Shown: in pieces, positions 1-64,000 of the stretch
Layout of the letters: the number at the start of each line of letters is the position of its first letter
How positions within the stretch are numbered: position 1 is the first letter of the stretch
The notes under the pieces: model-generated
Database searches by the model: none
Told to the model about the DNA's origin: nothing
Seen by the model: the letters and a program-made list of their open reading frames with translations, nothing else
Position numbers and translations under genes: made by a program
From: Marinobacterium lutimaris
GTDB taxonomy: Bacteria > Pseudomonadota > Gammaproteobacteria > Pseudomonadales > Balneatricaceae
Assembly (NCBI RefSeq): GCF_900108065.1
Contig: NZ_FNVQ01000001.1
Coordinates: 1,612,001 to 1,676,000, forward strand
Direction: 5' to 3'
Length of the DNA: 64,000 nucleotides

Positions 1-1
1 C

Positions 2-274
2 AAAGAGGCTCAGCGCCTCCTCGCCCTGGACGCCCTTCAGTTCTCCGAACGCATTAACCCAGAGTGGGATACAGAGCGCCAGCTGCAGCACCTGCGTGAG
101 CAGATCGCGATGGCTACGCGGCACTTGGAGAACGAGGCCGGCGAACAGTACGTCCTCATCAAGTCAGTCACGCCGGCAATGATCGAAGCTGCCGAAGAGG
201 CTTACATGCCGTTCGGCGACATGGAGACTGCGTTGAATGCAGCCATCGCGGCGGCGCGGGAGGTTGGCCAGTGA
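2..274 (+). CDS. hypothetical phage protein, 3' part only
   Basis: An open frame enters from the left edge and stops at 274, giving 90 C-terminal residues. It is rich in Ala, Glu and Gln and looks mostly helical. Its stop overlaps the GTG start of the following methyltransferase (GTGA), the tight coupling seen through this whole accessory run. No family is recognised and the N-terminus is outside the window. Confidence 0.6.
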   Translation, partial: KEAQRLLALDALQFSERINPEWDTERQLQHLREQIAMATRHLENEAGEQYVLIKSVTPAMIEAAEEAYMPFGDMETALNAAIAAAREVGQ

Positions 275-1143
275 ACGCCGTCATCAACTCCTACTTCTCA
301 GGCGGTGGCCTGCTCGATATCGGCCTGCTTCAGGCTGGCGTTAAGATCGGCCAGTCCTACGAGATTGATGCAACCTGCTGCCGAGTCCAGGGCGAAAACC
401 TCGGAGCTCACGTCAAACAGGCCGATATCGCAGAGAAACTGGTCGAGGGCGACAGTGCTGACGGCATGGTGTTCACCTACCCCTGCACCAAGTACAGCGC
501 TATTGCCGATATCCACGGCACCCGCACCGGTGATGAGCTGTTCCTGCATGCATTACGTCATCTGGCGATAGCCCGGCCAGAAGTGTACGCGGTTGAGAAC
601 GTCCCAGGGATGCGCGCCTTCCCTGTGGTGATGGAAGCCATGACCCGTATGCCGGATTACTTCGTGCAGGTCTTCTGTCCCATCGAATCCAGTACCTGGT
701 TACCCCAGCGCCGGGACCGTCTGATCATCATTGGCAGCCGCCGTCGCTTTAACTGGCGACCGCCTGAGCTCGGCAGGCAGATACGGCTGGCAGACATTCT
801 GGAAGACGAGCCGCGAATCACGCTACCCAAGGCCATCGCTGAGCGCATGAACGGCAAGTACCGCGACAAGCCGATCATTTCAGACCCGGCAAGAGGCGAT
901 ATCGCCCCTACTTGCGTCGCGCACTACGCGAAGGATAAAAGCACCCGGCTGGTCGCCGATAAGCGCTTCCCGCTCGGCGTTCGCCCCTACTCCGTTCGCG
1001 AATACGCCCGCCTTCAGGGTGTTCCGGATTGGTACGAGTTCAACTGCTCCGATACCGACGCATACCGGATGATTGGCAACGGAGTCAGCGTGCCAGTGGG
1101 CGAATGGCTTGGTCGTGAATTTAAACGCTATTTCGGGCACTGA
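271..1143 (+). CDS. phage C5 cytosine DNA methyltransferase
   Basis: Transfers a methyl group from S-adenosylmethionine to C5 of cytosine in DNA. The 290-residue product carries the family motifs in order: motif I FSGGGLLDIG (residues 9-18), motif IV YPC with catalytic Cys72, motif VI ENVP (109-112), motif VIII QRRDR (146-150), the REYARLQG block, and motif X GNGVSVPVG (269-277). The variable target-recognition part is short. The start is GTG, overlapping the upstream stop. No restriction endonuclease gene is adjacent, so it is most likely an orphan phage methyltransferase protecting phage DNA from host restriction (inference). Its sequence differs strongly from the second C5 methyltransferase at 45474. 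Confidence 0.9.
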   Translation: MNAVINSYFSGGGLLDIGLLQAGVKIGQSYEIDATCCRVQGENLGAHVKQADIAEKLVEGDSADGMVFTYPCTKYSAIADIHGTRTGDELFLHALRHLAIARPEVYAVENVPGMRAFPVVMEAMTRMPDYFVQVFCPIESSTWLPQRRDRLIIIGSRRRFNWRPPELGRQIRLADILEDEPRITLPKAIAERMNGKYRDKPIISDPARGDIAPTCVAHYAKDKSTRLVADKRFPLGVRPYSVREYARLQGVPDWYEFNCSDTDAYRMIGNGVSVPVGEWLGREFKRYFGH

Positions 1144-1153
1144 GGAGAAAGCC

Positions 1154-1360
1154 ATGAACTACCAACCCAGTGAAACCCAGTGTGACCGCTGCTTGCGTGA
1201 TCGCGCTGACTGCATCGGGAATATCGACTTCAGCGGCATGCTGAAGACGGCGCAGATCGACAACCATAAAGGCGAAACCACCATCGTCTGGTGTGACCAG
1301 TTCGACCGCCAGCTCGACCACCTGGCAGATCGGGCGGCACCGGAGGTGAGTAATGGCTGA
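1154..1360 (+). CDS. small Cys-containing phage protein, paralogue of 45301
   Basis: A 68-residue protein starting at the ATG behind GAGGAG at 1143-1148. It has a CDRC...C cysteine cluster near the N-terminus that could bind a metal, then a conserved core (DFSGMLKTAQI, GETTIV, CDQF). A close relative lies at 45301-45477 in the second prophage, also beside a C5 methyltransferase but on its other side. Conserved association with a methyltransferase in two prophages suggests a linked role, but the function is unknown. Confidence 0.7.
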   Translation: MNYQPSETQCDRCLRDRADCIGNIDFSGMLKTAQIDNHKGETTIVWCDQFDRQLDHLADRAAPEVSNG

Positions 1361-1568
1361 AATGAAGATCATTCACATGTCGTTCGCCAAGATCTACGGA
1401 TTCAAGTCGATCACTTTTGAGTGGCACGACTACCTTGGGCCGACATTCCTGCGCCGAAAGGATTACGAGCTTCGACCGGTGCGCTCAATACCGCTGCGCC
1501 AGTGGGGAGAGCTTGGCCAGTGGATGCGGTTATCTGATGTACAGAGAGAGGAGTACAGGCGGATATGA
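1353..1568 (+). CDS. hypothetical phage protein, 71 aa
   Basis: Starts inside the end of the previous gene behind GGAGGTGAGTA, a strong ribosome-binding site. The protein is basic and aromatic, soluble, with no recognised domain. It belongs to the overlapping run of accessory genes leading to the integrase. Confidence 0.6.
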   Translation: MAEMKIIHMSFAKIYGFKSITFEWHDYLGPTFLRRKDYELRPVRSIPLRQWGELGQWMRLSDVQREEYRRI

Positions 1569-1636
1569 GCCACCACTGGGACTGGCAGCGAGCCTGCCGA
1601 CAGGCTAACGGACATAGTGAGCGGAGGCAGAAATGA
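1565..1636 (+). CDS. possible 23-residue coupled ORF
   Basis: A 23-codon frame whose ATG overlaps the previous stop (ATGA) and whose TGA overlaps the next ATG. It exactly bridges its neighbours, which is the same coupling style as the genes around it. It is too short to judge by composition and could simply be a leader or chance frame. Confidence 0.25.
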   Translation: MSHHWDWQRACRQANGHSERRQK

Positions 1637-1977
1637 TACGCGACGAAGCAAGAAACAAGTTCGCTGAAGCCGGGCTGAATTATTCAGATCTCACGCGGCA
1701 GAATCTGCAGCAGCTGCGCAATCTGATTAATCAGGAAATGATCGACTCAGGCCTGATCAAGGGTTCATACCGCTGCAGGCAGCGCCCGGTATTTAGGCCT
1801 GACGCTAAGCGTGGGCTATTTGCTCAGATTCAATGCAGAGCGTTCTATTTCGATGACCGCGAGGCTGTCAGCTTCAACCATACCGGCTTTATCGGATTTG
1901 CTGGCTGGGCTGATGACTCAAACATACAGCCGGTATTGAGCGGCTTCTGTAAGTGGGTGGAGGCGATGAAATCATGA
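1633..1977 (+). CDS. hypothetical phage protein, 114 aa
   Basis: Starts at an ATG behind GCGGAGGC. The N-terminal third is helical and charged, the rest carries aromatic residues and no membrane segment. It ends four bases into the next gene. No family recognised. Confidence 0.65.
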   Translation: MIRDEARNKFAEAGLNYSDLTRQNLQQLRNLINQEMIDSGLIKGSYRCRQRPVFRPDAKRGLFAQIQCRAFYFDDREAVSFNHTGFIGFAGWADDSNIQPVLSGFCKWVEAMKS

Positions 1978-2303
1978 GCAACGTAACCATGCAGGTGAAG
2001 CTATCACCCACACAGGCCGGGAAGCTTCTCCAGAAGAGTATGAAACTCGAAAAGGAAGTGGCTGAACAGGCAGCCGAGCTTGAAGCATTCAAACACTTCA
2101 CCGACGAGATGCTGAGCATATCCTGGCAAGGCGGTGATGCAGGTGGCGACACCATTCAGGAATTAGCAGAGAAGCACGGACTGATTAAGGCCGTCACCCG
2201 AACAGAGCGGTGCGATGACGAATACTGCGCCTGCGCGGAGATCTCCGACTTCCCTCTCACCTGCTACCGCAAAACGTATATCGATCAGGAGTCACGGTCA
2301 TGA
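1974..2303 (+). CDS. hypothetical phage protein with coiled-coil start
   Basis: 109 residues from the ATG at 1974, chosen because it overlaps the upstream stop. Residues about 10-40 form a Leu/Glu/Lys-rich helix likely to be a coiled coil. The C-terminal half has a CDDEYCAC cysteine cluster. Overlaps the next gene by ATGA. Function unknown. Confidence 0.6.
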   Translation: MSNVTMQVKLSPTQAGKLLQKSMKLEKEVAEQAAELEAFKHFTDEMLSISWQGGDAGGDTIQELAEKHGLIKAVTRTERCDDEYCACAEISDFPLTCYRKTYIDQESRS

Positions 2304-2911
2304 GCGAATACACCCAAGGCATCTGCCAAGACGGCGCAGCGATCCTGCGTGACGGTCAGCCGATGACCATTGAAGAGATACTGGCGGCGCTGCGTAGTGG
2401 TGACCAGCAATCCGCCGAGATTGAGCGGTTGCGTGCAGATCGCGACAGCCAGCAACGGCTGTGCATAGATGCGATGCTGGAAGTTGATGAATTGAAGCAA
2501 GAGCGCGACCAGCTGAAAGAAGAGGTCCTTCGACTCGGCAGCGTGATAGTAGATCACGACCATGAGCGTGATCGGCTGAAGGCCGCAGTCGAAGCTCTGC
2601 GTATGCAGTTGATGGTCGTTAATGACATTGCCGGCGAGGCAATAGACACAAAAAGCTACGACTGGAATGTTAGAGCAACCAACGCAGTCAACTCGACCTA
2701 CAGCCTACTGAAGAAAACGCCAGAACATAGCCTCGCCGCCCACGATGCCGAAGTCGCAGAAAATGCAATCAAGGCGCTGAGAGACTGGACGAGGCCGCTC
2801 AATACAGCCGATGGGGTTCACCAGGTTCACTACTTGAATGGTGCAGCTCGCGAGAAGATCGACATGTATCTCGGCCAACTCCGCGCCAGCGCTGAGGAGG
2901 TGAAGTCGTGA
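2300..2911 (+). CDS. coiled-coil phage accessory protein, relative of 48238
   Basis: 203 residues dominated by a long charged coiled coil (about residues 35-110) with repeated ERLRADRD / KQERDQLKEE heptads. Its last 20 residues, including HDAEV and a final EEVKS, resemble the gene at 48238 in the other prophage, and the 3' ends share a nearly identical DNA stretch that is also the ribosome-binding site of the next gene. This looks like a modular accessory gene exchanged between the two prophages. No biochemical role can be assigned. Confidence 0.65.
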   Translation: MSEYTQGICQDGAAILRDGQPMTIEEILAALRSGDQQSAEIERLRADRDSQQRLCIDAMLEVDELKQERDQLKEEVLRLGSVIVDHDHERDRLKAAVEALRMQLMVVNDIAGEAIDTKSYDWNVRATNAVNSTYSLLKKTPEHSLAAHDAEVAENAIKALRDWTRPLNTADGVHQVHYLNGAAREKIDMYLGQLRASAEEVKS

Positions 2912-3108
2912 AACCTCAAGTTGAGCACGCTTGGGTTGTGTGCTCCGACTGGCATCTTCACCCGACAAACATACGAAGAACTCGCAGTGAGGCGATACAG
3001 GCTTTTATGGAGTACGTCGGCGAGCCGCGCCACCGCTGGGAAAGCTTCAGAAAGAAAGGCTGGCGTTGCAGTAGAGTTCGAATTGAAGAACTGACGTTCG
3101 GGAGGTGA
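2908..3108 (+). CDS. hypothetical phage protein, 66 aa
   Basis: GTG start inside the previous stop, with GGAGGTGAAGTC as ribosome-binding site. Small, basic, Trp-rich protein without a recognised domain. It is followed by a second copy of the same GGAGGTGAAGTC linker. Confidence 0.6.
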   Translation: MKPQVEHAWVVCSDWHLHPTNIRRTRSEAIQAFMEYVGEPRHRWESFRKKGWRCSRVRIEELTFGR

Positions 3109-3112
3109 AGTC

Positions 3113-3352
3113 ATGAGCAAAGACTACTACAACGGCTGCTGTGAGTTCTCCACCTTCCTTGAAGGTTTCCTGTCTTCAGCGAGACGGAACAAGGTTCCAC
3201 TGGTTTGTATTAACCGCCTGCAGGCTCGCCGACATTGGCGGATGGGTATGACTGGAAACGAAGCCCTGCTTACGCAGAGGATGGAGTTAGCGCGAGAAGG
3301 CGAATACAACGCCCTGACACCGGGCGGCAAAAGGAGCGCAAAGAGGAAGTAA
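3113..3352 (+). CDS. hypothetical phage protein, 79 aa
   Basis: Starts at the ATG after GGAGGTGAAGTC. The 79-residue product is basic, with a highly charged C-terminus and no recognised domain. It lies directly before the excisionase-like gene, where small phage DNA-binding or control proteins are common, but there is no direct evidence for such a role. Confidence 0.6.
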   Translation: MSKDYYNGCCEFSTFLEGFLSSARRNKVPLVCINRLQARRHWRMGMTGNEALLTQRMELAREGEYNALTPGGKRSAKRK

Positions 3353-3354
3353 CT

Positions 3355-3567
3355 ATGCAGCTTCAGAAATGGTCCACAGTTAACAAGCGCTACTTCGCAA
3401 GCCGGTCAGGCCCGAGCGAAAAGGAGTGGCAGGCCATGATCCGCGACGGAATCGTGAACGGCAGAATACTGGGAACGCTGACATACATCGATATCGATCA
3501 GATCGCAGCGTTTACCGAACTGCCGAGCCAATCAACAGAGGAAGCGGTGCCAGACCTACTGGCCTGA
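3355..3567 (+). CDS. excisionase-like protein (Xis)
   Basis: A 70-residue protein from the ATG at 3355. The core (KWSTVNKRYF...WQAMIRDGIVNGRI...YIDIDQIAAF) has the arrangement of small winged-helix excisionases: a helix-turn-helix start, then an xxxGxIxG...YIDxD strand-helix. It lies 25 bp before the integrase, the usual place for Xis. It should bend att DNA and bias the integrase toward excision. Family inferred from pattern and position. Confidence 0.7.
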   Translation: MQLQKWSTVNKRYFASRSGPSEKEWQAMIRDGIVNGRILGTLTYIDIDQIAAFTELPSQSTEEAVPDLLA

Positions 3568-3592
3568 CCGCTGTATTTAGCGAGATAGAACA

Positions 3593-4783
3593 ATGGTGCG
3601 CCCAAAAAAAGACCGCTTCTTTAACGGCATCAAGCTAGAAGACAACCTGTACCCGGATAACCGTGGCAGGGATGGACACTGGCGTTACATGCGTCCGGAC
3701 GGAACTTTCCGCCACTTCAACGCGGAAACGACTGAAGCGGCCAACCAGATCGCCAGCCACAACAACGCGCGGCGTGAGAATTATACCGGACCCAAGAAGC
3801 GAGGTTCGCAGTTCGGCACCCTGGCGCACTACGTTGATGAGTTTATCGATCACCGCGAAGAGCAGTCGCCCGATCTGAAAGCCAAGGGCAGTTGGCAGAA
3901 CCGGTGCTATGCCCTGCGCCAGTTCACTCGCACCATCACCAAGCCGCTGGCACGACTGACCCGTGCCGACATCGATACCTGGTGGACTACCCTATCCCAC
4001 CACCAACAGAAACTGCGCCATGCCGAGTTCAGGAAATTCTTTAACTACCTGATGGGCCGACAGCTTCTGCCAAACATGGATTACAACCCGTTCACGACAG
4101 CGGACGATAAACCACGGCTATATACCCGAAGTAAGCCGAAGCGCAAAACCAAGCGTCTCACCATCGAGGGATTTTGGCGAATCTACACCGCCGCCGGAGA
4201 GCTTGGATATACAGGCCTGCAGGTCGCGATGGGTATTAGTCTTCTGACCGGCATGCGTGAAGGCGATATTGTCGATCTCCGTCTCGATAAGGACGTTGCA
4301 GACGCGCTGATGCGCCGCGTGATTGGTAAATCGGCCAACCAGAAAGGCGATTATAAAGCGGCCAGGCTGAGCTGGAACATGGGGAGTTATGATCTACTGC
4401 GCCAGCTGGTACAGCGCGCCAGGGAGCTGTCCCTGCAGAATCGCCGCTGCCCGTTTGTGGTCAGCCAGTGGCCGAAACAGCGCAGGATGGGCAAAACCAA
4501 AACCCATATGGCCCAGGTCACCACTCGCCGTCTGATCAGCATGTTTGATGAGTCACGAAAGGCTGCAGGATTCACCGGCGAGAATGAACCGACCTTTCAC
4601 AGCGTCCGGTCGCTGTTTGACAAACTGGCGTCCGATGCAGGGTATGATATCAAGCTGGTTCAACACGCCATGGCGCATTCATCCGAAGAGATGACCAGGG
4701 AATACTTGGAAGGCCACGAACTACCGTTCGAGCCGGTCGATATTGTGTTTACGGAAAAACAGATAGGAGGGAATTTCGGCTGA
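3593..4783 (+). CDS. int: tyrosine-type site-specific integrase of the first prophage
   Basis: 396 residues. An N-terminal arm-binding region and a SAM-like core-binding domain (about residues 75-165) are followed by a catalytic domain. Visible catalytic residues are Arg222 (TGMREGDIV), the HxxR box His336/Arg339 (FHSVRS), His362 and the nucleophile Tyr371 (TREYL). The gene ends two bases before the 3' CCA of a tRNA-Ala gene, so the 3' end of that tRNA is very probably its attachment site. The remainder of the prophage extends left of the window. The start follows a run of overlapping accessory genes plus an excisionase-like gene. Confidence 0.93.
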   Translation: MVRPKKDRFFNGIKLEDNLYPDNRGRDGHWRYMRPDGTFRHFNAETTEAANQIASHNNARRENYTGPKKRGSQFGTLAHYVDEFIDHREEQSPDLKAKGSWQNRCYALRQFTRTITKPLARLTRADIDTWWTTLSHHQQKLRHAEFRKFFNYLMGRQLLPNMDYNPFTTADDKPRLYTRSKPKRKTKRLTIEGFWRIYTAAGELGYTGLQVAMGISLLTGMREGDIVDLRLDKDVADALMRRVIGKSANQKGDYKAARLSWNMGSYDLLRQLVQRARELSLQNRRCPFVVSQWPKQRRMGKTKTHMAQVTTRRLISMFDESRKAAGFTGENEPTFHSVRSLFDKLASDAGYDIKLVQHAMAHSSEEMTREYLEGHELPFEPVDIVFTEKQIGGNFG

Positions 4784-4785
4784 AG

Positions 4786-4861
4786 TGGTGGAGCCTAGCG
4801 GGATCGAACCGCTGACCTGTTCGCTGCCAGCGAACCGCTCTCCCAGCTGAGCTAAGGCCCC
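4786..4861 (-). tRNA. tRNA-Ala (GGC), probable attachment site
   Basis: 76-nt cloverleaf read on the minus strand: acceptor GGGGCCT/AGGCTCC, D-arm AGCTCAGCTGGGAGAGC, anticodon loop CTGGCAG with anticodon GGC, T-loop GGTTCGATCCC, and encoded CCA. Its 3' end abuts the integrase gene, so it is the likely prophage attachment site. The anticodon stem differs from the second tRNA-Ala at 5053, while the acceptor and T-arm are identical. Confidence 0.97.
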
Positions 4862-4879
4862 ACTTCAGGGTGTTGTGAG

Positions 4880-4955
4880 TGGCGTCCCATAGGGGGTTCG
4901 AACCCCTGTTACCGCCGTGAAAGGGCGGTGTCCTAGACCACTAGACGAATGGGAC
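4880..4955 (-). tRNA. tRNA-Glu (TTC)
   Basis: 76-nt cloverleaf on the minus strand with acceptor GTCCCAT/ATGGGAC, anticodon loop CTTTCAC (anticodon TTC), T-arm GGGGTTCGAACCCC and encoded CCA. It lies between two tRNA-Ala genes and downstream of the glutamyl-tRNA synthetase gene. Confidence 0.97.
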
Positions 4956-4984
4956 ATAATCTCACAAATACCAGACGCACCGGG

Positions 4985-5036
4985 TTTTTGTCCCGAGTTT
5001 TTGTCCAGTTTTTGTCCGGTTAGTAAATCCTAACCG
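4985..5036. repeat. three TTTTTGTCC repeats and an inverted repeat between tRNAs
   Basis: TTTTTGTCC occurs at 4985, 4998 and 5009 (spacings 13 and 11 bp). It is followed by the inverted repeat CGGTTAG/CTAACCG at 5017-5036. On the tRNA strand these lie just 3' of the second tRNA-Ala. Short direct repeats beside a tRNA 3' end resemble integrase arm sites, so this may be an old attachment scar (inference). Confidence 0.55.
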
Positions 5037-5052
5037 TATTGCCCTACGGAAT

Positions 5053-5128
5053 TGGTGGAGCCTAGCGGGATCGAACCGCTGACCTCAACACTGCCAGTGT
5101 TGCGCTCTCCCAGCTGAGCTAAGGCCCC
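5053..5128 (-). tRNA. tRNA-Ala (GGC), first gene of the tRNA operon
   Basis: 76-nt cloverleaf on the minus strand, anticodon loop CTGGCAG (GGC), identical acceptor and T-arm to the tRNA-Ala at 4786 but a different anticodon stem (CAACA/TGTTG). First gene downstream of the TTGACA promoter. Confidence 0.97.
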
Positions 5129-5146
5129 TCCGTAAGGACGAGGCGT

Positions 5147-5175
5147 ATACTACTTAGCAGCCCCTGGAGTGTCAA
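5147..5175 (-). promoter_or_regulatory. tRNA operon promoter
   Basis: On the minus strand a consensus TTGACA (5175-5170), a 17-bp spacer and TAGTAT (5152-5147), followed by a GC-rich discriminator (GCCTCG). This is the usual form of a strong, stringently controlled stable-RNA promoter. It reads into tRNA-Ala, tRNA-Glu and tRNA-Ala. Confidence 0.85.
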
Positions 5176-5237
5176 GCGTTTCACAACCACTAGTTAAAGA
5201 TTTTTTTCTTTTACGATCAACAGGTTAGTTTTTAAAC

Positions 5238-5275
5238 AAAAAAGGCCGCCGTGCGTTTGCAACGGCGACCTTTTA
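5238..5275 (-). terminator. gltX terminator
   Basis: Hairpin with arms AAGGTCGCCGT and ACGGCGGCCTT around a short loop, followed on the minus strand by a T run. Located 40 bp after the gltX stop. Confidence 0.8.
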
Positions 5276-5314
5276 AGTGAAAGCCCTACCCTGCCCGGGG
5301 CAGGTTAAGCGCGA

Positions 5315-6802
5315 TTAACCGAGTTCCAGAGCGCGGTACTCTTTTTCCCAGCTCTTGGTCTGCTTCTTGGACGGGCCGCCAATGGTATCCAGCGCGAAAC
5401 GCACACGGGCACGGCTCATATCCGGACCCAGAATCGCCATGGCATCGACCACCGATACGGTCTGCGCCGTACCAGAGATCGCCACAAACAGCGGGAACAG
5501 GAAGTCACGGATCTTGAAGTCCAGCGCTTCGCCCAGCGTTTTCAGGCCATTAAACAGCTGATCGCGATCCCAGTGACGCTGTTCATCCAGGTACCAGGAA
5601 GCGAACTGAAGAATGCGACGCACGTCTTCGATAGTCAGCTTCTTGTGCTCGAAGCTCGCTTCGCTCACCGGCATCATGCCCGACAGGAAGAACCCGGCCA
5701 GCGGCGCGATATCGGCGAATTTCTCTACGCGCGGCTGAATCAGCGGGATAATCTGCATCAGGTACTCGGGGTTGAGCGCCCACTGCTGCACCCGAGCCGC
5801 AAACTGCTCCGGATTCAGCTCTTCACGGATCCACAGACCGTTAAGCCAGCTGAGTTTTTCCTGATCGAAGACCGGACCACCCAGGGAGACACGCTGAATA
5901 TCGAATGCTGCGAACATCTCTTCGCGGCTGAATTTCTCGCGCTCGTCCGGCATTGACCAGCCCATGCGACCGAGGTAGTTGAGCACCGCTTCAGCCATGT
6001 AGCCCATACGCTGGTAGTAAAGAATGCTGGTCGGGTTCTTACGCTTGGACAGTTTGGTCTTGTCCGGGTTACGCAGCAACGGCATGTGGCAGAGCTTCGG
6101 CATATCCCAACCGAAGTATTCATACAGCAGCTTGTGCTTGGGAGCGGAGTTGATCCACTCTTCACCGCGGATCACATGGCTGATCTTCATCAGGTGATCA
6201 TCAACCACGTTGGCCAGGTGATAGGTCGGCATGCCATCGGACTTGAGCAGGATCTGCGCATCAACCTGCGCCCAGTCCAGCTCCATGGTGCCACGCAGCA
6301 TGTCGTCGACTTCGCAGACACCTTCGGTGGGCACTTTCATGCGCACTACGTAAGGCTCGCCAGCCGCCATGCGGCGCTCTGCTTCTTCGGCCGGTAGTTC
6401 CAGGTCTTCCTGTTTCAGCGCGCGCTGACGCCCGGCTTCTTTATTCGCTTCGCGCAGCTCGTTCAGCTCATCGGCAGTGCGGAAGCAGAGGAACGCCTTG
6501 CCCTCTTCCACCAGGCGCATCGCAAAGTCTTTATACATATCTTTGCGTTCGCTCTGGCGATACGGGCCGTGCTCGCCGCCCACATCCGGGCCTTCATCCC
6601 ATTCCAGACCGAGCCAGCGCAGTGAATCCAGAATCGCCTTTTCCGACTCCGGGGTACTGCGGGTCTGATCGGTATCCTCGATACGCAGGATGAACTGGCC
6701 ACCGTGCTGACGGGCAAAAGCCAGGTTGAAGAGGGCAATGTAAGCGGTGCCAACGTGCGGATCGCCGGTGGGTGACGGCGCGATACGAGTGCGAACGGTC
6801 AT
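5315..6802 (-). CDS. gltX: glutamyl-tRNA synthetase
   Basis: Class I aminoacyl-tRNA synthetase that charges tRNA-Glu in the cytoplasm. The 495-residue product has the HIGH-type signature [12 protein letters not shown] (residues 9-20) and the KMSKS-type loop KLSKR (250-254). The Rossmann catalytic domain is followed by the anticodon-binding helical domain. Length and motifs are typical of bacterial GluRS. The start is the ATG behind CAGGA. The tRNA-Glu gene lies just downstream on the same strand, as in pseudomonads. Confidence 0.97.
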
Positions 6803-6838
6803 AATGTCCTGATTCGGTTTGAACGTGATAAAAGCGCG

Positions 6839-6867
6839 ATTATAGCCTTGTCGCGGACCTGTTCGCT
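6839..6867 (-). promoter_or_regulatory. probable gltX promoter
   Basis: A perfect TATAAT on the minus strand at 6844-6839, about 37 bp before the gltX ATG. The -35 position 17 bp upstream (AGCGAA) is weak. Placement is good but strength is uncertain. Confidence 0.5.
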
Positions 6868-7032
6868 ATCGGGGCGCCTTATCCCGACAGAGATTCTCCG
6901 GCGGACACAAGCACCACTTCGGTGCACTAACGCACTCTTATGGATGAAAAGCTGGTGATTTTTTAGCTAGCTGCCAGGTCCAAGCCAACGAATAAAATGG
7001 CGAAACCGCATAATCACAGGGTTTTCATAAGT

Positions 7033-7048
7033 TGGCACGGCATATGCT
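7033..7048 (+). promoter_or_regulatory. sigma-54 (RpoN) promoter
   Basis: TTGGCACGGCATATGCT contains the invariant GG (7034-7035) and GC (7046-7047) separated by exactly ten bases, within a good TGGCAC-N5-TTGC-like match. The predicted start is near 7059. No protein gene follows on this strand. A small RNA ending in a strong terminator does. Confidence 0.7.
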
Positions 7049-7058
7049 TTATAGAATT

Positions 7059-7161
7059 ACAGGTTGGTAAGCCAGACGCCTATGTCTCGACCAACCAGTT
7101 TTTCGCACACGAGGGGCACTGCGAATCCGCCGCATCCGATAGGATAGCGGCGTTTTTTTTT
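7059..7161 (+). ncRNA. candidate sigma-54-dependent small RNA
   Basis: A roughly 100-nt transcript is predicted between the sigma-54 promoter and a strong intrinsic terminator. The 5' hairpin pairs GGTTGGT (7062-7068) with ACCAACC (7090-7096), with an inner AGAC/GTCT stem. A single-stranded stretch with TTTTT and GAGGGG follows, then the terminator hairpin CGCCGCATCC/GGAT-GCGGCG and nine T's (7128-7161). No reading frame with a ribosome-binding site is present. It is not recognisable as a known sRNA family such as Qrr or CrcZ. The class is inferred from promoter plus terminator architecture. Confidence 0.6.
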
Positions 7162-7220
7162 GCCTGTCTGCCAGGCGCCGCCAGCATCCGGGCGCCCCCC
7201 CCCATGCCCTTACGCGCACA

Positions 7221-7248
7221 TAAAAACGGGCCTCCGAAGAGACCCGTT
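7221..7248 (-). terminator. terminator of the TAXI operon
   Basis: On the minus strand, AACGGGTCTC, a TTCG tetraloop and GAGGCCCGTT form a 10-bp stem with one wobble pair, followed by TTTTTAT. It lies 52 bp past the TAXI receptor stop. Confidence 0.85.
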
Positions 7249-7300
7249 CACCAGGCAGCAGAACCAGACCCTGCTGCCCTGCCCTTACCTGCCGCCCCTA

Positions 7301-8248
7301 TTACTGGGCCAGCGCTCCTTCATTGAGCGGAAAGTAGGACCAGTCAGACTGACCTTCAGCTTCGATATAATCGTAGACACTGGCCCAGTTCGGGTTGGTG
7401 TCCGGATCGTCCGCCAGGTCAGCGACGTTGGCGTAAATGCAGGTCGCCAGGTTGATCATTGGCTCGTTGCGGCTTTCCTTACGAAAGGATTTACCCAGCA
7501 GCAGCGCTCTAATACCCACGGTCGGGATAGAGCGCACCTTGCCGTCGATCTGATAGTTCACTGTCTGGTTGCTGTAAAACGCCGCCGTCTGTGAGATGGC
7601 GTTGTAGTCGAGGCTAGCCAGTGTCCATTTACCGGAATCCAGGTACTCGGTGACCGGCCCGTAAGGTGCTCCACCGACCAGCACAATCGGCTTGCTGGTG
7701 TCGTTTACGTTTTTGCTGGTCTCGACCACATTGAGGTTCAGACCAAAGAAGTAACCCAGCGCCTCGGCAGAAACAATGGAACCGCCCCAGGAACCCACCG
7801 ACTGGTTCTTCAGCATCGACAGCTGGAACTTGGAAGGCTGTTCAGAATCGGAGCCGAACAGCATGCTCCACATATTTTTGTCACCACTTTCGGGCTCATA
7901 GCCCTTGGGCACGAGCAGGTGCACAGATTCCTCGTGCAGGCCGGTAATGACCTTGAGGCGGTTGCGGTTCACGCGCTGCGGCGAGCGCTTGGCGTTGTAG
8001 TGCAGCACATCTTCCTGAACCATGGCGATGGAGTAGTCTTTATTCGTCATACCCAGCAGGTTGGTCACCGACCCGCCGGTTTCCATGACGTTAAGATCAG
8101 CTCCAATCTCACCGGCGCAATAGTTCTTGATATCCTGTCCCATGGCGTAATAGTTGCCACTAGTACCACCGGTACCCATGTTTAGAGCATGGGCTGACAC
8201 TGGGGCAACGACGGCAGCCAAGGTCACTGCGGCCAACAAAGATCTCAT
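7301..8248 (-). CDS. TAXI-family TRAP transporter solute receptor, periplasmic
   Basis: Exported binding protein of 315 residues with a signal peptide (hydrophobic residues 3-18, cleavage near VSAHA). The mature start has the family signature GTGGTSGNYYAMG (about residues 25-37). TAXI proteins deliver small organic anions to a fused TRAP permease. No permease gene is adjacent here: the upstream genes encode a small membrane protein and a coiled-coil membrane protein. The ligand is unknown. The start is preceded by AAGGAA, and a TTCG-loop terminator follows the stop. It could work with a distant permease or act in sensing. Confidence 0.8.
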   Translation of the reverse strand: MRSLLAAVTLAAVVAPVSAHALNMGTGGTSGNYYAMGQDIKNYCAGEIGADLNVMETGGSVTNLLGMTNKDYSIAMVQEDVLHYNAKRSPQRVNRNRLKVITGLHEESVHLLVPKGYEPESGDKNMWSMLFGSDSEQPSKFQLSMLKNQSVGSWGGSIVSAEALGYFFGLNLNVVETSKNVNDTSKPIVLVGGAPYGPVTEYLDSGKWTLASLDYNAISQTAAFYSNQTVNYQIDGKVRSIPTVGIRALLLGKSFRKESRNEPMINLATCIYANVADLADDPDTNPNWASVYDYIEAEGQSDWSYFPLNEGALAQ

Positions 8249-8266
8249 AAGCTATTTCCTTCCTGG

Positions 8267-8443
8267 TTAAAACGGACTCTCTACGTTCCTGGGTTCATAG
8301 TTGTTGCTTGCGGGCTTCGAGCCGCTGGAATGACCGAACACAAAGCTGAGAACAGACAACGCCATCACCAGTAAAAAGATGATGCCGATGACAACCCGCA
8401 TTACCTGTGTTGTCTTTTCCGGTTTGTTTTTTTCGTCACTCAT
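8267..8443 (-). CDS. 58-residue single-span membrane protein
   Basis: A short frame between its two neighbours on the same strand. A charged N-terminus (MSDEKNKPEKTTQ) is followed by one transmembrane segment (about residues 16-37) and a polar tail, predicted N-in. It starts 10 bp after the upstream stop and ends 19 bp before the TAXI receptor start, so the three genes form one operon. No family recognised. Confidence 0.65.
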   Translation of the reverse strand: MSDEKNKPEKTTQVMRVVIGIIFLLVMALSVLSFVFGHSSGSKPASNNYEPRNVESPF

Positions 8444-8452
8444 CGTCGTTCT

Positions 8453-9214
8453 TTAATCGTTATCAATTTCAAAATCGGACACGGAGTTCTCAATGCTGAC
8501 CATCGCCTCCTGGAAGTCCTGTTCAATGGCCGCAAAGGCTTCCATGCCGAGCATTTCATCCAGCGTGCCGGTATTGGATTTGGCAAAAGCCATGGCATCA
8601 CCGACGATGTCCGAGAACTCGGCCATCTCTTTGTATTCCTCAACCTTCTTGGTCAGCGCCTTATGGGCGGCACCGGCGCGGTCCACATTGCCGCAGACCA
8701 TCTCGTAGGCGCTCTCGACACGCTCAGCCATCTGCACCTTGGTGGCATAGCTGGAAGAGTCCTGATCGGACTCGTTGAGACGGGCCTTGATCTTCTCGAC
8801 ATAGCCACCCATTTTGTTACGTGCCTCACGGGCCGCATCCAGGCGGTTACGCGAATCAATCACCAAGTTGGTGAGGGTTTCGATTTTGTGGGTTTTCGCC
8901 TCTTCGATCATGTTGGCGATCACACGGTTCTGCATCTTCTGCTTGATATGCTTGTCGTTCATCTTCAGATAACGAATCGCATAAAACATAAATGCCAGCC
9001 CACCGAACCCCACCAGCAGCGCGAAGGTTCCTGCGATAATCTGAAACGCCATCAGACCAACAAGACCGACCCCAACCAGGCAGAACGCCAGGAAGCCCAG
9101 GTTTCTCGCCCTGTCCGTGATCTTTACACCCTGCTCATGCTTAATCTGGGCGATACGGTCGTTACTCTGCTCGACCAGGGCGCCGATGTTTAAAACCGGA
9201 TTAGTGGTAGGCAA
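8453..9214 (-). CDS. membrane-anchored coiled-coil protein of unknown function
   Basis: 253 residues from a TTG start chosen because GGAGG lies 5 bases upstream. The frame stays open further upstream, but that part has no ribosome-binding site and reads poorly. Two adjacent transmembrane segments (about residues 37-75) are followed by a long, charged helical region with coiled-coil character and an acidic tail ending FEIDND. It heads the operon with the small membrane protein and the TAXI receptor. No enzymatic motif is visible. It may scaffold or regulate an envelope complex, which is speculation. Confidence 0.7.
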   Translation of the reverse strand: MPTTNPVLNIGALVEQSNDRIAQIKHEQGVKITDRARNLGFLAFCLVGVGLVGLMAFQIIAGTFALLVGFGGLAFMFYAIRYLKMNDKHIKQKMQNRVIANMIEEAKTHKIETLTNLVIDSRNRLDAAREARNKMGGYVEKIKARLNESDQDSSSYATKVQMAERVESAYEMVCGNVDRAGAAHKALTKKVEEYKEMAEFSDIVGDAMAFAKSNTGTLDEMLGMEAFAAIEQDFQEAMVSIENSVSDFEIDND

Positions 9215-9340
9215 AACATCCTCCGTGATTTTCGTTGTTAATAATTTTTCTGCTTCCGACCCACTCTTGGGCCGAACGGATAAATTCTTTTTTTTGCACG
9301 CGGTTCTTCTCCGCACACTCAGCCATAACGCTGTCGCCAC

Positions 9341-9820
9341 CGGACTAAGCCCAGGATCGGGAATTCAGATTCTGATGGGTGGAAAACACCTTGCAGCCAA
9401 CAGCCAGCGCGAGCCCCGGCAGCCGCCCACGAGGAAGAACACTAGAGCACGCTGATAGCAGGCAAAGGCGCAAGACACAGCAAAGGTGAAAGCGGGTGCG
9501 AACAGCATCGCCGACCGACCGGTCGCCGCCGTAATAAGAGAGAGGTTTGGTATCTGTGTAAGGCAGGACGCAACTTGTGAGCAGTTACGTGCAATCCACG
9601 TGTTCATGACAGCTCTTCCCTGACCCGCTGATCCGTATACGAGCGCAACAGCTCGGACACACAGCAGTAAATTCCTTCAACCCATGGTTCTAATACCAGC
9701 AAACAAAATGTATCTATTTCCTATAGATACATACGAAGCAAGCAGTACTTTACCTGCGCAAAAGCGCAAAGTACACCGCCTGCCTGGATAGTACCAACGC
9801 CCGTTTCAAGAAAGGCTTTG
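9341..9820. other. 480-bp intergenic region with a perfect palindrome
   Basis: I see no supported gene here. The open frames present lack ribosome-binding sites and protein-like composition. The one clear element is the inverted repeat TGTATCTAT-N5-ATAGATACA at 9709-9731, which has the form of a dimeric repressor operator. Confidence 0.5.
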
Positions 9821-10195
9821 TCAGCTGAGGAAGTTATCCCAGATGATTCCGCCCCAGACCACAGCGACAATAAACAGCGCAAAGAACACCGCTGCCGAGC
9901 CCAGATCCTTGGCCAACCCGGCCAGCGCATGAAACTCGGTGCCGGCACGGTCCACTATCGCCTCGATCGCCGTATTCAGCAGCTCCATCACCAGAACCAG
10001 CAGCAGTGACGCGATCATCACCCCCCACTGAAATCCCGTATTCGCTACAAAAAAGGAGGCCGGCGCCATCAGGGCCACGATCCAGCTCTCATAACGAAAT
10101 GCGGGCTCACTGATATAAGCCGCACGTATCCCTTTCATCGAATAGCGGGTTGCATGGTAGAAACGGGCAAATCCGGTGGCTTTTGTAACGATCAC
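9821..10195 (-). CDS. dgkA: diacylglycerol kinase
   Basis: Small integral membrane enzyme that phosphorylates diacylglycerol to phosphatidate, recycling lipid released by envelope glycan synthesis. The GTG at 10195 was chosen because GAGG precedes it and it gives 124 residues, the normal family length. An upstream ATG would add a non-homologous extension. Three transmembrane segments are visible, with the catalytic signature ELLNTAIEAIVDR (about residues 71-83) before the third. The gene stands alone. Confidence 0.93.
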   Translation of the reverse strand: MIVTKATGFARFYHATRYSMKGIRAAYISEPAFRYESWIVALMAPASFFVANTGFQWGVMIASLLLVLVMELLNTAIEAIVDRAGTEFHALAGLAKDLGSAAVFFALFIVAVVWGGIIWDNFLS

Positions 10196-10427
10196 TCTAC
10201 TACCTCGGCGTTCTGATAACCTGGTTATAAATTGGGTCGTATCCTGCCAGAGACAAGCTGGCAAACGAATAGTCTGACTTCAGCAGAACCGCTTATACTT
10301 CATTTTGCTTAAGAGAAGTTTAAAACCTGAGTCAAAGACGGCATTTTCGGACGACTGCGCGGCCTTCACAGCTCAGAATTTCACCCAGCGTTTTTGTATT
10401 AAATCCGGCGTCAGCCCAGGAGCCCAC

Positions 10428-11123
10428 ATGAGTGACGACCTCGAGAGCACCCGGCAGTTTCTCCAGCGCCATCACGGCGGCGATGGCCACAGAGCCGCCG
10501 AGCGCACGGTGACCAGCCATGGACGCAACCATGACGAGGATTTTTGGGCGTTCTGGGACAAATATACTCCCCGGGCTGACAACCGCCATGTGGCGGATCT
10601 GGGCTGCGGCCCGGCCCTGTTTCTAAAACAGTTGGCCGCAAAGCATCCGGGGTATACGCTCACCGGCATCGAAATTGCGCCGTACATGCTCGCCCGCATC
10701 GATGACAAGCCCCATAACCTGGATATACGCATCGCCGATCTCAACGCTCCAGGCGAAGAGGTATTCCCGCCTGCCTCTATCGACGCCTGCCTTGCCAATA
10801 TGCTGGTGCATGAGCTGTTCCAGCCGGTAATACTGTTTCAACGCCTGCATCGCTGGATCAAACCCGGGGGCCTGCTGGTACTGACCGATAACGTGCGCCA
10901 GCCGCTGGAAAACTTTCTGCACCACCGGTTTCCGGACACTGACTTCAGTTCAGATGCGTTAAGTCCGCAGGATCTGAACGACAGTTTCCGCGACTATTTC
11001 GAGCACAACCGCTACACCGCCGACGAGCTTGTGCGGCTATTGGAACTCTGCGGTTTCGAACCAATCGAACAGCAACAACTGCGAGAGGGGCGGGCTCTGC
11101 GGATCGCCGCCCGAAACCGTTAA
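10428..11123 (+). CDS. class I SAM-dependent methyltransferase
   Basis: 231 residues from the ATG behind AGGAG at 10419-10423. The Rossmann SAM-binding motif I, VADLGCGPALFLKQL, lies near residues 55-69, with the acidic end of strand 2 (GIEIAP) and motif (W)IKPGGLLVLTDNV further on. The fold is that of the UbiE/small-molecule methyltransferase superfamily. The substrate is not evident from the sequence. It sits just upstream of the original dusA promoter and start, with no sign of co-transcription. Confidence 0.85.
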   Translation: MSDDLESTRQFLQRHHGGDGHRAAERTVTSHGRNHDEDFWAFWDKYTPRADNRHVADLGCGPALFLKQLAAKHPGYTLTGIEIAPYMLARIDDKPHNLDIRIADLNAPGEEVFPPASIDACLANMLVHELFQPVILFQRLHRWIKPGGLLVLTDNVRQPLENFLHHRFPDTDFSSDALSPQDLNDSFRDYFEHNRYTADELVRLLELCGFEPIEQQQLREGRALRIAARNR

Positions 11124-11223
11124 GCCCCTCTATCTATCTCACCTGCGCCTTCTTAGTGGTTCCTAATACCCTTGTGGTAGACTGGCTTTCTCCATTCGCC
11201 CGTAAACTGATACTGATTCGCCC

Positions 11224-11346
11224 ATGCCAGAAACACCGGTCACACAGGTGCCTGACCAGCCCGCACAGCCGACAGCAATCGAAGACAAAGTAGACCGCCG
11301 ACTTTCCGTTGCACCGATGATGGATTGGACAAACGATTACAAGTGA
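11224..11346 (+). pseudogene. dusA: severed 5' end of dusA left by prophage integration
   Basis: The original ATG and first 36 codons of dusA (..[11 protein letters not shown]), then four phage-derived codons and a stop. The shared core (11317-11330) matches the intact gene at 51559-51572. Joining the two across the core restores a 360-residue DusA in frame. This fragment keeps the host promoter. Its 40-residue product would contain only the first beta strand of the TIM barrel and should be non-functional. Confidence 0.93.
11317..11330 (+). other. attL core of the second prophage
   Basis: ATGATGGATTGGAC, repeated exactly at 51559-51572. It encodes MMDW of DusA. The distance between copies (40,242 bp) is the prophage length. 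Confidence 0.9.
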
Positions 11347-11384
11347 TACTTAAAAACAACAACTTAAAATAAAAACAAAATAGT

Positions 11385-11403
11385 TTAAGCAAATTTTAAG
11401 CAA
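11385..11403 (+). repeat. candidate integrase arm sites, left end
   Basis: TTAAGCAA occurs at 11385-11392 and 11396-11403 in an AT-rich stretch just inside attL. A third copy in the same orientation is at 51422-51429 next to attR. Repeats shared by the two ends fit integrase arm-binding sites (inference). Confidence 0.5.
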
Positions 11404-11465
11404 GTCGCTTATTTTTCTGTCCGTCTGATCTACCTCCCCATATTGCGCAAACAAAGCAGCTGACC

Positions 11466-11720
11466 ATGAGCAAATGCCCACACCTGAACGAACCAAGATT
11501 CATCGCCCTGGTCGAGCGCATGGTCGAGCGGTACGAACAGAAGCGTGCTGCGGGTGAGGATCGGATCGAAATGAGACTTCAGGCAGGCGCCGGCGAGGCG
11601 TACAGCAGCTGGCCGGCGATGTATCTGGAGGAGGTTTTGACAGCGAAGGGGTATCGGGTGAATGTACGGAGCTGGACCGGGGAAGGGTTTACTTCGGTGG
11701 TGCTGGTAGAGCCTGCCTGA
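11466..11720 (+). CDS. hypothetical protein at the prophage left end
   Basis: 84 residues, opposite in orientation to the tail genes it converges with. No recognised domain and no membrane segment. Residues are well distributed and protein-like, but the ribosome-binding site is weak. Its position between attL and the last tail gene, on the other strand, is typical of a cargo (moron) gene. Confidence 0.55.
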   Translation: MSKCPHLNEPRFIALVERMVERYEQKRAAGEDRIEMRLQAGAGEAYSSWPAMYLEEVLTAKGYRVNVRSWTGEGFTSVVLVEPA

Positions 11721-11722
11721 GG

Positions 11723-12268
11723 TTAGGCGGCTTCCGGATCGACTGCCGGCAGGTAGTTCGCAAACTCGATAGCGTTTAGCTGTTCGATAGCATCCGTAGC
11801 TGTCAGATCCACATCAGCCAGTGCGCGCATGGCGGACTGCTTAGCGGCAAAACGTATGCGGTATTGCGCACCCACGGCAGCCGCAACCGCTTTGCCTTCG
11901 GCCAGGGTCAGGGTGTGCGGGTCGTTGTTGATATCGAAGAGGGTTACGGTCGTGGCACCGTCGAACTCCTGCAACTGGACCTCTCCATTGATCGCCATGG
12001 CAGAATCAAAACCGCCGTTCCATGCCGATCCATCACCAAATGTCACTGACTCCCGATAACTGGCTTCTGCGTCATTGCGCACCTGTTCTTGATGAAGTTG
12101 TAAAACTTGCTCTACAGTCAGCGGTTTATTTTCTACCGTTACCTTTTCCCACGGTCCTTTCGGCCAATTTTCGGGGTGTTCACGCGGGAGTGACACTGCT
12201 CCTTTAAGATAAATATCACGCACCTGATTGAACGTACCTGTGAACTCTTCGTTTTTGTACTGATCCAT
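11723..12268 (-). CDS. tail fibre-associated protein, DUF4376-like
   Basis: 181 residues, the last gene of the late operon. The C-terminal part (DINNDPHTLTLAEGKAVAAA, then a helix) has the spacing of DUF4376, a domain found in phage tail-fibre or fibre-assembly proteins. It probably helps assemble or tip the host-recognition apparatus. Family assignment is by pattern only. Confidence 0.6.
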   Translation of the reverse strand: MDQYKNEEFTGTFNQVRDIYLKGAVSLPREHPENWPKGPWEKVTVENKPLTVEQVLQLHQEQVRNDAEASYRESVTFGDGSAWNGGFDSAMAINGEVQLQEFDGATTVTLFDINNDPHTLTLAEGKAVAAAVGAQYRIRFAAKQSAMRALADVDLTATDAIEQLNAIEFANYLPAVDPEAA

Positions 12269-12279
12269 TAATTTACCCC

Positions 12280-12909
12280 TTAATCAGCGTCTATTTCAGA
12301 CTGTGTCATGGCGTAATTGCGAATGGTCACTTCATCCATCCAGCCCACGAAATAGTACGAATTATTCTGCAGCCCTCCCATTCTAGCTACGGTTGATGCT
12401 GTATCCGCAGAACTTGGAGTCCTAGTAGCGACAAGAACCTTGTCCTTGTAAAACTTTATGCTGTCAGTATCGCCGGTCCCATCCCATGTTATATCAAGCC
12501 TATAGGGAACACCTTGCGTTATAGATACGGCGTTGATTGTTAGCCCCGCCATATATATCCAGTGAGAGCCACCGAATGTTCTGATCTGGAAGCTGGCTTG
12601 GTGCCACAGAGCGCGCCAAGCTCCTGTCGAATCGTTCTGCGCATAAAGCGTTAACGTAAATGCGGATGTGTAGAACGGTGGTATATCAGCGAAGGATACA
12701 TAGGCAACGGAGTTGAAATATAATGCCTGACCAACCTGTCCAGGAGTTTGTGTCACGTTCGTCATCACGCCATTATAATTCCCGCCTTCATCAAATAAGG
12801 TGGTACCGCTTATATTATCCCCTGTGTATTTTGCTATCGTGCCTTCAGGGAGGCCACCAGAACCGCCACCGTTACGCCCAGCCGTAGCCCGCGCCATGTT
12901 GTGAAACAT
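12280..12909 (-). CDS. LamG/concanavalin-like tail protein
   Basis: 209 residues. After a Gly-rich N-terminus, the protein reads like a LamG jelly-roll: VGQALYFNS, the FTLTLYAQND strand, LDITWDG, IKFYKDKVLVATR and DEVTIRNYAMTQSEI. Such domains bind glycans or surface polymers. In a tail operon this suggests receptor recognition. It overlaps the upstream gene by one base. Confidence 0.7.
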   Translation of the reverse strand: MFHNMARATAGRNGGGSGGLPEGTIAKYTGDNISGTTLFDEGGNYNGVMTNVTQTPGQVGQALYFNSVAYVSFADIPPFYTSAFTLTLYAQNDSTGAWRALWHQASFQIRTFGGSHWIYMAGLTINAVSITQGVPYRLDITWDGTGDTDSIKFYKDKVLVATRTPSSADTASTVARMGGLQNNSYYFVGWMDEVTIRNYAMTQSEIDAD

Positions 12910-13598
12910 TAACTCCAGCCCCCGCAGTCGAACCCGACGACTTCATCGCCATCGTGAGTGAATTCTAAATAGTGTGTGGCTTCTAGCGTTGGTGTGGTGT
13001 TGTTCGACCAATGCCCCAACCCGGTGTAGCCCAGCGTCCATGTGTCACCACCGATAACTTTGTAGGACACCGACTGACCAGCAGCCAGATCAGTGAGGTC
13101 GAGCGTTGTATTCGCCGTTAGCGTGAGCTTCTGTTTCCCTCCAGTCCCACGATCAAGCGTTGCTCCGGCTGCGGCGTTAATGGTTTCTGTGAACTCGGTA
13201 ATAGCTCCGTCGAGCAGCGTTCCACCAGAGGTTGGCATAAACCCTGACGGGTCTGGGATACCCTCTAGTGTCTCAGCAGTAACTACAAGCTGCAGTTCGT
13301 CATCCGCCTCCCACGTCTGAGGAATACTGACGTCATTCCCCCACGGGTCAGGGTCCAACCCCGCTTCGTAGCGGCGTATGGTGAGATCGTTTCCGCTAAT
13401 CGCCGTCACATCGACAAATTCTGATTTGACCATCACGCGCTGACCGTTAACTGTCTGAAACCGGCAAAGCTGCATCCTGTAAAAGTCGCCAGCTCCAAGC
13501 GAATCAGGTGCAGTACCAACAGATACAGTTGTATCGGTATCAGAAATGCCAGAGGTCAATAGCGTTGAGTAGTTATTCATTCCATACTTACGCGCCAT
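12909..13598 (-). CDS. distal tail/fibre structural protein
   Basis: 229 residues. The N-terminal half (SDTDTTVSVG, then a SGNDLTIRRYEAG beta region) resembles the beta-rich attachment domains of siphophage tail-tip proteins. The C-terminal half (LTLTANTTLDLTDLAAGQSV...WTLGYTGLGHWSN) resembles fibre-type beta repeats. Likely part of the host-binding tip. Overlaps neighbours by a few bases. Confidence 0.55.
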   Translation of the reverse strand: MARKYGMNNYSTLLTSGISDTDTTVSVGTAPDSLGAGDFYRMQLCRFQTVNGQRVMVKSEFVDVTAISGNDLTIRRYEAGLDPDPWGNDVSIPQTWEADDELQLVVTAETLEGIPDPSGFMPTSGGTLLDGAITEFTETINAAAGATLDRGTGGKQKLTLTANTTLDLTDLAAGQSVSYKVIGGDTWTLGYTGLGHWSNNTTPTLEATHYLEFTHDGDEVVGFDCGGWS

Positions 13599-14562
13599 TT
13601 ATATAACCCCCTGTTGATCCAGCCGGTAGCAATTCAGTCCTGATTCCATTTTCATCATATTTACCGCCAGAATTAATACCTGTTGGGTCATATAAAATAT
13701 ATCCGCCATCAGCCGTAGCACACATTGTTCTTTCTTCGCCAGAGTTATTGCAGATGGTGATGCACTCGTTGCAGGCCTTTGCTGCGGCAGATGCATCTGT
13801 GTCGCAGGAGCTGGCGGTAATACAGCCATTCATCACGGTGTATTCGGTGAGGTCATCAGCCTCCCAAGCGTCACCAATTGTGGTGGGCGCTTCAGTAATC
13901 TGACAATATGGCTCTGATTCATTACCATGTAATACGCATGAATATTTTGTAACCGTTCGCGCCTGATCAACCGGAGTTCCGTTTACTAACTGGTGCACTA
14001 TTATTCCTATAGAACCTTCTCCTTCAGGAATCCCGTTGGTAACGGTGTACCCGTTGTAGTAAAACGTGTTACTACCAACGGTGTGCGGGTATGCATCTGC
14101 CGCCGTAAGTTCGATGGTTTCATGCAGGGTCGCCGCCGGAACAGATGCCGCATATACGAGGCTTGCGGAGAAGTAATAACCCTGTTCCCACGTCTCATCC
14201 GCATACTCGTTTTTACACGTCTCGATCTGGGTAAAACCAGCAGGGCTGAAGTTAATCGCCGCCCCCGTCGCGCAGTCGGTCCACTCCTCTTCCGCGCACA
14301 GGCCGCCGCCCATATCCGTGGGTGCATCACCTTCGATGGACTGGCATTCCTTTTCGAAGGGGGATTCGGTGCCGTTTAAACCGTTGGAGCAGCAGCCGTC
14401 TTTATATTCCTCATCACTGGCACCGCCGATCTGCATGTACAGGCCGTCGATACCGCCGCGGTTACGGATTATGGCCAGCAGTTGGCGAACCTCGGTCATC
14501 TCCGGGGCTTTCATAGCGATCTTCTGAACAGCCCGGAAAAGCTTTTCTCTTTCAGTGCTCAT
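13588..14562 (-). CDS. Cys-rich tail-tip protein, 324 aa
   Basis: 324 residues with an unusually high number of cysteines (CCSNG, CNECITIC and others), suggesting disulfide-stabilised or metal-bound loops. A helical N-terminus (KLFRAVQKIAMKAPEM) is followed by a beta-rich body. Position between the hub and fibre proteins points to tail-tip or baseplate function. No named family recognised. Confidence 0.55.
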   Translation of the reverse strand: MSTEREKLFRAVQKIAMKAPEMTEVRQLLAIIRNRGGIDGLYMQIGGASDEEYKDGCCSNGLNGTESPFEKECQSIEGDAPTDMGGGLCAEEEWTDCATGAAINFSPAGFTQIETCKNEYADETWEQGYYFSASLVYAASVPAATLHETIELTAADAYPHTVGSNTFYYNGYTVTNGIPEGEGSIGIIVHQLVNGTPVDQARTVTKYSCVLHGNESEPYCQITEAPTTIGDAWEADDLTEYTVMNGCITASSCDTDASAAAKACNECITICNNSGEERTMCATADGGYILYDPTGINSGGKYDENGIRTELLPAGSTGGYINGA

Positions 14563-16361
14563 CAGCGTCCATTCACCAGGGTGATGCTGTTGATTTCCAG
14601 CGGGAGGGTATACGCGCTTTCGGCGATAGCCGGCTCAAGCTCGTCGGTATAGTCCGCCGGTATCTCAGCCACGTTGATCTCAAAGGCACGCACTTCGGTA
14701 TCCGCGTTGTATTCGGCGGTGCTTTCCAAAACGAGGTCCGCTTCCGGATAGCCTGGCGCCAAGGGGGCTGCCCAGTTTTCTGCCGGGGCAGCCACCAGGG
14801 TATCCATATAACTGATCGTCATGCGGATGGTGGTGCGGCGGATGCCGTTGCCGATGGCGTACTCAAAACCGGTAATCTGGCCGATGGAATCTACTATGCG
14901 GTTGTCATGTTCACAGACGTCACCCAGATCGACCGGGAAAATACTGTGGACGCTACCCCGGATATGGGTCTGCCGATGGGCGGCAACGATCTGCTTCTTG
15001 CCGATCCGGTAGGCGGCTTCAAACGCCAACGCCAGGTCTGCACGGCGGTTATCTGCCGAGGCCTGGGCGACCGCTCGGGCGGCATCGAAATCCCGCTTGC
15101 GGGTCTGCTTGAACTCCTCTTCCCAGAGGGCTTCGTCGTACTCGGTGTCGAGCGCGTAGTTGAGTTCGGTACCGTCAATGGTTTTGCCGTAGGCATCCAC
15201 CGACTGCGGCGCCGTAATGGTGAATTTGTAAGACTCGGTCACCGGTTGCGCTACGCGCCGCGCGATGCTCGATTTAAAACCCTGGCACCAGGTATCAGCC
15301 ACCGGCCACAGGTTGTCGAACACAAAGCCGCCATTACCGGCCTTTTCCAGCGGGTAGATTGAGTAGCTGAGGGTTTCCCAAGGCTCAAAAGACTGGGCCT
15401 TTTCGATCATCAAGTCGCGCCGAAACGCCTTATAGTCGATGATATCCCGGGGCCCAAACTGCGTGCTGAACTGGCCGGTTACCAGGTTGCGCTCTTTGTA
15501 GACATTCACCTCGCTGGAGATAGAACGCAGCAGCGAGTACCGGTAATCGATATTCACGGTGACACGGTTGATCACGCTGGACCGGGTCTGAAACTCTGTA
15601 CTAGGGTCCGCATAGGCCACCTGCGCACCGGTCAGCGTCCGGTTGACGGGCTTGCCCGCCACCCCCCAGTTATAGAAGCGCCGATCACCGGCACGGTCAT
15701 AACCGATAGAACCGCACACGGTTTTCATCAGCTCGTTGGCGTAATCACGCCCCTTGGCGTCTTCCACCTGGGTTACGTTGCTATACACGCCGCCTGTCAG
15801 CGCCCGCAGCTGGCCCGCATCCTCATCGCCCAGCCGCTCATCCCGCAGGTTAGAGCAGGTAAACGCGATGCCACGCCGGGTGCGGTCATGCTGCGCCGTC
15901 TCGATCCAGCCGGTAAACAGCGGGAAAACGTCAGAAGCGGGATCGTTCGGGTCCACATGGGTTTCGATACGGATCTGCTTGGCGTGAAAGGACGGGATAT
16001 TGATCACCGCATCCAGCGGCCTGAAGACGAAGATAGAGGCAGTGGCGGACTGATCCTCGTTAAAAGACACGCTCACTGAGTCCAATGCGGTGTAGCTGGA
16101 GTAATCCACCCCGTTGATCCAGATGTAAGCCTGCGGCAACCGGCGCCGGGCAGCTACTGACCCAACCCGCTGTTGAAAGCGGATCAGGTCGCGCGCGGGC
16201 TCAATCTCACCAACAGACTGTTCGAACACGATCAGATCAGCAGAGGGCTCAATCTCGCGAAATTTTACGTTCTGGTTGAACTGGATCAGGTCGGCTTCTG
16301 GGCTGATGATGCCCAGTTCGCCCGCAACAGCGCCGACGCCGATCACGCCTGAACCGATCAT
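14562..16361 (-). CDS. tail hub/tip protein with N-terminal repeats
   Basis: 599 residues. Three near-identical nine-residue repeats, DLIxFxQxV, occur at about residues 24-32, 42-50 and 58-66. The body (WINGVDYSSY..FNEDQSATASIFVFRP...FTGWIETAQHD) has the pattern of siphophage tail-hub proteins that form the tube-closing ring. It lies after the tape measure and two small genes, where lambda places M/L/K/I/J-type proteins. No lysozyme or peptidase domain is visible. Confidence 0.65.
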   Translation of the reverse strand: MIGSGVIGVGAVAGELGIISPEADLIQFNQNVKFREIEPSADLIVFEQSVGEIEPARDLIRFQQRVGSVAARRRLPQAYIWINGVDYSSYTALDSVSVSFNEDQSATASIFVFRPLDAVINIPSFHAKQIRIETHVDPNDPASDVFPLFTGWIETAQHDRTRRGIAFTCSNLRDERLGDEDAGQLRALTGGVYSNVTQVEDAKGRDYANELMKTVCGSIGYDRAGDRRFYNWGVAGKPVNRTLTGAQVAYADPSTEFQTRSSVINRVTVNIDYRYSLLRSISSEVNVYKERNLVTGQFSTQFGPRDIIDYKAFRRDLMIEKAQSFEPWETLSYSIYPLEKAGNGGFVFDNLWPVADTWCQGFKSSIARRVAQPVTESYKFTITAPQSVDAYGKTIDGTELNYALDTEYDEALWEEEFKQTRKRDFDAARAVAQASADNRRADLALAFEAAYRIGKKQIVAAHRQTHIRGSVHSIFPVDLGDVCEHDNRIVDSIGQITGFEYAIGNGIRRTTIRMTISYMDTLVAAPAENWAAPLAPGYPEADLVLESTAEYNADTEVRAFEINVAEIPADYTDELEPAIAESAYTLPLEINSITLVNGR

Positions 16362-16783
16362 GCCGCGTATACCCTACCTTCAGGCTTGCGAAGAGATAGC
16401 TCGACGGAAACGCCTGCAGAGGTCACTGCATTGGTAACTCGAACGTGGATGGGGATTGCACCAGTCACGCCCGATGTCGCTGATACACCAATACTGAGAG
16501 CCGCGCCGGGCACGGCGTTATCGAGACCGGCAGATGTCAGCGCAGTTTTGATCTCGGTAGTCTCATGGCCGCTGCCAGGCGTTGCGTCTTCGATAGTAAA
16601 ACTATAATTACCGCCGCCAGGCATCTTGAGCAGGTATGCGCCGTTATCAGCCGGATCACGCTCGACATCCGCGAAGTAAAACACATAATCCAGCGATCCT
16701 TCGCTGTGGTCGGAGTAATGCACCGTTGATAGCGTGCCGCCGAACACCTGGGTGCAGGCCGCATCGGTGTAAAGCTTCCACAT
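16358..16783 (-). CDS. small tail protein, 141 aa
   Basis: 141 residues, beta-rich, starting MWKLYTDAACTQ. It has no catalytic motif or membrane segment. Coupled by overlapping start/stop codons to both neighbours in the tail-tip section. Probably structural. Confidence 0.6.
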   Translation of the reverse strand: MWKLYTDAACTQVFGGTLSTVHYSDHSEGSLDYVFYFADVERDPADNGAYLLKMPGGGNYSFTIEDATPGSGHETTEIKTALTSAGLDNAVPGAALSIGVSATSGVTGAIPIHVRVTNAVTSAGVSVELSLRKPEGRVYAA

Positions 16784-17016
16784 CAGTCAGTCTCCAGTGC
16801 TACGGCTGTGCTATAGGCAAACTCGATCACTTCGGTTTTACTCATCGCGACCCACTCACCCCGCGGGCACTTGGCGCCCATGATTCGTGTTTTAAGATCC
16901 ATGAAGCAGCCACAATCCGGGCAACGCCGCCGGGGCGTCAGGTCGCACTCCTCGCACAGAGAAATGCGCGCACGCTGAACCAGCGCCTCTTCAGGCGTCA
17001 GCTTGATCATTCCCAT
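16783..17016 (-). CDS. zinc-ribbon phage protein
   Basis: 77 residues with two Cys pairs (CEECD and CPDCG) and a third C-terminal Cys (AKCPRGEW), a treble-clef or zinc-ribbon arrangement. The same layout (CRNCD, CGQCG, EFCPLKKW) appears in the 71-residue protein at 22986, so the two are paralogues placed near tail and head genes. Confidence 0.65.
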   Translation of the reverse strand: MGMIKLTPEEALVQRARISLCEECDLTPRRRCPDCGCFMDLKTRIMGAKCPRGEWVAMSKTEVIEFAYSTAVALETD

Positions 17017-17039
17017 AGGAGATACTCGCGGAGGTGGGT

Positions 17040-19004
17040 TTACGCGCCGGAGGCGGCGCGAGATAGAACATCGGCCAGATAAGACAGCTCTGCGTCGGGG
17101 CCGGACAGGGTCACCGGCCTCACGTTTTTGCCGTTGTCGACCTTCAAGGTCACCGTGCCGTGGTTGGTTCCGCCCTGGCCTTTCTGGGCGGTTTCCAGCC
17201 AGCTGCGCACCTCTTTGCCCATCGCTTCGGCGGTTTCGGCGGCCATGCTCAGGTTGATGGTTTCGCCGGCGATCTCAAGGATGGAGCCGGCGCGCTCTTC
17301 GCTGGTTTTGCCGTTGATGGTTTTGCCGCCGGCAGTGATGGAGTAGCTGCCGCCCTGCTCACGCTGTGCGGTTACCGCTTTCTGCAGGTCACCAAACTTG
17401 ACGATGGCTTTGTCTTCCATCAGTTTGATCACCTCGCGCATCCCCTCCACGTCGTAGTTGTGGCGGGTGTCCTGCATGGCGCTGTCATACACGGCGCGCA
17501 TCCGGTTTAGCCAGCCGTCAGAGTTCACTGCGTTGCCGCTGTTGATCTGCGCCTGCGCCGCACGGGTGGCTTCGCCGAAGTAGTAGTTGCCCTCAACCGG
17601 GCCATCGGTTTTGCGCTGCGGGGTGCGGATGCCGAAGATATCGTTGTAGAGGCTCTTGCCGGCATTACCAAAGCTGGCTTTGCCGAGCTGGCTTTCCATC
17701 GCCTTGGCGATACGTTCTTCGGCGGCTGCACGCTGTTCGGCGATTTTGGCGGCATCACGCTCCTGCGCGGCTGCTTCTGCGGCTGCTTCAGCCTTGCGCT
17801 GGGCCGCACTGGCCGCCTTTTGTTCTTCAACGCGCTGATCCTGCATGGCGCGCAACTGTTCATTCAGGCTGCCCATCAGACGCTGGTCATTCCACCAGTC
17901 GTTCTGGTCATACACGCCCGGAAGCGGTACTGAAATCAGGTCATCAAAGTTAACTGCCGCCAGACGCTTGCGGGCTTCTTCCCGCTGGCGAACCAGATCG
18001 TCAAACAGCTTCTGCTGATCCATGGTTGATGGATCAATCAGATGGGTGAAATCTTCAAGGGTACGGGTCAGGCCGGTGATGAACGCGCCGCTGGCCTGCT
18101 GGATCGGGCCGGTTTTACCCAGGGTTTCCAGCATCTCTTCCCAACGCTGGGTCAGGGTATCAACCTTGCCAGTCAATCCACCGGCGGCGGCCTCACCGGT
18201 ACCGCCCAATTGGCCGGCCACCTTATCCAGGATCATTCCCTGGGCTTCCAGCACCTGGTTACCTTCAACCAGCTGCTTGACCATATCTTTTTCAGCCTGG
18301 GTAAAGGTGACGCCCGAGCGGCTCAGGGTGGTAAGCCCCCGCACCGGATCTTCCAGCGCTTTACCCAGCTGCAGCGCCGCTGACTTGGCATTGCCGCCCA
18401 TGATCACCGACATATCCTGCGACAGGCTGATGGTGCGCCGGAACGTCTCGCCGCTCACTGAGCGGAACGTCAGCAGCACATCGATCGCTTCACGGATATC
18501 AGCAGTAGACGCCAAAGTGTTCAGGGCAACGCCCCGAGCCATGCTGTCCAACTGGCTGGCAGTAAACCCCGCGCTATAACCGGTGGAATTCAGCAGCGCC
18601 TGGGTTTTCGCCTGGCGCACTTCCAGTTCGGCATAAGCCTTGGATGCCGAGGTAACCGCCGCTGCCAGACCACCCGCCGCAATCCCCACACCCAGCATCA
18701 GCGGACCCGCCGCTGACAAACCTGCACTAATGGACGAAAGCCGCCCCGCGACACCACCCAGCGGCCCCTCAAGAATCGCTGCGCTATTGGCCGCACGGCT
18801 AAACGCACCGCCCAGCCGATCACCACTGTTGGCCGCACTTTTAGAGGCACGGTCATACCGCTGCGCCGCCTGGCTGGCCCGGTCATAGGCGCGGGAGGCG
18901 GTATCGCCATAGCGCCGCGATGCCGTAGCCGCCCGGTTGTGCTCGCGCGCATACTGGTCGGCCCGGGCGCGTAGTTCTACGTCCAGGTAGCTGACAGTGG
19001 TCAT
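17040..19004 (-). CDS. tail tape measure protein
   Basis: 654 residues, the longest tail gene. A helical N-terminus rich in Ala, Arg and Gln (repeated AxRYxxA heptads) is followed by a hydrophobic region (about 85-115) and the family block LGKALEDPVRGLTTLSRSGV, typical of lambda gpH-like tape measures. A second coiled-coil stretch rich in Ala/Glu/Gln lies near residues 395-440. It follows the frameshifted chaperone genes. If the usual ratio of about 1.5 angstrom per residue holds, the tail would be about 100 nm. Confidence 0.88.
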   Translation of the reverse strand: MTTVSYLDVELRARADQYAREHNRAATASRRYGDTASRAYDRASQAAQRYDRASKSAANSGDRLGGAFSRAANSAAILEGPLGGVAGRLSSISAGLSAAGPLMLGVGIAAGGLAAAVTSASKAYAELEVRQAKTQALLNSTGYSAGFTASQLDSMARGVALNTLASTADIREAIDVLLTFRSVSGETFRRTISLSQDMSVIMGGNAKSAALQLGKALEDPVRGLTTLSRSGVTFTQAEKDMVKQLVEGNQVLEAQGMILDKVAGQLGGTGEAAAGGLTGKVDTLTQRWEEMLETLGKTGPIQQASGAFITGLTRTLEDFTHLIDPSTMDQQKLFDDLVRQREEARKRLAAVNFDDLISVPLPGVYDQNDWWNDQRLMGSLNEQLRAMQDQRVEEQKAASAAQRKAEAAAEAAAQERDAAKIAEQRAAAEERIAKAMESQLGKASFGNAGKSLYNDIFGIRTPQRKTDGPVEGNYYFGEATRAAQAQINSGNAVNSDGWLNRMRAVYDSAMQDTRHNYDVEGMREVIKLMEDKAIVKFGDLQKAVTAQREQGGSYSITAGGKTINGKTSEERAGSILEIAGETINLSMAAETAEAMGKEVRSWLETAQKGQGGTNHGTVTLKVDNGKNVRPVTLSGPDAELSYLADVLSRAASGA

Positions 19005-19626
19005 TTGCTTTTGCGTCCTAGGTGGCGAATTCCATCAAGCGCATATGTCTGCATCTGCTTGAGCTCTTCGGGTTTTTCCTGGGCGATGATTTCGTTGTAC
19101 CGGTTAAGCCGGTACTGAGGGTCTTTCAGGCGGTTGTGGGCATGCCACCAGGTGAGCAGGTCACCGTCGATCTCGTCCAGCATCTCAAACGGGTTAACGA
19201 TGCCCGCCCGCTCTGCCAGCTCGAAGGCAAGATCAAGCTCCGGGCTGGCTAGTATTTTTTTTCGGCTTCGCTGGTGGTCAGGTCAGCGCCTTCCAACTCC
19301 TGCACCTTGATGCACACAGCGTCCATCAGCGGGTATTCGTAGTTGTCCAGCAACTCCTGGGCGGTCTCGCCTTCAAAGAGCTGCGCGCCAGTCTTATCTA
19401 CCGCATAAAACTGGGCCTTCAGGGCGAACAGAGCCATACCGTGGTGAACCGAATCATAATCTTCGGCTTCTCGATCAAAGCTCTTATCCAGCTCCCGCTG
19501 CCGCCGGCGATATTCAATCTGTTCGGCACCGGTCTTATGCAGCTTGAGGTAAACCTCATGCCCCGTTACCAGCGGATGTTTTTCTGGCGCGGTGCGTTTC
19601 TTTGCGCTCTCTTTGGTCAGCAACAT
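19001..19626 (-). CDS. tail assembly chaperone GT fusion by -1 frameshift
   Basis: The 0-frame gene (19626 to 19249) ends just after eight A's in the mRNA. A -1 slip on A AAA AAA (19261-19255) reads on as ILASPELDLAFELAERAG and continues to 19001, giving a product of about 208 residues. The downstream frame has no ribosome-binding site at its first ATG and is open from the slip site, as expected. Lambda-like phages make G and GT this way, and the GT extension recruits the tail tube protein. It directly precedes the tape measure gene. Confidence 0.85.
19249..19626 (-). CDS. tail assembly chaperone G, unshifted product
   Basis: 125 residues, charged and helical, starting MLLTKESAKKR. Coats the tape measure protein during tail assembly in related phages. 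It is encoded between the tail tube protein and the tape measure. The stop codon lies two codons past the slippery site. Confidence 0.8.
   Translation of the reverse strand: MLLTKESAKKRTAPEKHPLVTGHEVYLKLHKTGAEQIEYRRRQRELDKSFDREAEDYDSVHHGMALFALKAQFYAVDKTGAQLFEGETAQELLDNYEYPLMDAVCIKVQELEGADLTTSEAEKKY
19255..19261 (-). promoter_or_regulatory. -1 ribosomal frameshift site
   Basis: Heptamer A AAA AAA in the correct phase of the G gene (GAA AAA AAA TAC TAG), within a run of eight A's. The base at 19255 is read twice. Confidence 0.85.
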
Positions 19627-19633
19627 GAAAGAG

Positions 19634-19668
19634 TTCCAAAAACAGAAAAGCCCGGATCACCGGGCTTT
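19634..19668 (-). terminator. terminator between tail tube and G genes
   Basis: On the minus strand AAAGCCCGG, TGAT loop, CCGGGCTTT, then TCTGTTTTT. A partial terminator here would raise tail tube protein above the downstream chaperone and tape measure. Confidence 0.8.
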
Positions 19669-19673
19669 AGGGG

Positions 19674-20096
19674 TTAGGCTTCTACCGGCTCGCCGGAGAC
19701 CTCAAAGTTGATGGTGCCTTCGTTACCACCGCCGTTCGCGCTGCCGCTCCAGGGGTGGCTCATCACGAACACATCGTAGGTGGTCACGGTGCTGTCGGTT
19801 TCGGTCACACGCAGCGTGGTTAGCGCACCGGCCGCCTTGTGGGTTTTGGTGGCCGCCTGACCAGGATCGGCCGTGTTGCGCTGCACCGTCAGCGCGATGT
19901 TGCCGGCGTCTGGCAGGCCGATGCTCTTCTCCTGGTAGGTGGAGTCGAGGACGGTTTCATCGTTAACCGGCGGCGAACCTTCGTTCACCTGGTACGACTT
20001 ATGGCCCTTGATCTGAATGTATTCGCCAGGGGTGGCCGGATCTTCAATTTCCCAGACGGTACCCTGCGACGGAACGGCAATGGATGCACCAGGCAT
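19674..20096 (-). CDS. major tail tube protein
   Basis: 140 residues, beta-rich with Gly/Thr/Val-rich strands (GTINFEVSGEPVEA at the end). Position between the tail terminator and the frameshifted chaperones is that of the lambda V-type tube protein, which polymerises around the tape measure. The terminator downstream fits its high copy number. Confidence 0.75.
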   Translation of the reverse strand: MPGASIAVPSQGTVWEIEDPATPGEYIQIKGHKSYQVNEGSPPVNDETVLDSTYQEKSIGLPDAGNIALTVQRNTADPGQAATKTHKAAGALTTLRVTETDSTVTTYDVFVMSHPWSGSANGGGNEGTINFEVSGEPVEA

Positions 20097-20116
20097 GGTG
20101 GCCTCCTATAGTTGAT

Positions 20117-20506
20117 TTAAAAACGCACGGAATAGGTGTCCCGCAGGGCAGTCCACCCTTGATATACATCGCGCTCGTACTCCCACGCGCTGTACAGAAG
20201 TTCCGGTATCTCACCATCGCTATACGCGTCCTCAATGGCTTGCTGAGCAATAGCGGCGATCGCGTCCAGCTGATCATCCACATAGTCCGTATCCGGTAGC
20301 AGCACGTAGACATTCAGCGGGGCAATGTTCTCGTCGTAATCGATACCGTTTTCGATCTGCCCGTTATCCAGGTAGATGCACACCACCCCGTCATTTCGCT
20401 TGGGCGCTGCCTTTTTAAAGGGGTACACCTGCAGGTCAGCGTCATAGGCGGCAAGCGCAGGCGTGACAACGGCCACGATGGCATCGCGTATCTGTTTACG
20501 GTTCAT
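20117..20506 (-). CDS. tail terminator protein, gpU-like
   Basis: 129 residues, starting MNRKQIRDAIVAVVTPALAA. The alpha/beta pattern and VYPFKKAAPKRNDGVVCIYLD segment match lambda gpU-type tail terminators, which cap the finished tube and contact the head connector. The gene lies between gpZ-like and tail tube genes, as in lambda. Confidence 0.7.
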   Translation of the reverse strand: MNRKQIRDAIVAVVTPALAAYDADLQVYPFKKAAPKRNDGVVCIYLDNGQIENGIDYDENIAPLNVYVLLPDTDYVDDQLDAIAAIAQQAIEDAYSDGEIPELLYSAWEYERDVYQGWTALRDTYSVRF

Positions 20507-20510
20507 GAAA

Positions 20511-21089
20511 TCAGGCTCGGTATTTGTTGATGCGGTACTGCAGATCGGCCCGCAGGCGGGGCCCGTAGTTGCGCTTGAACTCGCTTTCCAGCGTGGATGC
20601 GGTCAACTTTTCAGCGGTGGGTTTCAGATCGATGCGGGGCACGATCACGCCACCATCAGCACCACGCATAAAGACCTGTTCACGCCCGTTGGGTGCCTTG
20701 CCGATCCAGCCTTTCGGGTAGCGATAACCGCCCCGGGCTGATACACCACTACCCACCTTGCCGCGACGGCCCTGCAGGTACTTACCCTTGTCGCGCACCG
20801 ATGGCAGCTCAATGGCCGGCAGCCCCTTGTGATACACCCGCAGGTTGCCAGACAGTTCGCGGTTGTTCGCCCGGCGGATGTACAAACGCCGGTTAACACG
20901 CCGCTGCGGCAGTTTCAGCTGCTGAGCAATAGCACGGCTGACCAGGGTGCGGCCAACGGCCAGGGTGCGGTTTAACGCGCTGGCCTGCGCCTGGGGAATT
21001 TCGCGATCTTTGATAACCGACAAGCGCCCGATCAGCTGCGCCACCTGAACATCAATCGGCGGCAGGTTGGAAAGCTGGTTCGTTGCCAT
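20511..21089 (-). CDS. minor tail protein, gpZ-like
   Basis: 192 residues from the ATG at 21089, preceded by CGGAGT. An upstream in-frame start lacks such a site. Basic protein with a helical N-terminus and repeated Arg/Gly/Lys segments, like lambda gpZ and its relatives at the head-tail junction. Placed between the connector genes and the tail terminator, with a small cassette inserted upstream. Confidence 0.7.
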   Translation of the reverse strand: MATNQLSNLPPIDVQVAQLIGRLSVIKDREIPQAQASALNRTLAVGRTLVSRAIAQQLKLPQRRVNRRLYIRRANNRELSGNLRVYHKGLPAIELPSVRDKGKYLQGRRGKVGSGVSARGGYRYPKGWIGKAPNGREQVFMRGADGGVIVPRIDLKPTAEKLTASTLESEFKRNYGPRLRADLQYRINKYRA

Positions 21090-21104
21090 GCTGAACTCCG
21101 GGCA

Positions 21105-21138
21105 CAAAAAAACCCGCACGGCATTACCGGGCGGGTTT
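21105..21138 (-). terminator. terminator closing the S24-like cassette
   Basis: AAACCCGC/GCGGGTTT stem with an inner CGG/CCG pair and a minus-strand run of seven T's. It isolates the S24-like gene from the tail genes downstream unless late transcription is antiterminated. Confidence 0.85.
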
Positions 21139-21173
21139 CTCGTTTGCGCAATAGTTGCACACTAACTGAAATA

Positions 21174-21554
21174 CTAGCTGCCAGTCTCAACGTGGGCAAG
21201 TGTTGTTTTTACCGGTATCTGGCGGACATAACCCACCCAGAATACCCGGCCCAGCACGGCCACATCGGCACCATCAGCCCACAGGGTAGGATCGCGCGGC
21301 GCCCGACCCAGCCGGTAGCCGCTCCCCTCCGGCCACAGGTAGCGCACCTGGTGCTGGCACCCCCTAAAAATTAAATACATATCACCGGGTACAGGGGTTT
21401 GATCGGCAGCATCTACCCCCACCCAAGCACCCACCGGCACCCCGGTACACCCATTGACTACCCGATGTTCGCGGGCCGATACCGGGTTTACCCCTGCCTG
21501 CACCATGTCGTCTAAAGAAAGCCGCAGCACCGGCGGGTTCCGTACTTCTTCCAT
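21174..21554 (-). CDS. inactive S24 (LexA/CI C-terminal) domain protein
   Basis: 126 residues that align with the C-terminal dimerisation/autoprotease domain of this phage's own CI (PVGAWVGVD versus PHGAAVGVD; VLGRVFWVG versus IIGFVFWIS). There is no DNA-binding domain. Aligning the two, the catalytic Ser falls on Asn34 and the catalytic Lys on Arg71, so self-cleavage should be lost. The start follows GGAGG, and the gene has its own terminator. It is divergent from an RHH repressor gene. A role in modulating CI-type repressors by hetero-oligomerisation is a hypothesis. Confidence 0.7.
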   Translation of the reverse strand: MEEVRNPPVLRLSLDDMVQAGVNPVSAREHRVVNGCTGVPVGAWVGVDAADQTPVPGDMYLIFRGCQHQVRYLWPEGSGYRLGRAPRDPTLWADGADVAVLGRVFWVGYVRQIPVKTTLAHVETGS

Positions 21555-21676
21555 GCGATCCTCCGTGACAACTGTAGTGTTGCCTAATGGTAACGAGGTA
21601 AAACAGTAATGGGCGCATGGAGATGGGGCAAGTTGCCCTTATAGCAGTGACCGCCTACAGTGATTATGCTGCGCGG

Positions 21677-22069
21677 ATGGAAAACCAATACCCCAGCCAC
21701 GCACTCGCCAAGTTCCAGATCAGGCTCTCTCACAAACTGAGGGAGCAACTACGCATCGCTGCCGATGAAAATAATCGAAGCATCAATGCAGAAGTGGTGA
21801 AACGGCTGGAGGAGACCATGCACGGCGCCGACTTCATACCGGCTACGGATGCCGCCACCCTGGCGGAAAAAGCCAAAGCGGATCAAACAGCCGCCCTGCG
21901 CCACGCTATCGCCTGCGCCATCCGCGATACCGCCAGCGCCGGGCATCGCACTGCTACTGTGAAAACCGACAGCTACCACCCGGATGTGCTGAAGCAGATC
22001 ATCCAGCAGCTACGCGAACTGGGGTATGACGTATCCAGCAGTGAGGCCACGCTGGCGGTGGCGTTTTAA
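21677..22069 (+). CDS. Arc/Mnt-type ribbon-helix-helix repressor with extension
   Basis: 130 residues from the ATG at 21677. Residues 10-48 form a ribbon-helix-helix (KFQIRLSHKLREQL, then NRSINAEVVKRLEE) like Arc and Mnt. Residues 55-130 are a helical extension of unknown role. It reads against the surrounding tail operon and diverges from the S24-like gene, with a 122-bp control region between. Its stop overlaps the stop of the next connector gene by four bases. Confidence 0.8.
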   Translation: MENQYPSHALAKFQIRLSHKLREQLRIAADENNRSINAEVVKRLEETMHGADFIPATDAATLAEKAKADQTAALRHAIACAIRDTASAGHRTATVKTDSYHPDVLKQIIQQLRELGYDVSSSEATLAVAF

Positions 22070-22401
22070 ACAACCTCCGCAGCTTCTACCGTGGCCGCCC
22101 AGCGCCCTACCCAGTTATCCCGCTCGATCAGCTGACGCAGCACGTACGTTCCGGCATTTCTGCCGCTGGCGATGATCACCTGCCATTCGTTATCGATGCC
22201 CGCCGGCGGGTTGTTGATGGTGACCACGGTGCCGATCACGGTCATTTCACCGTTCAGGATCAGCGAAAGATCCTTGTCGATCACCACGCGCCGTTCCCAG
22301 GTACTGGCCGGGATCGAGCCGTCGCTGACGGTGGCCAGTTCGCCCAGCTCTTCAAAGATGTCGGCATCGGCTTCTGCCATGATGTCGTCAAAGTCGCTCA
22401 T
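22066..22401 (-). CDS. head-tail joining protein, gpFII-like
   Basis: 111 residues. A short acidic N-terminus precedes a beta-barrel with INNPPAGIDNEWQVIIASGRNAGTYVLR, resembling lambda FII-type connectors that link the portal complex to the tail terminator. Position among head-completion genes agrees. Confidence 0.65.
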   Translation of the reverse strand: MSDFDDIMAEADADIFEELGELATVSDGSIPASTWERRVVIDKDLSLILNGEMTVIGTVVTINNPPAGIDNEWQVIIASGRNAGTYVLRQLIERDNWVGRWAATVEAAEVV

Positions 22402-22772
22402 GCTTCATCTACCTGCAGGGCTGGAAGGTCCGCATCCGGCACGACCGGCACGGTGGTGACGTACTGCATCCAGCGGGTTTGTTTATCATCGACCACGTAA
22501 CCGGGCTTACTAAGGATGGCATCGAACAGATCCACCGCCCCGGCGCGCTTGGCCGCCCGCCGTGCATGGGCCTCGCCCCGGGATGACCAGAGCACCAGGC
22601 TGTATCCGGCCGCTTTCTGCCGGCGGCACCAGGCCACCAGCGTGGTATTCACGCAGCCACCAAGGAGCAGCGTGGCGTCTACATCCACGTAGATCGCCGC
22701 CGCAGGCGCATAGCGCCGGGCACCCGGGTTTACCCCGGCCCGCACCCGGCGCAGCCATCCCTGCTGGTTCAC
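22398..22772 (-). CDS. HAD-like protein in the connector region
   Basis: 124 residues. HAD motif I is visible as VDVDATLL (DxDxT, about residues 28-35) and motif II as VLWSSRG (about 60-66), which fits a short phosphatase-like fold. Motifs III/IV are not clear, so activity is uncertain. The gene overlaps the gpFII-like gene by four bases, so it is part of the late operon. It might process nucleotide or peptide phosphates, or be purely structural. Confidence 0.6.
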   Translation of the reverse strand: MNQQGWLRRVRAGVNPGARRYAPAAAIYVDVDATLLLGGCVNTTLVAWCRRQKAAGYSLVLWSSRGEAHARRAAKRAGAVDLFDAILSKPGYVVDDKQTRWMQYVTTVPVVPDADLPALQVDEA

Positions 22773-22774
22773 GC

Positions 22775-22981
22775 TCAGGCTTTGGTTTCGGTGGTGCCGG
22801 CAGTTTTAGCGCCGATCAGCTGCAGCTTTTCCGCCGCCGCGCCGGTCGCCCACTTCGCCCGGCTACGGGATACCAGCCGCGACGCTTTCTGGCGCTTCTC
22901 CATATCCCAATCGGTGGCGTCATGGTTACCCTTTTTGAACTCGCCGGAATCTTCAAACACTTGCAGGACTTTCTTGCTCAT
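22775..22981 (-). CDS. hypothetical late protein, 68 aa
   Basis: Basic, Lys-rich 68-residue protein starting MSKKVLQVFEDSG. Its start follows a short intergenic gap after the zinc-ribbon gene. No recognised domain. Confidence 0.55.
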   Translation of the reverse strand: MSKKVLQVFEDSGEFKKGNHDATDWDMEKRQKASRLVSRSRAKWATGAAAEKLQLIGAKTAGTTETKA

Positions 22982-22985
22982 GAGA

Positions 22986-23201
22986 TCACCATTTTTTTAG
23001 TGGACAGAACTCTTTCATGATTTTGGTTTTTGCTGTGATGTTGCAGCCGCACTGGCCGCAGTGCCAACCACGCAGCGTGCTTGTACGCTGCTCATCGCAA
23101 TTGCGACATAAGTTTCGACGCTTGGCAGTCAGCACAGGGCCGGCAATGTATTTAACCAACAACTTCAGGATGAATAGTTTGACCTGATACGCCGGCTTCA
23201 T
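22986..23201 (-). CDS. zinc-ribbon phage protein, paralogue of 16783
   Basis: 71 residues. The cysteine layout CRNCD, CGQCG and FCPLKKW matches the 77-residue protein at 16783. The N-terminal 25 residues are hydrophobic and helical (VKLFILKLLVKYIAGPVL), so it may associate with membrane. Role unknown. Confidence 0.6.
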   Translation of the reverse strand: MKPAYQVKLFILKLLVKYIAGPVLTAKRRNLCRNCDEQRTSTLRGWHCGQCGCNITAKTKIMKEFCPLKKW

Positions 23202-23346
23202 CGCGTTAACTAATTAAATTACCGTTGGATTGGGAGTGTGGTGGCCGGTGCTGTATTACCCGGCTTGGTTGCTACTCATCGACTCGAACGACTGTCACCA
23301 CCAGCAACCGGATACGGGGTTTATCCGCACTTACCTGCGCATCAGC

Positions 23347-23466
23347 CTACGCATTCACCACACTGGCCAAGCAGCCCACCCGGAAGGGGAACCAGGTTCG
23401 TACAGGGCTGCTTGCCGGTGAGGCCCGGGGATACTCCGCCCCGGGTCGGTTAAGCTGTTGGCTCAC
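23347..23466 (-). CDS. possible 39-residue phage ORF
   Basis: GTG start with GGAG nine bases upstream, ending at TAG. It lies in a 570-bp stretch otherwise without genes, in the late-operon direction. The composition is not diagnostic. Confidence 0.3.
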   Translation of the reverse strand: MSQQLNRPGAEYPRASPASSPVRTWFPFRVGCLASVVNA

Positions 23467-23590
23467 ATGGCCTATCTCCGGCTAGGTGGAGAGCGCTCAC
23501 CAACGCGGCGTTATCCGCGAAGCCTTCAGCCAATAGACTGTTGTTTGTTACCGGGGCCCGTCTATTTATCTCGGCACCAGGCCCCGCTAT

Positions 23591-23728
23591 TCAGCCGTAG
23601 TCCATCTGTTCAGCACGTTCGGGCGGTCTGCTGGGCAGCAATGCGATCGCGCCCTGTATGGCACCGCACTGCCGGTTACCCGCCGATATATCGAACAGAT
23701 GGAGCATGAAGAAGATAATCAGAATCAT
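23591..23728 (-). CDS. possible 45-residue hydrophobic-start phage ORF
   Basis: ATG behind a strong GAGGAG, coding MILIIFFMLHLFD and a polar tail. It lies directly after the decoration-protein gene in the late direction. A short membrane-seeking N-terminus is visible. No family recognised. Confidence 0.4.
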   Translation of the reverse strand: MILIIFFMLHLFDISAGNRQCGAIQGAIALLPSRPPERAEQMDYG

Positions 23729-23772
23729 CTTCGCTCCTCAGATAGGGGTGCCCGTCCTTGGGCAGTCAGGGG

Positions 23773-24090
23773 TTAACCTTTCAGCAGTACCGGGATAGTG
23801 GCATCGCCACTGGTACCGGCTGCTGCCGCGTGACCGATGAGGTCGTTGTCGGTGGCGGTTGCGGTGATGGCGGAACCATCCCAGTAAACCGGCGTGCCTT
23901 CAGCGATGTTTTCAGCGGCCATCGGCAGGTTGTATACGCCTTCCAGATCCACCTGGCCGCGAGCGCCCGCTTCGATAGCAGAAAGCGCGACACCGACCAA
24001 GGCACCGGACACCACCACACCACCAGCCAAAACCGCGCCAGTAGAGGTCAGCGGGATGACTTTGCCTGCCTGTACTTTGTTTGTAGCCAT
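23773..24090 (-). CDS. capsid decoration/cement protein, DUF2190-like
   Basis: 105 residues, Gly/Ala/Val-rich and beta-structured. The pattern GKVIPLTSTGAVLAGGVVV...EGTPVYWDGSAIT matches DUF2190 proteins, which decorate capsids. It follows the major capsid gene immediately, as lambda D-type cement proteins do near the capsid gene. It should stabilise the expanded head. Confidence 0.8.
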   Translation of the reverse strand: MATNKVQAGKVIPLTSTGAVLAGGVVVSGALVGVALSAIEAGARGQVDLEGVYNLPMAAENIAEGTPVYWDGSAITATATDNDLIGHAAAAGTSGDATIPVLLKG

Positions 24091-24176
24091 GAGAGTTTTC
24101 TCCGAATAGGGGTTAAATCAGCCCGGGCGGTACTCCGGGCTTAATAGCCGTTTGGGGCTTAGTGACCGTTTAGGGG

Positions 24177-25547
24177 TTAGGCGCCGGGGTTTTTAGCCAG
24201 GCCACGGTAGTCGAGGGCTTTCACACCGGCATCCATGCGGACTTTGAATTCCACGCCGTCGATGTTCCAGCCGTTCTGCTGTTCCAGCGTCGGGGTCTGG
24301 ATGCCGTCCAGGTACTGCACTTCGATGGTGTCGAACATTTCCGGGTTGGCGGCCAGGTGCCATGCGGTACCGGTGAGACGCGGATCGGCGATGACTTCGG
24401 CGATGTTGCGCACGTAGTTGGGTGCGGTGTTGGCTTTTGCAGCGGCACCCACTTCGAATTCAGACTGGATGGTCTGAATAGCCAGGCCCTCTTTCTCTAC
24501 CGGCACCAGCATGTATGCCGGAGTGATGTTGAGGTGAGCATCACCCAGCTTCTGCTTACGCATCAGTGCACGCAGTGCATCAACTGAGGCGGTGGAAATG
24601 GCCGCTGCTGAACCCAGGTTGTTGTGGTCGGCATGGAACAGGGTTTTGCCGTCGGCCATGTTGGGGTTGCTGTTGAGGATGGCGTACACCAGGTTACCGA
24701 TGGTGCGGCGTGCAGCGCGGCCCATTTTCTGCGGGATGCGGGTGAACGCGCCCAGATCGTCGTTGATGATCGCCTGGCGGGTGATGCTGAACAGGCTGCC
24801 GTAGGTGGCCAGCTGGACGGTTTCGCCGCGATCATTGATGGTGCCCTCTTTGTATTCGGCACCTTCGTCCACTTTTTGCAGATCCGGGAAAGCCCCAAGA
24901 TCAACGCGGGTGGTGGCCTTGAAGTCCGGCAGCTCGCCCACGCTGGTCCAGCGTTCGAAGGTTTCAGCCGCTTCGTCGTAGCCTTTCAGCATCGCCTTGT
25001 TGGCGACGGCCGACAGCAGGTTGCCGAAATCGCTGGTGGAATGAGTGAACGCCGCACCGACGATTTCCAGCTTGCCCATGCCGTAGGCGTTGATGCCGTT
25101 CATCTGCAGGGCGTTGCGGGCCAGCTCATACAGGGTGTAACCGGCCATGGGGTTGGAGGCATCCGCCTTAACCAGACCGACACGGGCCGCCAGGGCGTTG
25201 GTGACGTCTTCACGATACTTCGCCACCACGGTTGCGTCACGACCACTGGACACGTGCGGCTTGGCGGTCGGCTCGGTACCGGACCCCAGCGCGGCCAGCA
25301 GCTTGGCCTGGGCCTGCTCAACGCTGCACTTGAAGTCATCCAGGCAGGTGTCGAGGATGGCGCGGTGCTGATCTTCAAAGCCTTTGAAGGCGGCGCGGAT
25401 GCCGGCACGGCGGTCGCGTTCCGGTTGCAGCGGATCGTCGCCTTTCGCGGCGGGTTCGATGATTTCGATGATGTTCAGGATGTTGCCCTGTTCATCAACC
25501 TCTGCCAGCACCAGGTTACCCTGAGCGTCACGGACTTTCTTACGCAT
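24177..25547 (-). CDS. internal in-frame product: scaffold plus capsid
   Basis: An in-frame ATG (MRKKVRDAQGN) inside the fusion gene lies behind AAGGTGG, a stronger ribosome-binding site than that of the full gene. It would yield a 456-residue chain lacking the protease. This parallels lambda C/Nu3, where scaffold starts inside the protease gene, and would supply most capsid subunits without protease. Confidence 0.6.
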   Translation of the reverse strand: MRKKVRDAQGNLVLAEVDEQGNILNIIEIIEPAAKGDDPLQPERDRRAGIRAAFKGFEDQHRAILDTCLDDFKCSVEQAQAKLLAALGSGTEPTAKPHVSSGRDATVVAKYREDVTNALAARVGLVKADASNPMAGYTLYELARNALQMNGINAYGMGKLEIVGAAFTHSTSDFGNLLSAVANKAMLKGYDEAAETFERWTSVGELPDFKATTRVDLGAFPDLQKVDEGAEYKEGTINDRGETVQLATYGSLFSITRQAIINDDLGAFTRIPQKMGRAARRTIGNLVYAILNSNPNMADGKTLFHADHNNLGSAAAISTASVDALRALMRKQKLGDAHLNITPAYMLVPVEKEGLAIQTIQSEFEVGAAAKANTAPNYVRNIAEVIADPRLTGTAWHLAANPEMFDTIEVQYLDGIQTPTLEQQNGWNIDGVEFKVRMDAGVKALDYRGLAKNPGA

Positions 25548-26345
25548 AGTGATTCCACCTTTTGGAGTTTCGGGAGTTGCTGAGGGTGCGGCGGTGCCGC
25601 GCGGTTGTGCGGGTGTTGCGGGAGTCTGTACCGAGCGTTGCCCGGTAATCTGAGCCGGAGCGTGGGCAAAACCCATGCGGGCCAGGTCGAAGTTAGCGGA
25701 TGCAGCCAGATCCACCGCTGCACTGGTTTCGTCGGCAAAGCCAGCGGCGACGGCCTCGGTACCTGTGTACCAGGTTTCTTGGTCCATGATGGCGGTGACG
25801 TCTTCGGTGCTCAGCCCGGTGCGACCGGTGTATACGGTCAGCAGGCTGGCCTTCACCTTGTCGAGCACTTCCGCCTGCTTGCGCAGTTCATCGGCATCAC
25901 CTACTGCCCCGCCCCAGGGGTTGTGAATCATCATCAGGGCGTTTTCCGGCATGATGATGCGATCACCCGCCATGGCGATAATGCTGGCCATGCTCGCTGC
26001 CAGGCCGTCGATATGCACGGTGACGCTGGCTTTGTGATTCTTCAGCAGGTTGTAGATGGCGGTGCCATCAAAAACGCTACCGCCGGGGCTGTTGATGTGC
26101 AGGTCGATGGCGTTCAGATCACCCAGGGCTTTCAGATCCCGCGCAAAGTCTGAAGCAGTAATGCCCCAGTAGCCAATTTCGTCGTAAACGTAGACCTCAG
26201 CCGCGCCGGGGCTGGCGGCTGCCTTGATGCTGTACCAGCTTTTACCGTCTGGCTTGATCGGGGTGACCGATGCGCTGGCCATAATGCCGGGCAACGGCGC
26301 GGCCAGGGCGCCGACAATCGCCAGCGTCATGAGTCGTTTTTTCAT
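24177..26345 (-). CDS. fused ClpP-like prohead protease and major capsid protein
   Basis: 722 residues. The N-terminal part is a ClpP-type serine protease: INSPGGSVFDG (85-95), nucleophile Ser118 in DGLAASMAS, and His141 in MMIHNPWGG. A Pro/Thr-rich linker (about 225-265) leads to a helical scaffold-like region, then a major capsid domain (about 400-722). The fusion would place protease, scaffold and shell on one chain, to be cleaved during maturation. The N-terminus (KKRLMTLAIVGALAAPLPG) looks like a signal peptide, which is odd for a head protein. The ATG used has GAGG upstream. Confidence 0.85.
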   Translation of the reverse strand: MKKRLMTLAIVGALAAPLPGIMASASVTPIKPDGKSWYSIKAAASPGAAEVYVYDEIGYWGITASDFARDLKALGDLNAIDLHINSPGGSVFDGTAIYNLLKNHKASVTVHIDGLAASMASIIAMAGDRIIMPENALMMIHNPWGGAVGDADELRKQAEVLDKVKASLLTVYTGRTGLSTEDVTAIMDQETWYTGTEAVAAGFADETSAAVDLAASANFDLARMGFAHAPAQITGQRSVQTPATPAQPRGTAAPSATPETPKGGITMRKKVRDAQGNLVLAEVDEQGNILNIIEIIEPAAKGDDPLQPERDRRAGIRAAFKGFEDQHRAILDTCLDDFKCSVEQAQAKLLAALGSGTEPTAKPHVSSGRDATVVAKYREDVTNALAARVGLVKADASNPMAGYTLYELARNALQMNGINAYGMGKLEIVGAAFTHSTSDFGNLLSAVANKAMLKGYDEAAETFERWTSVGELPDFKATTRVDLGAFPDLQKVDEGAEYKEGTINDRGETVQLATYGSLFSITRQAIINDDLGAFTRIPQKMGRAARRTIGNLVYAILNSNPNMADGKTLFHADHNNLGSAAAISTASVDALRALMRKQKLGDAHLNITPAYMLVPVEKEGLAIQTIQSEFEVGAAAKANTAPNYVRNIAEVIADPRLTGTAWHLAANPEMFDTIEVQYLDGIQTPTLEQQNGWNIDGVEFKVRMDAGVKALDYRGLAKNPGA

Positions 26346-26369
26346 GGGTTTGCCTCTTGGTTTGAGGGG

Positions 26370-27857
26370 TCAGTCTGCGGGACTGTCGGGGATGATTTCG
26401 GTCGGGCCACCGGGCGGCGGCGTCACTTCGTTCTCGCGCACCTGCTGCTGCCACTGTGCCCAGAGGTCGATCACCTCATCAGGGTTGCCGCCCGCGCTGC
26501 GGATAATCTGCTGCGGGGCTTTGGTCATGTTACCCAGGGTGATACGGTTGCCGTTGGCTTCTCTCTGCGGGTCGATCCACGGCATCTGCGGGCCGAAGTA
26601 GTCAGCGTCGTAGAGGCTGTCCATGTCGATGTCATCGGGCAATTCAATCTTGCCGCTCATCACCGCCATACGCAGGAAACGCTCATACACCGGGCGGGTA
26701 ACCATATGGACGAACCAGCCGGTCAGCAGCTGGTAATCCTCCCAGCTTTCAACCAGTTCCTGCCGCTGGGCGCTGTAGGTGCCGTTGTAGTTTTTGCTGC
26801 TGGCTGAGTAGCTGCACCAGGTGCCACCAGCCACGGCACGCTGCATGGCATCACGGTAGGGCGTCAGCAGCCCGCTCGGGCGGTTGCTCTGGATGGTACC
26901 TACATCTTCGCCGGGGCGTAGATCATCGAACACGGTACCGGGGCTGATCTCAAACAGGCGATTGCCTTCGGTGTCGGTATCGTTGTCCAATGCGGTATCG
27001 CCGTACATCTCCGGCATACCCTTGCGGATGTAGAACGCCATAGCGGCGGCGATCCGGGCGGCGACCTGCTCAGCCTCTTCGTAATCCTTGAGATTGTTAA
27101 GGCGGTCCATCACGGCGGCGAACACGCTGACGCCACGGTTCTGGTGCAACCGATCGATCAGCTTGAGGTGGTGGATCAGGTCTGCATTGACGGCCTTGGT
27201 ATCTGCAGAGGTCACCAGCCGGGTCATATCGCCCGGGTGCGAGGTCAGCAGGTAGTAGTAGTTTGCGCGCCCCCAGCCGTTGCGCTGAATGCCTTGGCGG
27301 ATATTTCGGCCGCTGTCGTTCAGTTCAATCGGGCAGTAGTCGGGCTCCAGCAGTTCAATGCTGTAGGGCACCACACCGAGGTGGGTATATTTGGGCACGT
27401 TGCCCATTACATCTTTGATCAGCGCCTCACCATCGCGGAACCAGGTACGGCCCAGCAGCTGCTCAGACATGGCCAGCGAAAGCTCGCCGGTGGTTTCTGG
27501 CGACTTGGCCCAGCGCTTACGCAACTGGCTGATCTTCTTCGCGAGTTCGCGATCAATACTGCCGTCTAACTTCTTCGGCATCGGCTCGACGTTGATGCCG
27601 TTCTTGCCAATCACACGGGTGACCAGGGTATTTAGCACGGCCTTGGCCAGATCGTGGTTCTGATCCAGGTGGCGAGCCTGACCGCGCAGGGTTTCTGCTG
27701 CGCCGGCCACATGGGTACCGCTGGCGTTGTCGCCCTTATTCTTGCGGGTGCGCCGCGGGCTGGCTGCTTCATAGGCGGCCAGCACCTGACGCGCACGCGC
27801 GCGGCTCACCGCACGCTCTGGCGAAAATGGGGCGATCAGTCGGTCAGTCCAGTGCAT
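26370..27857 (-). CDS. portal protein, lambda gpB family
   Basis: 495 residues. Forms the dodecameric ring at the head vertex through which DNA is packaged. Family-typical blocks include the ARHLDQNHDLAKAVLNTL start and GTWCSYSASSKNYNGTYSAQRQ, shared with lambda-type portals. It follows gpW and precedes the protease-capsid fusion, as in lambda. It overlaps the gpW stop by one base. Confidence 0.9.
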   Translation of the reverse strand: MHWTDRLIAPFSPERAVSRARARQVLAAYEAASPRRTRKNKGDNASGTHVAGAAETLRGQARHLDQNHDLAKAVLNTLVTRVIGKNGINVEPMPKKLDGSIDRELAKKISQLRKRWAKSPETTGELSLAMSEQLLGRTWFRDGEALIKDVMGNVPKYTHLGVVPYSIELLEPDYCPIELNDSGRNIRQGIQRNGWGRANYYYLLTSHPGDMTRLVTSADTKAVNADLIHHLKLIDRLHQNRGVSVFAAVMDRLNNLKDYEEAEQVAARIAAAMAFYIRKGMPEMYGDTALDNDTDTEGNRLFEISPGTVFDDLRPGEDVGTIQSNRPSGLLTPYRDAMQRAVAGGTWCSYSASSKNYNGTYSAQRQELVESWEDYQLLTGWFVHMVTRPVYERFLRMAVMSGKIELPDDIDMDSLYDADYFGPQMPWIDPQREANGNRITLGNMTKAPQQIIRSAGGNPDEVIDLWAQWQQQVRENEVTPPPGGPTEIIPDSPAD

Positions 27858-28069
27858 CAGTCAAAACTCGCTAGTGAACGGCCACGACGGACACCCGCCG
27901 CTTTCTGTGCCGCAGCGCTGGCTTTTGCTTCCCACTCCTGCCGGCCGGCACGGATCTCCGCCAGGTTGGCGCGGGTGAGCTCACGCCCGTTTACTTTGAC
28001 GGTCTGCCCCTTGAGCACCTTTGCCTCGGCATCGGTGTAGAGCTGGACCATTTCAGCGGCGGTGGTCAT
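27857..28069 (-). CDS. head-tail joining protein gpW
   Basis: 70 residues, the right size for lambda gpW. The central VKVNGRELTRANLAEIRAGR (helix, beta hairpin, helix) is characteristic. It binds below the portal to retain DNA and receive the connector. Lies between terminase large subunit and portal, as in lambda. Confidence 0.85.
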   Translation of the reverse strand: MTTAAEMVQLYTDAEAKVLKGQTVKVNGRELTRANLAEIRAGRQEWEAKASAAAQKAAGVRRGRSLASFD

Positions 28070-28072
28070 GGG

Positions 28073-30091
28073 TTACTCCCGGTTCAGCCAACCACCCAAG
28101 GCGTTACCCCGAGCGCGGCGCTTCTGTTGCGGTTGTGGTTTCGGCTGAGCCTGCTGCTCTTCCACTACTGCCGGCTGTTCTGGCTCGGCGCTGAACATAT
28201 CGCCCTGGGCCAGATCGGCTTCTATTGCATCCCACTGAGCAGGGCTAAGCAGGTGCAGACGTTCGGCACGGGCGGCGTGGATGGCGTAGCCGGTGCAGTC
28301 CCAGGCTTCTACGCGGGAGCCTGCTTTCTGCTGCCAGATCAGTTTGCCGCGCTGGGTGCGGCTGGGTGCTTTGATCTCGCCGGTCATCTGGTCATAGAAG
28401 TCAGAGCGCACTTCGGTGTACCAGTGCATGCGCCCTGCCCCGTTGCCCGTCAGTTTCATACGGGCGGCCATCAGGTCTTTGACCTTGTTGACGCCAACGA
28501 TCCACACCTGCAGGCCGTACTTGGCGGCCTTGTTCATCTTGCTGACGTCTACTTTTTTCGGGGCGGTAACGATCTCGGCGTCGATGCTGTTCGCGCCTTT
28601 GATGGCACGCAGTTTCACGCCCCGGTTCGCCCGGCTGCGCACGTAGTGGTACACGGCGTCGTTGGTCTGGCCATCGCCAGAATCGAGGTCGGCAGCGCGG
28701 ATCCGCAGGGCCCAGCCCTTTTCGTGCTGGTAGGTGCCAAAGAGGATCTGATCGAGCTCGGTCCACACCGGGTCGTTTCGGTCAGCGGTATTGCCGACAG
28801 CGGCGATTTCACCCCAGTAGACGAGCCAGTTTTCTTCCCCACGGCCGTGGGCCCAGATGGTGATCGCGAGGCGATCATGCTGGACGTCAACGCCGGCGGT
28901 GAGTATCAGGCCGCCGTTGGGGACGGTTTTCTCGGCGTAGGCTTCGGCACGCTGGGACAGTTTTTCTACATCCGGCGCATCGCTCGCGTATTCATACGGC
29001 AGGCCCAGAGTGTTGTTGGTGAAGCCGATCATTTTGGATTCGTCGCCCCACTCCAGCGCGTGCTGCGCTTCCAGGTAGCGGCGAACCAGTACGTTCAGTT
29101 TTGAGCCGGGGAACGGGCTGTAGAGCTCGTTGATGTAGAAGCCGGCTGTATCACCGCCGGGCTTGTCGGCAATCCATTCGCCCTGACGAACGTTGAGGTT
29201 CTTCTGGCGATCGGTCCATTCCACGGCGCAGTGTGGGCAGACGTAGGCGGCGCTGTCCGGATCGGCGCTGCCGTAGACTTCATCGTGCCGGTCTGGGTCT
29301 TCATCCCATACGACGTTGGCCCAGGTGAGCACGTGGCGTTCGCCGCACTCATGGCACGGCACCCAGAATTTGCGTTGGTCCGATTTCTTGTAGGCATCTT
29401 CAACGCGACTCAGACCTTTAACCGTAGGCGTGCCGCCGAAGATGACTTTGCGGTTTTCGTACGTTTTGGCGCGCTGTTCCAGCAGGTCAACCGAGTCACC
29501 CTGACCGCGCACATCGCTGGAGCAGTCGTCGGGCTCTTCCACCGCTACCACGGGAGCAGATAGCGATTTGACGTTGTCCGGTGCGTTGGAGGCGACCAGC
29601 GCGAGAAAGCCACCGGGGAAACGTTTGAAGTCCATGCGGTTGCCAGCGGATCGGCTGGTCTCTACGTCGATCAGGTCACGCAGCACCGGCGTTGCCCGCA
29701 CGGTGGGATCAAACTTCTGATCCAGGTACTTGCGGATGGTTTTCTCTTTCGGGAAGAGCAGCACCACACCGCAAGGATCCAGGTGGATCCGCTTCGCCAG
29801 GTAGTTGTTCCAGACACCATCGGTCCACGCCACCTGGGCGGACTTCATGCACACCACTTTGCGGATGTAATCATCATCCAGCGCGTTGAGCATGCCCGGC
29901 ACCCAGGGTGTCAGGTCGGTGGTGTATTTGCCGGGGCTGGCGGTCTGTTCCGCCGCCATCCAGCGGTATTCGTTCGCCCAATCAGCCGTCGACATCTGGC
30001 GCGGCGGAAGCAGTTTCTCCAGCGCGCGACTTATCACCAGCTCCAGTGTTTCCTGCAGCTGTTGATAGGTGTGTAAGGATGTGTCGAGCAT
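28073..30091 (-). CDS. terminase large subunit, lambda gpA family
   Basis: 672 residues. ATPase motor and endonuclease that cuts cos ends and drives packaging. The N-terminal region has the gpA-type KSAQVAWTDGVW segment (P-loop equivalent) and the KGLSRVEDAYKKSD block, then a Cys pair (CHECGERH) and a second (CPHCA). The C-terminal nuclease region is followed by a Gln/Pro-rich tail (about 645-665). Its first 110 bp overlap the small-subunit gene in another frame. Confidence 0.92.
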   Translation of the reverse strand: MLDTSLHTYQQLQETLELVISRALEKLLPPRQMSTADWANEYRWMAAEQTASPGKYTTDLTPWVPGMLNALDDDYIRKVVCMKSAQVAWTDGVWNNYLAKRIHLDPCGVVLLFPKEKTIRKYLDQKFDPTVRATPVLRDLIDVETSRSAGNRMDFKRFPGGFLALVASNAPDNVKSLSAPVVAVEEPDDCSSDVRGQGDSVDLLEQRAKTYENRKVIFGGTPTVKGLSRVEDAYKKSDQRKFWVPCHECGERHVLTWANVVWDEDPDRHDEVYGSADPDSAAYVCPHCAVEWTDRQKNLNVRQGEWIADKPGGDTAGFYINELYSPFPGSKLNVLVRRYLEAQHALEWGDESKMIGFTNNTLGLPYEYASDAPDVEKLSQRAEAYAEKTVPNGGLILTAGVDVQHDRLAITIWAHGRGEENWLVYWGEIAAVGNTADRNDPVWTELDQILFGTYQHEKGWALRIRAADLDSGDGQTNDAVYHYVRSRANRGVKLRAIKGANSIDAEIVTAPKKVDVSKMNKAAKYGLQVWIVGVNKVKDLMAARMKLTGNGAGRMHWYTEVRSDFYDQMTGEIKAPSRTQRGKLIWQQKAGSRVEAWDCTGYAIHAARAERLHLLSPAQWDAIEADLAQGDMFSAEPEQPAVVEEQQAQPKPQPQQKRRARGNALGGWLNRE

Positions 30092-30488
30092 GAGTGTCGA
30101 GAATATCGATATCCAGGTTGATGTCGTGGGCGAGGTCGATTTCGTTCTTCAGCTTGGTGAGGCCAGTCATCATCCCTGAGCGAATCGCAATGGCCATGTC
30201 AGTCAGGCGGCGTTCAACGTCATCGGCTGGAACTAGCTTGCCCACCATTTCCCCGATCTTGATCTCTTCCGCATCACCGCGGAGACGGTCTAGCCGTTCC
30301 TTCGCAGACTCGCGGGACTTGTTCGTCGCCCGCTCCACCAGCCAGTCATGCACTTCAATCGTGCTGTACTGGTTTTCATGGCCACGCTTGGCAGACTGAT
30401 AAGGGAACGTCGGGTCGCGTTGGTACTCGGTAAACGAACGCTCACTGATACCGAATATCTCGGCGAGCTGCTTCTTGTTCACCTGCAT
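29982..30488 (-). CDS. terminase small subunit, Nu1-like
   Basis: 168 residues from the ATG at 30488 behind AGGTGG (a GTG three codons upstream is possible). The N-terminal winged helix-turn-helix (MQVNKKQLAEIFGISERSFTEYQ) is the Nu1 DNA-binding domain that recognises cos. A coiled coil (about 55-75) follows, then a C-terminal tail that should bind the large subunit. The last 110 bp are shared with the large-subunit gene. Confidence 0.88.
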   Translation of the reverse strand: MQVNKKQLAEIFGISERSFTEYQRDPTFPYQSAKRGHENQYSTIEVHDWLVERATNKSRESAKERLDRLRGDAEEIKIGEMVGKLVPADDVERRLTDMAIAIRSGMMTGLTKLKNEIDLAHDINLDIDILDTHARHILTHLSTAAGNTGAGDKSRAGETASAAPDVDG

Positions 30489-30644
30489 CGCGGCCACCTG
30501 GTCATCTTTGAAATCATTACCCGGCGCCGGTGTCGATCAGCTGAAGTAGGGAGCGCCTCGCATAAGTCACTGATTTATCTATAAGGAAGGAAGTCCTAAG
30601 CCATCCCAGATCTGCACGAATTTCGCGATCAGATTGCCCAAATA

Positions 30645-30657
30645 GCCCCGGGGGCCC
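30645..30657. other. candidate cos cleavage region
   Basis: A GC-rich near-palindrome, GCCCCGGGGGCCC, in the 200-bp non-coding stretch between lysis genes and the small terminase, about 160 bp upstream of the latter. That is where lambda-type phages place cos. Assigned by position and composition only. Confidence 0.3.
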
Positions 30658-30693
30658 AGGAGGACCCATGGCCTTGATGGTCATCGGCGATGA

Positions 30694-30876
30694 TCAGGGG
30701 TACAGGTCCGCACGCAGCTCGATGATCTGCATTTCGAGGGCTACGGCTTCACGGCTTAGCGCTTCGATCTTGTCGAGTGGCCGTGCCATCAAGGGGATGG
30801 CGTTCAACTGCTGCAGCTGCTGGTCGATCTCGATCACGCGGGCACGCAGTTCATTGGCCTGGTCGATGTTCGTCAC
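30694..30876 (-). CDS. small phage protein, 60 aa
   Basis: GTG start behind AGGA, overlapping the end of the Rz gene by 26 bp. A short, amphipathic, coiled-coil-like protein (VIEIDQQLQQLNAI). No family recognised. Late-operon position before cos. Confidence 0.5.
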   Translation of the reverse strand: MTNIDQANELRARVIEIDQQLQQLNAIPLMARPLDKIEALSREAVALEMQIIELRADLYP

Positions 30877-31378
30877 TGATCATCCTGATGCTGGCCTTGT
30901 CCACGTTGCATGACTGAATCGCGCTGACCAACATCGGTACGTATTCCACTACGCCCGCGTAGGTGTAGCACGCAGCTCTGGTATCGGGGTCGGCTCGGTT
31001 AATACTTCCGGGATCGGAATACAGACCGCCGGCGGTTGAACTACCGGTGATGCTCCGCAACCGGTCAGCAGTAGCGTCGGGGATACAAGCAGAAGCACGC
31101 ACATCACCTGACAAAGTTGAGCGCAGCGCATCGACCTCTCCCCGTAACCGGCTATTGATGTTCTGTTGTTGGCGGCGGTTAATCACCAGCGCCTGGTCGG
31201 CCTGCTGATACAGGCGATTGAGCTCTTGCATAGCGCTGGAGGTATTCAACAGCGCCTGCTCAGTCTGGGTCAGCTGCTGCTGCAGTTGGCCGTTCTGCTG
31301 GTACCGATCCAGCAGCAGCCAACCCATCAGACCAACAGCGCCAAGCACTGCAGCTAGCAGATAGATTCGCAGACGCAT
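30851..31378 (-). CDS. i-spanin, Rz-like
   Basis: 175 residues. An N-terminal transmembrane anchor (about 5-23) leads to a periplasmic coiled coil rich in Gln (about 26-90), the arrangement of inner-membrane spanins. Together with the lipoprotein nested in another frame it fuses inner and outer membranes in the last step of lysis. It directly follows the holin, one base overlapping. Confidence 0.85.
   Translation of the reverse strand: MRLRIYLLAAVLGAVGLMGWLLLDRYQQNGQLQQQLTQTEQALLNTSSAMQELNRLYQQADQALVINRRQQQNINSRLRGEVDALRSTLSGDVRASACIPDATADRLRSITGSSTAGGLYSDPGSINRADPDTRAACYTYAGVVEYVPMLVSAIQSCNVDKASIRMISDEHRPGQ
30949..31131 (-). CDS. o-spanin, Rz1-like lipoprotein nested in Rz
   Basis: 60 residues wholly inside the Rz gene in another frame. 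A signal sequence ends with the lipobox LLTGC (Cys25), giving a 36-residue Pro-rich mature lipoprotein, exactly the Rz1 design. Confidence 0.85.
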   Translation of the reverse strand: MRCAQLCQVMCVLLLVSPTLLLTGCGASPVVQPPAVCIPIPEVLTEPTPIPELRATPTRA

Positions 31379-31593
31379 CAGTCCTGCCCCGCTGCCTGCT
31401 CTCCCTGACGGATTCGCTTGCGTTGGTAATACCAGTTAACGCCGGTAGTAATGGTCACCATAATGGCACCGACCGCTCCGGCATTGTTGTTTAGCCATTG
31501 CAAGGCATCACCCAGCATAAGGCCGCCGCCGGCGGTATATGTGAGCCCAGCAGCCAGCCGCTGCACAGCGTCGGCATGTTGGTCGAGGTTCAC
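31378..31593 (-). CDS. holin
   Basis: 71 residues from a GTG start chosen because AAGGAG lies six bases upstream, right at the endolysin stop. The frame is open further upstream but that part overlaps the endolysin gene. A hydrophobic stretch (LTYTAGGGLMLGDALQWL) and a second segment (AVGAIMVTITTGVNWYY) precede a basic tail, as in HP1-type holins. It should form the lesion that triggers lysis. Confidence 0.75.
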   Translation of the reverse strand: MNLDQHADAVQRLAAGLTYTAGGGLMLGDALQWLNNNAGAVGAIMVTITTGVNWYYQRKRIRQGEQAAGQD

Positions 31594-31603
31594 TCGGCGC
31601 TCC

Positions 31604-32086
31604 TTACTGATTGGTTGCGATGACATCTGATGATTCCAGGCCTGATAAACACAGGTCGCGCTCATCAGCGCGCCGATTCACCAACCCTGGCCATTTCTTC
31701 CCACCGGCGTACACCCAGCGATCCAGCTCCCGGCAGGCATCACTGCGCAAACCGGCATTGGCCAGCCGCCGAAGCGTGCTGGTACTGGCCGCGCCTATGC
31801 CCACGTTGTAGGTCCAGCTGGTGTAGGCCGCGAATTCCTCAGTGCTCAGCTCAACGGTAAACATCCGATCAACCGCGTCAGCGTAATCAAGCACCTCTGC
31901 ACTCAGCAGCTGGGCACACTCGGGGATGGTGGCGGTATCGCCCATCTGAACGTCACGGATGTGACCAAAGCAGATGGTCGGAATACCCACCGGATCACGA
32001 TACGCCTTGAGCTCTTTGCCCTCATAAGACGCAACCAACCCCACCGCCAGTGCCACAGCAGCAATGAAGGCGCGGGGTTTCATCAT
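31604..32086 (-). CDS. SAR endolysin (phage lysozyme)
   Basis: 160 residues. The N-terminal hydrophobic segment rich in Ala, Gly and Val (about 6-20) is a signal-anchor-release sequence, then the T4-type catalytic triad Glu22, Asp31 and Thr37 with canonical 8- and 5-residue spacing (YEGKELKAYRDPVGIPTICFG). It cleaves peptidoglycan glycan strands after release from the membrane. First gene of the late transcript after the terminator at 32109. Confidence 0.9.
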   Translation of the reverse strand: MMKPRAFIAAVALAVGLVASYEGKELKAYRDPVGIPTICFGHIRDVQMGDTATIPECAQLLSAEVLDYADAVDRMFTVELSTEEFAAYTSWTYNVGIGAASTSTLRRLANAGLRSDACRELDRWVYAGGKKWPGLVNRRADERDLCLSGLESSDVIATNQ

Positions 32087-32108
32087 GGGAGGTACCGAAC
32101 TTAAGGCA

Positions 32109-32142
32109 ACAAAAAAGCCCGGCGGGGTTAACCGTCGGGCTT
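32109..32142 (-). terminator. terminator upstream of the lysis genes (tR'-like)
   Basis: AAGCCCG/CGGGCTT stem with an inner CGG/CCG and six T's on the minus strand, between the late promoter and the endolysin gene. It would stop late transcription unless an antiterminator acts. Confidence 0.8.
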
Positions 32143-32174
32143 CTGTATGCGCATTGATCGCAATCTATGTGAAA

Positions 32175-32204
32175 GAGACTAGATTAGTCTCAGGCGAGGG
32201 TCAA
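32175..32204 (-). promoter_or_regulatory. late promoter with overlapping inverted repeat
   Basis: On the minus strand TTGACC (32204-32199), a 17-bp spacer, and TAGTCT (32181-32176). The -10 is covered by a perfect inverted repeat GAGACTA-GAT-TAGTCTC (32175-32191). Transcription would start about 25 bases before the terminator, the layout of lambda pR'-tR'. Confidence 0.6.
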
Positions 32205-32213
32205 ACATTATTT

Positions 32214-32624
32214 TTAGAGCCGCCAACGGGCACACTCCCGCGCCGCCCTGGCAGTTTCGCGATGCACTTCACCATAACCAGAGAACTGACGGTGTAGTCT
32301 TTCGATATCACTCACTGCCCGCGCAAGCGACAATTCGTAATATGACTCCACCCAGTCATGGTCAAACACAGTACGCCCCTGCGGGGTGCCATAGTCAAAT
32401 AGCCGTTCCGGGCACTCAGGGCTAACGACGATACAGCCAACATCCAAACCCCGTTCGCGGACCAGGTTCTTCAAACGCCTCGCTTCATTCGACGAACGGC
32501 AAACCACCCGATCCCCATCCTTCAAGCTATCCAGCATCAAGGTGGTGCGCCCCGTCCGCCTTGCTGACTGCGTGTAAATCCTCACCATTGCCTGCAGCGC
32601 GTTTCCAATACCGAAGAGATCCAT
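32214..32624 (-). CDS. hypothetical phage protein after the antiterminator gene
   Basis: 136 residues with an N-terminal ARRTGRTTLMLDSL segment resembling a Walker-A-like loop (GRTT), then an alpha/beta region (DRVVCRSSNEARRLKNL, CIVVSPECPE) that looks like a P-loop-fold protein cut short. Such small P-loop remnants occur in phage genomes but their function is not established. It lies between the Q-like gene and the late promoter. Confidence 0.6.
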   Translation of the reverse strand: MDLFGIGNALQAMVRIYTQSARRTGRTTLMLDSLKDGDRVVCRSSNEARRLKNLVRERGLDVGCIVVSPECPERLFDYGTPQGRTVFDHDWVESYYELSLARAVSDIERLHRQFSGYGEVHRETARAARECARWRL

Positions 32625-32626
32625 AA

Positions 32627-33106
32627 TTAACCCCTCCCAGCTTTACGGGCAGCACGGCGTTCAGCAGCGGCAGCCATCGCACCCGCCCCACTCCGCACCT
32701 TCTTCTCTGCCGGCAGCATAAACAGGATATGCTGGTGGGCCTTGGCCAGTCGGCGGAAGTAAGTGGATCGGCTACATCCGCAACGGTACACCCGTTTGGC
32801 TTCAGGCGCATCCTCATGGCGGTAGTGCTCTACCACCACCGTTTTCAGGTCGGCACCCAGCTTCACCACCGCCTGGTCGATCTCATAGTTCGGATCGTAG
32901 CTGTCCGGCTGGGCAGCGGTGCCCGTGCTGCGGATGATCATACCGCCGTTATCCACGGCGCCGCCGATGGGGTTCTTGCCATACCCCAGGCCCACCACCA
33001 CGCCGCCGGTTTCGCACCACTCGGCCCAGGCCTTCAACCGCACATCGATCCAGGCGATGGTGGTCGGTTCCCGCTGTTGATCCAAAGTCTCTGCTGCATC
33101 ACCCAT
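32627..33106 (-). CDS. Q-like late antiterminator
   Basis: 159 residues. The pattern LKAWAEWCETG near the N-terminus, EIDQAVVKLGADLKTVVVEHY in the middle, then a helix-turn-helix (CGCSRSTYFRRLAKAHQHI) matches the phage_antitermQ family, whose C-terminal half resembles sigma region 4. It would let RNA polymerase pass the terminator at 32109 and express the lysis and structural genes. Position just before the late promoter agrees. Confidence 0.65.
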   Translation of the reverse strand: MGDAAETLDQQREPTTIAWIDVRLKAWAEWCETGGVVVGLGYGKNPIGGAVDNGGMIIRSTGTAAQPDSYDPNYEIDQAVVKLGADLKTVVVEHYRHEDAPEAKRVYRCGCSRSTYFRRLAKAHQHILFMLPAEKKVRSGAGAMAAAAERRAARKAGRG

Positions 33107-33392
33107 GATTCACCCCCTGCTCACCGCGAATTAACCCGCCGACACTTTGAAAAACACCGTTCTCAATGTGTCGGAAGAAGTGTCGGAAATTATTTCCCTT
33201 AACTATCAAACCTTTATTTATATTTCCGACACTTCCGACACTTCCGACACTAAAAAACAGACTCTCACATGTACGCGCGCGCCCGCGTGAAGCGTCTGTG
33301 AGAAAAAGTGTCGGAAGTGTCGAGGCCCCGCCATTGCTGGGCTCAAAGTGTCGGAAGAAGCGTCGGACAAAGTGTCGGAAGTGTCGGACCAT
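33099..33392 (-). CDS. possible ORF spanning the iteron array
   Basis: 97-codon frame that starts over the primase-helicase stop behind GGGGGAGG and ends overlapping the Q-like start, so it bridges its neighbours precisely. The 9-bp iterons give repeated RHF and SVG tripeptides, so the encoded sequence is low complexity. It may be a real coupled gene containing the origin, as lambda O does, or a chance frame through repeats. Confidence 0.35.
   Translation of the reverse strand: MVRHFRHFVRRFFRHFEPSNGGASTLPTLFLTDASRGRARTCESLFFSVGSVGSVGNINKGLIVKGNNFRHFFRHIENGVFQSVGGLIRGEQGVNHG
33139..33389. repeat. iteron array, candidate phage replication origin
   Basis: At least ten copies of GTGTCGGAA (last base variable). 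Forward copies lie at 33168, 33180, 33308, 33348, 33372 and 33381, with a variant at 33360. Three contiguous reverse copies (TTCCGACAC) fill 33224-33250, and a partial reverse copy is at 33139. An AT-rich stretch (33189-33223) lies between blocks. Iterons plus an AT-rich segment beside the primase-helicase gene are the hallmarks of an origin. Confidence 0.75.
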
Positions 33393-34852
33393 CACTGGAC
33401 CTCCCCCTTGTGGTACCGCCCCACCTCCTGATTAGCCGCCTGGCAGCACTTCTCAATGCACCGCACACGCTCAGCCGGATTCTCAGGCACCCAGGTATCA
33501 GGCACCCAGACGCGCTTCGTTCGGCGCTCGGTATCGGCCATCGGGTGCTGTATATCCACCCGTTCCTGCCGCAGAAACCGCTTAAGCTCACCGCTGAACT
33601 TACGGTGGCTCATCACATACTCCCGTGATTTTTCGCACCACCGCTGATACGCCAGGTAGAGATCATCATTCACCACCGGCCCCAAGGGGATAGGAAGATC
33701 ACCGCTGGCCCATTGCCGATAAAAATACTGAGGGCTCGGCATCGACATATCGATCAACGATTCCTTCGCCTCAGTGCTCGGCGGTGCGTCATGGGGCGTA
33801 AAATCCGCCAGATCCAGATCCACCAACCAGTTGTAGAAAGCCTCAACACCGCCATCCTCAACCCATGAACCCAACTCCTGGTAATACGACTTCGGTTTCG
33901 GCTGGCCCATAAACAACGCCAGGTAACGCCGATCCCCGTAGTCCAGCTCAAGCGGCTGCGTATTGTTCGACAGAAACACGAAGTTCATCAGGTTATCCTC
34001 TTCGCGTTCCGGCAGGTTCTTTTCATTGATGATGTGCTTATCGCCCGTCACCATATGCTTGAGCTGGCCCTTGTAGTGCGCCTTCTCCGCCCGGCTCACC
34101 ACCTCCTCAGCCACCACAAACAGCTTATGGCTCTTCCAGGTGGTAAAGGTGCTTTCCAGCTGCGCCTGCCCTACCGTGATGCCATACCGGCCATACATCC
34201 GCTTAACCACCTGCTCCCACAGAAACGATTTACCCGTTCCCTCAGCACCGTAGTTAATGATCGAGCTCTGCATCTTCGCGCCCGGGTTCTGCAGCGGATA
34301 CGCAATCCACTTGATCAGCCAGCGGTAAACCGTCTTATCCCCGCTGGCCATCCACCAGATATGGTTAAGGATCGGTTTAACATCCTCTTCAGTGGCCGGC
34401 CCTCGCTGCATCGGCAGGCCGTCATACAGGTTCACATACTCGTTGACGTCATAGCGGCCCGATGGATCAAACACCACGTTGCGCACCACCACCCGTTCTT
34501 CCGACGATTGCCACGCCTTATACCGCTCAGCACCCACCGCCTCTTTCAAGTGCGATAGCCGCATGATCTTTCGCTGTATCCCATCGAACACCGTATCGGT
34601 GCCATAGATCAGCGCGAAGTGGTGCTTCAGGTCGAACAGCGCCGGAACAACCATCCCCCTACGTTTGGCTCCGCCCTGCCCGGAGGGAGAGCGAGGGAGG
34701 TCATCACTTTCATACTCTGGCGGTATCTCTTCCGGTAGGGGCGGTTCATCATTCGCCGCACGGGCGCCGCGCTCCACCGCCTGCATCACCTGGTCGCGGA
34801 CTGCGTCCAGGCCCTGGGATACGTGGAGGTCGTTGAAGTCGGATAGGCTCAT
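33392..34852 (-). CDS. phage primase-helicase C-terminal part, DUF5906-like
   Basis: 486 residues. After a variable N-terminus, an SF3/DUF5906-type ATPase domain shows Walker A GAEGTGKS (202-209), a FVVAEEVV Walker-B-like strand, and the NNTQPLELDYGDRRY sensor block. Such helicases open the phage origin with a separate Toprim protein, here the gene at 35283. The gene is next to the iteron array. Confidence 0.85.
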   Translation of the reverse strand: MSLSDFNDLHVSQGLDAVRDQVMQAVERGARAANDEPPLPEEIPPEYESDDLPRSPSGQGGAKRRGMVVPALFDLKHHFALIYGTDTVFDGIQRKIMRLSHLKEAVGAERYKAWQSSEERVVVRNVVFDPSGRYDVNEYVNLYDGLPMQRGPATEEDVKPILNHIWWMASGDKTVYRWLIKWIAYPLQNPGAKMQSSIINYGAEGTGKSFLWEQVVKRMYGRYGITVGQAQLESTFTTWKSHKLFVVAEEVVSRAEKAHYKGQLKHMVTGDKHIINEKNLPEREEDNLMNFVFLSNNTQPLELDYGDRRYLALFMGQPKPKSYYQELGSWVEDGGVEAFYNWLVDLDLADFTPHDAPPSTEAKESLIDMSMPSPQYFYRQWASGDLPIPLGPVVNDDLYLAYQRWCEKSREYVMSHRKFSGELKRFLRQERVDIQHPMADTERRTKRVWVPDTWVPENPAERVRCIEKCCQAANQEVGRYHKGEVQ

Positions 34853-35286
34853 ACAGACTCCACCTCATCAGCGTTTTTCATCCTTGTTCCTCGCCAGTAT
34901 TCAACCTCCGACCGGTTGAATACTGGCATGTCACACCAACGCCAAACGTCCGAATCTGGAAGATAAGTAGCCCCCATCAATACACTTCCGTCGAAAGCCA
35001 TAATATCGACAGCTTTTAAGCCAGTTGGGATGTCTTCCCAATCTGTATCTTCAACCGACTCCCAGTGACTCACCTGATCCACTAGCAAACGAACACTATT
35101 AACAACTTCGTCTATTTCGAAACTGTGGTTGATACCGAATACTCCAGCGATCCGGCGTATACCCCGCTCCCACCGATCTTTCCGAACCAACTGGCCATCA
35201 TCACGAAACTCCAGGTCTTCCAGATCAGCGTCACGAAACTCAGGCATTCTCAAATCCCGCTCGGTGACTTTGCGTTTACTACTCAT
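34849..35286 (-). CDS. hypothetical replication-operon protein, 145 aa
   Basis: 145 residues, acidic, starting MSSKRKVTERDLRMPEFRD. It overlaps both neighbours by four bases and so is co-translated between the Toprim protein and the helicase. No recognised domain. Confidence 0.6.
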   Translation of the reverse strand: MSSKRKVTERDLRMPEFRDADLEDLEFRDDGQLVRKDRWERGIRRIAGVFGINHSFEIDEVVNSVRLLVDQVSHWESVEDTDWEDIPTGLKAVDIMAFDGSVLMGATYLPDSDVWRWCDMPVFNRSEVEYWRGTRMKNADEVESV

Positions 35287-36347
35287 GCCGCCTCCAAAAA
35301 CTCAGGCACCAGTACAACACCACCCACTTCCGCAGCGGCCTGCTTGGCTTTCGTCACACCGGGGTTACCTTCGGTTTCAGTGTCGTTATCCGCGCAGAAC
35401 ACCAACAGCGTGTCGGGGTAACGTTCGCGCAGCGCCTTTGCCACCGTGGGCAGGTTGCCGCTATCGATCGCCATCACTGCCGGATAACCGGTGGCCATGT
35501 GCAGACTCGCTGCCGTGGAATAGCCTTCGGCCACCAGCAGGGTTTCAGGGATATCATCAGCGGTCAGATCAAAGCCGATGCCATGCATCAGGCCCGACTT
35601 ACGCCCGCCTTTGAAAAACGTCTTTTTGCCGGTTTTGTAGATCACCTGCAGGTTATGGATCACGCCGTTGATATCGCGCAGCGGCACAATCACCGCATCG
35701 CCACTCAGGTAGCGGAACGAACGCGGATCGGTATCTTTATCGCGGTTGTTCGCCTCGGTCAGCGCCGAACCGCACTCGGTATTACCGATCAGCAGCCGGG
35801 TGTCGCAGGTATCGGTATTCACCTCGGCAAACATCGCCAGCTTGGCAAAACCCACCCCGAAGGCATTCACCTTCTTGTTGGCGATATAACTGGAACGGCC
35901 CACCGGCTTCACGTTGTGCTCGGTGAAAAGCTGCTGGCACAGCTTAGCCACCGCAGCGGCCAGTTTCGCATCGTGCGCCGCCTGAAGCTTGGCACGCTCT
36001 GCCGCCTTTACTCGGCGCTTTTCTGCTTCAATCCGCAGCCTCTCCTGTTCCTGGTCGGTCATTTCACGAGGCACCCAGCCTGCCTGTTTAGCTAGATAGA
36101 CCAAAGAACCAAGCGTTGCAGTCTTTTCACGACCGTAGGTTTTAAGCCCCTTCCATGTGTTTTTAACAACCTTGGCGTCATACTTGTCGTAACGGCTGGA
36201 CCACGTATCCCAAGCGTCAAAACCAGCATCGCCGAACTCATTTTTTAGTGCACCGCCCATGCTGATCCACAACTCGCGATCAGAATCATTAAGGTACTGA
36301 AGCGCCTCAGCGGCATCCTCCAGGGTGTAGTCTCTGCGTTCCATCAT
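35283..36347 (-). CDS. Toprim-domain phage primase with PriCT-like N-terminus
   Basis: 354 residues. The N-terminal 70 residues (EDAAEALQYLNDSDRELWISMGGALK) match the PriCT_2 type domain. The C-terminal half is a Toprim fold with catalytic Glu in LLVAEGYSTAASL and the acidic pair in FCADNDTETEG. It lacks the zinc finger of DnaG. It would prime phage DNA synthesis together with the downstream helicase. Confidence 0.85.
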   Translation of the reverse strand: MMERRDYTLEDAAEALQYLNDSDRELWISMGGALKNEFGDAGFDAWDTWSSRYDKYDAKVVKNTWKGLKTYGREKTATLGSLVYLAKQAGWVPREMTDQEQERLRIEAEKRRVKAAERAKLQAAHDAKLAAAVAKLCQQLFTEHNVKPVGRSSYIANKKVNAFGVGFAKLAMFAEVNTDTCDTRLLIGNTECGSALTEANNRDKDTDPRSFRYLSGDAVIVPLRDINGVIHNLQVIYKTGKKTFFKGGRKSGLMHGIGFDLTADDIPETLLVAEGYSTAASLHMATGYPAVMAIDSGNLPTVAKALRERYPDTLLVFCADNDTETEGNPGVTKAKQAAAEVGGVVLVPEFLEAA

Positions 36348-36354
36348 GCCCCCC

Positions 36355-36735
36355 TTATGCGTAATCCATTTGCCAGCAGGGAAACCCCGTGGCCTGATTG
36401 CAGTGCTGGGTTACGTGCACCAACACCAACTCAGGTTCATCGAAATAGGCCTGCAAAAAAGCCTCGATCAACTCTGGATCACGCTGATCCCAATACTGGC
36501 CGGTATTGCCAAAGAACTCAGTGCACAGGCGGTCATGCTTTTCCGCATCCCACTGATACAAGCGATCCGAATAGACTGACTTTGCCGGCAGACCCTCATA
36601 CTGCGTGTTGGCGAACAGCAGAAATGAATCGTAGTTATAGGGATGTGTTGTGGGCGTCCGCTTCAGAACAGCGGGCTTACCCGCATCATCAAAGCCGATC
36701 CAGACCAGCGGCCCATAAGTACGGAAACGGCTCAT
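36355..36735 (-). CDS. hypothetical protein, 126 aa
   Basis: Starts at the ATG overlapping the kinase stop (ATGA). It is an acidic, aromatic protein without recognised domain (PLVWIGFDDAGKPAVL near the start). Part of the early leftward operon. Confidence 0.6.
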   Translation of the reverse strand: MSRFRTYGPLVWIGFDDAGKPAVLKRTPTTHPYNYDSFLLFANTQYEGLPAKSVYSDRLYQWDAEKHDRLCTEFFGNTGQYWDQRDPELIEAFLQAYFDEPELVLVHVTQHCNQATGFPCWQMDYA

Positions 36736-37331
36736 CACGCCACCCTCCGTTCAACCTGGTAGTGCTCACCCTGATCCAGCCATCCGGCCACTTGATGCAG
36801 CACCTGGTGGCGCAGGTCATCGATAGAACCGTCATTCACCACCACAAAATCGATCAGCGCCTCCGGCAGCGGCATTTCAGACACATGGCCATGCACCGCT
36901 GCTAGGCCCGGGCGGGTGATATGGATCACCACCCCACCGCTCTGGCGAATCCAGCGCGCCTCTTCGGCGAAACGGCAATCGGTGAACACCACCACATCAC
37001 CGTCGTAGCGTTCATCGGCATCAACGGCCAGCAGCTCCTCCAGGCCCAGCGCCGCGCGCTTCACCCAGGTATCCGGGCCAAACACATCACGGATACTCTC
37101 GGTACCCAGCAGTTGCAGCACCTGCCGCGGCGAATAGCCCCAGTAAGGGATCACCTTCTCTTTAAGGTCCCGGTCCGTCATCTGCTCCAGCGTCAGGCCG
37201 AAAATCTCCATGGCCGCACGACGCAGCGGATCGGCAAACGCCCGCTGCTGCCCGGTGACATGCTCCAGAATCAAACCGGCCAAGGTGTCTTTGCCGCTGT
37301 TGGCGCGCCCGGCGATGCCTATCAACTTCAT
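36735..37331 (-). CDS. phage deoxynucleoside monophosphate kinase
   Basis: 198 residues with a P-loop GRANSGKDT (residues 8-16) and the phage dNMP-kinase block YWGYSPRQVLQLLGTE. It phosphorylates dNMPs to supply triphosphate precursors, sometimes including modified bases. Early leftward operon, just after cro. Confidence 0.85.
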   Translation of the reverse strand: MKLIGIAGRANSGKDTLAGLILEHVTGQQRAFADPLRRAAMEIFGLTLEQMTDRDLKEKVIPYWGYSPRQVLQLLGTESIRDVFGPDTWVKRAALGLEELLAVDADERYDGDVVVFTDCRFAEEARWIRQSGGVVIHITRPGLAAVHGHVSEMPLPEALIDFVVVNDGSIDDLRHQVLHQVAGWLDQGEHYQVERRVA

Positions 37332-37411
37332 CCTGAATCCCCTGTATAGCTGACCAGTACGGCCGTTTGTCTAAAAAAAAGAACCACCACCGCCTAGACT
37401 GAAATTGTCAG

Positions 37412-37624
37412 TCAGGCGGCGGTGGCTCCTTCTTCATCTTCGAAATAAGAGTTCGCCGGGACTTCTCCGTTGGTTTTGCGCTCGATGGCATTAGCCAGCT
37501 TATAGCTGGGTGTGCGATGACCACCGGCCAACTGGTAGAGATACGCAACAGTCGTACCCGCTGCCGTTGCCAGAGCCTTGCGCTCTTCCGCGGTGTGATC
37601 CTTAAGCCACTTGCTTAGCTTCAT
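37412..37624 (-). CDS. cro: Cro/YdaS-like repressor
   Basis: 70 residues consisting of one helix-turn-helix: LATAAGTTVAYLYQLAGGHRTPSYKLANAIE. It is divergent from cI across the operators, with AGGAGG upstream. It should bind the TTTAGC operators and favour lytic growth by repressing cI, as Cro does. Confidence 0.8.
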   Translation of the reverse strand: MKLSKWLKDHTAEERKALATAAGTTVAYLYQLAGGHRTPSYKLANAIERKTNGEVPANSYFEDEEGATAA

Positions 37625-37650
37625 CGGTGCCTCCTATACGAACACCGGAA

Positions 37651-37679
37651 ACTTTAGCATCGCGCTAAATTTTCAGCAA
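37651..37679 (-). promoter_or_regulatory. early leftward promoter with CI/Cro operator
   Basis: Minus strand TTGCTG (37679-37674), 17-bp spacer, TAAAGT (37656-37651). The operator TTTAGC-ATCGC-GCTAAA (37653-37669) covers the -10 and part of the spacer. Confidence 0.7.
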
Positions 37680-37686
37680 GAAAGCA

Positions 37687-37719
37687 TTTAGCACAATGAA
37701 TATTTATCACAATGCTAAA
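37687..37719. promoter_or_regulatory. second operator region at the cI promoter
   Basis: Half-sites TTTAGC (37687-37692) and GCTAAA (37714-37719) flank an AT-rich stretch with CACAATG repeats. They lie upstream of GATAAT (37726-37731), the likely -10 for cI. Confidence 0.6.
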
Positions 37720-37737
37720 CAGTCGGATAATCAGCGA

Positions 37738-38535
37738 ATGGACGTAAACAAAACCAGAATCATCAACTTACGCACGCTGATCGCTGAATCGAACCTCACC
37801 CAAGAGAAGTTCGCCGAACGCTGCGGCACATCAGCTAGCACCCTGAGCCAGATCCTTTCTCCAAAAGGGAAACGCGGGCTCGGGCCAAAACTAGCGCGCA
37901 AAATTGAAACCGCGATGCAGCTCGAAGAGGGCTGGTTAGACACCCCTCGCCAATCAAACAACGACACACTCGCTGCATCTTTTAAATACGCACCGAAAAT
38001 CATAGATCTCAAAGTTGAAGACGCCTTCGTAAAACAACCAGGTGCACAGCACCACCCTGCCCTCATGCCAATTTCAGGATGGGATAGCCAAACCCCGCTT
38101 GAAGATGACGAAGTAGAGGTACCCCTGTTCATGGAAGTAGAACTTGCCGCCGGGACCGGTGCGACAGAGGTCGTAGAACGCCAGGGCCCGAAGATCCGCT
38201 TTTCTCGTTCAACCATGCGCAGCGCCGGCGTGCAGCCGGAACACGCCGCTGCCTGCTTCGCCAAAGGCGACAGCATGGGCAATGTGGTACCGCATGGTGC
38301 AGCTGTTGGCGTCGATACCAGCTGCACCGATATCATTGATGGCGAAATATACGCCATTGAGCATGGCGGCATGCTGCGCATCAAATACCTGTACCGCCTG
38401 CCCAATGGCGGCATCCGCATCCGCAGTGAAGAGCGCAACGAATACCCCGATGAAGATCTATACGGTGACCAGCTCCATGACTTCCGTATAATCGGATTCG
38501 TATTCTGGATCTCAACGGTGCGCAGACGCCGATAA
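37738..38535 (+). CDS. cI: CI-type phage repressor, S24 family
   Basis: 265 residues. N-terminal Cro/C1 helix-turn-helix (LTQEKFAERCGTSASTLSQI, about 20-39), linker with the Ala-Gly cleavage site in ELAAGTG (138-139), and an S24 autoprotease domain with Ser179 (GDSM) and Lys216 (RIKYL). It keeps the lysogen silent and is inactivated by RecA-stimulated self-cleavage. The ATG at 37738 was chosen over 37696 because operator half-sites lie between. With GATAAT seven bases upstream of that ATG, the mRNA may be leaderless, like lambda cI. Confidence 0.93.
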   Translation: MDVNKTRIINLRTLIAESNLTQEKFAERCGTSASTLSQILSPKGKRGLGPKLARKIETAMQLEEGWLDTPRQSNNDTLAASFKYAPKIIDLKVEDAFVKQPGAQHHPALMPISGWDSQTPLEDDEVEVPLFMEVELAAGTGATEVVERQGPKIRFSRSTMRSAGVQPEHAAACFAKGDSMGNVVPHGAAVGVDTSCTDIIDGEIYAIEHGGMLRIKYLYRLPNGGIRIRSEERNEYPDEDLYGDQLHDFRIIGFVFWISTVRRRR

Positions 38536-38585
38536 TCCCAAACCAGGCGCAGGATGCAGTCGTGCCGACAAGGAGAGCAAAAACC

Positions 38586-38897
38586 ATGAAGAAAGCCCTT
38601 ACCGCCGCAGTGATCGCGGCTTCATGCCTCGCCGCCTCCCAAGCACACGCCCTTCGCGTCGATAAACCCGGCGGCGGCTCGATCCTGATTGACGCAGGCG
38701 ACTCCATCGTTAAAGCACAATCAGCCCTTGGCCGCGCCGCCCGCTGGGATACCGCCAGGGTCTGCAAACAACCCACCCGCTCATCCTGCCGGGGCGACAC
38801 CGGCTGGGGCACCCGTCACCAGTACATCGTTAACGGCCGCACCTTCATCATTGACGAGTATGACGGCGTGATCACCCAGGTTGATGTGATGCGCTAA
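38586..38897 (+). CDS. small exported protein in the cI operon
   Basis: 103 residues from the ATG behind AAGGAG. A signal peptide (KKALTAAVIAASCLAASQAHA) leads to an 82-residue periplasmic or secreted domain with two cysteines that could form a disulfide. Expressed downstream of cI, it should be made in the lysogen and may alter the envelope or block superinfection (inference). Some resemblance in layout to DUF2845, not certain. Confidence 0.65.
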   Translation: MKKALTAAVIAASCLAASQAHALRVDKPGGGSILIDAGDSIVKAQSALGRAARWDTARVCKQPTRSSCRGDTGWGTRHQYIVNGRTFIIDEYDGVITQVDVMR

Positions 38898-38923
38898 TCG
38901 CCACCCGCAATAAGGAAGGGACC

Positions 38924-39187
38924 ATGGGCACCACCATCAACATGCGCCATTGTGAGCAGTGCAACAAAGTCACCGAACACATCGAGCACCCACCCAACCA
39001 CATACTAATGCTACTGCTGGCCATCGTGTTCGCTGGCCTGGTGACCATCCTGTTTGGCGGTGCCATCGCCACGGCAGTCATCGCCTTTCTCGCCTTCTGC
39101 GTCTTTGTGTGGCTCCCGGCCATAGGCCTGCAACGCTCACCCCAGTGCCGAGCCTGCGGCACCAAAACGGGGTTCTGGAAGCTGTAA
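38924..39187 (+). CDS. membrane protein with split zinc ribbon
   Basis: 87 residues. An N-terminal CxxC (HCEQCN), two transmembrane segments (about 27-67) and a C-terminal CxxC (QCRACG). The two Cys pairs lie on the same side of the membrane and could join into one zinc site. Last gene of the cI transcript before a terminator. Probably a lysogenic-conversion gene; function unknown. Confidence 0.65.
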   Translation: MGTTINMRHCEQCNKVTEHIEHPPNHILMLLLAIVFAGLVTILFGGAIATAVIAFLAFCVFVWLPAIGLQRSPQCRACGTKTGFWKL

Positions 39188-39209
39188 ACCCAGCACCAAC
39201 ACCAAAATA

Positions 39210-39232
39210 GCCCGCCGAGTGCGGGCTTTTTT
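39210..39232 (+). terminator. terminator of the cI operon
   Basis: GCCCGC, CGAGT loop, GCGGGC and six T's on the plus strand. Confidence 0.9.
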
Positions 39233-39272
39233 ATGCCTACTACAAAGAAACTTCTACTTCCTATCTCATTGA

Positions 39273-39380
39273 TTTAGCAGAGTGCGCAAAACTTTAGCAC
39301 CTAAAATGCTAAATCTCGCTTGATCAATCTTTAGCATGAAGCTAAATTTACTCCCAGAAACGCCAAACAGGGAGTTTAGC
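39273..39380 (+). promoter_or_regulatory. second operator cluster and promoter
   Basis: TTGATC (39320-39325) and TAAATT (39343-39348), 17 bp apart, form a promoter. An operator TTTAGC-ATGAA-GCTAAA (39330-39346) covers it. Further TTTAGC/GCTAAA half-sites lie at 39273, 39293/39308 and 39375. The motif is identical to the cI/cro operator. Confidence 0.75.
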
Positions 39381-39383
39381 AAC

Positions 39384-39932
39384 ATGATCACACTCGCACC
39401 CCGCGAACTCGAATACGTTGAGCTAACCCGCGACGGGCTCAGCACCAAAGAGATCGCCAAAGTCACGCACCGCTCACCCGGTACCGTTGAAGGCACCGCC
39501 CGGCGCGTGCGTTTCAAACTCAACGCCAAAAACCGGCTGGAGTGCGTGCTGAATGCGGTGCGCGAGGGCTTTATCTCCCTGGGGCTATTGATCGCCATCG
39601 GCGCACAGGCACTCGGCATCGGCCCGGCGCTGGCCGACAACGTGGCGGAACTGCTCAGCAGCAACACCACAGACCCGATCAACCACCCCGACCGCCCGGC
39701 ACCCCGTGGCGGACGCAGCGGCCGAAACACCCGCAGCAGCCGATCCAACCGCAGCGGGCGCAACAGCCGCAACGGCCAGATCGCTCCCCAGCTGTTCGCC
39801 GACTTCAACACCGCCAGCCCCGCCGAACGCCTCGCCATTCTGGACGAGCTGACCAACGGCTACGCCGGCGGCATCTACCAAACCTACGACCTCAACTGGC
39901 AGGCCGAACCCCAGCAGGAGACACGCGCATGA
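39384..39932 (+). CDS. membrane-anchored LuxR-type HTH protein
   Basis: 182 residues from the ATG behind GGAG. The first 60 residues are a LuxR/GerE helix-turn-helix (LAPRELEYVELTRDGLSTKEIAK..SPGTVEGTARRVRFKL). A hydrophobic segment follows (GFISLGLLIAIGAQALGIG, about 68-86), then a low-complexity region of Arg/Ser/Asn/Gly repeats (about 104-135) and a helical C-terminus. It heads the long accessory operon and is preceded by CI operators. It may regulate that operon or host genes. Lacks any sensor domain. Confidence 0.75.
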   Translation: MITLAPRELEYVELTRDGLSTKEIAKVTHRSPGTVEGTARRVRFKLNAKNRLECVLNAVREGFISLGLLIAIGAQALGIGPALADNVAELLSSNTTDPINHPDRPAPRGGRSGRNTRSSRSNRSGRNSRNGQIAPQLFADFNTASPAERLAILDELTNGYAGGIYQTYDLNWQAEPQQETRA

Positions 39933-40111
39933 GCACCGTACTGGTACACCCCACCGTCAGCAGCTGTATCGACAAAATCCGCAACCTGCAGGCCACCACC
40001 GGCCGCCTGGTTGTCATCGACGGCACCGGCAAGGTCGCCAAATTGGTCAACACCCGTCGCCTGCGCGCCGCGCTCGCAGAAGCGGATACCGGCAACCTGC
40101 CGGCGGCATAA
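39929..40111 (+). CDS. small phage protein, 60 aa
   Basis: Starts at the ATG overlapping the LuxR-type stop (ATGA). A 60-residue helical protein without recognised domain (VSSCIDKIRNLQATTGRLVV). Co-translated with its neighbour. Confidence 0.65.
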   Translation: MSTVLVHPTVSSCIDKIRNLQATTGRLVVIDGTGKVAKLVNTRRLRAALAEADTGNLPAA

Positions 40112-40125
40112 GGGAGGGGATGAAA

Positions 40126-40434
40126 ATGTCTCGATACATGGAGTTTTTCTACCTCGATTCGACTAACGCCGCGAGGTACACCGGAATCGGCGCAGCTTTC
40201 AAAACCGATAGCGAAACCACCAACGCTTTCGATAGCTACAAAGCGCTAGAAGTAGACCCGAAAGAAGCCCAATTCGCGCTAGATCTTTATGAAGAGAACG
40301 GCGACATAGCTGCAACCCTCTTCCTTGCCACTGAAACATTTGAAGCACTCAGCAATAGCGCATGCCTTAGCGAAGAACTCTATATCGCTAACGACGCGGC
40401 CTACTGGCAAAGACAGCAGAGGGAAACGGTATGA
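40126..40434 (+). CDS. hypothetical phage protein, 102 aa
   Basis: The ATG at 40126 has GGGAGGGG at a good distance; the in-frame ATG at 40120 is too close to it. Acidic soluble protein, MSRYMEFFYLDST at its start. No family recognised. Confidence 0.55.
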   Translation: MSRYMEFFYLDSTNAARYTGIGAAFKTDSETTNAFDSYKALEVDPKEAQFALDLYEENGDIAATLFLATETFEALSNSACLSEELYIANDAAYWQRQQRETV

Positions 40435-40652
40435 ACCTGATCGAACGCGCACGTTACTACCGCGAACAGCACAACCACCCGGATGGCGTGATCATCATCG
40501 CCCACGGCACTGAATACGCGGGCTGGATGAACGAACTGCGCAACCCGGAAATGTGGACGCCCGGCTGCATCGCCATCGACCCAGAAGGCAACCAATGGGA
40601 AGCCACCGGCGGCGGCTATCGCACCGCCGAGCGCTGGGAGGTGCGGTCATGA
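40431..40652 (+). CDS. hypothetical phage protein, 73 aa
   Basis: Overlaps its neighbours by ATGA. A small protein with the sequence EYAGWMNELRNPEMWTPGCIAIDPEG, reminiscent of conserved small phage accessory proteins but of unknown role. Confidence 0.6.
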   Translation: MNLIERARYYREQHNHPDGVIIIAHGTEYAGWMNELRNPEMWTPGCIAIDPEGNQWEATGGGYRTAERWEVRS

Positions 40653-41371
40653 AAGCACGTCCGATGTTATTTACCGGAGATATGGTCCGCGCCCTGCTGG
40701 ACGGACGAAAAAGGCAGACCCGGCGCTTAGTACCTGAGTGGCAACTGCCGAAGCTAACCCATGATGCCACTGAATACATGTCAGTCGCGCAGCGCCACCC
40801 GCAGTGGGGCTTCGGTGTCTTCGGCAAAACCGAACAAGAATGCATGAACAACTACAACACTGAGTATGGCGGCCTGTGCCCGTTCGGCCGCACCGGCGAC
40901 CTTATTTACGTCCGTGAAAAAACGATCAAGGTCGAAGAGCACGGCTATCTCGGCCCCGTCTATGCGGCAAGCGAACTAGGCACCGAAATTCTAGATACAG
41001 GCCTGCGCCCCGCCCCCGATGACATGACCGAGGTCGAGCCCTATGACATCAGGCTTCGCCCCTCCATCCACATGCACCGCAGTGCCAGCCGCATCACCCT
41101 GCGCATCACCAGCGTCCGTGTTGAGCGCCTGCGGGATATCAGCGCCGCAGACGCTGCTGCAGAGGGGTGCGATAAGCCGGATCTGCCGAGGGCGGTAGGC
41201 GGAGTCGCTGGCGACTTCGTTGCTGATGAACGCACATCATTCGCCATTCTGTGGAATCGAATTAACGGCTCTGGAAGCTGGTCAGCCAACCCCTGGGTCT
41301 GGGTAATCGAATTCGACGTCATCAAAGCCAACGTCGATGCCGTCATCAAACAGATGGAGGCCGCCGCATGA
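40649..41371 (+). CDS. ASCH-like phage protein
   Basis: 240 residues from the ATG overlapping the previous stop. The start MKARPMLFTGDMVRALLDGRKRQTRR and the inner SASRITLRITSVRVERLRDIS block match a common phage family with an ASCH (RNA-binding, pseudouridine-synthase-like) core, often annotated as a morphogenetic protein. Likely binds RNA or nucleotides. Part of the CI-controlled operon. Confidence 0.7.
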   Translation: MKARPMLFTGDMVRALLDGRKRQTRRLVPEWQLPKLTHDATEYMSVAQRHPQWGFGVFGKTEQECMNNYNTEYGGLCPFGRTGDLIYVREKTIKVEEHGYLGPVYAASELGTEILDTGLRPAPDDMTEVEPYDIRLRPSIHMHRSASRITLRITSVRVERLRDISAADAAAEGCDKPDLPRAVGGVAGDFVADERTSFAILWNRINGSGSWSANPWVWVIEFDVIKANVDAVIKQMEAAA

Positions 41372-41658
41372 CCACCCAACACATCCACGGCCTCAGCATG
41401 CAAGCCGCCGCCCGCACCCTCGGCACCACACGCCCGCAGCTGTTCAAGTTCCTGCGCGAACAGAAGCTGCTGAACAAAGAAAACATCCCAAGCGTTCGCG
41501 CCCAGAAAAGCGGCTGGCTCACCTTTGACACCCGCAAATTTACAAACCCGGTAACCGGCATCCCCGACGAATACGCCGTGCCCCTGGTCACCGGCGCCGG
41601 ACTGATCTGGCTACAGGAACAATTTCACCCACAAGACAAAGACACAGAGGCCGCCTGA
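41368..41658 (+). CDS. KilA-C-domain antirepressor-like protein
   Basis: 96 residues. The block LSMQAAARTLGTTRPQLFKFLREQKLL is a helix-turn-helix typical of the KilAC domain, and GLIWLQEQF at the end matches it too. Phage antirepressors carry this domain, usually with an N-terminal Bro or ANT domain that is missing here. It may modulate repressor function. Confidence 0.75.
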   Translation: MTTQHIHGLSMQAAARTLGTTRPQLFKFLREQKLLNKENIPSVRAQKSGWLTFDTRKFTNPVTGIPDEYAVPLVTGAGLIWLQEQFHPQDKDTEAA

Positions 41659-41855
41659 TGCGCACCACAGACGTCAACCTGACCGAACGCCACCTGCAGC
41701 AGATAGAACACGCCATGCAAAACGCCCGCGCCGCGCTGCAGATCAACGGCACAACCGCCCAGCAAGCCAACGAAGCCGTCACCGAACTTAACGCCGCCCT
41801 GCGCCTGCTCGAAATACCCGAATGCCCACTACTGCCCGCACCGGCAGCGGCATAA
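41658..41855 (+). CDS. hypothetical phage protein, 65 aa
   Basis: Helical 65-residue protein (LTERHLQQIEHAMQNARAAL). The first base of its ATG is shared with the previous stop. No recognised family. Confidence 0.6.
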   Translation: MRTTDVNLTERHLQQIEHAMQNARAALQINGTTAQQANEAVTELNAALRLLEIPECPLLPAPAAA

Positions 41856-41890
41856 ACCAGCAGTACCACCGACAACCCAAGGGGAAATCA

Positions 41891-42274
41891 ATGAACAAGC
41901 ACCGTCCCGATCTCTTCATCAACACGCTGTCCACCATGGACTACGGCGTTACCGCCAACGAACTCAGCGATGACCTCGCCGAACTGCTGCGCGCCGTTCA
42001 AGACACCGGCAAGCAGGGCACGCTGACGCTCAAGCTCACGGTAAAGCCTGAATCCCTTGCCACCGGCCAGGTCGGCATCATCGCCGACACCACCCTCAAG
42101 GCACCGCAGCAGCCCAAAGACAAGGCGTTCATGTTCATGACACCGGACGGCAACCTGCAACGCGAAGACCCGCGCCAGAAGCGCCTCCAGTTTGAGGCCC
42201 ACGAAGGCGCCGCCGCCGCAGCACCGATCGCTGCTGAAGAAGCACCGGCACCCCGCGCCGTGCAACAGGCATAA
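41891..42274 (+). CDS. hypothetical phage recombination-region protein
   Basis: 127 residues from the ATG behind AGGGGAAA. A helical N-terminus, then an Ala/Pro-rich tail. It lies just before the DUF2303 gene, as such small proteins commonly do. No direct evidence of activity. Confidence 0.6.
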   Translation: MNKHRPDLFINTLSTMDYGVTANELSDDLAELLRAVQDTGKQGTLTLKLTVKPESLATGQVGIIADTTLKAPQQPKDKAFMFMTPDGNLQREDPRQKRLQFEAHEGAAAAAPIAAEEAPAPRAVQQA

Positions 42275-42309
42275 GCCACCACCCACCGATCCATAAAGAG
42301 GAACAGTAA

Positions 42310-43215
42310 ATGGAAACCCTGACCGACGTTCAATCCGCCATCAATGCCGGCATGACCATGGGCAAAGTGTTCGAAATCAACGAATACCCCGCCGTTATGG
42401 TCCCAGAAGGCGCCCAGCTCAAAGTCCTGCCGGAGCTGATGCCCCGCCCTGAGCGCATCAAAAAAAGCGTACAACTGCGCACCATTGAAGACTTCATCCG
42501 CTACCACAACCGCTACGCCAACAAAGACAGCACCGTATTCGCCAATATCGATACCGGCAGCTTTAAAAGTGTGATCGACTACCACGAAGCACCCTGCTTC
42601 GCTGATAACTGCGACCACACCGCAAACTACACCTGCCCGGAAACCAATGAATGGGCATCCTGGAAGCGCCATAGCGGTGACTGGATGAAGCAGAACGAGT
42701 TTGCAGAGTTCCTGCAGGACAACCACCTGCAGATCTACAAACCCAAGGAAGAAGAATTCAAGCCGGAAGAGCTTGATGTGGTGGTCGACAAACTACCCGA
42801 CAGCACCACCATGATCGAAATCGCCAACACCCTGCAGGTCACCAGCGAAAGCAAAGTCACCCAGGGCCAAAACCTGCACAACGGCGCTATGCGGATCTCC
42901 TACACCGACGAAGTCGACGGCCGCGCCGGGCCCAACAATGAAATCGAAATTCCCACCTACTTCCTGCTCGGCATTCAGCTGTTCAAGGGTGGCAACCACT
43001 ACATGATTCTTTGCCGCCTCAAATACCGCAAAGAAGGCCCCTCCGTGCGCCTGCGCTATGAACTGGTGCGCCCGCACAAAGCCCACGAACGTGCCGTGCT
43101 CGATGTCATCAAGCGCCTGCGCGGTGAAACCCCGGTAAAAGACGCCGACGGCAAGCCGACCGAAGAAACACTCCCCGGCATCGAACAGGGCCACATCTAC
43201 GAAATCGTCAGCTGA
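42310..43215 (+). CDS. DUF2303 (YfdQ) family protein
   Basis: 301 residues. The start (METLTDVQSAINAGMTMGKVFEI, then VQLRTIEDFIRYHNRY) and the block ESKVTQGQNLHNGAMRISYTDEVD match DUF2303, a phage family usually next to recombination genes. No catalytic residues are evident. It has AAGAGG upstream. Confidence 0.8.
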   Translation: METLTDVQSAINAGMTMGKVFEINEYPAVMVPEGAQLKVLPELMPRPERIKKSVQLRTIEDFIRYHNRYANKDSTVFANIDTGSFKSVIDYHEAPCFADNCDHTANYTCPETNEWASWKRHSGDWMKQNEFAEFLQDNHLQIYKPKEEEFKPEELDVVVDKLPDSTTMIEIANTLQVTSESKVTQGQNLHNGAMRISYTDEVDGRAGPNNEIEIPTYFLLGIQLFKGGNHYMILCRLKYRKEGPSVRLRYELVRPHKAHERAVLDVIKRLRGETPVKDADGKPTEETLPGIEQGHIYEIVS

Positions 43216-43265
43216 CACCAAACCCCGCGGGGCACCCGCCCCGCCCATAACCCGAGGGACTGACC

Positions 43266-43748
43266 ATGCTCATATTCACCCGCAACGTCGATGAAGCCTT
43301 TCACATCGGCGACAACGCCAAAGTCACCGTACTGGGCATCAAAGGCAACCAGGTACGGATCGGCGTCGATGCACCGAAAGACACCCGCGTTGACCGCGCC
43401 GAAATTCGCCAGCGCCGCCTCAATGAAGAAGCAATCCTGCGCCGCGTCTCCGTCTATCAGTACGCCTTCGACTGCACCAACGGCGGCAGCAAACTGACCG
43501 AAATCGCCGCCAACTGCGAAGAAGACGCCCTCGCCTACCTGCACAGCCAGTTCCGCGGCATCGACCCGAAAAGCCTGATGCTGGATATCACCTGGTACCC
43601 GGAACTGCTGATCAAAGACGACCTTGGCCGCCTCGATCCGAAACAGGCCGCCACCCTCACCAACCTGCGCGACACCCTGCGCCACAACGCTACCCTACCC
43701 GTCACCCTGATCGACTCCACCCTTGAAATCACCGAGGAGGCCGCATGA
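43266..43748 (+). CDS. CsrA-type RNA-binding protein with C-terminal extension
   Basis: 160 residues. Residues 1-56 match CsrA closely: [27 protein letters not shown], and Arg44, the key RNA-binding residue, are all conserved, with Phe at position 4 in place of the usual Leu. CsrA binds GGA motifs in mRNA leaders. A 100-residue extension (about 60-160) without CsrA similarity follows. A phage copy could silence host or competing phage mRNAs, or titrate host CsrB-type RNAs (hypothesis). Starts behind GAGGG and overlaps the next gene. Confidence 0.85.
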
Positions 43749-43990
43749 GTAACCACATCACAGTGGGGTTTAAATTTCCCGATGATGCCGAAATCCCACG
43801 CGAACTGCTCAACCTCGGTGGCGAATTTATGGGTGCCGAAATCTACGCGGCGGCCTGCTACGACATGTTCAAAACCATGGAAATAGCCGAAGAAGCCATC
43901 GCCAATAGTTTCACTAACCTGAGCTCCGATGCCGCGAACGAAATTAATAAAGTCATCGCTCAAAACATGAAAAGCAGGAGATCAGTATGA
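43745..43990 (+). CDS. hypothetical phage protein, 81 aa
   Basis: Acidic soluble protein starting [18 protein letters not shown]. Overlaps both neighbours by four bases. No recognised domain. Confidence 0.6.
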
Positions 43991-44280
43991 ACTGCTCAAG
44001 CTGCATAGAAGGCATCTGCACCAACGGCTGCGCGAGCAACTTCCGCATGCCCAACCTGGTTGCACCCGCTGCCGACAAAGCCATCGCCGCCGCCAAGCAT
44101 GACCCCAAAACCCTCAGCGAAGCGCGCGCACTCGACATGGCCCGGATCCGCGCCCACATGGAACACATGCACCCGGGCCGCATCCCCTACGCCATCAAAA
44201 CCATCACCCAAATCGCCTCCGGCCAGCGCCGCTACAACGACCAGAGCCAGGTGAAAAGCGAAGACCGGAGCGCCGCATGA
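43987..44280 (+). CDS. hypothetical phage protein, 97 aa
   Basis: Begins with a Cys cluster ([16 protein letters not shown]), then a helical body. The cysteines could hold a metal. Overlapping start/stop codons with neighbours. Function unknown. Confidence 0.6.
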   Translation: MNCSSCIEGICTNGCASNFRMPNLVAPAADKAIAAAKHDPKTLSEARALDMARIRAHMEHMHPGRIPYAIKTITQIASGQRRYNDQSQVKSEDRSAA

Positions 44281-44573
44281 GCACGCAGCCCAAGGAAAAG
44301 CCCCGCACCAAAACCCTGTTCATGCTAATGGCTGAGTTCGATGGAGCCCCGGCGGTAGAGCTCAAGCGCTGTTACCACTATCTGGGGTACGACACCGCTG
44401 CCCACGCCGAGCGCGACGCCTGCGAACGCGGCCTTGAAGTCCCCTGCTTTCGCTCTCGCAACAGTCAAAAAAGCAAACGGATGGTGCACCTGGAAGACCT
44501 CGCCAAGCATATCGACCGCTACGCCGAAGCCGCCCGGGACGAGTTCAACAAAATTCATGGGAGAGCAGCATGA
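44277..44573 (+). CDS. hypothetical phage protein, 98 aa
   Basis: Basic N-terminus, central helix, soluble. Overlaps the exonuclease start by ATGA. It resembles small proteins preceding phage exonucleases in other prophages, but no function is known. Confidence 0.6.
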   Translation: MSTQPKEKPRTKTLFMLMAEFDGAPAVELKRCYHYLGYDTAAHAERDACERGLEVPCFRSRNSQKSKRMVHLEDLAKHIDRYAEAARDEFNKIHGRAA

Positions 44574-45304
44574 ACCCGAAACACTTGATACACGCCATCA
44601 AGGCGAGCCTTAGCCGCAAACCGACTGCCCAGACCATGCTCGGTTGCGAACCACGTATGGAACCGGCCAAGCCGAAATACACCGATGTGATGGTCGATCT
44701 GGAAACCCTAAGCCAGCAACCCACTGCCGCCATCCTCAGCATCGGCGCCGTCGCATTCAACCCCGAAACCGGTGAGCTCGGTGCCACGTTCTACACCGTG
44801 GTAGACCTGCAGAGCTGCATCGATGCCGGCCTGACCATCGACGGCGGCACCTTCTACTGGTGGCTAAAACAAGCCCCTGCCGCGCAGGAAGCCATCATGG
44901 AACAGACCGTGGACGTCACAACACTCAGCGACGACCTACCTCAAACTGAGTCAAACATGAGACGCCTTGACCAGGCGCTAATATCGTTCATGGATTTCAT
45001 TAATCGCAAAACCGTCGGTGAGCGTCATGTGCATCTCTGGGGTAACGGTTCAGACTTCGACAACGCCATCCTCGGCAACGCCTACCGGGCCAGTACCCTG
45101 CCGATCCCCTGGGCGTTCTGGAACAACCGCTGCTACCGCACCCTGAAAAACCAGTTCCGCGACATCAAGCTAGACCGCAGCGGCACCCACCACAACGCCC
45201 TGGACGATGCCATCACCCAGGCCGAACACGCCATCCGCCTGCTGCAGCACAAACGCGAAATCGAGCGCAAAGCAGCCCTCATCGATGAGAGGAAAGCGGC
45301 ATGA
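44570..45304 (+). CDS. DEDDh 3'-5' exonuclease
   Basis: 244 residues. The DEDD core is visible: Asp43/Glu45 (VMVDLETLS), Asp162 or Asp164 (WGNGSDFDNAIL), His208 and Asp212 or 213 (HHNALDDAITQAEHAI). This is the pattern of the Rv2179c-like/exonuclease VIII-type phage exonucleases. In a recombination operon with SSB it probably degrades DNA strands to prepare recombination. The first 35 residues are a basic extension. Confidence 0.85.
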   Translation: MNPKHLIHAIKASLSRKPTAQTMLGCEPRMEPAKPKYTDVMVDLETLSQQPTAAILSIGAVAFNPETGELGATFYTVVDLQSCIDAGLTIDGGTFYWWLKQAPAAQEAIMEQTVDVTTLSDDLPQTESNMRRLDQALISFMDFINRKTVGERHVHLWGNGSDFDNAILGNAYRASTLPIPWAFWNNRCYRTLKNQFRDIKLDRSGTHHNALDDAITQAEHAIRLLQHKREIERKAALIDERKAA

Positions 45305-45477
45305 CCTACCAACCCAGCGAGAACCAGTGCGACCGCTGCATCCGCGACCGGGATAACTGCCTCGGCAATCTCGACTTCAGCGGCATGCTCAAAACCGCCC
45401 AGATCAACAACCAGCACGGTGAAACCACCATCGTCCTGTGCGACCAGTTCGAAGCACCGCAGGAGAGCGCCGCGTGA
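45301..45477 (+). CDS. small Cys-containing phage protein, paralogue of 1154
   Basis: 58 residues starting at the ATG that overlaps the exonuclease stop. CDRC...C near the N-terminus and the same core as the gene at 1154 (DFSGMLKTAQI, GETTIV, CDQF). It precedes a C5 methyltransferase, whereas the paralogue follows one. Function unknown but apparently tied to DNA methylation modules. Confidence 0.75.
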   Translation: MTYQPSENQCDRCIRDRDNCLGNLDFSGMLKTAQINNQHGETTIVLCDQFEAPQESAA

Positions 45478-47126
45478 ACCTGTTCAGGGAAATAATCGTC
45501 GACAACTTTGCCGGGGGTGGTGGCACCTCCACCGGCATCTACCAGGCCACCGGGCGCCACGTGGATATCGCCATTAACCACGACCCGGACGCCATCGCCA
45601 TGCACGCGATGAACCACCCGCATACCCGGCACTACTGCGAATCCGTATGGGAAGTAGACCCCCGCGAAGCCGTGCAGGGTATGCCGGTGGCCCTCTGCTG
45701 GCTATCGCCCGATTGCAAACACTTCAGCAAGGCCAAGGGCGGCAAGCCCGTCAGCAAAGAGATACGCGGCCTCGCATGGGTCGCCGTGCGCTGGGCCGCC
45801 ACCGTCAAACCCCGCGTCATCATGCTCGAAAACGTCGAAGAATTTCAGACCTGGGGCCCCATCCTCAAAGACGGCAAACCCTGCCCGCGTAACAAAGGCC
45901 GGGAATTCCGCGCCTTTATCAACGCCCTCAAACGCCAGGGCTACCAGGTAGACTGGAAAGAGCTGCGCGCCTGCGACTATGGCGCACCGACCATCCGCAA
46001 ACGCCTGTTCCTGATCGCCCGCCGCGATGGCCAGCCCATCACCTGGCCCGCACCCACCCACGGCGACCCCAACAGCCCCGCCGTAAAACGCGGCAAACTC
46101 CTGCCATGGCGCACCGCCGCCGAGTGCATCGACTGGAGCATCCCCGCCCCCAGCATCTTCGAACGCACCCGCCCACTGGCCGAAAACACCCTGCGCCGCA
46201 TCGCCCGGGGCCTGCAACGCTTCGTGATCGACAACCCGGAGCCATTTATCGTCCCGCTGCGCGGAACAAGCCAGCACCACACCTCTACCCATGAGACACG
46301 GGCGCCGCTATCAGCGATCAGCGCGGGCGGTACGCACCATGCACTGGTCACCCCGTTCATCACTGAACACGCCAACGCCAGCAGCCAACGCAATATGGCC
46401 GCCGACGAACCACTGCGTACACAGTGCGCCAGTGTTAAGGGTGGGCACTTTGCGATGGTAGCCCCAACCCTGATTCAAACCGGGTACGGTGAACGTAAAA
46501 CAAAATATCGCTGCAACCACTGCCAGACAGTTTTCGACTTAGAACCAACCTGTGGTTGCACGGTCTGCGGCGCAGAAGATGACTTAGCCAAACTGCCGGC
46601 GCAGAAACCCCGATCTCTTGATATCCATAACCCGCTCGGCACAATCGTCGCCGGCGGCAGCAAACATGCACTGATAACCTCGTTCCTCGCCAAGCACTAC
46701 GGCGGCAACTACACCGGCCCCGGTACCGACCTGCGCAACCCCATGAGCACCGTCACCGTACGCGACCACCACGCACTGGTGCAGGCATTCCTGATCAAAT
46801 ACTACGGCAACGACAAAGACGGCCTGCAACTGCGCGAACCGTTGCACACCATTCCAACCCGTGACCGCTTCGGCCTGGTCACCATCCACGGCACCGACTA
46901 CCAGATAGTCGATATCGGGATGCGCATGCTCCAACCCCGCGAACTCTTCACCGCCCAAGGCTTCCCGCTCGACTACATCATCGACCGCGACGCCGAAGGC
47001 AACACCATCACCAAAACTAAACAAGTCGCCCGCTGCGGCAACGCCGTACCGCCTCAATTCTCCGAAGCACTGGTACGCGCCAACCTGCCGGAGCTCTGCA
47101 CCGAACCTATGGAGACAGCAGCATGA
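45474..47126 (+). CDS. phage C5 cytosine DNA methyltransferase with repeat region
   Basis: 550 residues from a GTG start behind AGGAGAG. Catalytic motifs are motif I FAGGGGT (12-18), the motif IV variant SPDCKHFS with Cys81, ENVEEF (119-124), IRKRLFLIA (175-183) and a C-terminal CGNAVPPQFS. Between them lie five PLxT...HALV-like repeats (about 277-470) and a CxxC...CxC..C zinc-type insertion (347-365). The repeats may form an enlarged target-recognition or binding region. The SPDC form of motif IV is common in phage enzymes. No restriction enzyme adjacent. Confidence 0.85.
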   Translation: MNLFREIIVDNFAGGGGTSTGIYQATGRHVDIAINHDPDAIAMHAMNHPHTRHYCESVWEVDPREAVQGMPVALCWLSPDCKHFSKAKGGKPVSKEIRGLAWVAVRWAATVKPRVIMLENVEEFQTWGPILKDGKPCPRNKGREFRAFINALKRQGYQVDWKELRACDYGAPTIRKRLFLIARRDGQPITWPAPTHGDPNSPAVKRGKLLPWRTAAECIDWSIPAPSIFERTRPLAENTLRRIARGLQRFVIDNPEPFIVPLRGTSQHHTSTHETRAPLSAISAGGTHHALVTPFITEHANASSQRNMAADEPLRTQCASVKGGHFAMVAPTLIQTGYGERKTKYRCNHCQTVFDLEPTCGCTVCGAEDDLAKLPAQKPRSLDIHNPLGTIVAGGSKHALITSFLAKHYGGNYTGPGTDLRNPMSTVTVRDHHALVQAFLIKYYGNDKDGLQLREPLHTIPTRDRFGLVTIHGTDYQIVDIGMRMLQPRELFTAQGFPLDYIIDRDAEGNTITKTKQVARCGNAVPPQFSEALVRANLPELCTEPMETAA

Positions 47127-47665
47127 ATTCAAAAAGAGCCCCAAAAGAAGTTAAGACGCTCTGCGAACATTGCAGCACCGAGTTCGAAATCCGCATGGAG
47201 CACAACGCCTGCCTTTCTCAATCGATTTCGAACTTCGACGACTGCCCTAAATGCGGAACCCGCAACGACACCTGGCTGGCGATCAACTGGCAGGGCGCGG
47301 CAGAGACTTTTCAGCCTCGCGTCGATCAGTGGATGGCTAAATGCTTCGGCCGTGAAATCTCAGCCGACGTTACCGAACGAAACCACCGGTTTCTTGAAGA
47401 AGCTCTGGAGCTTGTTCAAAGCAAAGGCTGCACGGCATCAGAAGCCCACCAGCTGGTTGATTACGTATTCAACCGTCCCATCGGCGAGCCTGACCAAGAA
47501 GTTGGCGGCGTGCGCGTAACACTGGCCGCGCTCTGCACCGCTGCAGGCCTTGATGAAAACGAATGCGCAGAAACAGAGCTCAACAGAATCTGGACGAAGA
47601 TTCCCGAAATCAGCGCCAAACAGGCCGCCAAGCCAAAACATTCACCACTGCCGCAGGAGAGCTAA
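47123..47665 (+). CDS. MazG-like protein with N-terminal zinc ribbon
   Basis: 180 residues. An N-terminal CEHC...CPKCG zinc ribbon (about 14-50), then an all-alpha region with RNHRFLEEALELVQ and QEVGGVRVTLAALC, resembling the phage MazG-like family of nucleotide pyrophosphohydrolases. It might sanitise or deplete nucleotides. The metal-binding acidic set is only partly clear. Confidence 0.65.
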   Translation: MNSKRAPKEVKTLCEHCSTEFEIRMEHNACLSQSISNFDDCPKCGTRNDTWLAINWQGAAETFQPRVDQWMAKCFGREISADVTERNHRFLEEALELVQSKGCTASEAHQLVDYVFNRPIGEPDQEVGGVRVTLAALCTAAGLDENECAETELNRIWTKIPEISAKQAAKPKHSPLPQES

Positions 47666-47668
47666 CCC

Positions 47669-48205
47669 ATGGCCAAAGGCATCAACAAAGTCATCCTGAT
47701 CGGCAACCTCGGCGGCGATCCTGAAGTCCGCTACATGCCCAGCGGCAACGCCGTCACCAACATCACCCTCGCCACCAGCGACACCTGGAAAGACAAACAG
47801 ACCGGCCAGCCGCAAGAACGCACCGAGTGGCACCGCATCGTCTTCTTCAACCGCCTGGCCGAAGTCGCCGGTGAATACCTGAAGAAAGGCTCAAAGGTCT
47901 ACATCGAAGGCAGTCTGCGCACCCGCAAATGGCAAGCCCAAGACGGCCAGGACCGCTACACCACCGAAATCGTCGCCGCCGAAATGCAGATGCTCGACGG
48001 CCAGAACAACAACGCTGCCGACCAACGCGCCGCCCAGCAGCAACAGGCCTACCAACAGCAACCGGCACAACAACCCCAGGCCGGACGCAACCCCAACGGC
48101 AGCCAGACGTCACCCTATGCCGACCAGCCACCCGCCGTCGGTGACAGCTTCGATGACGATATCCCCTTCGATCGCTACGCCCGTGGGGCTGAATACCTGT
48201 TGTGA
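47669..48205 (+). CDS. ssb: single-stranded DNA-binding protein
   Basis: 178 residues. The OB-fold covers about 1-110 ([44 protein letters not shown]). A Gln-rich linker follows. The normally C-terminal DDDIPF tip is present but is followed by 11 further residues ([11 protein letters not shown]). Phage SSB for replication and recombination. Starts behind AGGAG. Confidence 0.93.
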
Positions 48206-48237
48206 CTGAAGAATCAATACGGTAAACGGAGAAATAT

Positions 48238-48729
48238 ATGAAAAGGCAGGTATTACAAGATGGTAACGGCTCTAGCCTAATCCAAGTACAAGGGCTGGGA
48301 ACTTACATACTGGTTGCGGAATACCATCAGAAAGACGACGAGATTAAACGGTTACAGGAGGAAGTGGCGAAACGCGAAGTAGATTGCGACGCCTCCATAA
48401 AGTTAATTGAGATACGCGAGAAAGAGCGCGACCAGCTGAAGGCGCAGATCACGCACCTCGGAAAAGCACTACTGGTTGTGACGGATGAGCTTGAATCGTG
48501 GAAAGCGACAGAAGAATGCCCCGAGTCCATCCGAGCAATCAGAGAAGGGAAACTAGCGCTGTTGAAATCAGCAAAACAATGCTTAGCCATTCATGATGCA
48601 GAGGTGATTGAGCGGTTCAAAGACGAGCTGGTGAAGTCGGTCAACGTGATGTTCCAGCCACACATCGAAGGCGTATGCGCGGTGGTTCAGCAGAGAATTC
48701 ACTTCAACGCTGAGGAGGTGAAGTCATGA
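48238..48729 (+). CDS. coiled-coil phage accessory protein, relative of 2300
   Basis: 163 residues. A long charged coiled coil (about 35-75, EIKRLQEEVAKRE / REKERDQLKAQ) and the same C-terminal EEVKS as the gene at 2300. Its 3' end supplies GGAGGTGAAGTC as the next ribosome-binding site. Function unknown. Confidence 0.65.
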   Translation: MKRQVLQDGNGSSLIQVQGLGTYILVAEYHQKDDEIKRLQEEVAKREVDCDASIKLIEIREKERDQLKAQITHLGKALLVVTDELESWKATEECPESIRAIREGKLALLKSAKQCLAIHDAEVIERFKDELVKSVNVMFQPHIEGVCAVVQQRIHFNAEEVKS

Positions 48730-49415
48730 GCGAATTTAAGCGAGAAGACCGATACCTGGTTCTTAAGAGATCTGATATTGCGAAATATCTTGGTGAAGAT
48801 GACCTGCTCGAACTAGAAGCAATGGCAGAAGAAATAGCCAATCGCCGGATGGATGATGGCCGCTCTAGAGAAATGTACTGCGTGGTAGTCGAACACGACT
48901 GGCCGAACTATGTGCATGTTTGGCAGACGGTACAGCAGGTCGCTGAAGGAACTTTCAAAGATCCATCCGCCGAGATTAAGCGGTTGCGAAAAGGCTATGA
49001 GCTCGCTATCGATGAGCGCGCCGGAAAGCTCCGAGAGATTGGAAAAAATCGCGACCAGCTCAAAGATCGACTCACCGAATTATATCTGCTACTCGATGAA
49101 CACTTTGTTGAGTGGGAAAAAGACAGCGGAAAGTGGGACGAATCTGACTGGCATAACCGAGTATCGATAGCTCTCGCCGAAGGCGGTGCAAACCTGACCG
49201 CGCATAACCAAAGAATCGTTGAACTTGCCATCACCCCAGAAGCAGTGAAAGAAACGATGCAAATAGTGTGGGATGAGCACACTACCGATACCCAATGTTT
49301 TCCACCAGATTTTCACCTCGGGGATGATGGCCTGCTTTACTTTAAAGCTGGCGGGTTTGCCGAAAACTTCGCCGCACAACTCCTCGGCAGAGCCCTTGCC
49401 ACCATTGAAAATTAA
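48726..49415 (+). CDS. coiled-coil phage accessory protein, 229 aa
   Basis: 229 residues, starting inside the previous stop. A helical, charged middle (EIKRLRKGYELAIDERAGKL, then a REIGKNRDQLKDRLTE coiled coil) and a mixed C-terminal part. Similar in style to its neighbour and to the 2300 gene, but no known domain. Confidence 0.6.
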   Translation: MSEFKREDRYLVLKRSDIAKYLGEDDLLELEAMAEEIANRRMDDGRSREMYCVVVEHDWPNYVHVWQTVQQVAEGTFKDPSAEIKRLRKGYELAIDERAGKLREIGKNRDQLKDRLTELYLLLDEHFVEWEKDSGKWDESDWHNRVSIALAEGGANLTAHNQRIVELAITPEAVKETMQIVWDEHTTDTQCFPPDFHLGDDGLLYFKAGGFAENFAAQLLGRALATIEN

Positions 49416-49426
49416 CGAGACTGACA

Positions 49427-49696
49427 ATGAGTAACTTCCCTGCCCTGATAAACGGCGACAACCGCCCGCTGCTCTGGTCCTACGCACTCAACCAGGTTGA
49501 AGGCGAAAAGCTGCCAACCAACTCGGTCACCATCCTTATGGAGCCAAATACAGACTACGACGAGTCCGGGGAATACCCGGGCCGTCCACTTTCCAGCGTT
49601 ACCCTCACCCGAGCCGAGCTGCGGGAAATGCTTAAGGCGCTGGATGAAGATATCGAACGACTAAGACGAAACTGTCCAGATATTGAGTTTGAGTAA
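49427..49696 (+). CDS. hypothetical phage protein, 89 aa
   Basis: Acidic soluble protein starting MSNFPALINGDNRPLLW. A weak ribosome-binding site precedes the ATG. No recognised family. Confidence 0.55.
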   Translation: MSNFPALINGDNRPLLWSYALNQVEGEKLPTNSVTILMEPNTDYDESGEYPGRPLSSVTLTRAELREMLKALDEDIERLRRNCPDIEFE

Positions 49697-49740
49697 CCGC
49701 TCTATCCTGAGTTATTAGGGTTTTTTAATTGGAGACTGAA

Positions 49741-50142
49741 ATGGAAAATGCAAAGTTTATTGAGGTAAGCGCCGCCGTACGATATTGGGACGACGCGCTC
49801 GTGAACGGTAAAGAGGATACTGACGGAAGTTTAATTCCGTTTACTAACGGGGATCTATGGGAGCCTGTGATTGATTTAGAGGCAGGTAAAATTCAAAGTT
49901 GGCCGCAAGGAACTGAGGCGGATATCCATTATAAGGTTTGTGACGCCGGTGAATACTGGCTACTCGATGCCGATAAAAAACGAATTGCAAAATGGCTCAG
50001 CGACTATGTACCAAATAAATATCTTTGCCACGGCGACAACGGATATGGCGATTATATTATTTTAAAAGTGACAGAAGACGGAAATATTGAAGATTTTGAA
50101 AAACCAGATTTCCACGCAGATGAGTGGGATTTAGACGCTTAA
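49741..50142 (+). CDS. AT-rich cargo gene, 133 aa, conserved unknown
   Basis: 133 residues from the ATG at 49741 behind GGAG. Visible core: FIEVSAAVRYWDDALVNG, WPQGTEADIHYKVCD, GDNGYGDYIILKV. Codon use and base composition are distinctly more AT-rich than all neighbours, suggesting recent acquisition. A short strictly acidic protein of a type seen in phages and plasmids, function unknown. A convergent terminator follows. Confidence 0.65.
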   Translation: MENAKFIEVSAAVRYWDDALVNGKEDTDGSLIPFTNGDLWEPVIDLEAGKIQSWPQGTEADIHYKVCDAGEYWLLDADKKRIAKWLSDYVPNKYLCHGDNGYGDYIILKVTEDGNIEDFEKPDFHADEWDLDA

Positions 50143-50150
50143 CACCAGAA

Positions 50151-50178
50151 TCAAGGGGCACCAGGCCCCTTTAATTTA
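50151..50178. terminator. bidirectional terminator between cargo gene and integrase
   Basis: AAGGGGC, ACCAG loop, GCCCCTT with T-rich flanks. It serves the rightward cargo gene and the leftward integrase gene. Confidence 0.75.
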
Positions 50179-50179
50179 A

Positions 50180-51355
50180 TCACCGCACCGGCTCATGCAC
50201 CGGCAGATCGAAATGCTTCACCCAGCCCCAATCAGCATACTTATCGACGTGATCAATATCCATCAGGTGCGTATAGCGTTGCAGCTGCGCCCAGGTCTGA
50301 TGCCCGGAAATCATGGCCACCCGTGGGATATCGTAACCCAATTCGAAATAGTGGCTGATCCCCTCATGCCGCAGATCATGCAGCCGGATATGAGGGCCAA
50401 ACGACTTGCCCGCCTTTTCCGCCTCCTCTTCCGCCCAAGCCACCGCACATTCAAACTGCCGCCGGATCGCCGCTGAGGTGTAAGGGAAGATCAACTCACT
50501 CACCTGCGGCATCCGCTCAATAATCGCCATCGCACGGGGCGGCAGGTGCACCCACACATTATTCCCCTGCTTCTTGCGCGGGTGCTTCATATCGCGCACC
50601 AACACCCGCCGCTTCGCTACATCCAGATCATCCCAGCGGATACTGGCCACCTCACTCAAGCGGCGGGTAGAAAAGATCATAAACGGTACAAGCAAAAGCA
50701 TCGGCGTTTCCGCCGCCGGCGTGCGGTGCCCGCGCCGGTTAAACTCCCGCGTCCAATAACCCATGATCTGATCCAGCTGATCCAGCGTTGGCCGCACATC
50801 CCGACTGGGCGCCTTCGCTATCACCCCCATCTGCCGAGCGCGTACCCCGGCTTCATCCAGCGCATTCAGATCAGCCTTCACACCCCAGGCAATCCGTGCG
50901 TGCTCGAGCACACCCTTTAAATAGATAAAGTCGTCCTTCACCCGCGAAGGCCCGGCCTTAACAAACCGCCCATCCGGCAACTCTCTCCCCTTCAGCCGAT
51001 CCGCCAGGTACTTTAACCAGTCTGACGACTTCGCCCGCATCAACGTCAACTCAGCCAGCATCGGGTGCCGCGCCATCGCATTCAACGTCTGCGCCTTAGA
51101 CCGCGCCACACCCCGGGGTGAATTCTTCAACTCCTCCAGGTACCGGCGACACCCTTCCGCCACCGACATACCATCAAAGGCACTCGGCAACCCCTCTTCA
51201 TCCAGCGCCGCCTCCCGCTTACGCACCCAGGCTTTAGCCGCCGCTTTGGAATCAAACGACTCAGACTCCGAATACTTCACCCCATCCCGCTGCATCCGGA
51301 TCTGCGCCGTATACCGAACGCCCTTGACACCCTTCCGCTGTGTTATAGTAGCCAT
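50180..51355 (-). CDS. int: tyrosine integrase of the dusA-inserted prophage
   Basis: 391 residues from MATITQRKG; an upstream in-frame start adds three codons. An N-terminal AP2-like/arm-binding domain (about 1-60) is followed by a core-binding domain (about 60-170) and the catalytic domain with Arg232 (STRRLSEV), His326/Arg329 (HDLRHE), His352 (SGHQ) and Tyr361 (RYTH). Integrases of this kind enter dusA. The gene lies at the attR side and reads away from dusA. Confidence 0.95.
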   Translation of the reverse strand: MATITQRKGVKGVRYTAQIRMQRDGVKYSESESFDSKAAAKAWVRKREAALDEEGLPSAFDGMSVAEGCRRYLEELKNSPRGVARSKAQTLNAMARHPMLAELTLMRAKSSDWLKYLADRLKGRELPDGRFVKAGPSRVKDDFIYLKGVLEHARIAWGVKADLNALDEAGVRARQMGVIAKAPSRDVRPTLDQLDQIMGYWTREFNRRGHRTPAAETPMLLLVPFMIFSTRRLSEVASIRWDDLDVAKRRVLVRDMKHPRKKQGNNVWVHLPPRAMAIIERMPQVSELIFPYTSAAIRRQFECAVAWAEEEAEKAGKSFGPHIRLHDLRHEGISHYFELGYDIPRVAMISGHQTWAQLQRYTHLMDIDHVDKYADWGWVKHFDLPVHEPVR

Positions 51356-51374
51356 CGTAAGCAACCCCTTCCGT

Positions 51375-51429
51375 TTTGTAGCAACTCAAGACTTGCTACA
51401 AGCCAGATTTGTAGCAATTGCTTAAGCAA
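51375..51429. repeat. integrase-side repeats near attR
   Basis: TTTGTAGCAA at 51375 and 51408, inverse TTGCTACAAG at 51393, and the palindrome TTGCTTAAGCAA at 51418-51429, which contains the TTAAGCAA also found at the left end. Probable arm-type and excisionase sites that also form the upstream region of the rebuilt dusA. Confidence 0.6.
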
Positions 51430-51462
51430 CTCGAACGGAAAAATAGCATAAAACGGCACTAA

Positions 51463-52548
51463 ATGAGCAATAATCCGCGCCCTGAAAACCTCAATGAAAA
51501 CAGCGCAAAGCCCGCAACCACGCGGGATACGGTGGATAGGCGCCTCAGCGTAGCGCCCATGATGGATTGGACTACTTCGGATGCACGCGTCTTTCACCGC
51601 CTGATCTCGCGCAACACCCTCCTTTATACCGAGATGGTGACCACCGGCGCACTGATCCACGGCGACCGTGAGCGCTTCCTGAAGTATGACCCGAGCGAAC
51701 ATCCGGTCGCGTTGCAGCTTGGCGGCAGCAATCCGCAGGAACTGGCAGAGTGCGCGCGCATGGCGGAAGACTGGGGCTATGACGAGGTCAACCTTAACGT
51801 CGGCTGTCCGTCCGACCGCGTCCAGAACAATATGATCGGCGCCTGCCTGATGGCACACCCCAAGCTGGTGGCCGAGTGCCTGAGTGAGATGCAGGCGGCG
51901 ACCAAGCTGCCGGTGACCGTAAAGCATCGCCTCGGCATCGACGATATGGACAGCTTCGAGCACCTGCACGCGTTCGTCGACACCGTAAAAGAGAGCGGCT
52001 GCCGCAGCTTCACCATCCATGCACGCAAAGCGATTCTGGCGGGTCTGAGCCCAAAGGAGAACCGCGAGATTCCGCCCCTGATCTACGATCACGTTTACCG
52101 TATCAAACAGCTCTATCCTGAGCTTGAGGTGGTCATCAACGGCGGTATCAAATCACTGGACGAAGCAGAACAGCACCTCAAGCACGTCGATGGTGTGATG
52201 ATCGGTCGCGAGGCGTATCAGAACCCTTACGCGATTCTTAGCGAGGCGGACAACCGTATCTTTGGCGCGGACCTGCCTGTGGCAGAGCGCATTCATATCG
52301 CCGAAGCCTTTATCCCCTACCTTGAGCGCCGCCTTGCCGAAGGCGCACCGCTTTACGCCGTGGTCAAACACCTGCTCGGGCTGTTCCACGGCCAGCGTGG
52401 TGGCCGCCAGTTCCGCCGTTACCTGAGCGAGAACGGTCATAAACGCGGCGCAGCGACAAATACTTTCCGCGAAGCACTGAGCTTCGTGGCACCGAATACT
52501 CTATCCAACGAGGATGAACACCCACATGGATCAGCTAGAACAGCTTAA
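51463..52548 (+). CDS. dusA: tRNA-dihydrouridine synthase A, rebuilt with a phage 5' end
   Basis: 361 residues. FMN enzyme reducing uridine in the tRNA D-loop. Barrel start [11 protein letters not shown], catalytic Cys115 in [18 protein letters not shown], and the family NTFREAL end are present. The first 35 codons before the attR core come from the prophage and differ from the host start at 11224, but keep the frame. No good ribosome-binding site or host promoter precedes it, so expression in the lysogen depends on phage DNA. Overlaps tal by 23 bp. Confidence 0.95.
51559..51572 (+). other. attR core of the second prophage
   Basis: ATGATGGATTGGAC, identical to 11317-11330. Confidence 0.9.
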
Positions 52549-53473
52549 GCAGATCACCACCGTCGTTGCCGACACCGGTGATATCGATGCCATCCGCAGC
52601 TTCAAGCCCGTGGACGCCACCACCAACCCGTCCCTGCTGCTGAAAGCCAGCCAGGACGAGAAGTATACGCCGCTGCTCGACAAAGCCCGCGCATACGCCC
52701 GCCAGCAGGGCGGCAGCGATACCGAAGTACTGGCCAACATGAGTGACTATCTGGCGGTGCTGATCGGGCGCGAAATCCTCGATATCATCCCGGGGCGGAT
52801 CTCTACCGAGGTTGATGCTCGCCTCTCCTTCGATACCCACGCCACCGTTGAAAAGGCCAAGCGCCTGATCGGCCTTTATGAACAGCAGGGTATCGACAGC
52901 TCCCGCGTACTGATCAAGATCGCCTCGACCTGGGAAGGGATCGAAGCGGCACGCCAGCTGGAAAAAGAGGGAATCCAGTGCAATCTGACGTTGCTGTTCG
53001 GCTTCAGCCAGGCCCAGGCCTGCGCCGACGCAGGCGTTTACCTGATCTCTCCGTTCGTGGGCCGTATTCTCGACTGGTACAAGGCGCGTGACCCACAGGC
53101 AGACTTCACCGGTGCCAACGATCCGGGCGTGCAGTCGGTCAGCCGCATCTACCAGTACTACAAGACCCACGACTACAACACCGTGGTTATGGGCGCGAGC
53201 TTCCGCAATATCGGTGAAATCCAGGAGCTGGCCGGCTGCGATCGCCTGACGATCTCCCCGGCACTGCTGAAAGAACTTTCTGAAGTGAATGCCCCGCTGG
53301 AGCGCCGCCTTTCACCCGAGTCTTCGGCGGATGCCGATGCCAAGTCGGTACTGGCTGAATCCGGATTCCGCTGGGCGATGAACGGCGACGCCATGGCCAC
53401 CGAGAAACTGGCCGAGGGGATTCGCAACTTCGCCAAGGACCAGGTCACCCTGGAACAACTGCTCAGCCGTTAA
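52526..53473 (+). CDS. tal: transaldolase
   Basis: 315 residues from the ATG at 52526; GAGG lies about 12 bp upstream and an ATG at 52514 is too close to it. It moves a dihydroxyacetone unit between sugar phosphates in the pentose phosphate pathway. Signature [12 protein letters not shown] (30-41) and Schiff-base Lys131 ([10 protein letters not shown]) match TalB. The start lies inside the dusA 3' end, so the two are translationally linked. Confidence 0.95.
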
Positions 53474-53488
53474 GCTTCCCCCATCCAT

Positions 53489-53510
53489 GACGGCGCTATG
53501 CGGCGCCGTC
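53489..53510 (+). terminator. hairpin after transaldolase
   Basis: GACGGCGC, short loop, GCGCCGTC, followed by a C/T-rich but not T-run tail. Probable terminator, possibly factor-assisted. Confidence 0.6.
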
Positions 53511-53591
53511 ATTCTCCCCTTTCTGTTTTCTGCTAGGCTTCACCTCTGTCTTTAGGCCGCACCTTCTGATAACTTTTTCTTATCACTATCA

Positions 53592-53645
53592 CTAATCTAT
53601 TTGATTAGACAAAGGCATTTGTCCCTATAAACTCAGTTCTATACT
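53592..53645 (+). promoter_or_regulatory. operators and promoter of the 5-oxoproline operon
   Basis: Two adjacent inverted repeats, CTAATC-N5-GATTAG (53592-53608) and GACAAA-N4-TTTGTC (53608-53623), followed by TATACT (53640-53645). The second repeat overlaps the likely -35. A LysR-type or other dimeric regulator is expected to bind; the LysR gene at 57722 is the obvious candidate. Confidence 0.55.
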
Positions 53646-53683
53646 TAAAGTTTGTTCTTTTTGATAAAGAGGGCTTTGCATCA

Positions 53684-54472
53684 ATGGCGGATATTCTCTC
53701 TCCCTACCAGCTTCGTCAGCAGATTCGCAGCGGCGAATTCAGCACTAATACCTCCGGCTACTGCGCAGGTTTCGTTCAGGGCAACCTGGCAATTTTGCCA
53801 GCGGACTATGCCGATGAATTCCTTAAGTTCTGCCAGTTCAACCCCAAGCCCTGCCCGCTGATCGGCATGTCCGCATCACCGGGCGACTTTATGCTGCCGG
53901 AACTGGGCGAAGACGTGGATATCCGCACCGACGTGCCGCGCTACCGCATTTATGAGCAAGGCGTGCTGCAACGCGAAGTTACCGACATCAAAGAATACTG
54001 GCAGGACGACATGGTCGCCTTCCTGCTCGGCTGCTCCTTCTCCTTTGAGGAAGCGCTGCTGGCCGACGGCCTCGAGATTCGCAACATCAGCGAGAAGGTC
54101 AACGTGCCGATGTACCGCACCAACATCGAATGCAAGAGCGCCGGTCGCTTCAGCGGTACCACGGTGGTCAGCATGCGCCCGATGAAACCGGCCGATGCGA
54201 TCCGCGCTATCCAGATCTGCTCCCGCTTCCCGTCCGTGCACGGTGCGCCGCTGCACTTCGGTGACCCGGACGCGATCGGCATCCGCGATATCAACACCCC
54301 GGACTTCGGCGACGCGGTCACCATCAAGGACGGCGAAGTCCCCGTATTCTGGGCCTGCGGCGTAACCCCTCAGGTGGCGATCGAATCCGCGCGTCCGCCG
54401 CTGTGTATCACTCACAGCCCGGGCCACATGCTGGTAACCGATCTGCCCAACAGCCGTCTGGCCATTCTTTAA
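53684..54472 (+). CDS. D-glutamate cyclase N-terminal-type protein (DUF1445 / YcsI)
   Basis: 262 residues. The family (PF07286, YcsI) is recognised from its [27 protein letters not shown] start and [20 protein letters not shown] block. In the mammalian enzyme DGLUCY this domain is fused to a DUF4392 domain. Here the DUF4392 gene is separate at 56855. Predicted to act in cyclisation of D-glutamate to 5-oxo-D-proline or a related step. First gene of the operon with pxpABC. Confidence 0.85.
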
Positions 54473-54496
54473 GTCAATTTCCAGGAGGAGATCCCT

Positions 54497-55231
54497 ATGC
54501 CAATGCTGCTTAACTGCGACCTCGGCGAAAGCTTCGGCGCCTGGTCCATGGGCATGGACGAACACGTCATGCCGCATATTGACCAGGCCAACGTGGCCTG
54601 CGGCTTCCACGCCGGCGACCCACTGGTGATGCAGAAAACTCTGCGGATGGCGAAAGAGAACAATGTCCAGGTTGGCGCTCATCCGGCCTACCCGGACCTG
54701 ATGGGCTTCGGCCGCCGTTCCGTGCATGCCAGCGCCAACGAGATCCACGCCCTGATTCACTATCAGCTGGCTGCCCTGGACGGCATGGCCGCCTGCGCCG
54801 GCATCGAGCTGGCCTACGTCAAACCCCACGGCGCCTTGTACAACGACATGATGGCGAAGCCATCTGTACGTCAGGCGATCATGAAGGCGATCGCCGACTA
54901 CTACCGCCCGGTTAAATTGATGCTGCAGGCAACGCCGGAAGCAGAAAATCACCGTCAGGAAGCCGAGCACTATGGCATCGAACTGCTGTTCGAAGCCTTT
55001 GCAGACCGCTGCTACGACGACGACGGCAAGCTGCTTTCCCGCACCAAGCCTGGCGCCGTACACAACCGTGAGAAGATGCTCGCCCAGGTGCGCCAGATCG
55101 CCGAAGACCAGACCATCACCACCGTCAGCGGCCACACGCTGAAGCTGCAGATCGATACCATCTGCGTCCATGGCGATAACATCGAAGGCGTCGAAGCGAT
55201 CCGCGAGATCCGGGAGATGCTGTCGAAATGA
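54497..55231 (+). CDS. pxpA: 5-oxoprolinase subunit A
   Basis: 244 residues, LamB/YcsF family: NCDLGESFGAWSMGMDEHVMP start, CGFHAGDP, and GAHPAYPDLMGFGRR are diagnostic. It is the subunit acting on 5-oxoproline in the ATP-dependent ring opening to glutamate with PxpBC. Good GGAGG upstream, ATGA overlap with pxpB. Confidence 0.95.
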   Translation: MPMLLNCDLGESFGAWSMGMDEHVMPHIDQANVACGFHAGDPLVMQKTLRMAKENNVQVGAHPAYPDLMGFGRRSVHASANEIHALIHYQLAALDGMAACAGIELAYVKPHGALYNDMMAKPSVRQAIMKAIADYYRPVKLMLQATPEAENHRQEAEHYGIELLFEAFADRCYDDDGKLLSRTKPGAVHNREKMLAQVRQIAEDQTITTVSGHTLKLQIDTICVHGDNIEGVEAIREIREMLSK

Positions 55232-55905
55232 GGATTGAGATCGCCGGCGAAAACGCCCTGATACTCTATTTCGGCGAGGAAACCGATCCGCGCGTCTCGG
55301 CACAGGTGCAGCGCGCCGTCGCTGAGACCGAAGCCCGCCTGGGCAGCGCCGTCATCGACCTGGTGCCCTCCTACGCATCACTGCTGGTGATCTACGATCC
55401 ACTGCAGCTCGACCATCTTCAGGTTAAACGCCTGCTGTCCGATCTGGGCAACTCAGGTGAAGACGAGGAAGTCAGCGAAGGCAGCCTGATCAAGCTGCCT
55501 GTGTGGTACTCCAGCGAGTCCGGCCCGGACCTCGACGCCCTGGCCGAGCGTGCAGGCATGAGCGTCAGCGATGTAATCGACCTGCACGCCAGCACCGAAT
55601 ACCGCGTGTACGCCATCGGCTTCGCCCCCGGCTTTGCTTACCTCGGCCAGGTCGACGAGCGCATCGCCGCTCCGCGTCTGTCCACCCCCCGCCAGGTTGT
55701 ACCGCGCGGATCGGTCGCCATCGCCGACCGCCAGACCGCGATCTATCCGGCAGCCTCTCCGGGCGGCTGGAACCTGATCGGCCGCTGCCCCACCCGCATG
55801 TTCAATCCGGAAGCCGATCCCTGCATGCCGGTACAGGTGGGTGACCGCGTCAGCTTCGAACCGATCGACAAGGAGCGCTACCTGGAACTCGGAGGTGAAC
55901 TGTGA
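55228..55905 (+). CDS. pxpB: 5-oxoprolinase subunit B
   Basis: 225 residues, allophanate hydrolase subunit 1/KipI type, with the FAPGFAYLGQVDERIAAPRL and IYPAASPGGWNLIGRCP blocks. Forms a complex with PxpC that couples ATP hydrolysis to the PxpA reaction. Overlaps pxpC by GTGA. Confidence 0.93.
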   Translation: MRIEIAGENALILYFGEETDPRVSAQVQRAVAETEARLGSAVIDLVPSYASLLVIYDPLQLDHLQVKRLLSDLGNSGEDEEVSEGSLIKLPVWYSSESGPDLDALAERAGMSVSDVIDLHASTEYRVYAIGFAPGFAYLGQVDERIAAPRLSTPRQVVPRGSVAIADRQTAIYPAASPGGWNLIGRCPTRMFNPEADPCMPVQVGDRVSFEPIDKERYLELGGEL

Positions 55906-56843
55906 GCGGACTTAAAGTACTGCAACCTGGGCTAATGACCCTGATCACCGACCTGGGTCGCTTCGGCCATCACCGTATCGGCCTGACCACCGGCGGCCCG
56001 CTGGATCCTTTCGCCTTTCGCTGGGCCAACCGCCTGCTGGGCAATGATGACAACGCCACGGCGCTGGAGGTCAGCATCGGCGGCCTGGTGATTGAAGCCC
56101 AGGTCGATACCTGGGTCGCATTCACCGGCGGCGAAATGCCGCTAAAGATCGGCGGCGAAGAAGTTGAGGGCTGGACCGCTCACCCGGTCAAAGCCGGCCA
56201 GCGCATTGAAGCCGGTTTCAGCAAGTGCGGCGCCCGCGGTTATCTGGCGGTCAGCGGCGGCTTTGATATTGCGCCGATGTTCGACAGCAGCGCCACGGTC
56301 CAGCGCGAAAAGCTCGGCGGCCTCAACGGCCAGAAACTCCAGGCCGGCGATCTGCTGCCCTGCGCGCCGGCCGCAAACGCCGGCGGCTTCACCCTGCCGA
56401 AGCAATACCGCCCCGACTACGCCAGCAAAGCTCCGCTGCGCGTCATCCTGGGCTACCAGCAGGACGCCTTCAGCGAGGTGCAGAAGCAGATCTTCTTTAC
56501 CAGCACCTACAAGATCAGCGACCGTGCCGACCGCATGGGCTATCGCATGGAAGGCCCGGCGATCTCTCCGTCGATCAACGGTATTCTCTCCGAAGGAATC
56601 TGCCTGGGTGCGATCCAGGTACCGGCCGACGGCCAGCCAATCGTGCTGCTGAATGACCGCCAGACCATCGGCGGCTACCCGAAGATCGGCAGCTTGTTCT
56701 CCGAGGACACCGCGCGCCTGGCACAGATGCTCCCCGGCACCGAGGTGACGTTCGAGCCCTATACCCAGGCCGAAGCGCACAACCAGCTACTGCTGCAAAA
56801 ACGCTTCAACGACAATATAGAACCGATCAAGGTTACAGCCTGA
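55902..56843 (+). CDS. pxpC: 5-oxoprolinase subunit C
   Basis: 313 residues, allophanate hydrolase subunit 2/KipA type, with VLQPGLMTLITDLGR and GYRMEGPAISPS and QTIGGYPKIG. GTG start within pxpB. Completes the 5-oxoprolinase complex. Confidence 0.93.
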   Translation: MSGLKVLQPGLMTLITDLGRFGHHRIGLTTGGPLDPFAFRWANRLLGNDDNATALEVSIGGLVIEAQVDTWVAFTGGEMPLKIGGEEVEGWTAHPVKAGQRIEAGFSKCGARGYLAVSGGFDIAPMFDSSATVQREKLGGLNGQKLQAGDLLPCAPAANAGGFTLPKQYRPDYASKAPLRVILGYQQDAFSEVQKQIFFTSTYKISDRADRMGYRMEGPAISPSINGILSEGICLGAIQVPADGQPIVLLNDRQTIGGYPKIGSLFSEDTARLAQMLPGTEVTFEPYTQAEAHNQLLLQKRFNDNIEPIKVTA

Positions 56844-56854
56844 TACAGGACAGT

Positions 56855-57697
56855 ATGGCCATGACAGACACACAACTGAGCAAACAGATCGAAGACCTGC
56901 TGGTACGCAAAAATCTGCGCGGCATGAAGGATGTCCAGCCCGCACTGCGTGAAGGCTACTACGAACGCGCGGCGAACTTCCTGCGTAAAGCCAAGGGCAC
57001 GGTTCTGATCGGTACCGGCTTCCCGGTGGTCGATACCTTTGAAACCGACGGCCCCGTGGGCGCCATCGCGCTGTACCAGACCCTGGAACATCTCGGCGCC
57101 GACCCCGTCATCGTCTGCGGCAAGCCGATCTCGAAAATGCTGGCGCCGGACTACAAGGTCCACGAGATCCAGGTCGGCGAGCACGACGAGCGCGAACTGG
57201 AAGCTCTGGAAGCGCTCGCCCGCTTCGATCCGGACGTAGTGCTCTCCATCGAGCGCCCGGGACAGGCAAAGGACGGCGGCTATTACAACATGCGCGGCGA
57301 GAGTATCAGCCCGCGTACAGCCTGCTTCGACACCTTTGTTAAGGCCGCAAACTGCCCCACCATCGGTATCGGTGACGGCGGCAACGAGATCGGTATGGGC
57401 AACATTTACGATGCGATCAGCAAGCTGAACATCGTACCTGCCGCCACCCGCGTCGATGAACTGCTGATTGCCGACGTATCCAACTGGGGCGCTTACGGCA
57501 TCATCGCCATGCTGGGCTACTGGAGCGGTGAAGACCTGCTCGCACGACTGGACCCGGAAGCGATTCTGCAGTACCTGTCCGAGCGCGGCAGCGTCGACGG
57601 CGTTACCCGCCTCAACGAGCTGACAGAAGATGGCCTGCCCTCCAGCGAAGGCAACACCGTCATTGAAGACCTGCGTAAACTGACCGGTTTCGCCTGA
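56855..57697 (+). CDS. DUF4392 protein, D-glutamate cyclase C-terminal type
   Basis: 280 residues. TVLIGTGFPVVDTFETDGPVGA start, FDPDVVLSIERPGQAKDG and GIGDGGNEIGMGN mark PF14336, the C-terminal half of mammalian D-glutamate cyclase. With the DUF1445 gene four genes upstream it supplies both halves of that enzyme, in one operon with pxpABC. Expected to convert D-glutamate to 5-oxo-D-proline. An alternative ATG lies six bases in. Confidence 0.85.
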   Translation: MAMTDTQLSKQIEDLLVRKNLRGMKDVQPALREGYYERAANFLRKAKGTVLIGTGFPVVDTFETDGPVGAIALYQTLEHLGADPVIVCGKPISKMLAPDYKVHEIQVGEHDERELEALEALARFDPDVVLSIERPGQAKDGGYYNMRGESISPRTACFDTFVKAANCPTIGIGDGGNEIGMGNIYDAISKLNIVPAATRVDELLIADVSNWGAYGIIAMLGYWSGEDLLARLDPEAILQYLSERGSVDGVTRLNELTEDGLPSSEGNTVIEDLRKLTGFA

Positions 57698-57721
57698 AAC
57701 CAGCCCGAGGAGTAACACGCG

Positions 57722-58609
57722 TTGCGGATAAGAAACCTGAACACCTTTCTGACCGTGGCGCGCCTCGGCAGCTTTCATGCCGCCGCAGCCCAGCTGCACG
57801 CTTCCCAGCCGGCCATTTCAGCGCGCATCGCCGCGTTGGAAGAGGAGCTGAACGTGCAGCTATTTATCCGCGACAAACGTGGCACCCACCTGACCAGCCG
57901 CGGCACCCAGCTGATCCCTTACGCCGAGAAGCTACTCTCAATCAATAGAGAGATGCGGGCACAGCTGGCCGATGACAGCCTGGAGCGCGGCACCATTCGC
58001 GTCGGCATCGTCGACACCCTGGCGCATCTCTGGCTGGCCAAGCTTCTCTCCACCTGGCACGACGAACACCCACTGATCGCATTCGAACTGATCGTCGATA
58101 CCACCTCCTCCCTGATTGAGCAGCTCAAGTCCTCCGAACTGGACCTGGCGCTGATGGTCGCGGATGAGCACCCCCTACCCAACTTCGTTACCGAACCCCT
58201 GTGTAGCTACCCTCAATGCTGGGTTGCCTGCAAATCCCTGGACGGCGTTGAAAAAATCAACAGTCTTGAAGATCTGTCGAAGTTTCAACTGCTCTCGTTC
58301 ACCCATCGCAGCCGTCCGCGCCAATACCTTAGCGAACTGTTCCGACCGCTCGGAGAACAGGCACCGGTGATTCATTCCTGCAGTTCGGTACCGAGCCTGC
58401 TATCGTTAGTAGAGCAAGGCGTGGGCGTCGCGTTTATGCCCGAGCCACTGGTGCGCTCAGGGATAGATACGCGGCAACTGGTCGCCATTAATGGACTGCC
58501 TAAAGCACCGGCACTAAACTTCTGTTGTGCCTGGCGACTGGACGACGACAGGATTCTGCCTCGCCTTCTAGCGGACACCGCTCGCAAGATGATCAAAAAT
58601 CAGCAGTAA
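57722..58609 (+). CDS. LysR-type transcription regulator
   Basis: 295 residues from a TTG start behind GAGGAG. The N-terminal winged helix (RNLNTFLTVARLGSFHAAAAQLHASQPAISARI) is followed by an effector-binding domain. It is co-directional with and adjacent to the pxp operon and precedes the transaminase gene; it probably responds to 5-oxoproline or glutamate. Confidence 0.9.
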   Translation: MRIRNLNTFLTVARLGSFHAAAAQLHASQPAISARIAALEEELNVQLFIRDKRGTHLTSRGTQLIPYAEKLLSINREMRAQLADDSLERGTIRVGIVDTLAHLWLAKLLSTWHDEHPLIAFELIVDTTSSLIEQLKSSELDLALMVADEHPLPNFVTEPLCSYPQCWVACKSLDGVEKINSLEDLSKFQLLSFTHRSRPRQYLSELFRPLGEQAPVIHSCSSVPSLLSLVEQGVGVAFMPEPLVRSGIDTRQLVAINGLPKAPALNFCCAWRLDDDRILPRLLADTARKMIKNQQ

Positions 58610-58794
58610 TATTTCTCGATTATCTTAAATATTTAAGAGCTTTTTATAGATCAACACTGTTTTTCGCAAAATTTTCTTTTTGTTTGAAACAGTCTTGCAT
58701 TGATTTTTCTCTTTCATAAAAATCATTCCATTCCGAACACTAGCATACAGGGATTCGCTGGCCTCCAGCGCCTGGTAACACGAGGTTTTCAACG

Positions 58795-59658
58795 ATGAGC
58801 ATTGCTTACCTGAACGGCAGCTTCCTGCCCCTGGAAGAAGCGCGGATCTCTCCGCTGGATCGCGGCTTCCTCTTTGGTGACGGCATCTATGAGGTCATCC
58901 CCTACTACGGCGGCAAGCCGGTCGGTCTGGCTCCGCACATGCAGCGCATGGCTGACGGCCTCGCTGCCATCGAGATCAAGTGCAACAAAAGCATCGAAGA
59001 CTGGCGCGTACTGCTTGACGACCTGATCGCCAAAAACGCTGACCAGGGTGCAAACCTCGGCGTCTACATCCACGTTTCCCGCGGTGCAGATACCAAGCGC
59101 TACCACGCCTACCCGGAAAACGTAGAGCCGACCATCTTCGCCTTCGCTTTCCCGATCAAGGATCCGGAGCCGGTTGATCGCACCAAGGCCCACGGCTATG
59201 CCGTATCCAGCACCCAGGATCTGCGCTGGAAGCGTTGCAACATCAAGTCCACCGCACTGCTCGGCAACGTCATGCACTACCAGCAGGGCCACGCTTCCGG
59301 TCACGGCGAAATCCTGCTGTACAACGAGAACAACGAACTGACCGAAGCCAGTTCAAGCAACGCGTTCATCGTTAAAGATGGCAAGGTGATCACCCCGATT
59401 CAGGATCATCAGAACCTGCCGGGCATCACTCGCCGCATCATCATCGACAGCCTGAAAGCCGACGGCTCCATCCCGGTTGAAGAGCGCACTGTGACCATGG
59501 ACGAAGTTCGTAACGCGGACGAAATCTGGATCACCAGCTCCTCCAAAGAGATCGCTCCGGTTATTGAGCTGGACGGTAAGCCGGTAGGCAATGGCGAAAT
59601 CGGCCAGGTGTGGGAAAACGCATTCCGCATCTACACCGAGCGCAAGTTCGACTTCTGA
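58795..59658 (+). CDS. dat: D-amino acid aminotransferase
   Basis: 287 residues, class IV PLP fold. Catalytic Lys151 (RCNIKSTALL), LDRGFLFGDGIYEVIP, and TEASSSNAFIV fit D-alanine transaminases. It interconverts D-alanine plus 2-oxoglutarate with pyruvate plus D-glutamate. Its place beside a D-glutamate cyclase and 5-oxoprolinase suggests it feeds or drains the same D-glutamate pool. Start behind CGAGG; a strong bidirectional terminator follows. Confidence 0.9.
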   Translation: MSIAYLNGSFLPLEEARISPLDRGFLFGDGIYEVIPYYGGKPVGLAPHMQRMADGLAAIEIKCNKSIEDWRVLLDDLIAKNADQGANLGVYIHVSRGADTKRYHAYPENVEPTIFAFAFPIKDPEPVDRTKAHGYAVSSTQDLRWKRCNIKSTALLGNVMHYQQGHASGHGEILLYNENNELTEASSSNAFIVKDGKVITPIQDHQNLPGITRRIIIDSLKADGSIPVEERTVTMDEVRNADEIWITSSSKEIAPVIELDGKPVGNGEIGQVWENAFRIYTERKFDF

Positions 59659-59724
59659 TTTAGCTGGCGGGCTTCTGCCCGCCCCCTCAGATTCCCTGCC
59701 CTATGCGGGCTGGCGAATCTCAGG

Positions 59725-59757
59725 CACAAAAAAAGGGCCAATCGGCCCTTTTTTGTG
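59725..59757. terminator. bidirectional terminator after dat
   Basis: CACAAAAAAAGGGCC, AATC loop, GGCCCTTTTTTGTG. It serves dat and the convergent STAS gene. Confidence 0.92.
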
Positions 59758-59910
59758 CTCAAATTCTGTCACTACCTAAGCATCTGCGCGAAGCGTGACT
59801 GCTTCAACCTCAGGATGCCTAACTGCCAGCCTCAAACAAACAGCTTTAACCAACCACTTAACACTGCGGCCGGCAGCTCAGCACAAACTCCAAACGATCG
59901 AGTTCGAGAC

Positions 59911-60396
59911 TCAGCCACAGCCCTCAAGCGTTGCCACCAGATCCTTGAAAGCATTCCTGTTGGCATCGTTCAGATCGATCAGAATCCGGTGCGCATCAAT
60001 AATCCGCGCCCGTACCTGATCTTCCGACTCCTGCACAAAAGGCACCCGCTCCAGGTCCGCCCCACTGGCCGGCACGCTGTCGAGCAACAGGAACACCTGA
60101 TCAAACCCCATCGAATAGAGAATCTTGGTGATATCGCCGTTGGTGGAGATTAGTGTTGGGCGCGGCATGCCCTGTTCGGCCGCCTTGACCGCGAGTTTGG
60201 CGATCAGCCCGAGGGAGGTACTGTCGATCGTCGTAGTTTCCGTCAGATCGATCAGGGTGTCGCTGATTTCACGCCGTGCCAGCACCTTCTCAAGGTGCAA
60301 ATCGATGGTAGAGCACAGCGTCAGACGCACCTCACCAACGAATTTAAGTACGTAATGTCCGTTACGGCAGGCGTAATAGATAGAGCCGTCGCTCAT
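59911..60396 (-). CDS. STAS-domain anti-sigma factor antagonist, HsbA-like
   Basis: 161 residues. STAS fold with the phosphorylatable Ser in TTIDSTSLGLIAKL, and a C-terminal extension. With the PP2C protein encoded two bases upstream it should form a partner-switching module, as HsbA/HsbR do in pseudomonads. The site of action is a still unknown anti-sigma factor. Confidence 0.82.
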   Translation of the reverse strand: MSDGSIYYACRNGHYVLKFVGEVRLTLCSTIDLHLEKVLARREISDTLIDLTETTTIDSTSLGLIAKLAVKAAEQGMPRPTLISTNGDITKILYSMGFDQVFLLLDSVPASGADLERVPFVQESEDQVRARIIDAHRILIDLNDANRNAFKDLVATLEGCG

Positions 60397-60398
60397 AC

Positions 60399-61562
60399 TT
60401 ATACTCGGGATACTGTCATAATGGCTACATCGTCGGGGTTCACCCGACCAACCGGAATAATCGCATCACAAATAGACTGGGGCGACAGGTTCCTGCCGCT
60501 ACAGGCTTCCAGGAGCTTCTGCTCTTTCTCATCCAAGGAATGACCCTCGGCAACTTCAAGTATGCCATCAGAAAACAGGGTAATTGAATACTCTGACGCC
60601 AATTCAATACGTTTTTCGTCAAAGACCGGTTTTTCAAACAATCCTATCGGCATTCCGCGTCCTTCCAGAAAGGATACCTTCCCATTCTGAGACAACACCG
60701 GCATAGGATGGTGCCCACCGATAGCATAGGTCAGCGTGGAATCTCTTGCATCTATGAGCCCGATGAACATGGTCAGGTGCTTGCCTAGACCGGTCAGCAA
60801 CAGCTCACGGTTAACGCGATGCAGCGTCGCCAGCGGTGACTGGATGTCAAAGCTGGAATTACGATTGTAGTTACGCATCAGGCGATAGGTCATGTTTTTC
60901 AACAGAACCGTTACCAGCGCCGAAGACGCGCCGTGACCCGATACGTCGGCAAGATAAAAGATCGTCTGATTTTCATTGATGGCGATTGAGTCGACGAAGT
61001 CGCCACTTAGCAGCAGACTGGGCTGCAGCACATACTGAAACTGGATATGGTTCAGTTCCCGGCTTGGCGGCGGCAGAAGCTTCTGCTGCAGCTGCTGGGC
61101 GGCGTGCTGATCCTCTTTTAGCTCATCAAGGCTGCGCTCGAGGCTTTCACGCAGGAAACGCGCCTCCTCGATCATCCTTATCCGCTCCAGCTGACGCTGT
61201 AACGAGCCGATAAACAGCTTCGGATGTTGATTCAATTCAGCCAGCGAGAAGACATCATCGGCGCCATTGCGCAACGCAGCGACCATCTCCTCGGCAGTAC
61301 CGCCCGGTATCAACACCACGGTGGACATGGGACTGATTCGGGCCGCCAGCTGGTCTATGTATTCGATTTCACTGAAGGTGCTGCGATCGACAATCGCCAG
61401 GGAGATCTCATGGTGCTCCAGCACACTTTCAACGTCATCGGCATTTCTGGCCACAAGCAGACGCAGCCTGACATCCGGGCACTGCTCACATAGCTCGAAA
61501 ATATGGTCAATAACGTCGGTAGAGGCAGATACCGCAAGGATCGCCTGCTCTCGATGTCCCAT
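60399..61562 (-). CDS. response regulator with PP2C (SpoIIE-type) output, HsbR-like
   Basis: 387 residues. An N-terminal receiver domain with phosphoacceptor Asp59 (LAIVDRS), a coiled-coil linker (about 130-175), and a PP2C-like phosphatase with ADVSGHGASSA, FSDGILEV and PDDVAIMTV retained. It should dephosphorylate the STAS partner when active. Starts before mlaA on the same strand. Confidence 0.85.
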   Translation of the reverse strand: MGHREQAILAVSASTDVIDHIFELCEQCPDVRLRLLVARNADDVESVLEHHEISLAIVDRSTFSEIEYIDQLAARISPMSTVVLIPGGTAEEMVAALRNGADDVFSLAELNQHPKLFIGSLQRQLERIRMIEEARFLRESLERSLDELKEDQHAAQQLQQKLLPPPSRELNHIQFQYVLQPSLLLSGDFVDSIAINENQTIFYLADVSGHGASSALVTVLLKNMTYRLMRNYNRNSSFDIQSPLATLHRVNRELLLTGLGKHLTMFIGLIDARDSTLTYAIGGHHPMPVLSQNGKVSFLEGRGMPIGLFEKPVFDEKRIELASEYSITLFSDGILEVAEGHSLDEKEQKLLEACSGRNLSPQSICDAIIPVGRVNPDDVAIMTVSRV

Positions 61563-61594
61563 TAATCAGTCACTCGAATATACTGACAGCCAGA

Positions 61595-61622
61595 TACAAA
61601 ACGCCGGACATAAAGCCCGGCG
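61595..61622 (-). terminator. terminator after mlaA
   Basis: Minus strand CGCCGG/CCGGCG stem with a TTTTGTA tail. Confidence 0.65.
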
Positions 61623-61636
61623 TCTGCTCGGTCGTA

Positions 61637-62344
61637 TCAGAAGTCGTTGTCGTCGTACTGGACCGGAATATTGCCATCATGGATCAGATATTCGCGGCGC
61701 TGCAGGTACGCATCACGCACAAAAATATACTTGTCGCCGCTGACGATCTGTTCGGCCTGCAACAGCTGTGCACGCGCGTCGATCAAAGCCAATCCGTAGA
61801 GAGTGTTACGTGTCGGCACATCATCCACGTAGGTAACCGGTGTCAGGTACCAGTCCGGCACCAGCCCGATGCCGTCGCGCACGGTGCTTGGGCCGAGGAA
61901 CGGCAGCACTACGTACGGACCAGAATCCATACCCCAGACAGCCAATGTCTGGCCGAAGCCTTCGGGATGTTTTTCCAGCCCCATCGGTGTTGCCACGTCG
62001 ATAAGACCAGCCAGGCCGAAGGTAGAGTTAAACACGATACGTGCAACGCTGGTCAGAGCATCATCGCCTTTGCCCTGCAGTGCGCTGTTAACCGCAGAGC
62101 GGATGTCGCCAAGGTTGCCAAAAAAGTTGCTGACGCCCTTTTCAGCCATGTCAGGCATGACGAAGCGATAGCCCTGGGCGACCGGTTTGAGCGCGTACTT
62201 ATCAACCGTCTCGTTGAACGAAAACATGGCGCGGTTATAACCCTCCCAGGGGTCATTTTCGCTGGCAACGGCGCTAACCGGCGCCGCAGCTGCCAATGTC
62301 ATGGCTGAAAAGAGCACTCCCTGACGCAACCTTTTGAACAGCAT
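61637..62344 (-). CDS. mlaA: MlaA/VacJ-family phospholipid transport protein
   Basis: 235 residues. MlaA blocks NDPWEGYNRAMFSFNE, RFVMPDMAEKGVSNFFGNLGD, GFGQTLAVWGMDSGPYVVLPFLGPS are present; it removes mislocalised phospholipids from the outer leaflet of the outer membrane with OmpC. The signal sequence ends VSAVASEN without a lipobox Cys, so this version is not lipidated, unlike most MlaA proteins. The pattern suggests signal peptidase I cleavage. Confidence 0.92.
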   Translation of the reverse strand: MLFKRLRQGVLFSAMTLAAAAPVSAVASENDPWEGYNRAMFSFNETVDKYALKPVAQGYRFVMPDMAEKGVSNFFGNLGDIRSAVNSALQGKGDDALTSVARIVFNSTFGLAGLIDVATPMGLEKHPEGFGQTLAVWGMDSGPYVVLPFLGPSTVRDGIGLVPDWYLTPVTYVDDVPTRNTLYGLALIDARAQLLQAEQIVSGDKYIFVRDAYLQRREYLIHDGNIPVQYDDNDF

Positions 62345-62682
62345 TGCAAATCCTTAACTATCAGAACGTATTCGCGGCATTTTAACTCTGTTGCAGGTGC
62401 GATAAAAAGCAAATGCGACTCTTTTTAGATGAAAATGTTCCATCTACCCGGTCAACCCAGAGCTTTATCTTTCAATTGACTAAGTCGCGTGGTGCAAAAA
62501 ACACAGTTACAACAAGATGTTGCAGTGCAACATGCACTATAGGTCGCAGGGATAGCAGGTGCAGAGAGAGCTACAGAGGATGAGTGGCTAAAGATGCAGG
62601 AAAGATGAATTATTTTAGAGAAAGGAACTCCCCGACGCGTCGCCGGGGAGTTTTCAGCGGTTCTTGACCAGCAATACTGTGA
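62345..62682. other. intergenic region with perfect 17-bp palindrome
   Basis: 338 bp without a credible gene. It must hold the mlaA promoter. ATGTTGCAGTGCAACAT at 62517-62533 is a perfect palindrome, and TTGACT lies at 62476-62481 on the plus strand. No regulator can be named. Confidence 0.5.
62626..62654 (-). terminator. htpG terminator
   Basis: Inverted repeat AACTCCCCG/CGGGGAGTT beyond the htpG stop, with CCTTTCTC on the minus strand after the stem. A modest intrinsic terminator. Confidence 0.6.
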
Positions 62683-64000
62683 TCAGGCGCTCAGTTCAAG
62701 CAGCAGCTTGTTGAGGCGGCTGATGTAGGCAGCTGGATCTTCCAGCTGACCACCGGCGGCCAGGTCGGCCTGATCGAACAGAGTCAGTGCGAGGTCCTTG
62801 AAGCGGTCTTCGTCCGGTTCCTGATCCAGCTTGGCGATCAGCGGATGCTCCGGGTTGTACTCGAAAGTAGGCTTCACTTCCGGTACCGGCTGGCCGGCGG
62901 CTTCCATGATCTTGCGCATCTGCGCGCCCATGTCGTAGTCACCGACAACCAGGCAGGCCGGAGATTCGGTCAAACGGTGAGTCACGCGCACTTCGTTGAC
63001 GCGATCGGCGAAGGCAGTCTTCAGGCGCTCGGTGAGGCCTTCCATCTGCTTGGCGACTTCTTCCTGCTGCTTCTTCTCTTCTTCGGTTTCGGTCTCACCC
63101 AGATTCAGCTCACCTTTGCTGACATCCTGGAAAGACTTGCCTTCGAAGTCGAACAGCTGGCTCATCATCCACTCGTCGATACGCTCGGACAGCAGCAGAA
63201 CCTCGATACCCTTCTTGCGGAAGATCTCCAGGTGCGGGCTGCTCTTGGCGGCGTTGTAGGAGTCGGCTACCACGTAGTAGATCTTCTCCTGGCCTTCCTT
63301 CATGCGGGCAACGTAGTCGTCCAGACCCACGGTCTGCTCGGCGTTGTCGTTATGCGTTGAGGCGAAGCGCAGCAGCTTGAGGACCTTCTCGCGGTTCGCG
63401 TGATCTTCAGCCGGGCCTTCTTTCAGAACCTGGCCGAACTCTTTCCAGAAGGACTGATACTTTTCAGCATCGTTCTTGGCCAGCTTCGCCAGCATATCCA
63501 GCGCGCGCTTGGTCAGTGCAGAGCGCAGTTTGTCCACGTTCGGATCCTTCTGCAGGATCTCACGGGAGACGTTCAGGGACAGGTTTTTGGAGTCAACCAC
63601 ACCCTTGATGAAGCGCAGGTACAGCGGCAGGAACTCGTCCGCCTGATCCATGATAAATACGCGCTGGATGTAGAGCTTCAGGCCTTTCGGCGCATCGCGG
63701 TTCCACAGATCGAAGGGTGCGCGCTCCGGCAGGTAAAGAAGGCTGGTGTATTCCATATTGCCTTCAACCTGGTTGTGCGCCCAGCTCAGCGGATCGGCGA
63801 AGTCATGGGATACGTGCTTGTAGAACTCTTTGTACTCTTCATCGGTGATCTCGCTTTTGCTGCGGGACCAAAGAGCAGTCGCGGTGTTAACGCTTTCGAA
63901 TTCCGGCGCCTTGTTCTCGTCTTTGCCTTCTTCGTCTTCAGACGGAGCTTCTTCCTTCTGCATCAACACCGGAATAGCGATGTGATCAGAGTATTTACGC
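62683..64000 (-). CDS. htpG: chaperone HtpG (Hsp90), C-terminal part, 5' end outside
   Basis: The open frame runs off the right edge of the window. The visible part begins near [14 protein letters not shown] of the N-terminal ATPase domain end, then the middle domain ([43 protein letters not shown]) and the dimerisation domain up to LLLELSA. All blocks match bacterial Hsp90. The start codon is not in the window. Confidence 0.97.

Follow-up and report, generated by a model that had tools for sequence, protein, structure and literature searches.

Does the intergenic region beside gltX in Marinobacterium lutimaris encode a small RNA and, if so, what would switch it on and how might it act? The region lies within a stretch of 64,000 nucleotides (hereafter the window; contig NZ_FNVQ01000001.1, positions 1,612,001–1,676,000) of a 5.57-Mb genome. 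A sequence-only reading had proposed a near-consensus sigma-54 promoter and a very strong intrinsic terminator with no reading frame between them, together with a two-helix fold at the 5′ end of the RNA, and had named conservation in relatives, covariation in the stems and a search of Rfam as ways to check the proposal. To our knowledge, stand-alone sRNAs with a link to NtrC and sigma-54 are few. The features that we assign to the locus are:

4786–5128: tRNA-Ala, tRNA-Glu and tRNA-Ala, on the left side of the sRNA together with gltX
5315–6802, minus strand: gltX, the divergent neighbour of the sRNA (TIGR00464, 433 bits, over the cut-off)
6911–6925: NtrC-type enhancer dyad GCAC-CACTTCG-GTGC, with its midpoint about 141 bp upstream of the predicted start; perfect at eight of eight defined positions
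7033–7048, plus strand: sigma-54 −24/−12 promoter TGGCACGGCATATGCT; nine of 16 positions identical in all 18 loci
7059–7161, plus strand: predicted sRNA of about 103 nt, its start inferred from the −12 element; 116.1 bits with covariance model R1 in its own genome, a score to be read knowing that this sequence is among those used to build the model
7062–7096, plus strand: 5′ hairpin, stem GGTTGGT/ACCAACC (arms 7062–7068 and 7090–7096); sequence variable, stem mostly kept in relatives
7074–7077 and 7084–7087, plus strand: inner helix AGAC/GTCT, in the predicted minimum-energy fold of the window RNA
7102–7125, plus strand: core UUCGCA-CACGAGGGGCAC-UGCGAA, a putative seed and possible hairpin
7128–7161, plus strand: intrinsic terminator, a GC stem with a bulge followed by nine T; in relatives, five of ten pairs have both partners changed
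7301–8248, minus strand: gene for a TAXI-type TRAP binding protein, right of the sRNA

Distribution of the element

A first blastn search of 57 genomes gave matches at E up to 0.01 in 12, three of them (G032, G037 and G044) short and weak; the element was present in its own genome and in six of the seven other Marinobacterium genomes, and in part in two Nitrincola genomes. The covariance model R1, built from these nine sequences, matched 23 of 116 family genomes at E up to 0.01, 18 of them strongly (65.4–124.9 bits), nine of these 18 being the model-building sequences themselves. The strong matches come from seven of the eight Marinobacterium genomes (relatives including M. litorale, G001; M. 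lacunae, G002; M. mangrovicola, G003; M. zhoushanense, G005; and M. ramblicola, G006) and from 11 Nitrincola genomes (the genus of N. schmidtii, G016, and N. lacisaponensis, G029), the latter a count without a denominator, as more Nitrincola may be included in the 73 family genomes that gave no match. Among 390 genomes of the order, R1 matched 26, those beyond the two genera at 24–31 bits only and with no further strong match, and all 30 weak loci from the family and order searches lacked both GAGGGGCAC and a strict box.

An exact scan for CGCANNCGAGGGGCACTGCG through 84,980 species (GTDB), each represented by a single genome, returned 24 stretches, 16 of which carry both box and terminator and belong to Marinobacterium, Nitrincola and one MAG labelled Oceanospirillales; in the other eight the match was not flanked by a box and a terminator, and these were set aside as chance. 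A loose box-plus-core pattern matched 49 of the 390 genomes against about 14 in a reversed control, and its matches outside Marinobacterium and Nitrincola were judged to be chance from the matched letters only, in some cases just the first 80. No match was found in viral contigs or in phages.

An Rfam scan of the window returned the three tRNAs only, the sRNA having no family at the gathering threshold, and ten loci, six of them sRNA loci, likewise gave no hit at that threshold. A separate search at E up to 10 gave two chance hits. Rfam is not exhaustive here, since the CrcZ-like locus L020 also gave no hit. This locus is a separate gene in N. schmidtii (G016:C10:17657-20680, at about 1505–1850), where a sigma-54 box and A-rich repeats lie between the genes for a sigma-54 activator and a poly(A) polymerase, that is, in the order cbrB-crcZ-pcnB. 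Searches of the open-licence PMC literature returned no description of a gltX-side sRNA of Marinobacterium or Nitrincola. As far as these searches go, the element is an undescribed RNA family of these two genera; two of the checks named beforehand thus came out in its favour, with element, box and terminator conserved together beside gltX and no Rfam family at threshold.

A probable sigma-54 promoter with upstream NtrC-type sites

The near-consensus sigma-54 promoter element is borne out: TGGCACGGCATATGCT (7033–7048) differs at one position from TGGCACGNNNNTTGCW. Taken alone, a sigma-54 match in the window is no more than chance, as three matches at up to two mismatches were observed in the 64 kb against 14.4 expected from shuffles; the box is significant because relatives keep it in all 18 homologous loci. 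A TGGCAY-N6-TGCW box occurs once per locus, 72–82 nt before the core CGAGGGGCACTGCGA, and no second strict box was found on either strand of any of the 18 loci (2.2–3.1 kb each).

Upstream of the box stand NtrC-type sites, likely activator sites, that were absent from the sequence-only reading. Dyads of the NtrC motif, GCAC-N7-GTGC, were found at up to one mismatch 80–140 bp before the box in 18 of 18 loci and were perfect in nine; the window locus has no second dyad of this grade in that interval. They start −90 to −92, −111/−112, −122/−123 or −132 from the box, mostly about 10, 21 or 31 bp apart, a spacing that would place the sites on the same helical face. All nine perfect dyads lie in this zone, with none in the remaining 53.8 kb of locus sequence, and at up to one mismatch there are 24 in the 1.1 kb of the zone against 25 in the 53.8 kb elsewhere, a contrast that overstates independence because the −140 to −80 zone was chosen after the sites had been seen and the loci are related.

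The glnA gene served as a control. Its NtrC sites in E. coli are spaced at about −108 and −140. In the two genera, all 12 glnA genomes carry a sigma-54 box, and in 11 a dyad lies −78 to −80 from the box, −109 to −111 from it, or at both positions (L193 has none there), the two being 30–31 bp apart in the four genomes with both; further dyads occur at −15 in seven of the 12 and at −192 to −195 in four. NtrC itself scored above the curated cut-off in all 18 genomes. The upstream dyads point to nitrogen limitation as the signal, and from the conserved sites and the glnA control we infer that the sRNA is likely activated by NtrC and sigma-54 under this condition.

Predicted structure and conserved core

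The predicted sRNAs are 93–107 nt in length across the 18 loci. The 103-nt product of the window has a minimum-energy fold of −38.4 kcal/mol (z −3.76; none of 200 shuffles as stable), laid out as a 5′ hairpin, a core region and the terminator. The 5′ fold claimed earlier stood in part: both GGTTGGT/ACCAACC and AGAC/GTCT appear in this predicted fold, but the inner helix recurs in only two of the 18 predicted folds, those of its own genome and of M. mangrovicola (L025). The 5′ stem shows changes on both sides in five of six modelled pairs, with 90.9% of cells paired, and the sequence of the 5′ domain differs strongly between Nitrincola species.

The strong intrinsic terminator was found as claimed, with the bulged stem CGCCGCATCC-GATA-GGAT-A-GCGGCG at 7128–7152 and the nine T at 7153–7161, and a GC stem followed by a T run is present in all 18 loci. 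A simple terminator scanner listed none in the window, this one included, perhaps because the stem is bulged. In the alignment of the loci, 94.1% of cells were paired and 38 cells were changed on both sides, against a shuffled mean of 10.3; four of five covariation measures lay above all 500 shuffles and the fifth was reached by three of the 500, values to be read with the fact that an alignment fitted to the covariance model leans towards structure by construction. The 5′ stem and the terminator covary over the 18 loci, as the third of the checks had sought. Architecture of the gene, conservation and covariation can all be read directly from the sequences.

The earlier reading did not mention a near-invariant core, which lies outside both stems named there. 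Its central stretch, UCGCA-YNCGAGGGGCAC-UGCGA, shows almost no variation across about 20 nt, and GAGGGGCACTGCG is present in 18 of 18 loci. Two folds compete for the core, UUUUUCG/CGAGGGG and UCGCA/UGCGA. The core hairpin CGCA/UGCG forms part of the minimum-energy fold of 13 of the 18 RNAs and is absent from those of the window RNA (L026), L021, L025, L031 and L034; in the window's own RNA, 7098–7105 pairs with 7110–7117 instead. Helix 2 varies at its closing pair only (UA in seven, UG in six, AU in one, unpaired in four), and covariation therefore hardly tests it; the lone A-U closing pair is that of L036, a sequence identical to N. alkalilacustris L084.

Genomic neighbourhood

The start of gltX lies 200–251 bp before the sigma-54 box, with gltX divergent, in all 18 sRNA loci. 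Downstream of the sRNA the genes change: a convergent dgkA in five loci (directly after the sRNA in five Marinobacterium relatives), a convergent TAXI gene in two, a photolyase gene on the same strand in five and other genes in six. Pfam was run on dgkA of L023, the photolyase of L029 and the TAXI gene of the window, the other neighbours being assigned by likeness of protein ends. The window TAXI product, at 59.9 bits, does not reach the NCBIfam cut-off (84.35) but is over the Pfam cut-off for NMT1_3. Between the sRNA and dgkA (9821–10264) the window holds the TAXI gene and a frame at 8453–9340, the latter without a Pfam match. At the other side of the locus, a phage-type integrase gene (PF00589, 3593–4783) adjoins the tRNA-Ala/Glu/Ala cluster, which suggests an integrated element to its left.

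The GltX N-terminus was searched in 30 genomes, 29 outside Marinobacterium and Nitrincola plus G007, the Marinobacterium genome without the sRNA; 28 matched, all outside the two genera, and G007, too, was negative. The sRNA core was found in the 1.5 kb upstream of gltX in none of these 28 sister-genus genomes, which yielded one bare GGGGCAC, 960 bp away. Two genomes of genus g15 (G021 and G033; loci L157 and L163) carry a box and an NtrC-type dyad before a gene in the gltX-divergent slot, the product of which in G033 (L163) contains a receiver and an ANTAR domain, and in G024 (g3, L142) a box, a one-mismatch dyad and a terminator-like leader precede the gene for an NMT1_2 binding protein, presumably NrtA-like. 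With box and dyad before ANTAR and NMT1_2 genes, the slot in some sister genera serves apparent nitrogen genes. A nirB nitrite reductase gene (TIGR02374 over the cut-off, partial protein) on the minus strand of L002, upstream of 1426 (G000:C18:2173917), likewise has a sigma-54 box, along with a terminator-like leader that may be an attenuator.

Search for targets

None of the target tests (11-mer, upstream of ATG, sucA, gltX and glnA) gave anything convincing. The 11-mer complement CAGTGCCCCTC occurs at 15 places outside the sRNA in eight Marinobacterium genomes, with no shared antisense site. Four of these places (G003, G004, G005 and G006) fall in one gene, which we take to be oxyR, and were rejected: the shared open frame is on the other strand, which gives mRNA and sRNA the same sense, and the two cannot pair at this site. 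A site in a single genome, M. lacunae (G002), lies about 50 nt before an ATG. Matches to a 7-mer upstream of ATG outnumbered the reversed control in eight of eight genomes (36 against 19 in G000), a control that also removes real gene starts, and no recurring gene was seen by eye among the matches listed for the eight genomes.

In sucA of 14 genomes the best core-pairing windows fell at five different offsets, and near the start two to 39 of 40 shuffled cores paired as well (L177 being the best, at two of 40). As many as five to 40 of 40 shuffles equalled the core in pairing with gltX (18 loci), and two to 40 of 40 did so with glnA (12 loci). A conserved leader (GGTGCANCCT ... CAGGGTGA) was noted by eye within about 70 bp before the sucA start in the 14 sequences (L168–L181); Rfam found nothing in the one that was searched, L174.

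Proposed mode of action and alternatives

We consider it likely that the locus encodes a trans-acting sRNA, activated by NtrC and sigma-54 and made under nitrogen limitation, with the G-rich core as its seed. It would be a free-standing gene for an RNA of about 93–107 nt, found in Marinobacterium and Nitrincola. Under nitrogen shortage, phosphorylated NtrC would bind the dyads about 110–150 bp before the start and activate sigma-54 polymerase at the −24/−12 box. The RNA would comprise the 5′ hairpin, the near-invariant core with GAGGGGCA and the terminator, whose long U tail is of the kind bound by Hfq, and the G-rich core would pair with a target mRNA. Transcription, nitrogen control, Hfq binding and pairing are here what we infer from these conserved parts.

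The seeds of sRNAs are typically conserved while their flanks vary, and for this reason we take pairing through the core as a likelier mechanism than capture of a protein. The RNA could nevertheless be an NtrC-activated decoy, the core of which captures an RNA-binding regulator, for example a nitrate-gene antiterminator of the ANTAR type or some other protein. Such a role would suit a core near-invariant over about 20 nt, more than a short seed needs, and the ANTAR response regulator or NMT1_2 binding protein found behind a sigma-54 box in the gltX-divergent slot of some related genera, as well as the lack of an mRNA target in the searches run. CrcZ captures Hfq/Crc in this way. Each gltX-side RNA, however, has the core only once, in contrast to the several A-rich motifs of CrcZ described in passages of PMC8395346, and neither a GGA loop nor A-rich repeats were seen in it by eye; we regard a decoy as rather doubtful. 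A narrower version appears less probable again, namely a new nitrogen-starvation RNA with a near-invariant core that titrates a regulator able to bind RNA, perhaps a nitrate-gene antiterminator of the ANTAR type, the RNA having taken over an NtrC/sigma-54 promoter slot used by such genes in sister genera.

That the element is instead the 5′ leader or attenuator of a downstream gene is very unlikely, and largely refuted by the changing neighbours: the sRNA is not a leader because the genes downstream differ between loci, and the nearest listed plausible gene is convergent in nine of 18 (five dgkA, two TAXI, two other), even though a same-strand photolyase follows 59–85 nt past the terminator in five Nitrincola loci (Pfam-tested in L029 only) and the nirB and NMT1_2 genes do carry sigma-54 boxes with terminator-like leaders. 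The claim that no reading frame intervenes was nearly right: a mechanically called 109-codon frame (6997–7326) crosses the sRNA, which also contains a TTG frame of 27 codons. The latter would fit a short peptide gene or dual-function RNA, but the small frames vary in start and sequence between loci, the L028 sRNA has none of eight codons or more, and stems 1 and 3 have changed in a compensatory way; we hold this to be more improbable still. Least credible of all is a chance pairing of box and stem-loop with nothing transcribed: sigma-54 matches of such level are expected in 64 kb, but all 18 loci, from two genera, share these parts and their order.

Comparison with known systems

The preferred reading, an NtrC/sigma-54-activated trans-acting sRNA, has its closest counterparts in other lineages. 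NrsZ of Pseudomonas aeruginosa is, in the passages of PMC8395346 that describe it, likewise intergenic and controlled by sigma-54 and NtrB/C under nitrogen limitation, as proposed here, but is an RNA of about 226 nt, processed, and encoded between ntrC and PA5126, whereas the gltX-side sRNA has a predicted length of about 100 nt. All 18 loci of the latter have the conserved −24/−12 element, upstream dyads and a terminator with differing neighbours, and all lie beside gltX rather than between ntrC and the next gene; in two Marinobacterium loci, the 1.5 kb downstream of ntrC contained no sigma-54 box and no simple terminator.

GlnZ of Enterobacteriaceae is a non-coding member of the NtrC/sigma-54 regulon whose short seed is conserved, as we propose for the gltX-side sRNA; as described in parts of PMC9731577, it derives from the glnA 3′ UTR, has the seed UUGCCGUGGAAA and mainly regulates sucA. 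The gltX-side sRNA differs in having its own gene, beside gltX on contig C18 with glnA of the same genome on C10, and a different core, the pairing of which with sucA in 14 genomes was mostly not above that of shuffled cores. NfiR and NfiS of Pseudomonas stutzeri are nitrogen-linked ncRNAs that, by the relevant passages of PMC6606865, act on nitrogenase expression, NtrC binding the nfiR promoter and nfiS being sigma-54-dependent, with nfiR reduced but not abolished without rpoN. CrcZ is likewise a free-standing RNA driven by sigma-54, but unlike the gltX-side sRNA it lies between cbrB and pcnB and has several A-rich motifs, again following parts of PMC8395346.

In function, the gltX-side sRNA would work like NrsZ or GlnZ, a likeness drawn by setting it beside the descriptions of NrsZ, GlnZ, NfiR and NfiS. 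Its promoter, enhancer, structure and near-invariant core are mapped well enough for direct testing, and its presence suggests that the response to nitrogen starvation has gained a non-coding arm separately in different lineages.
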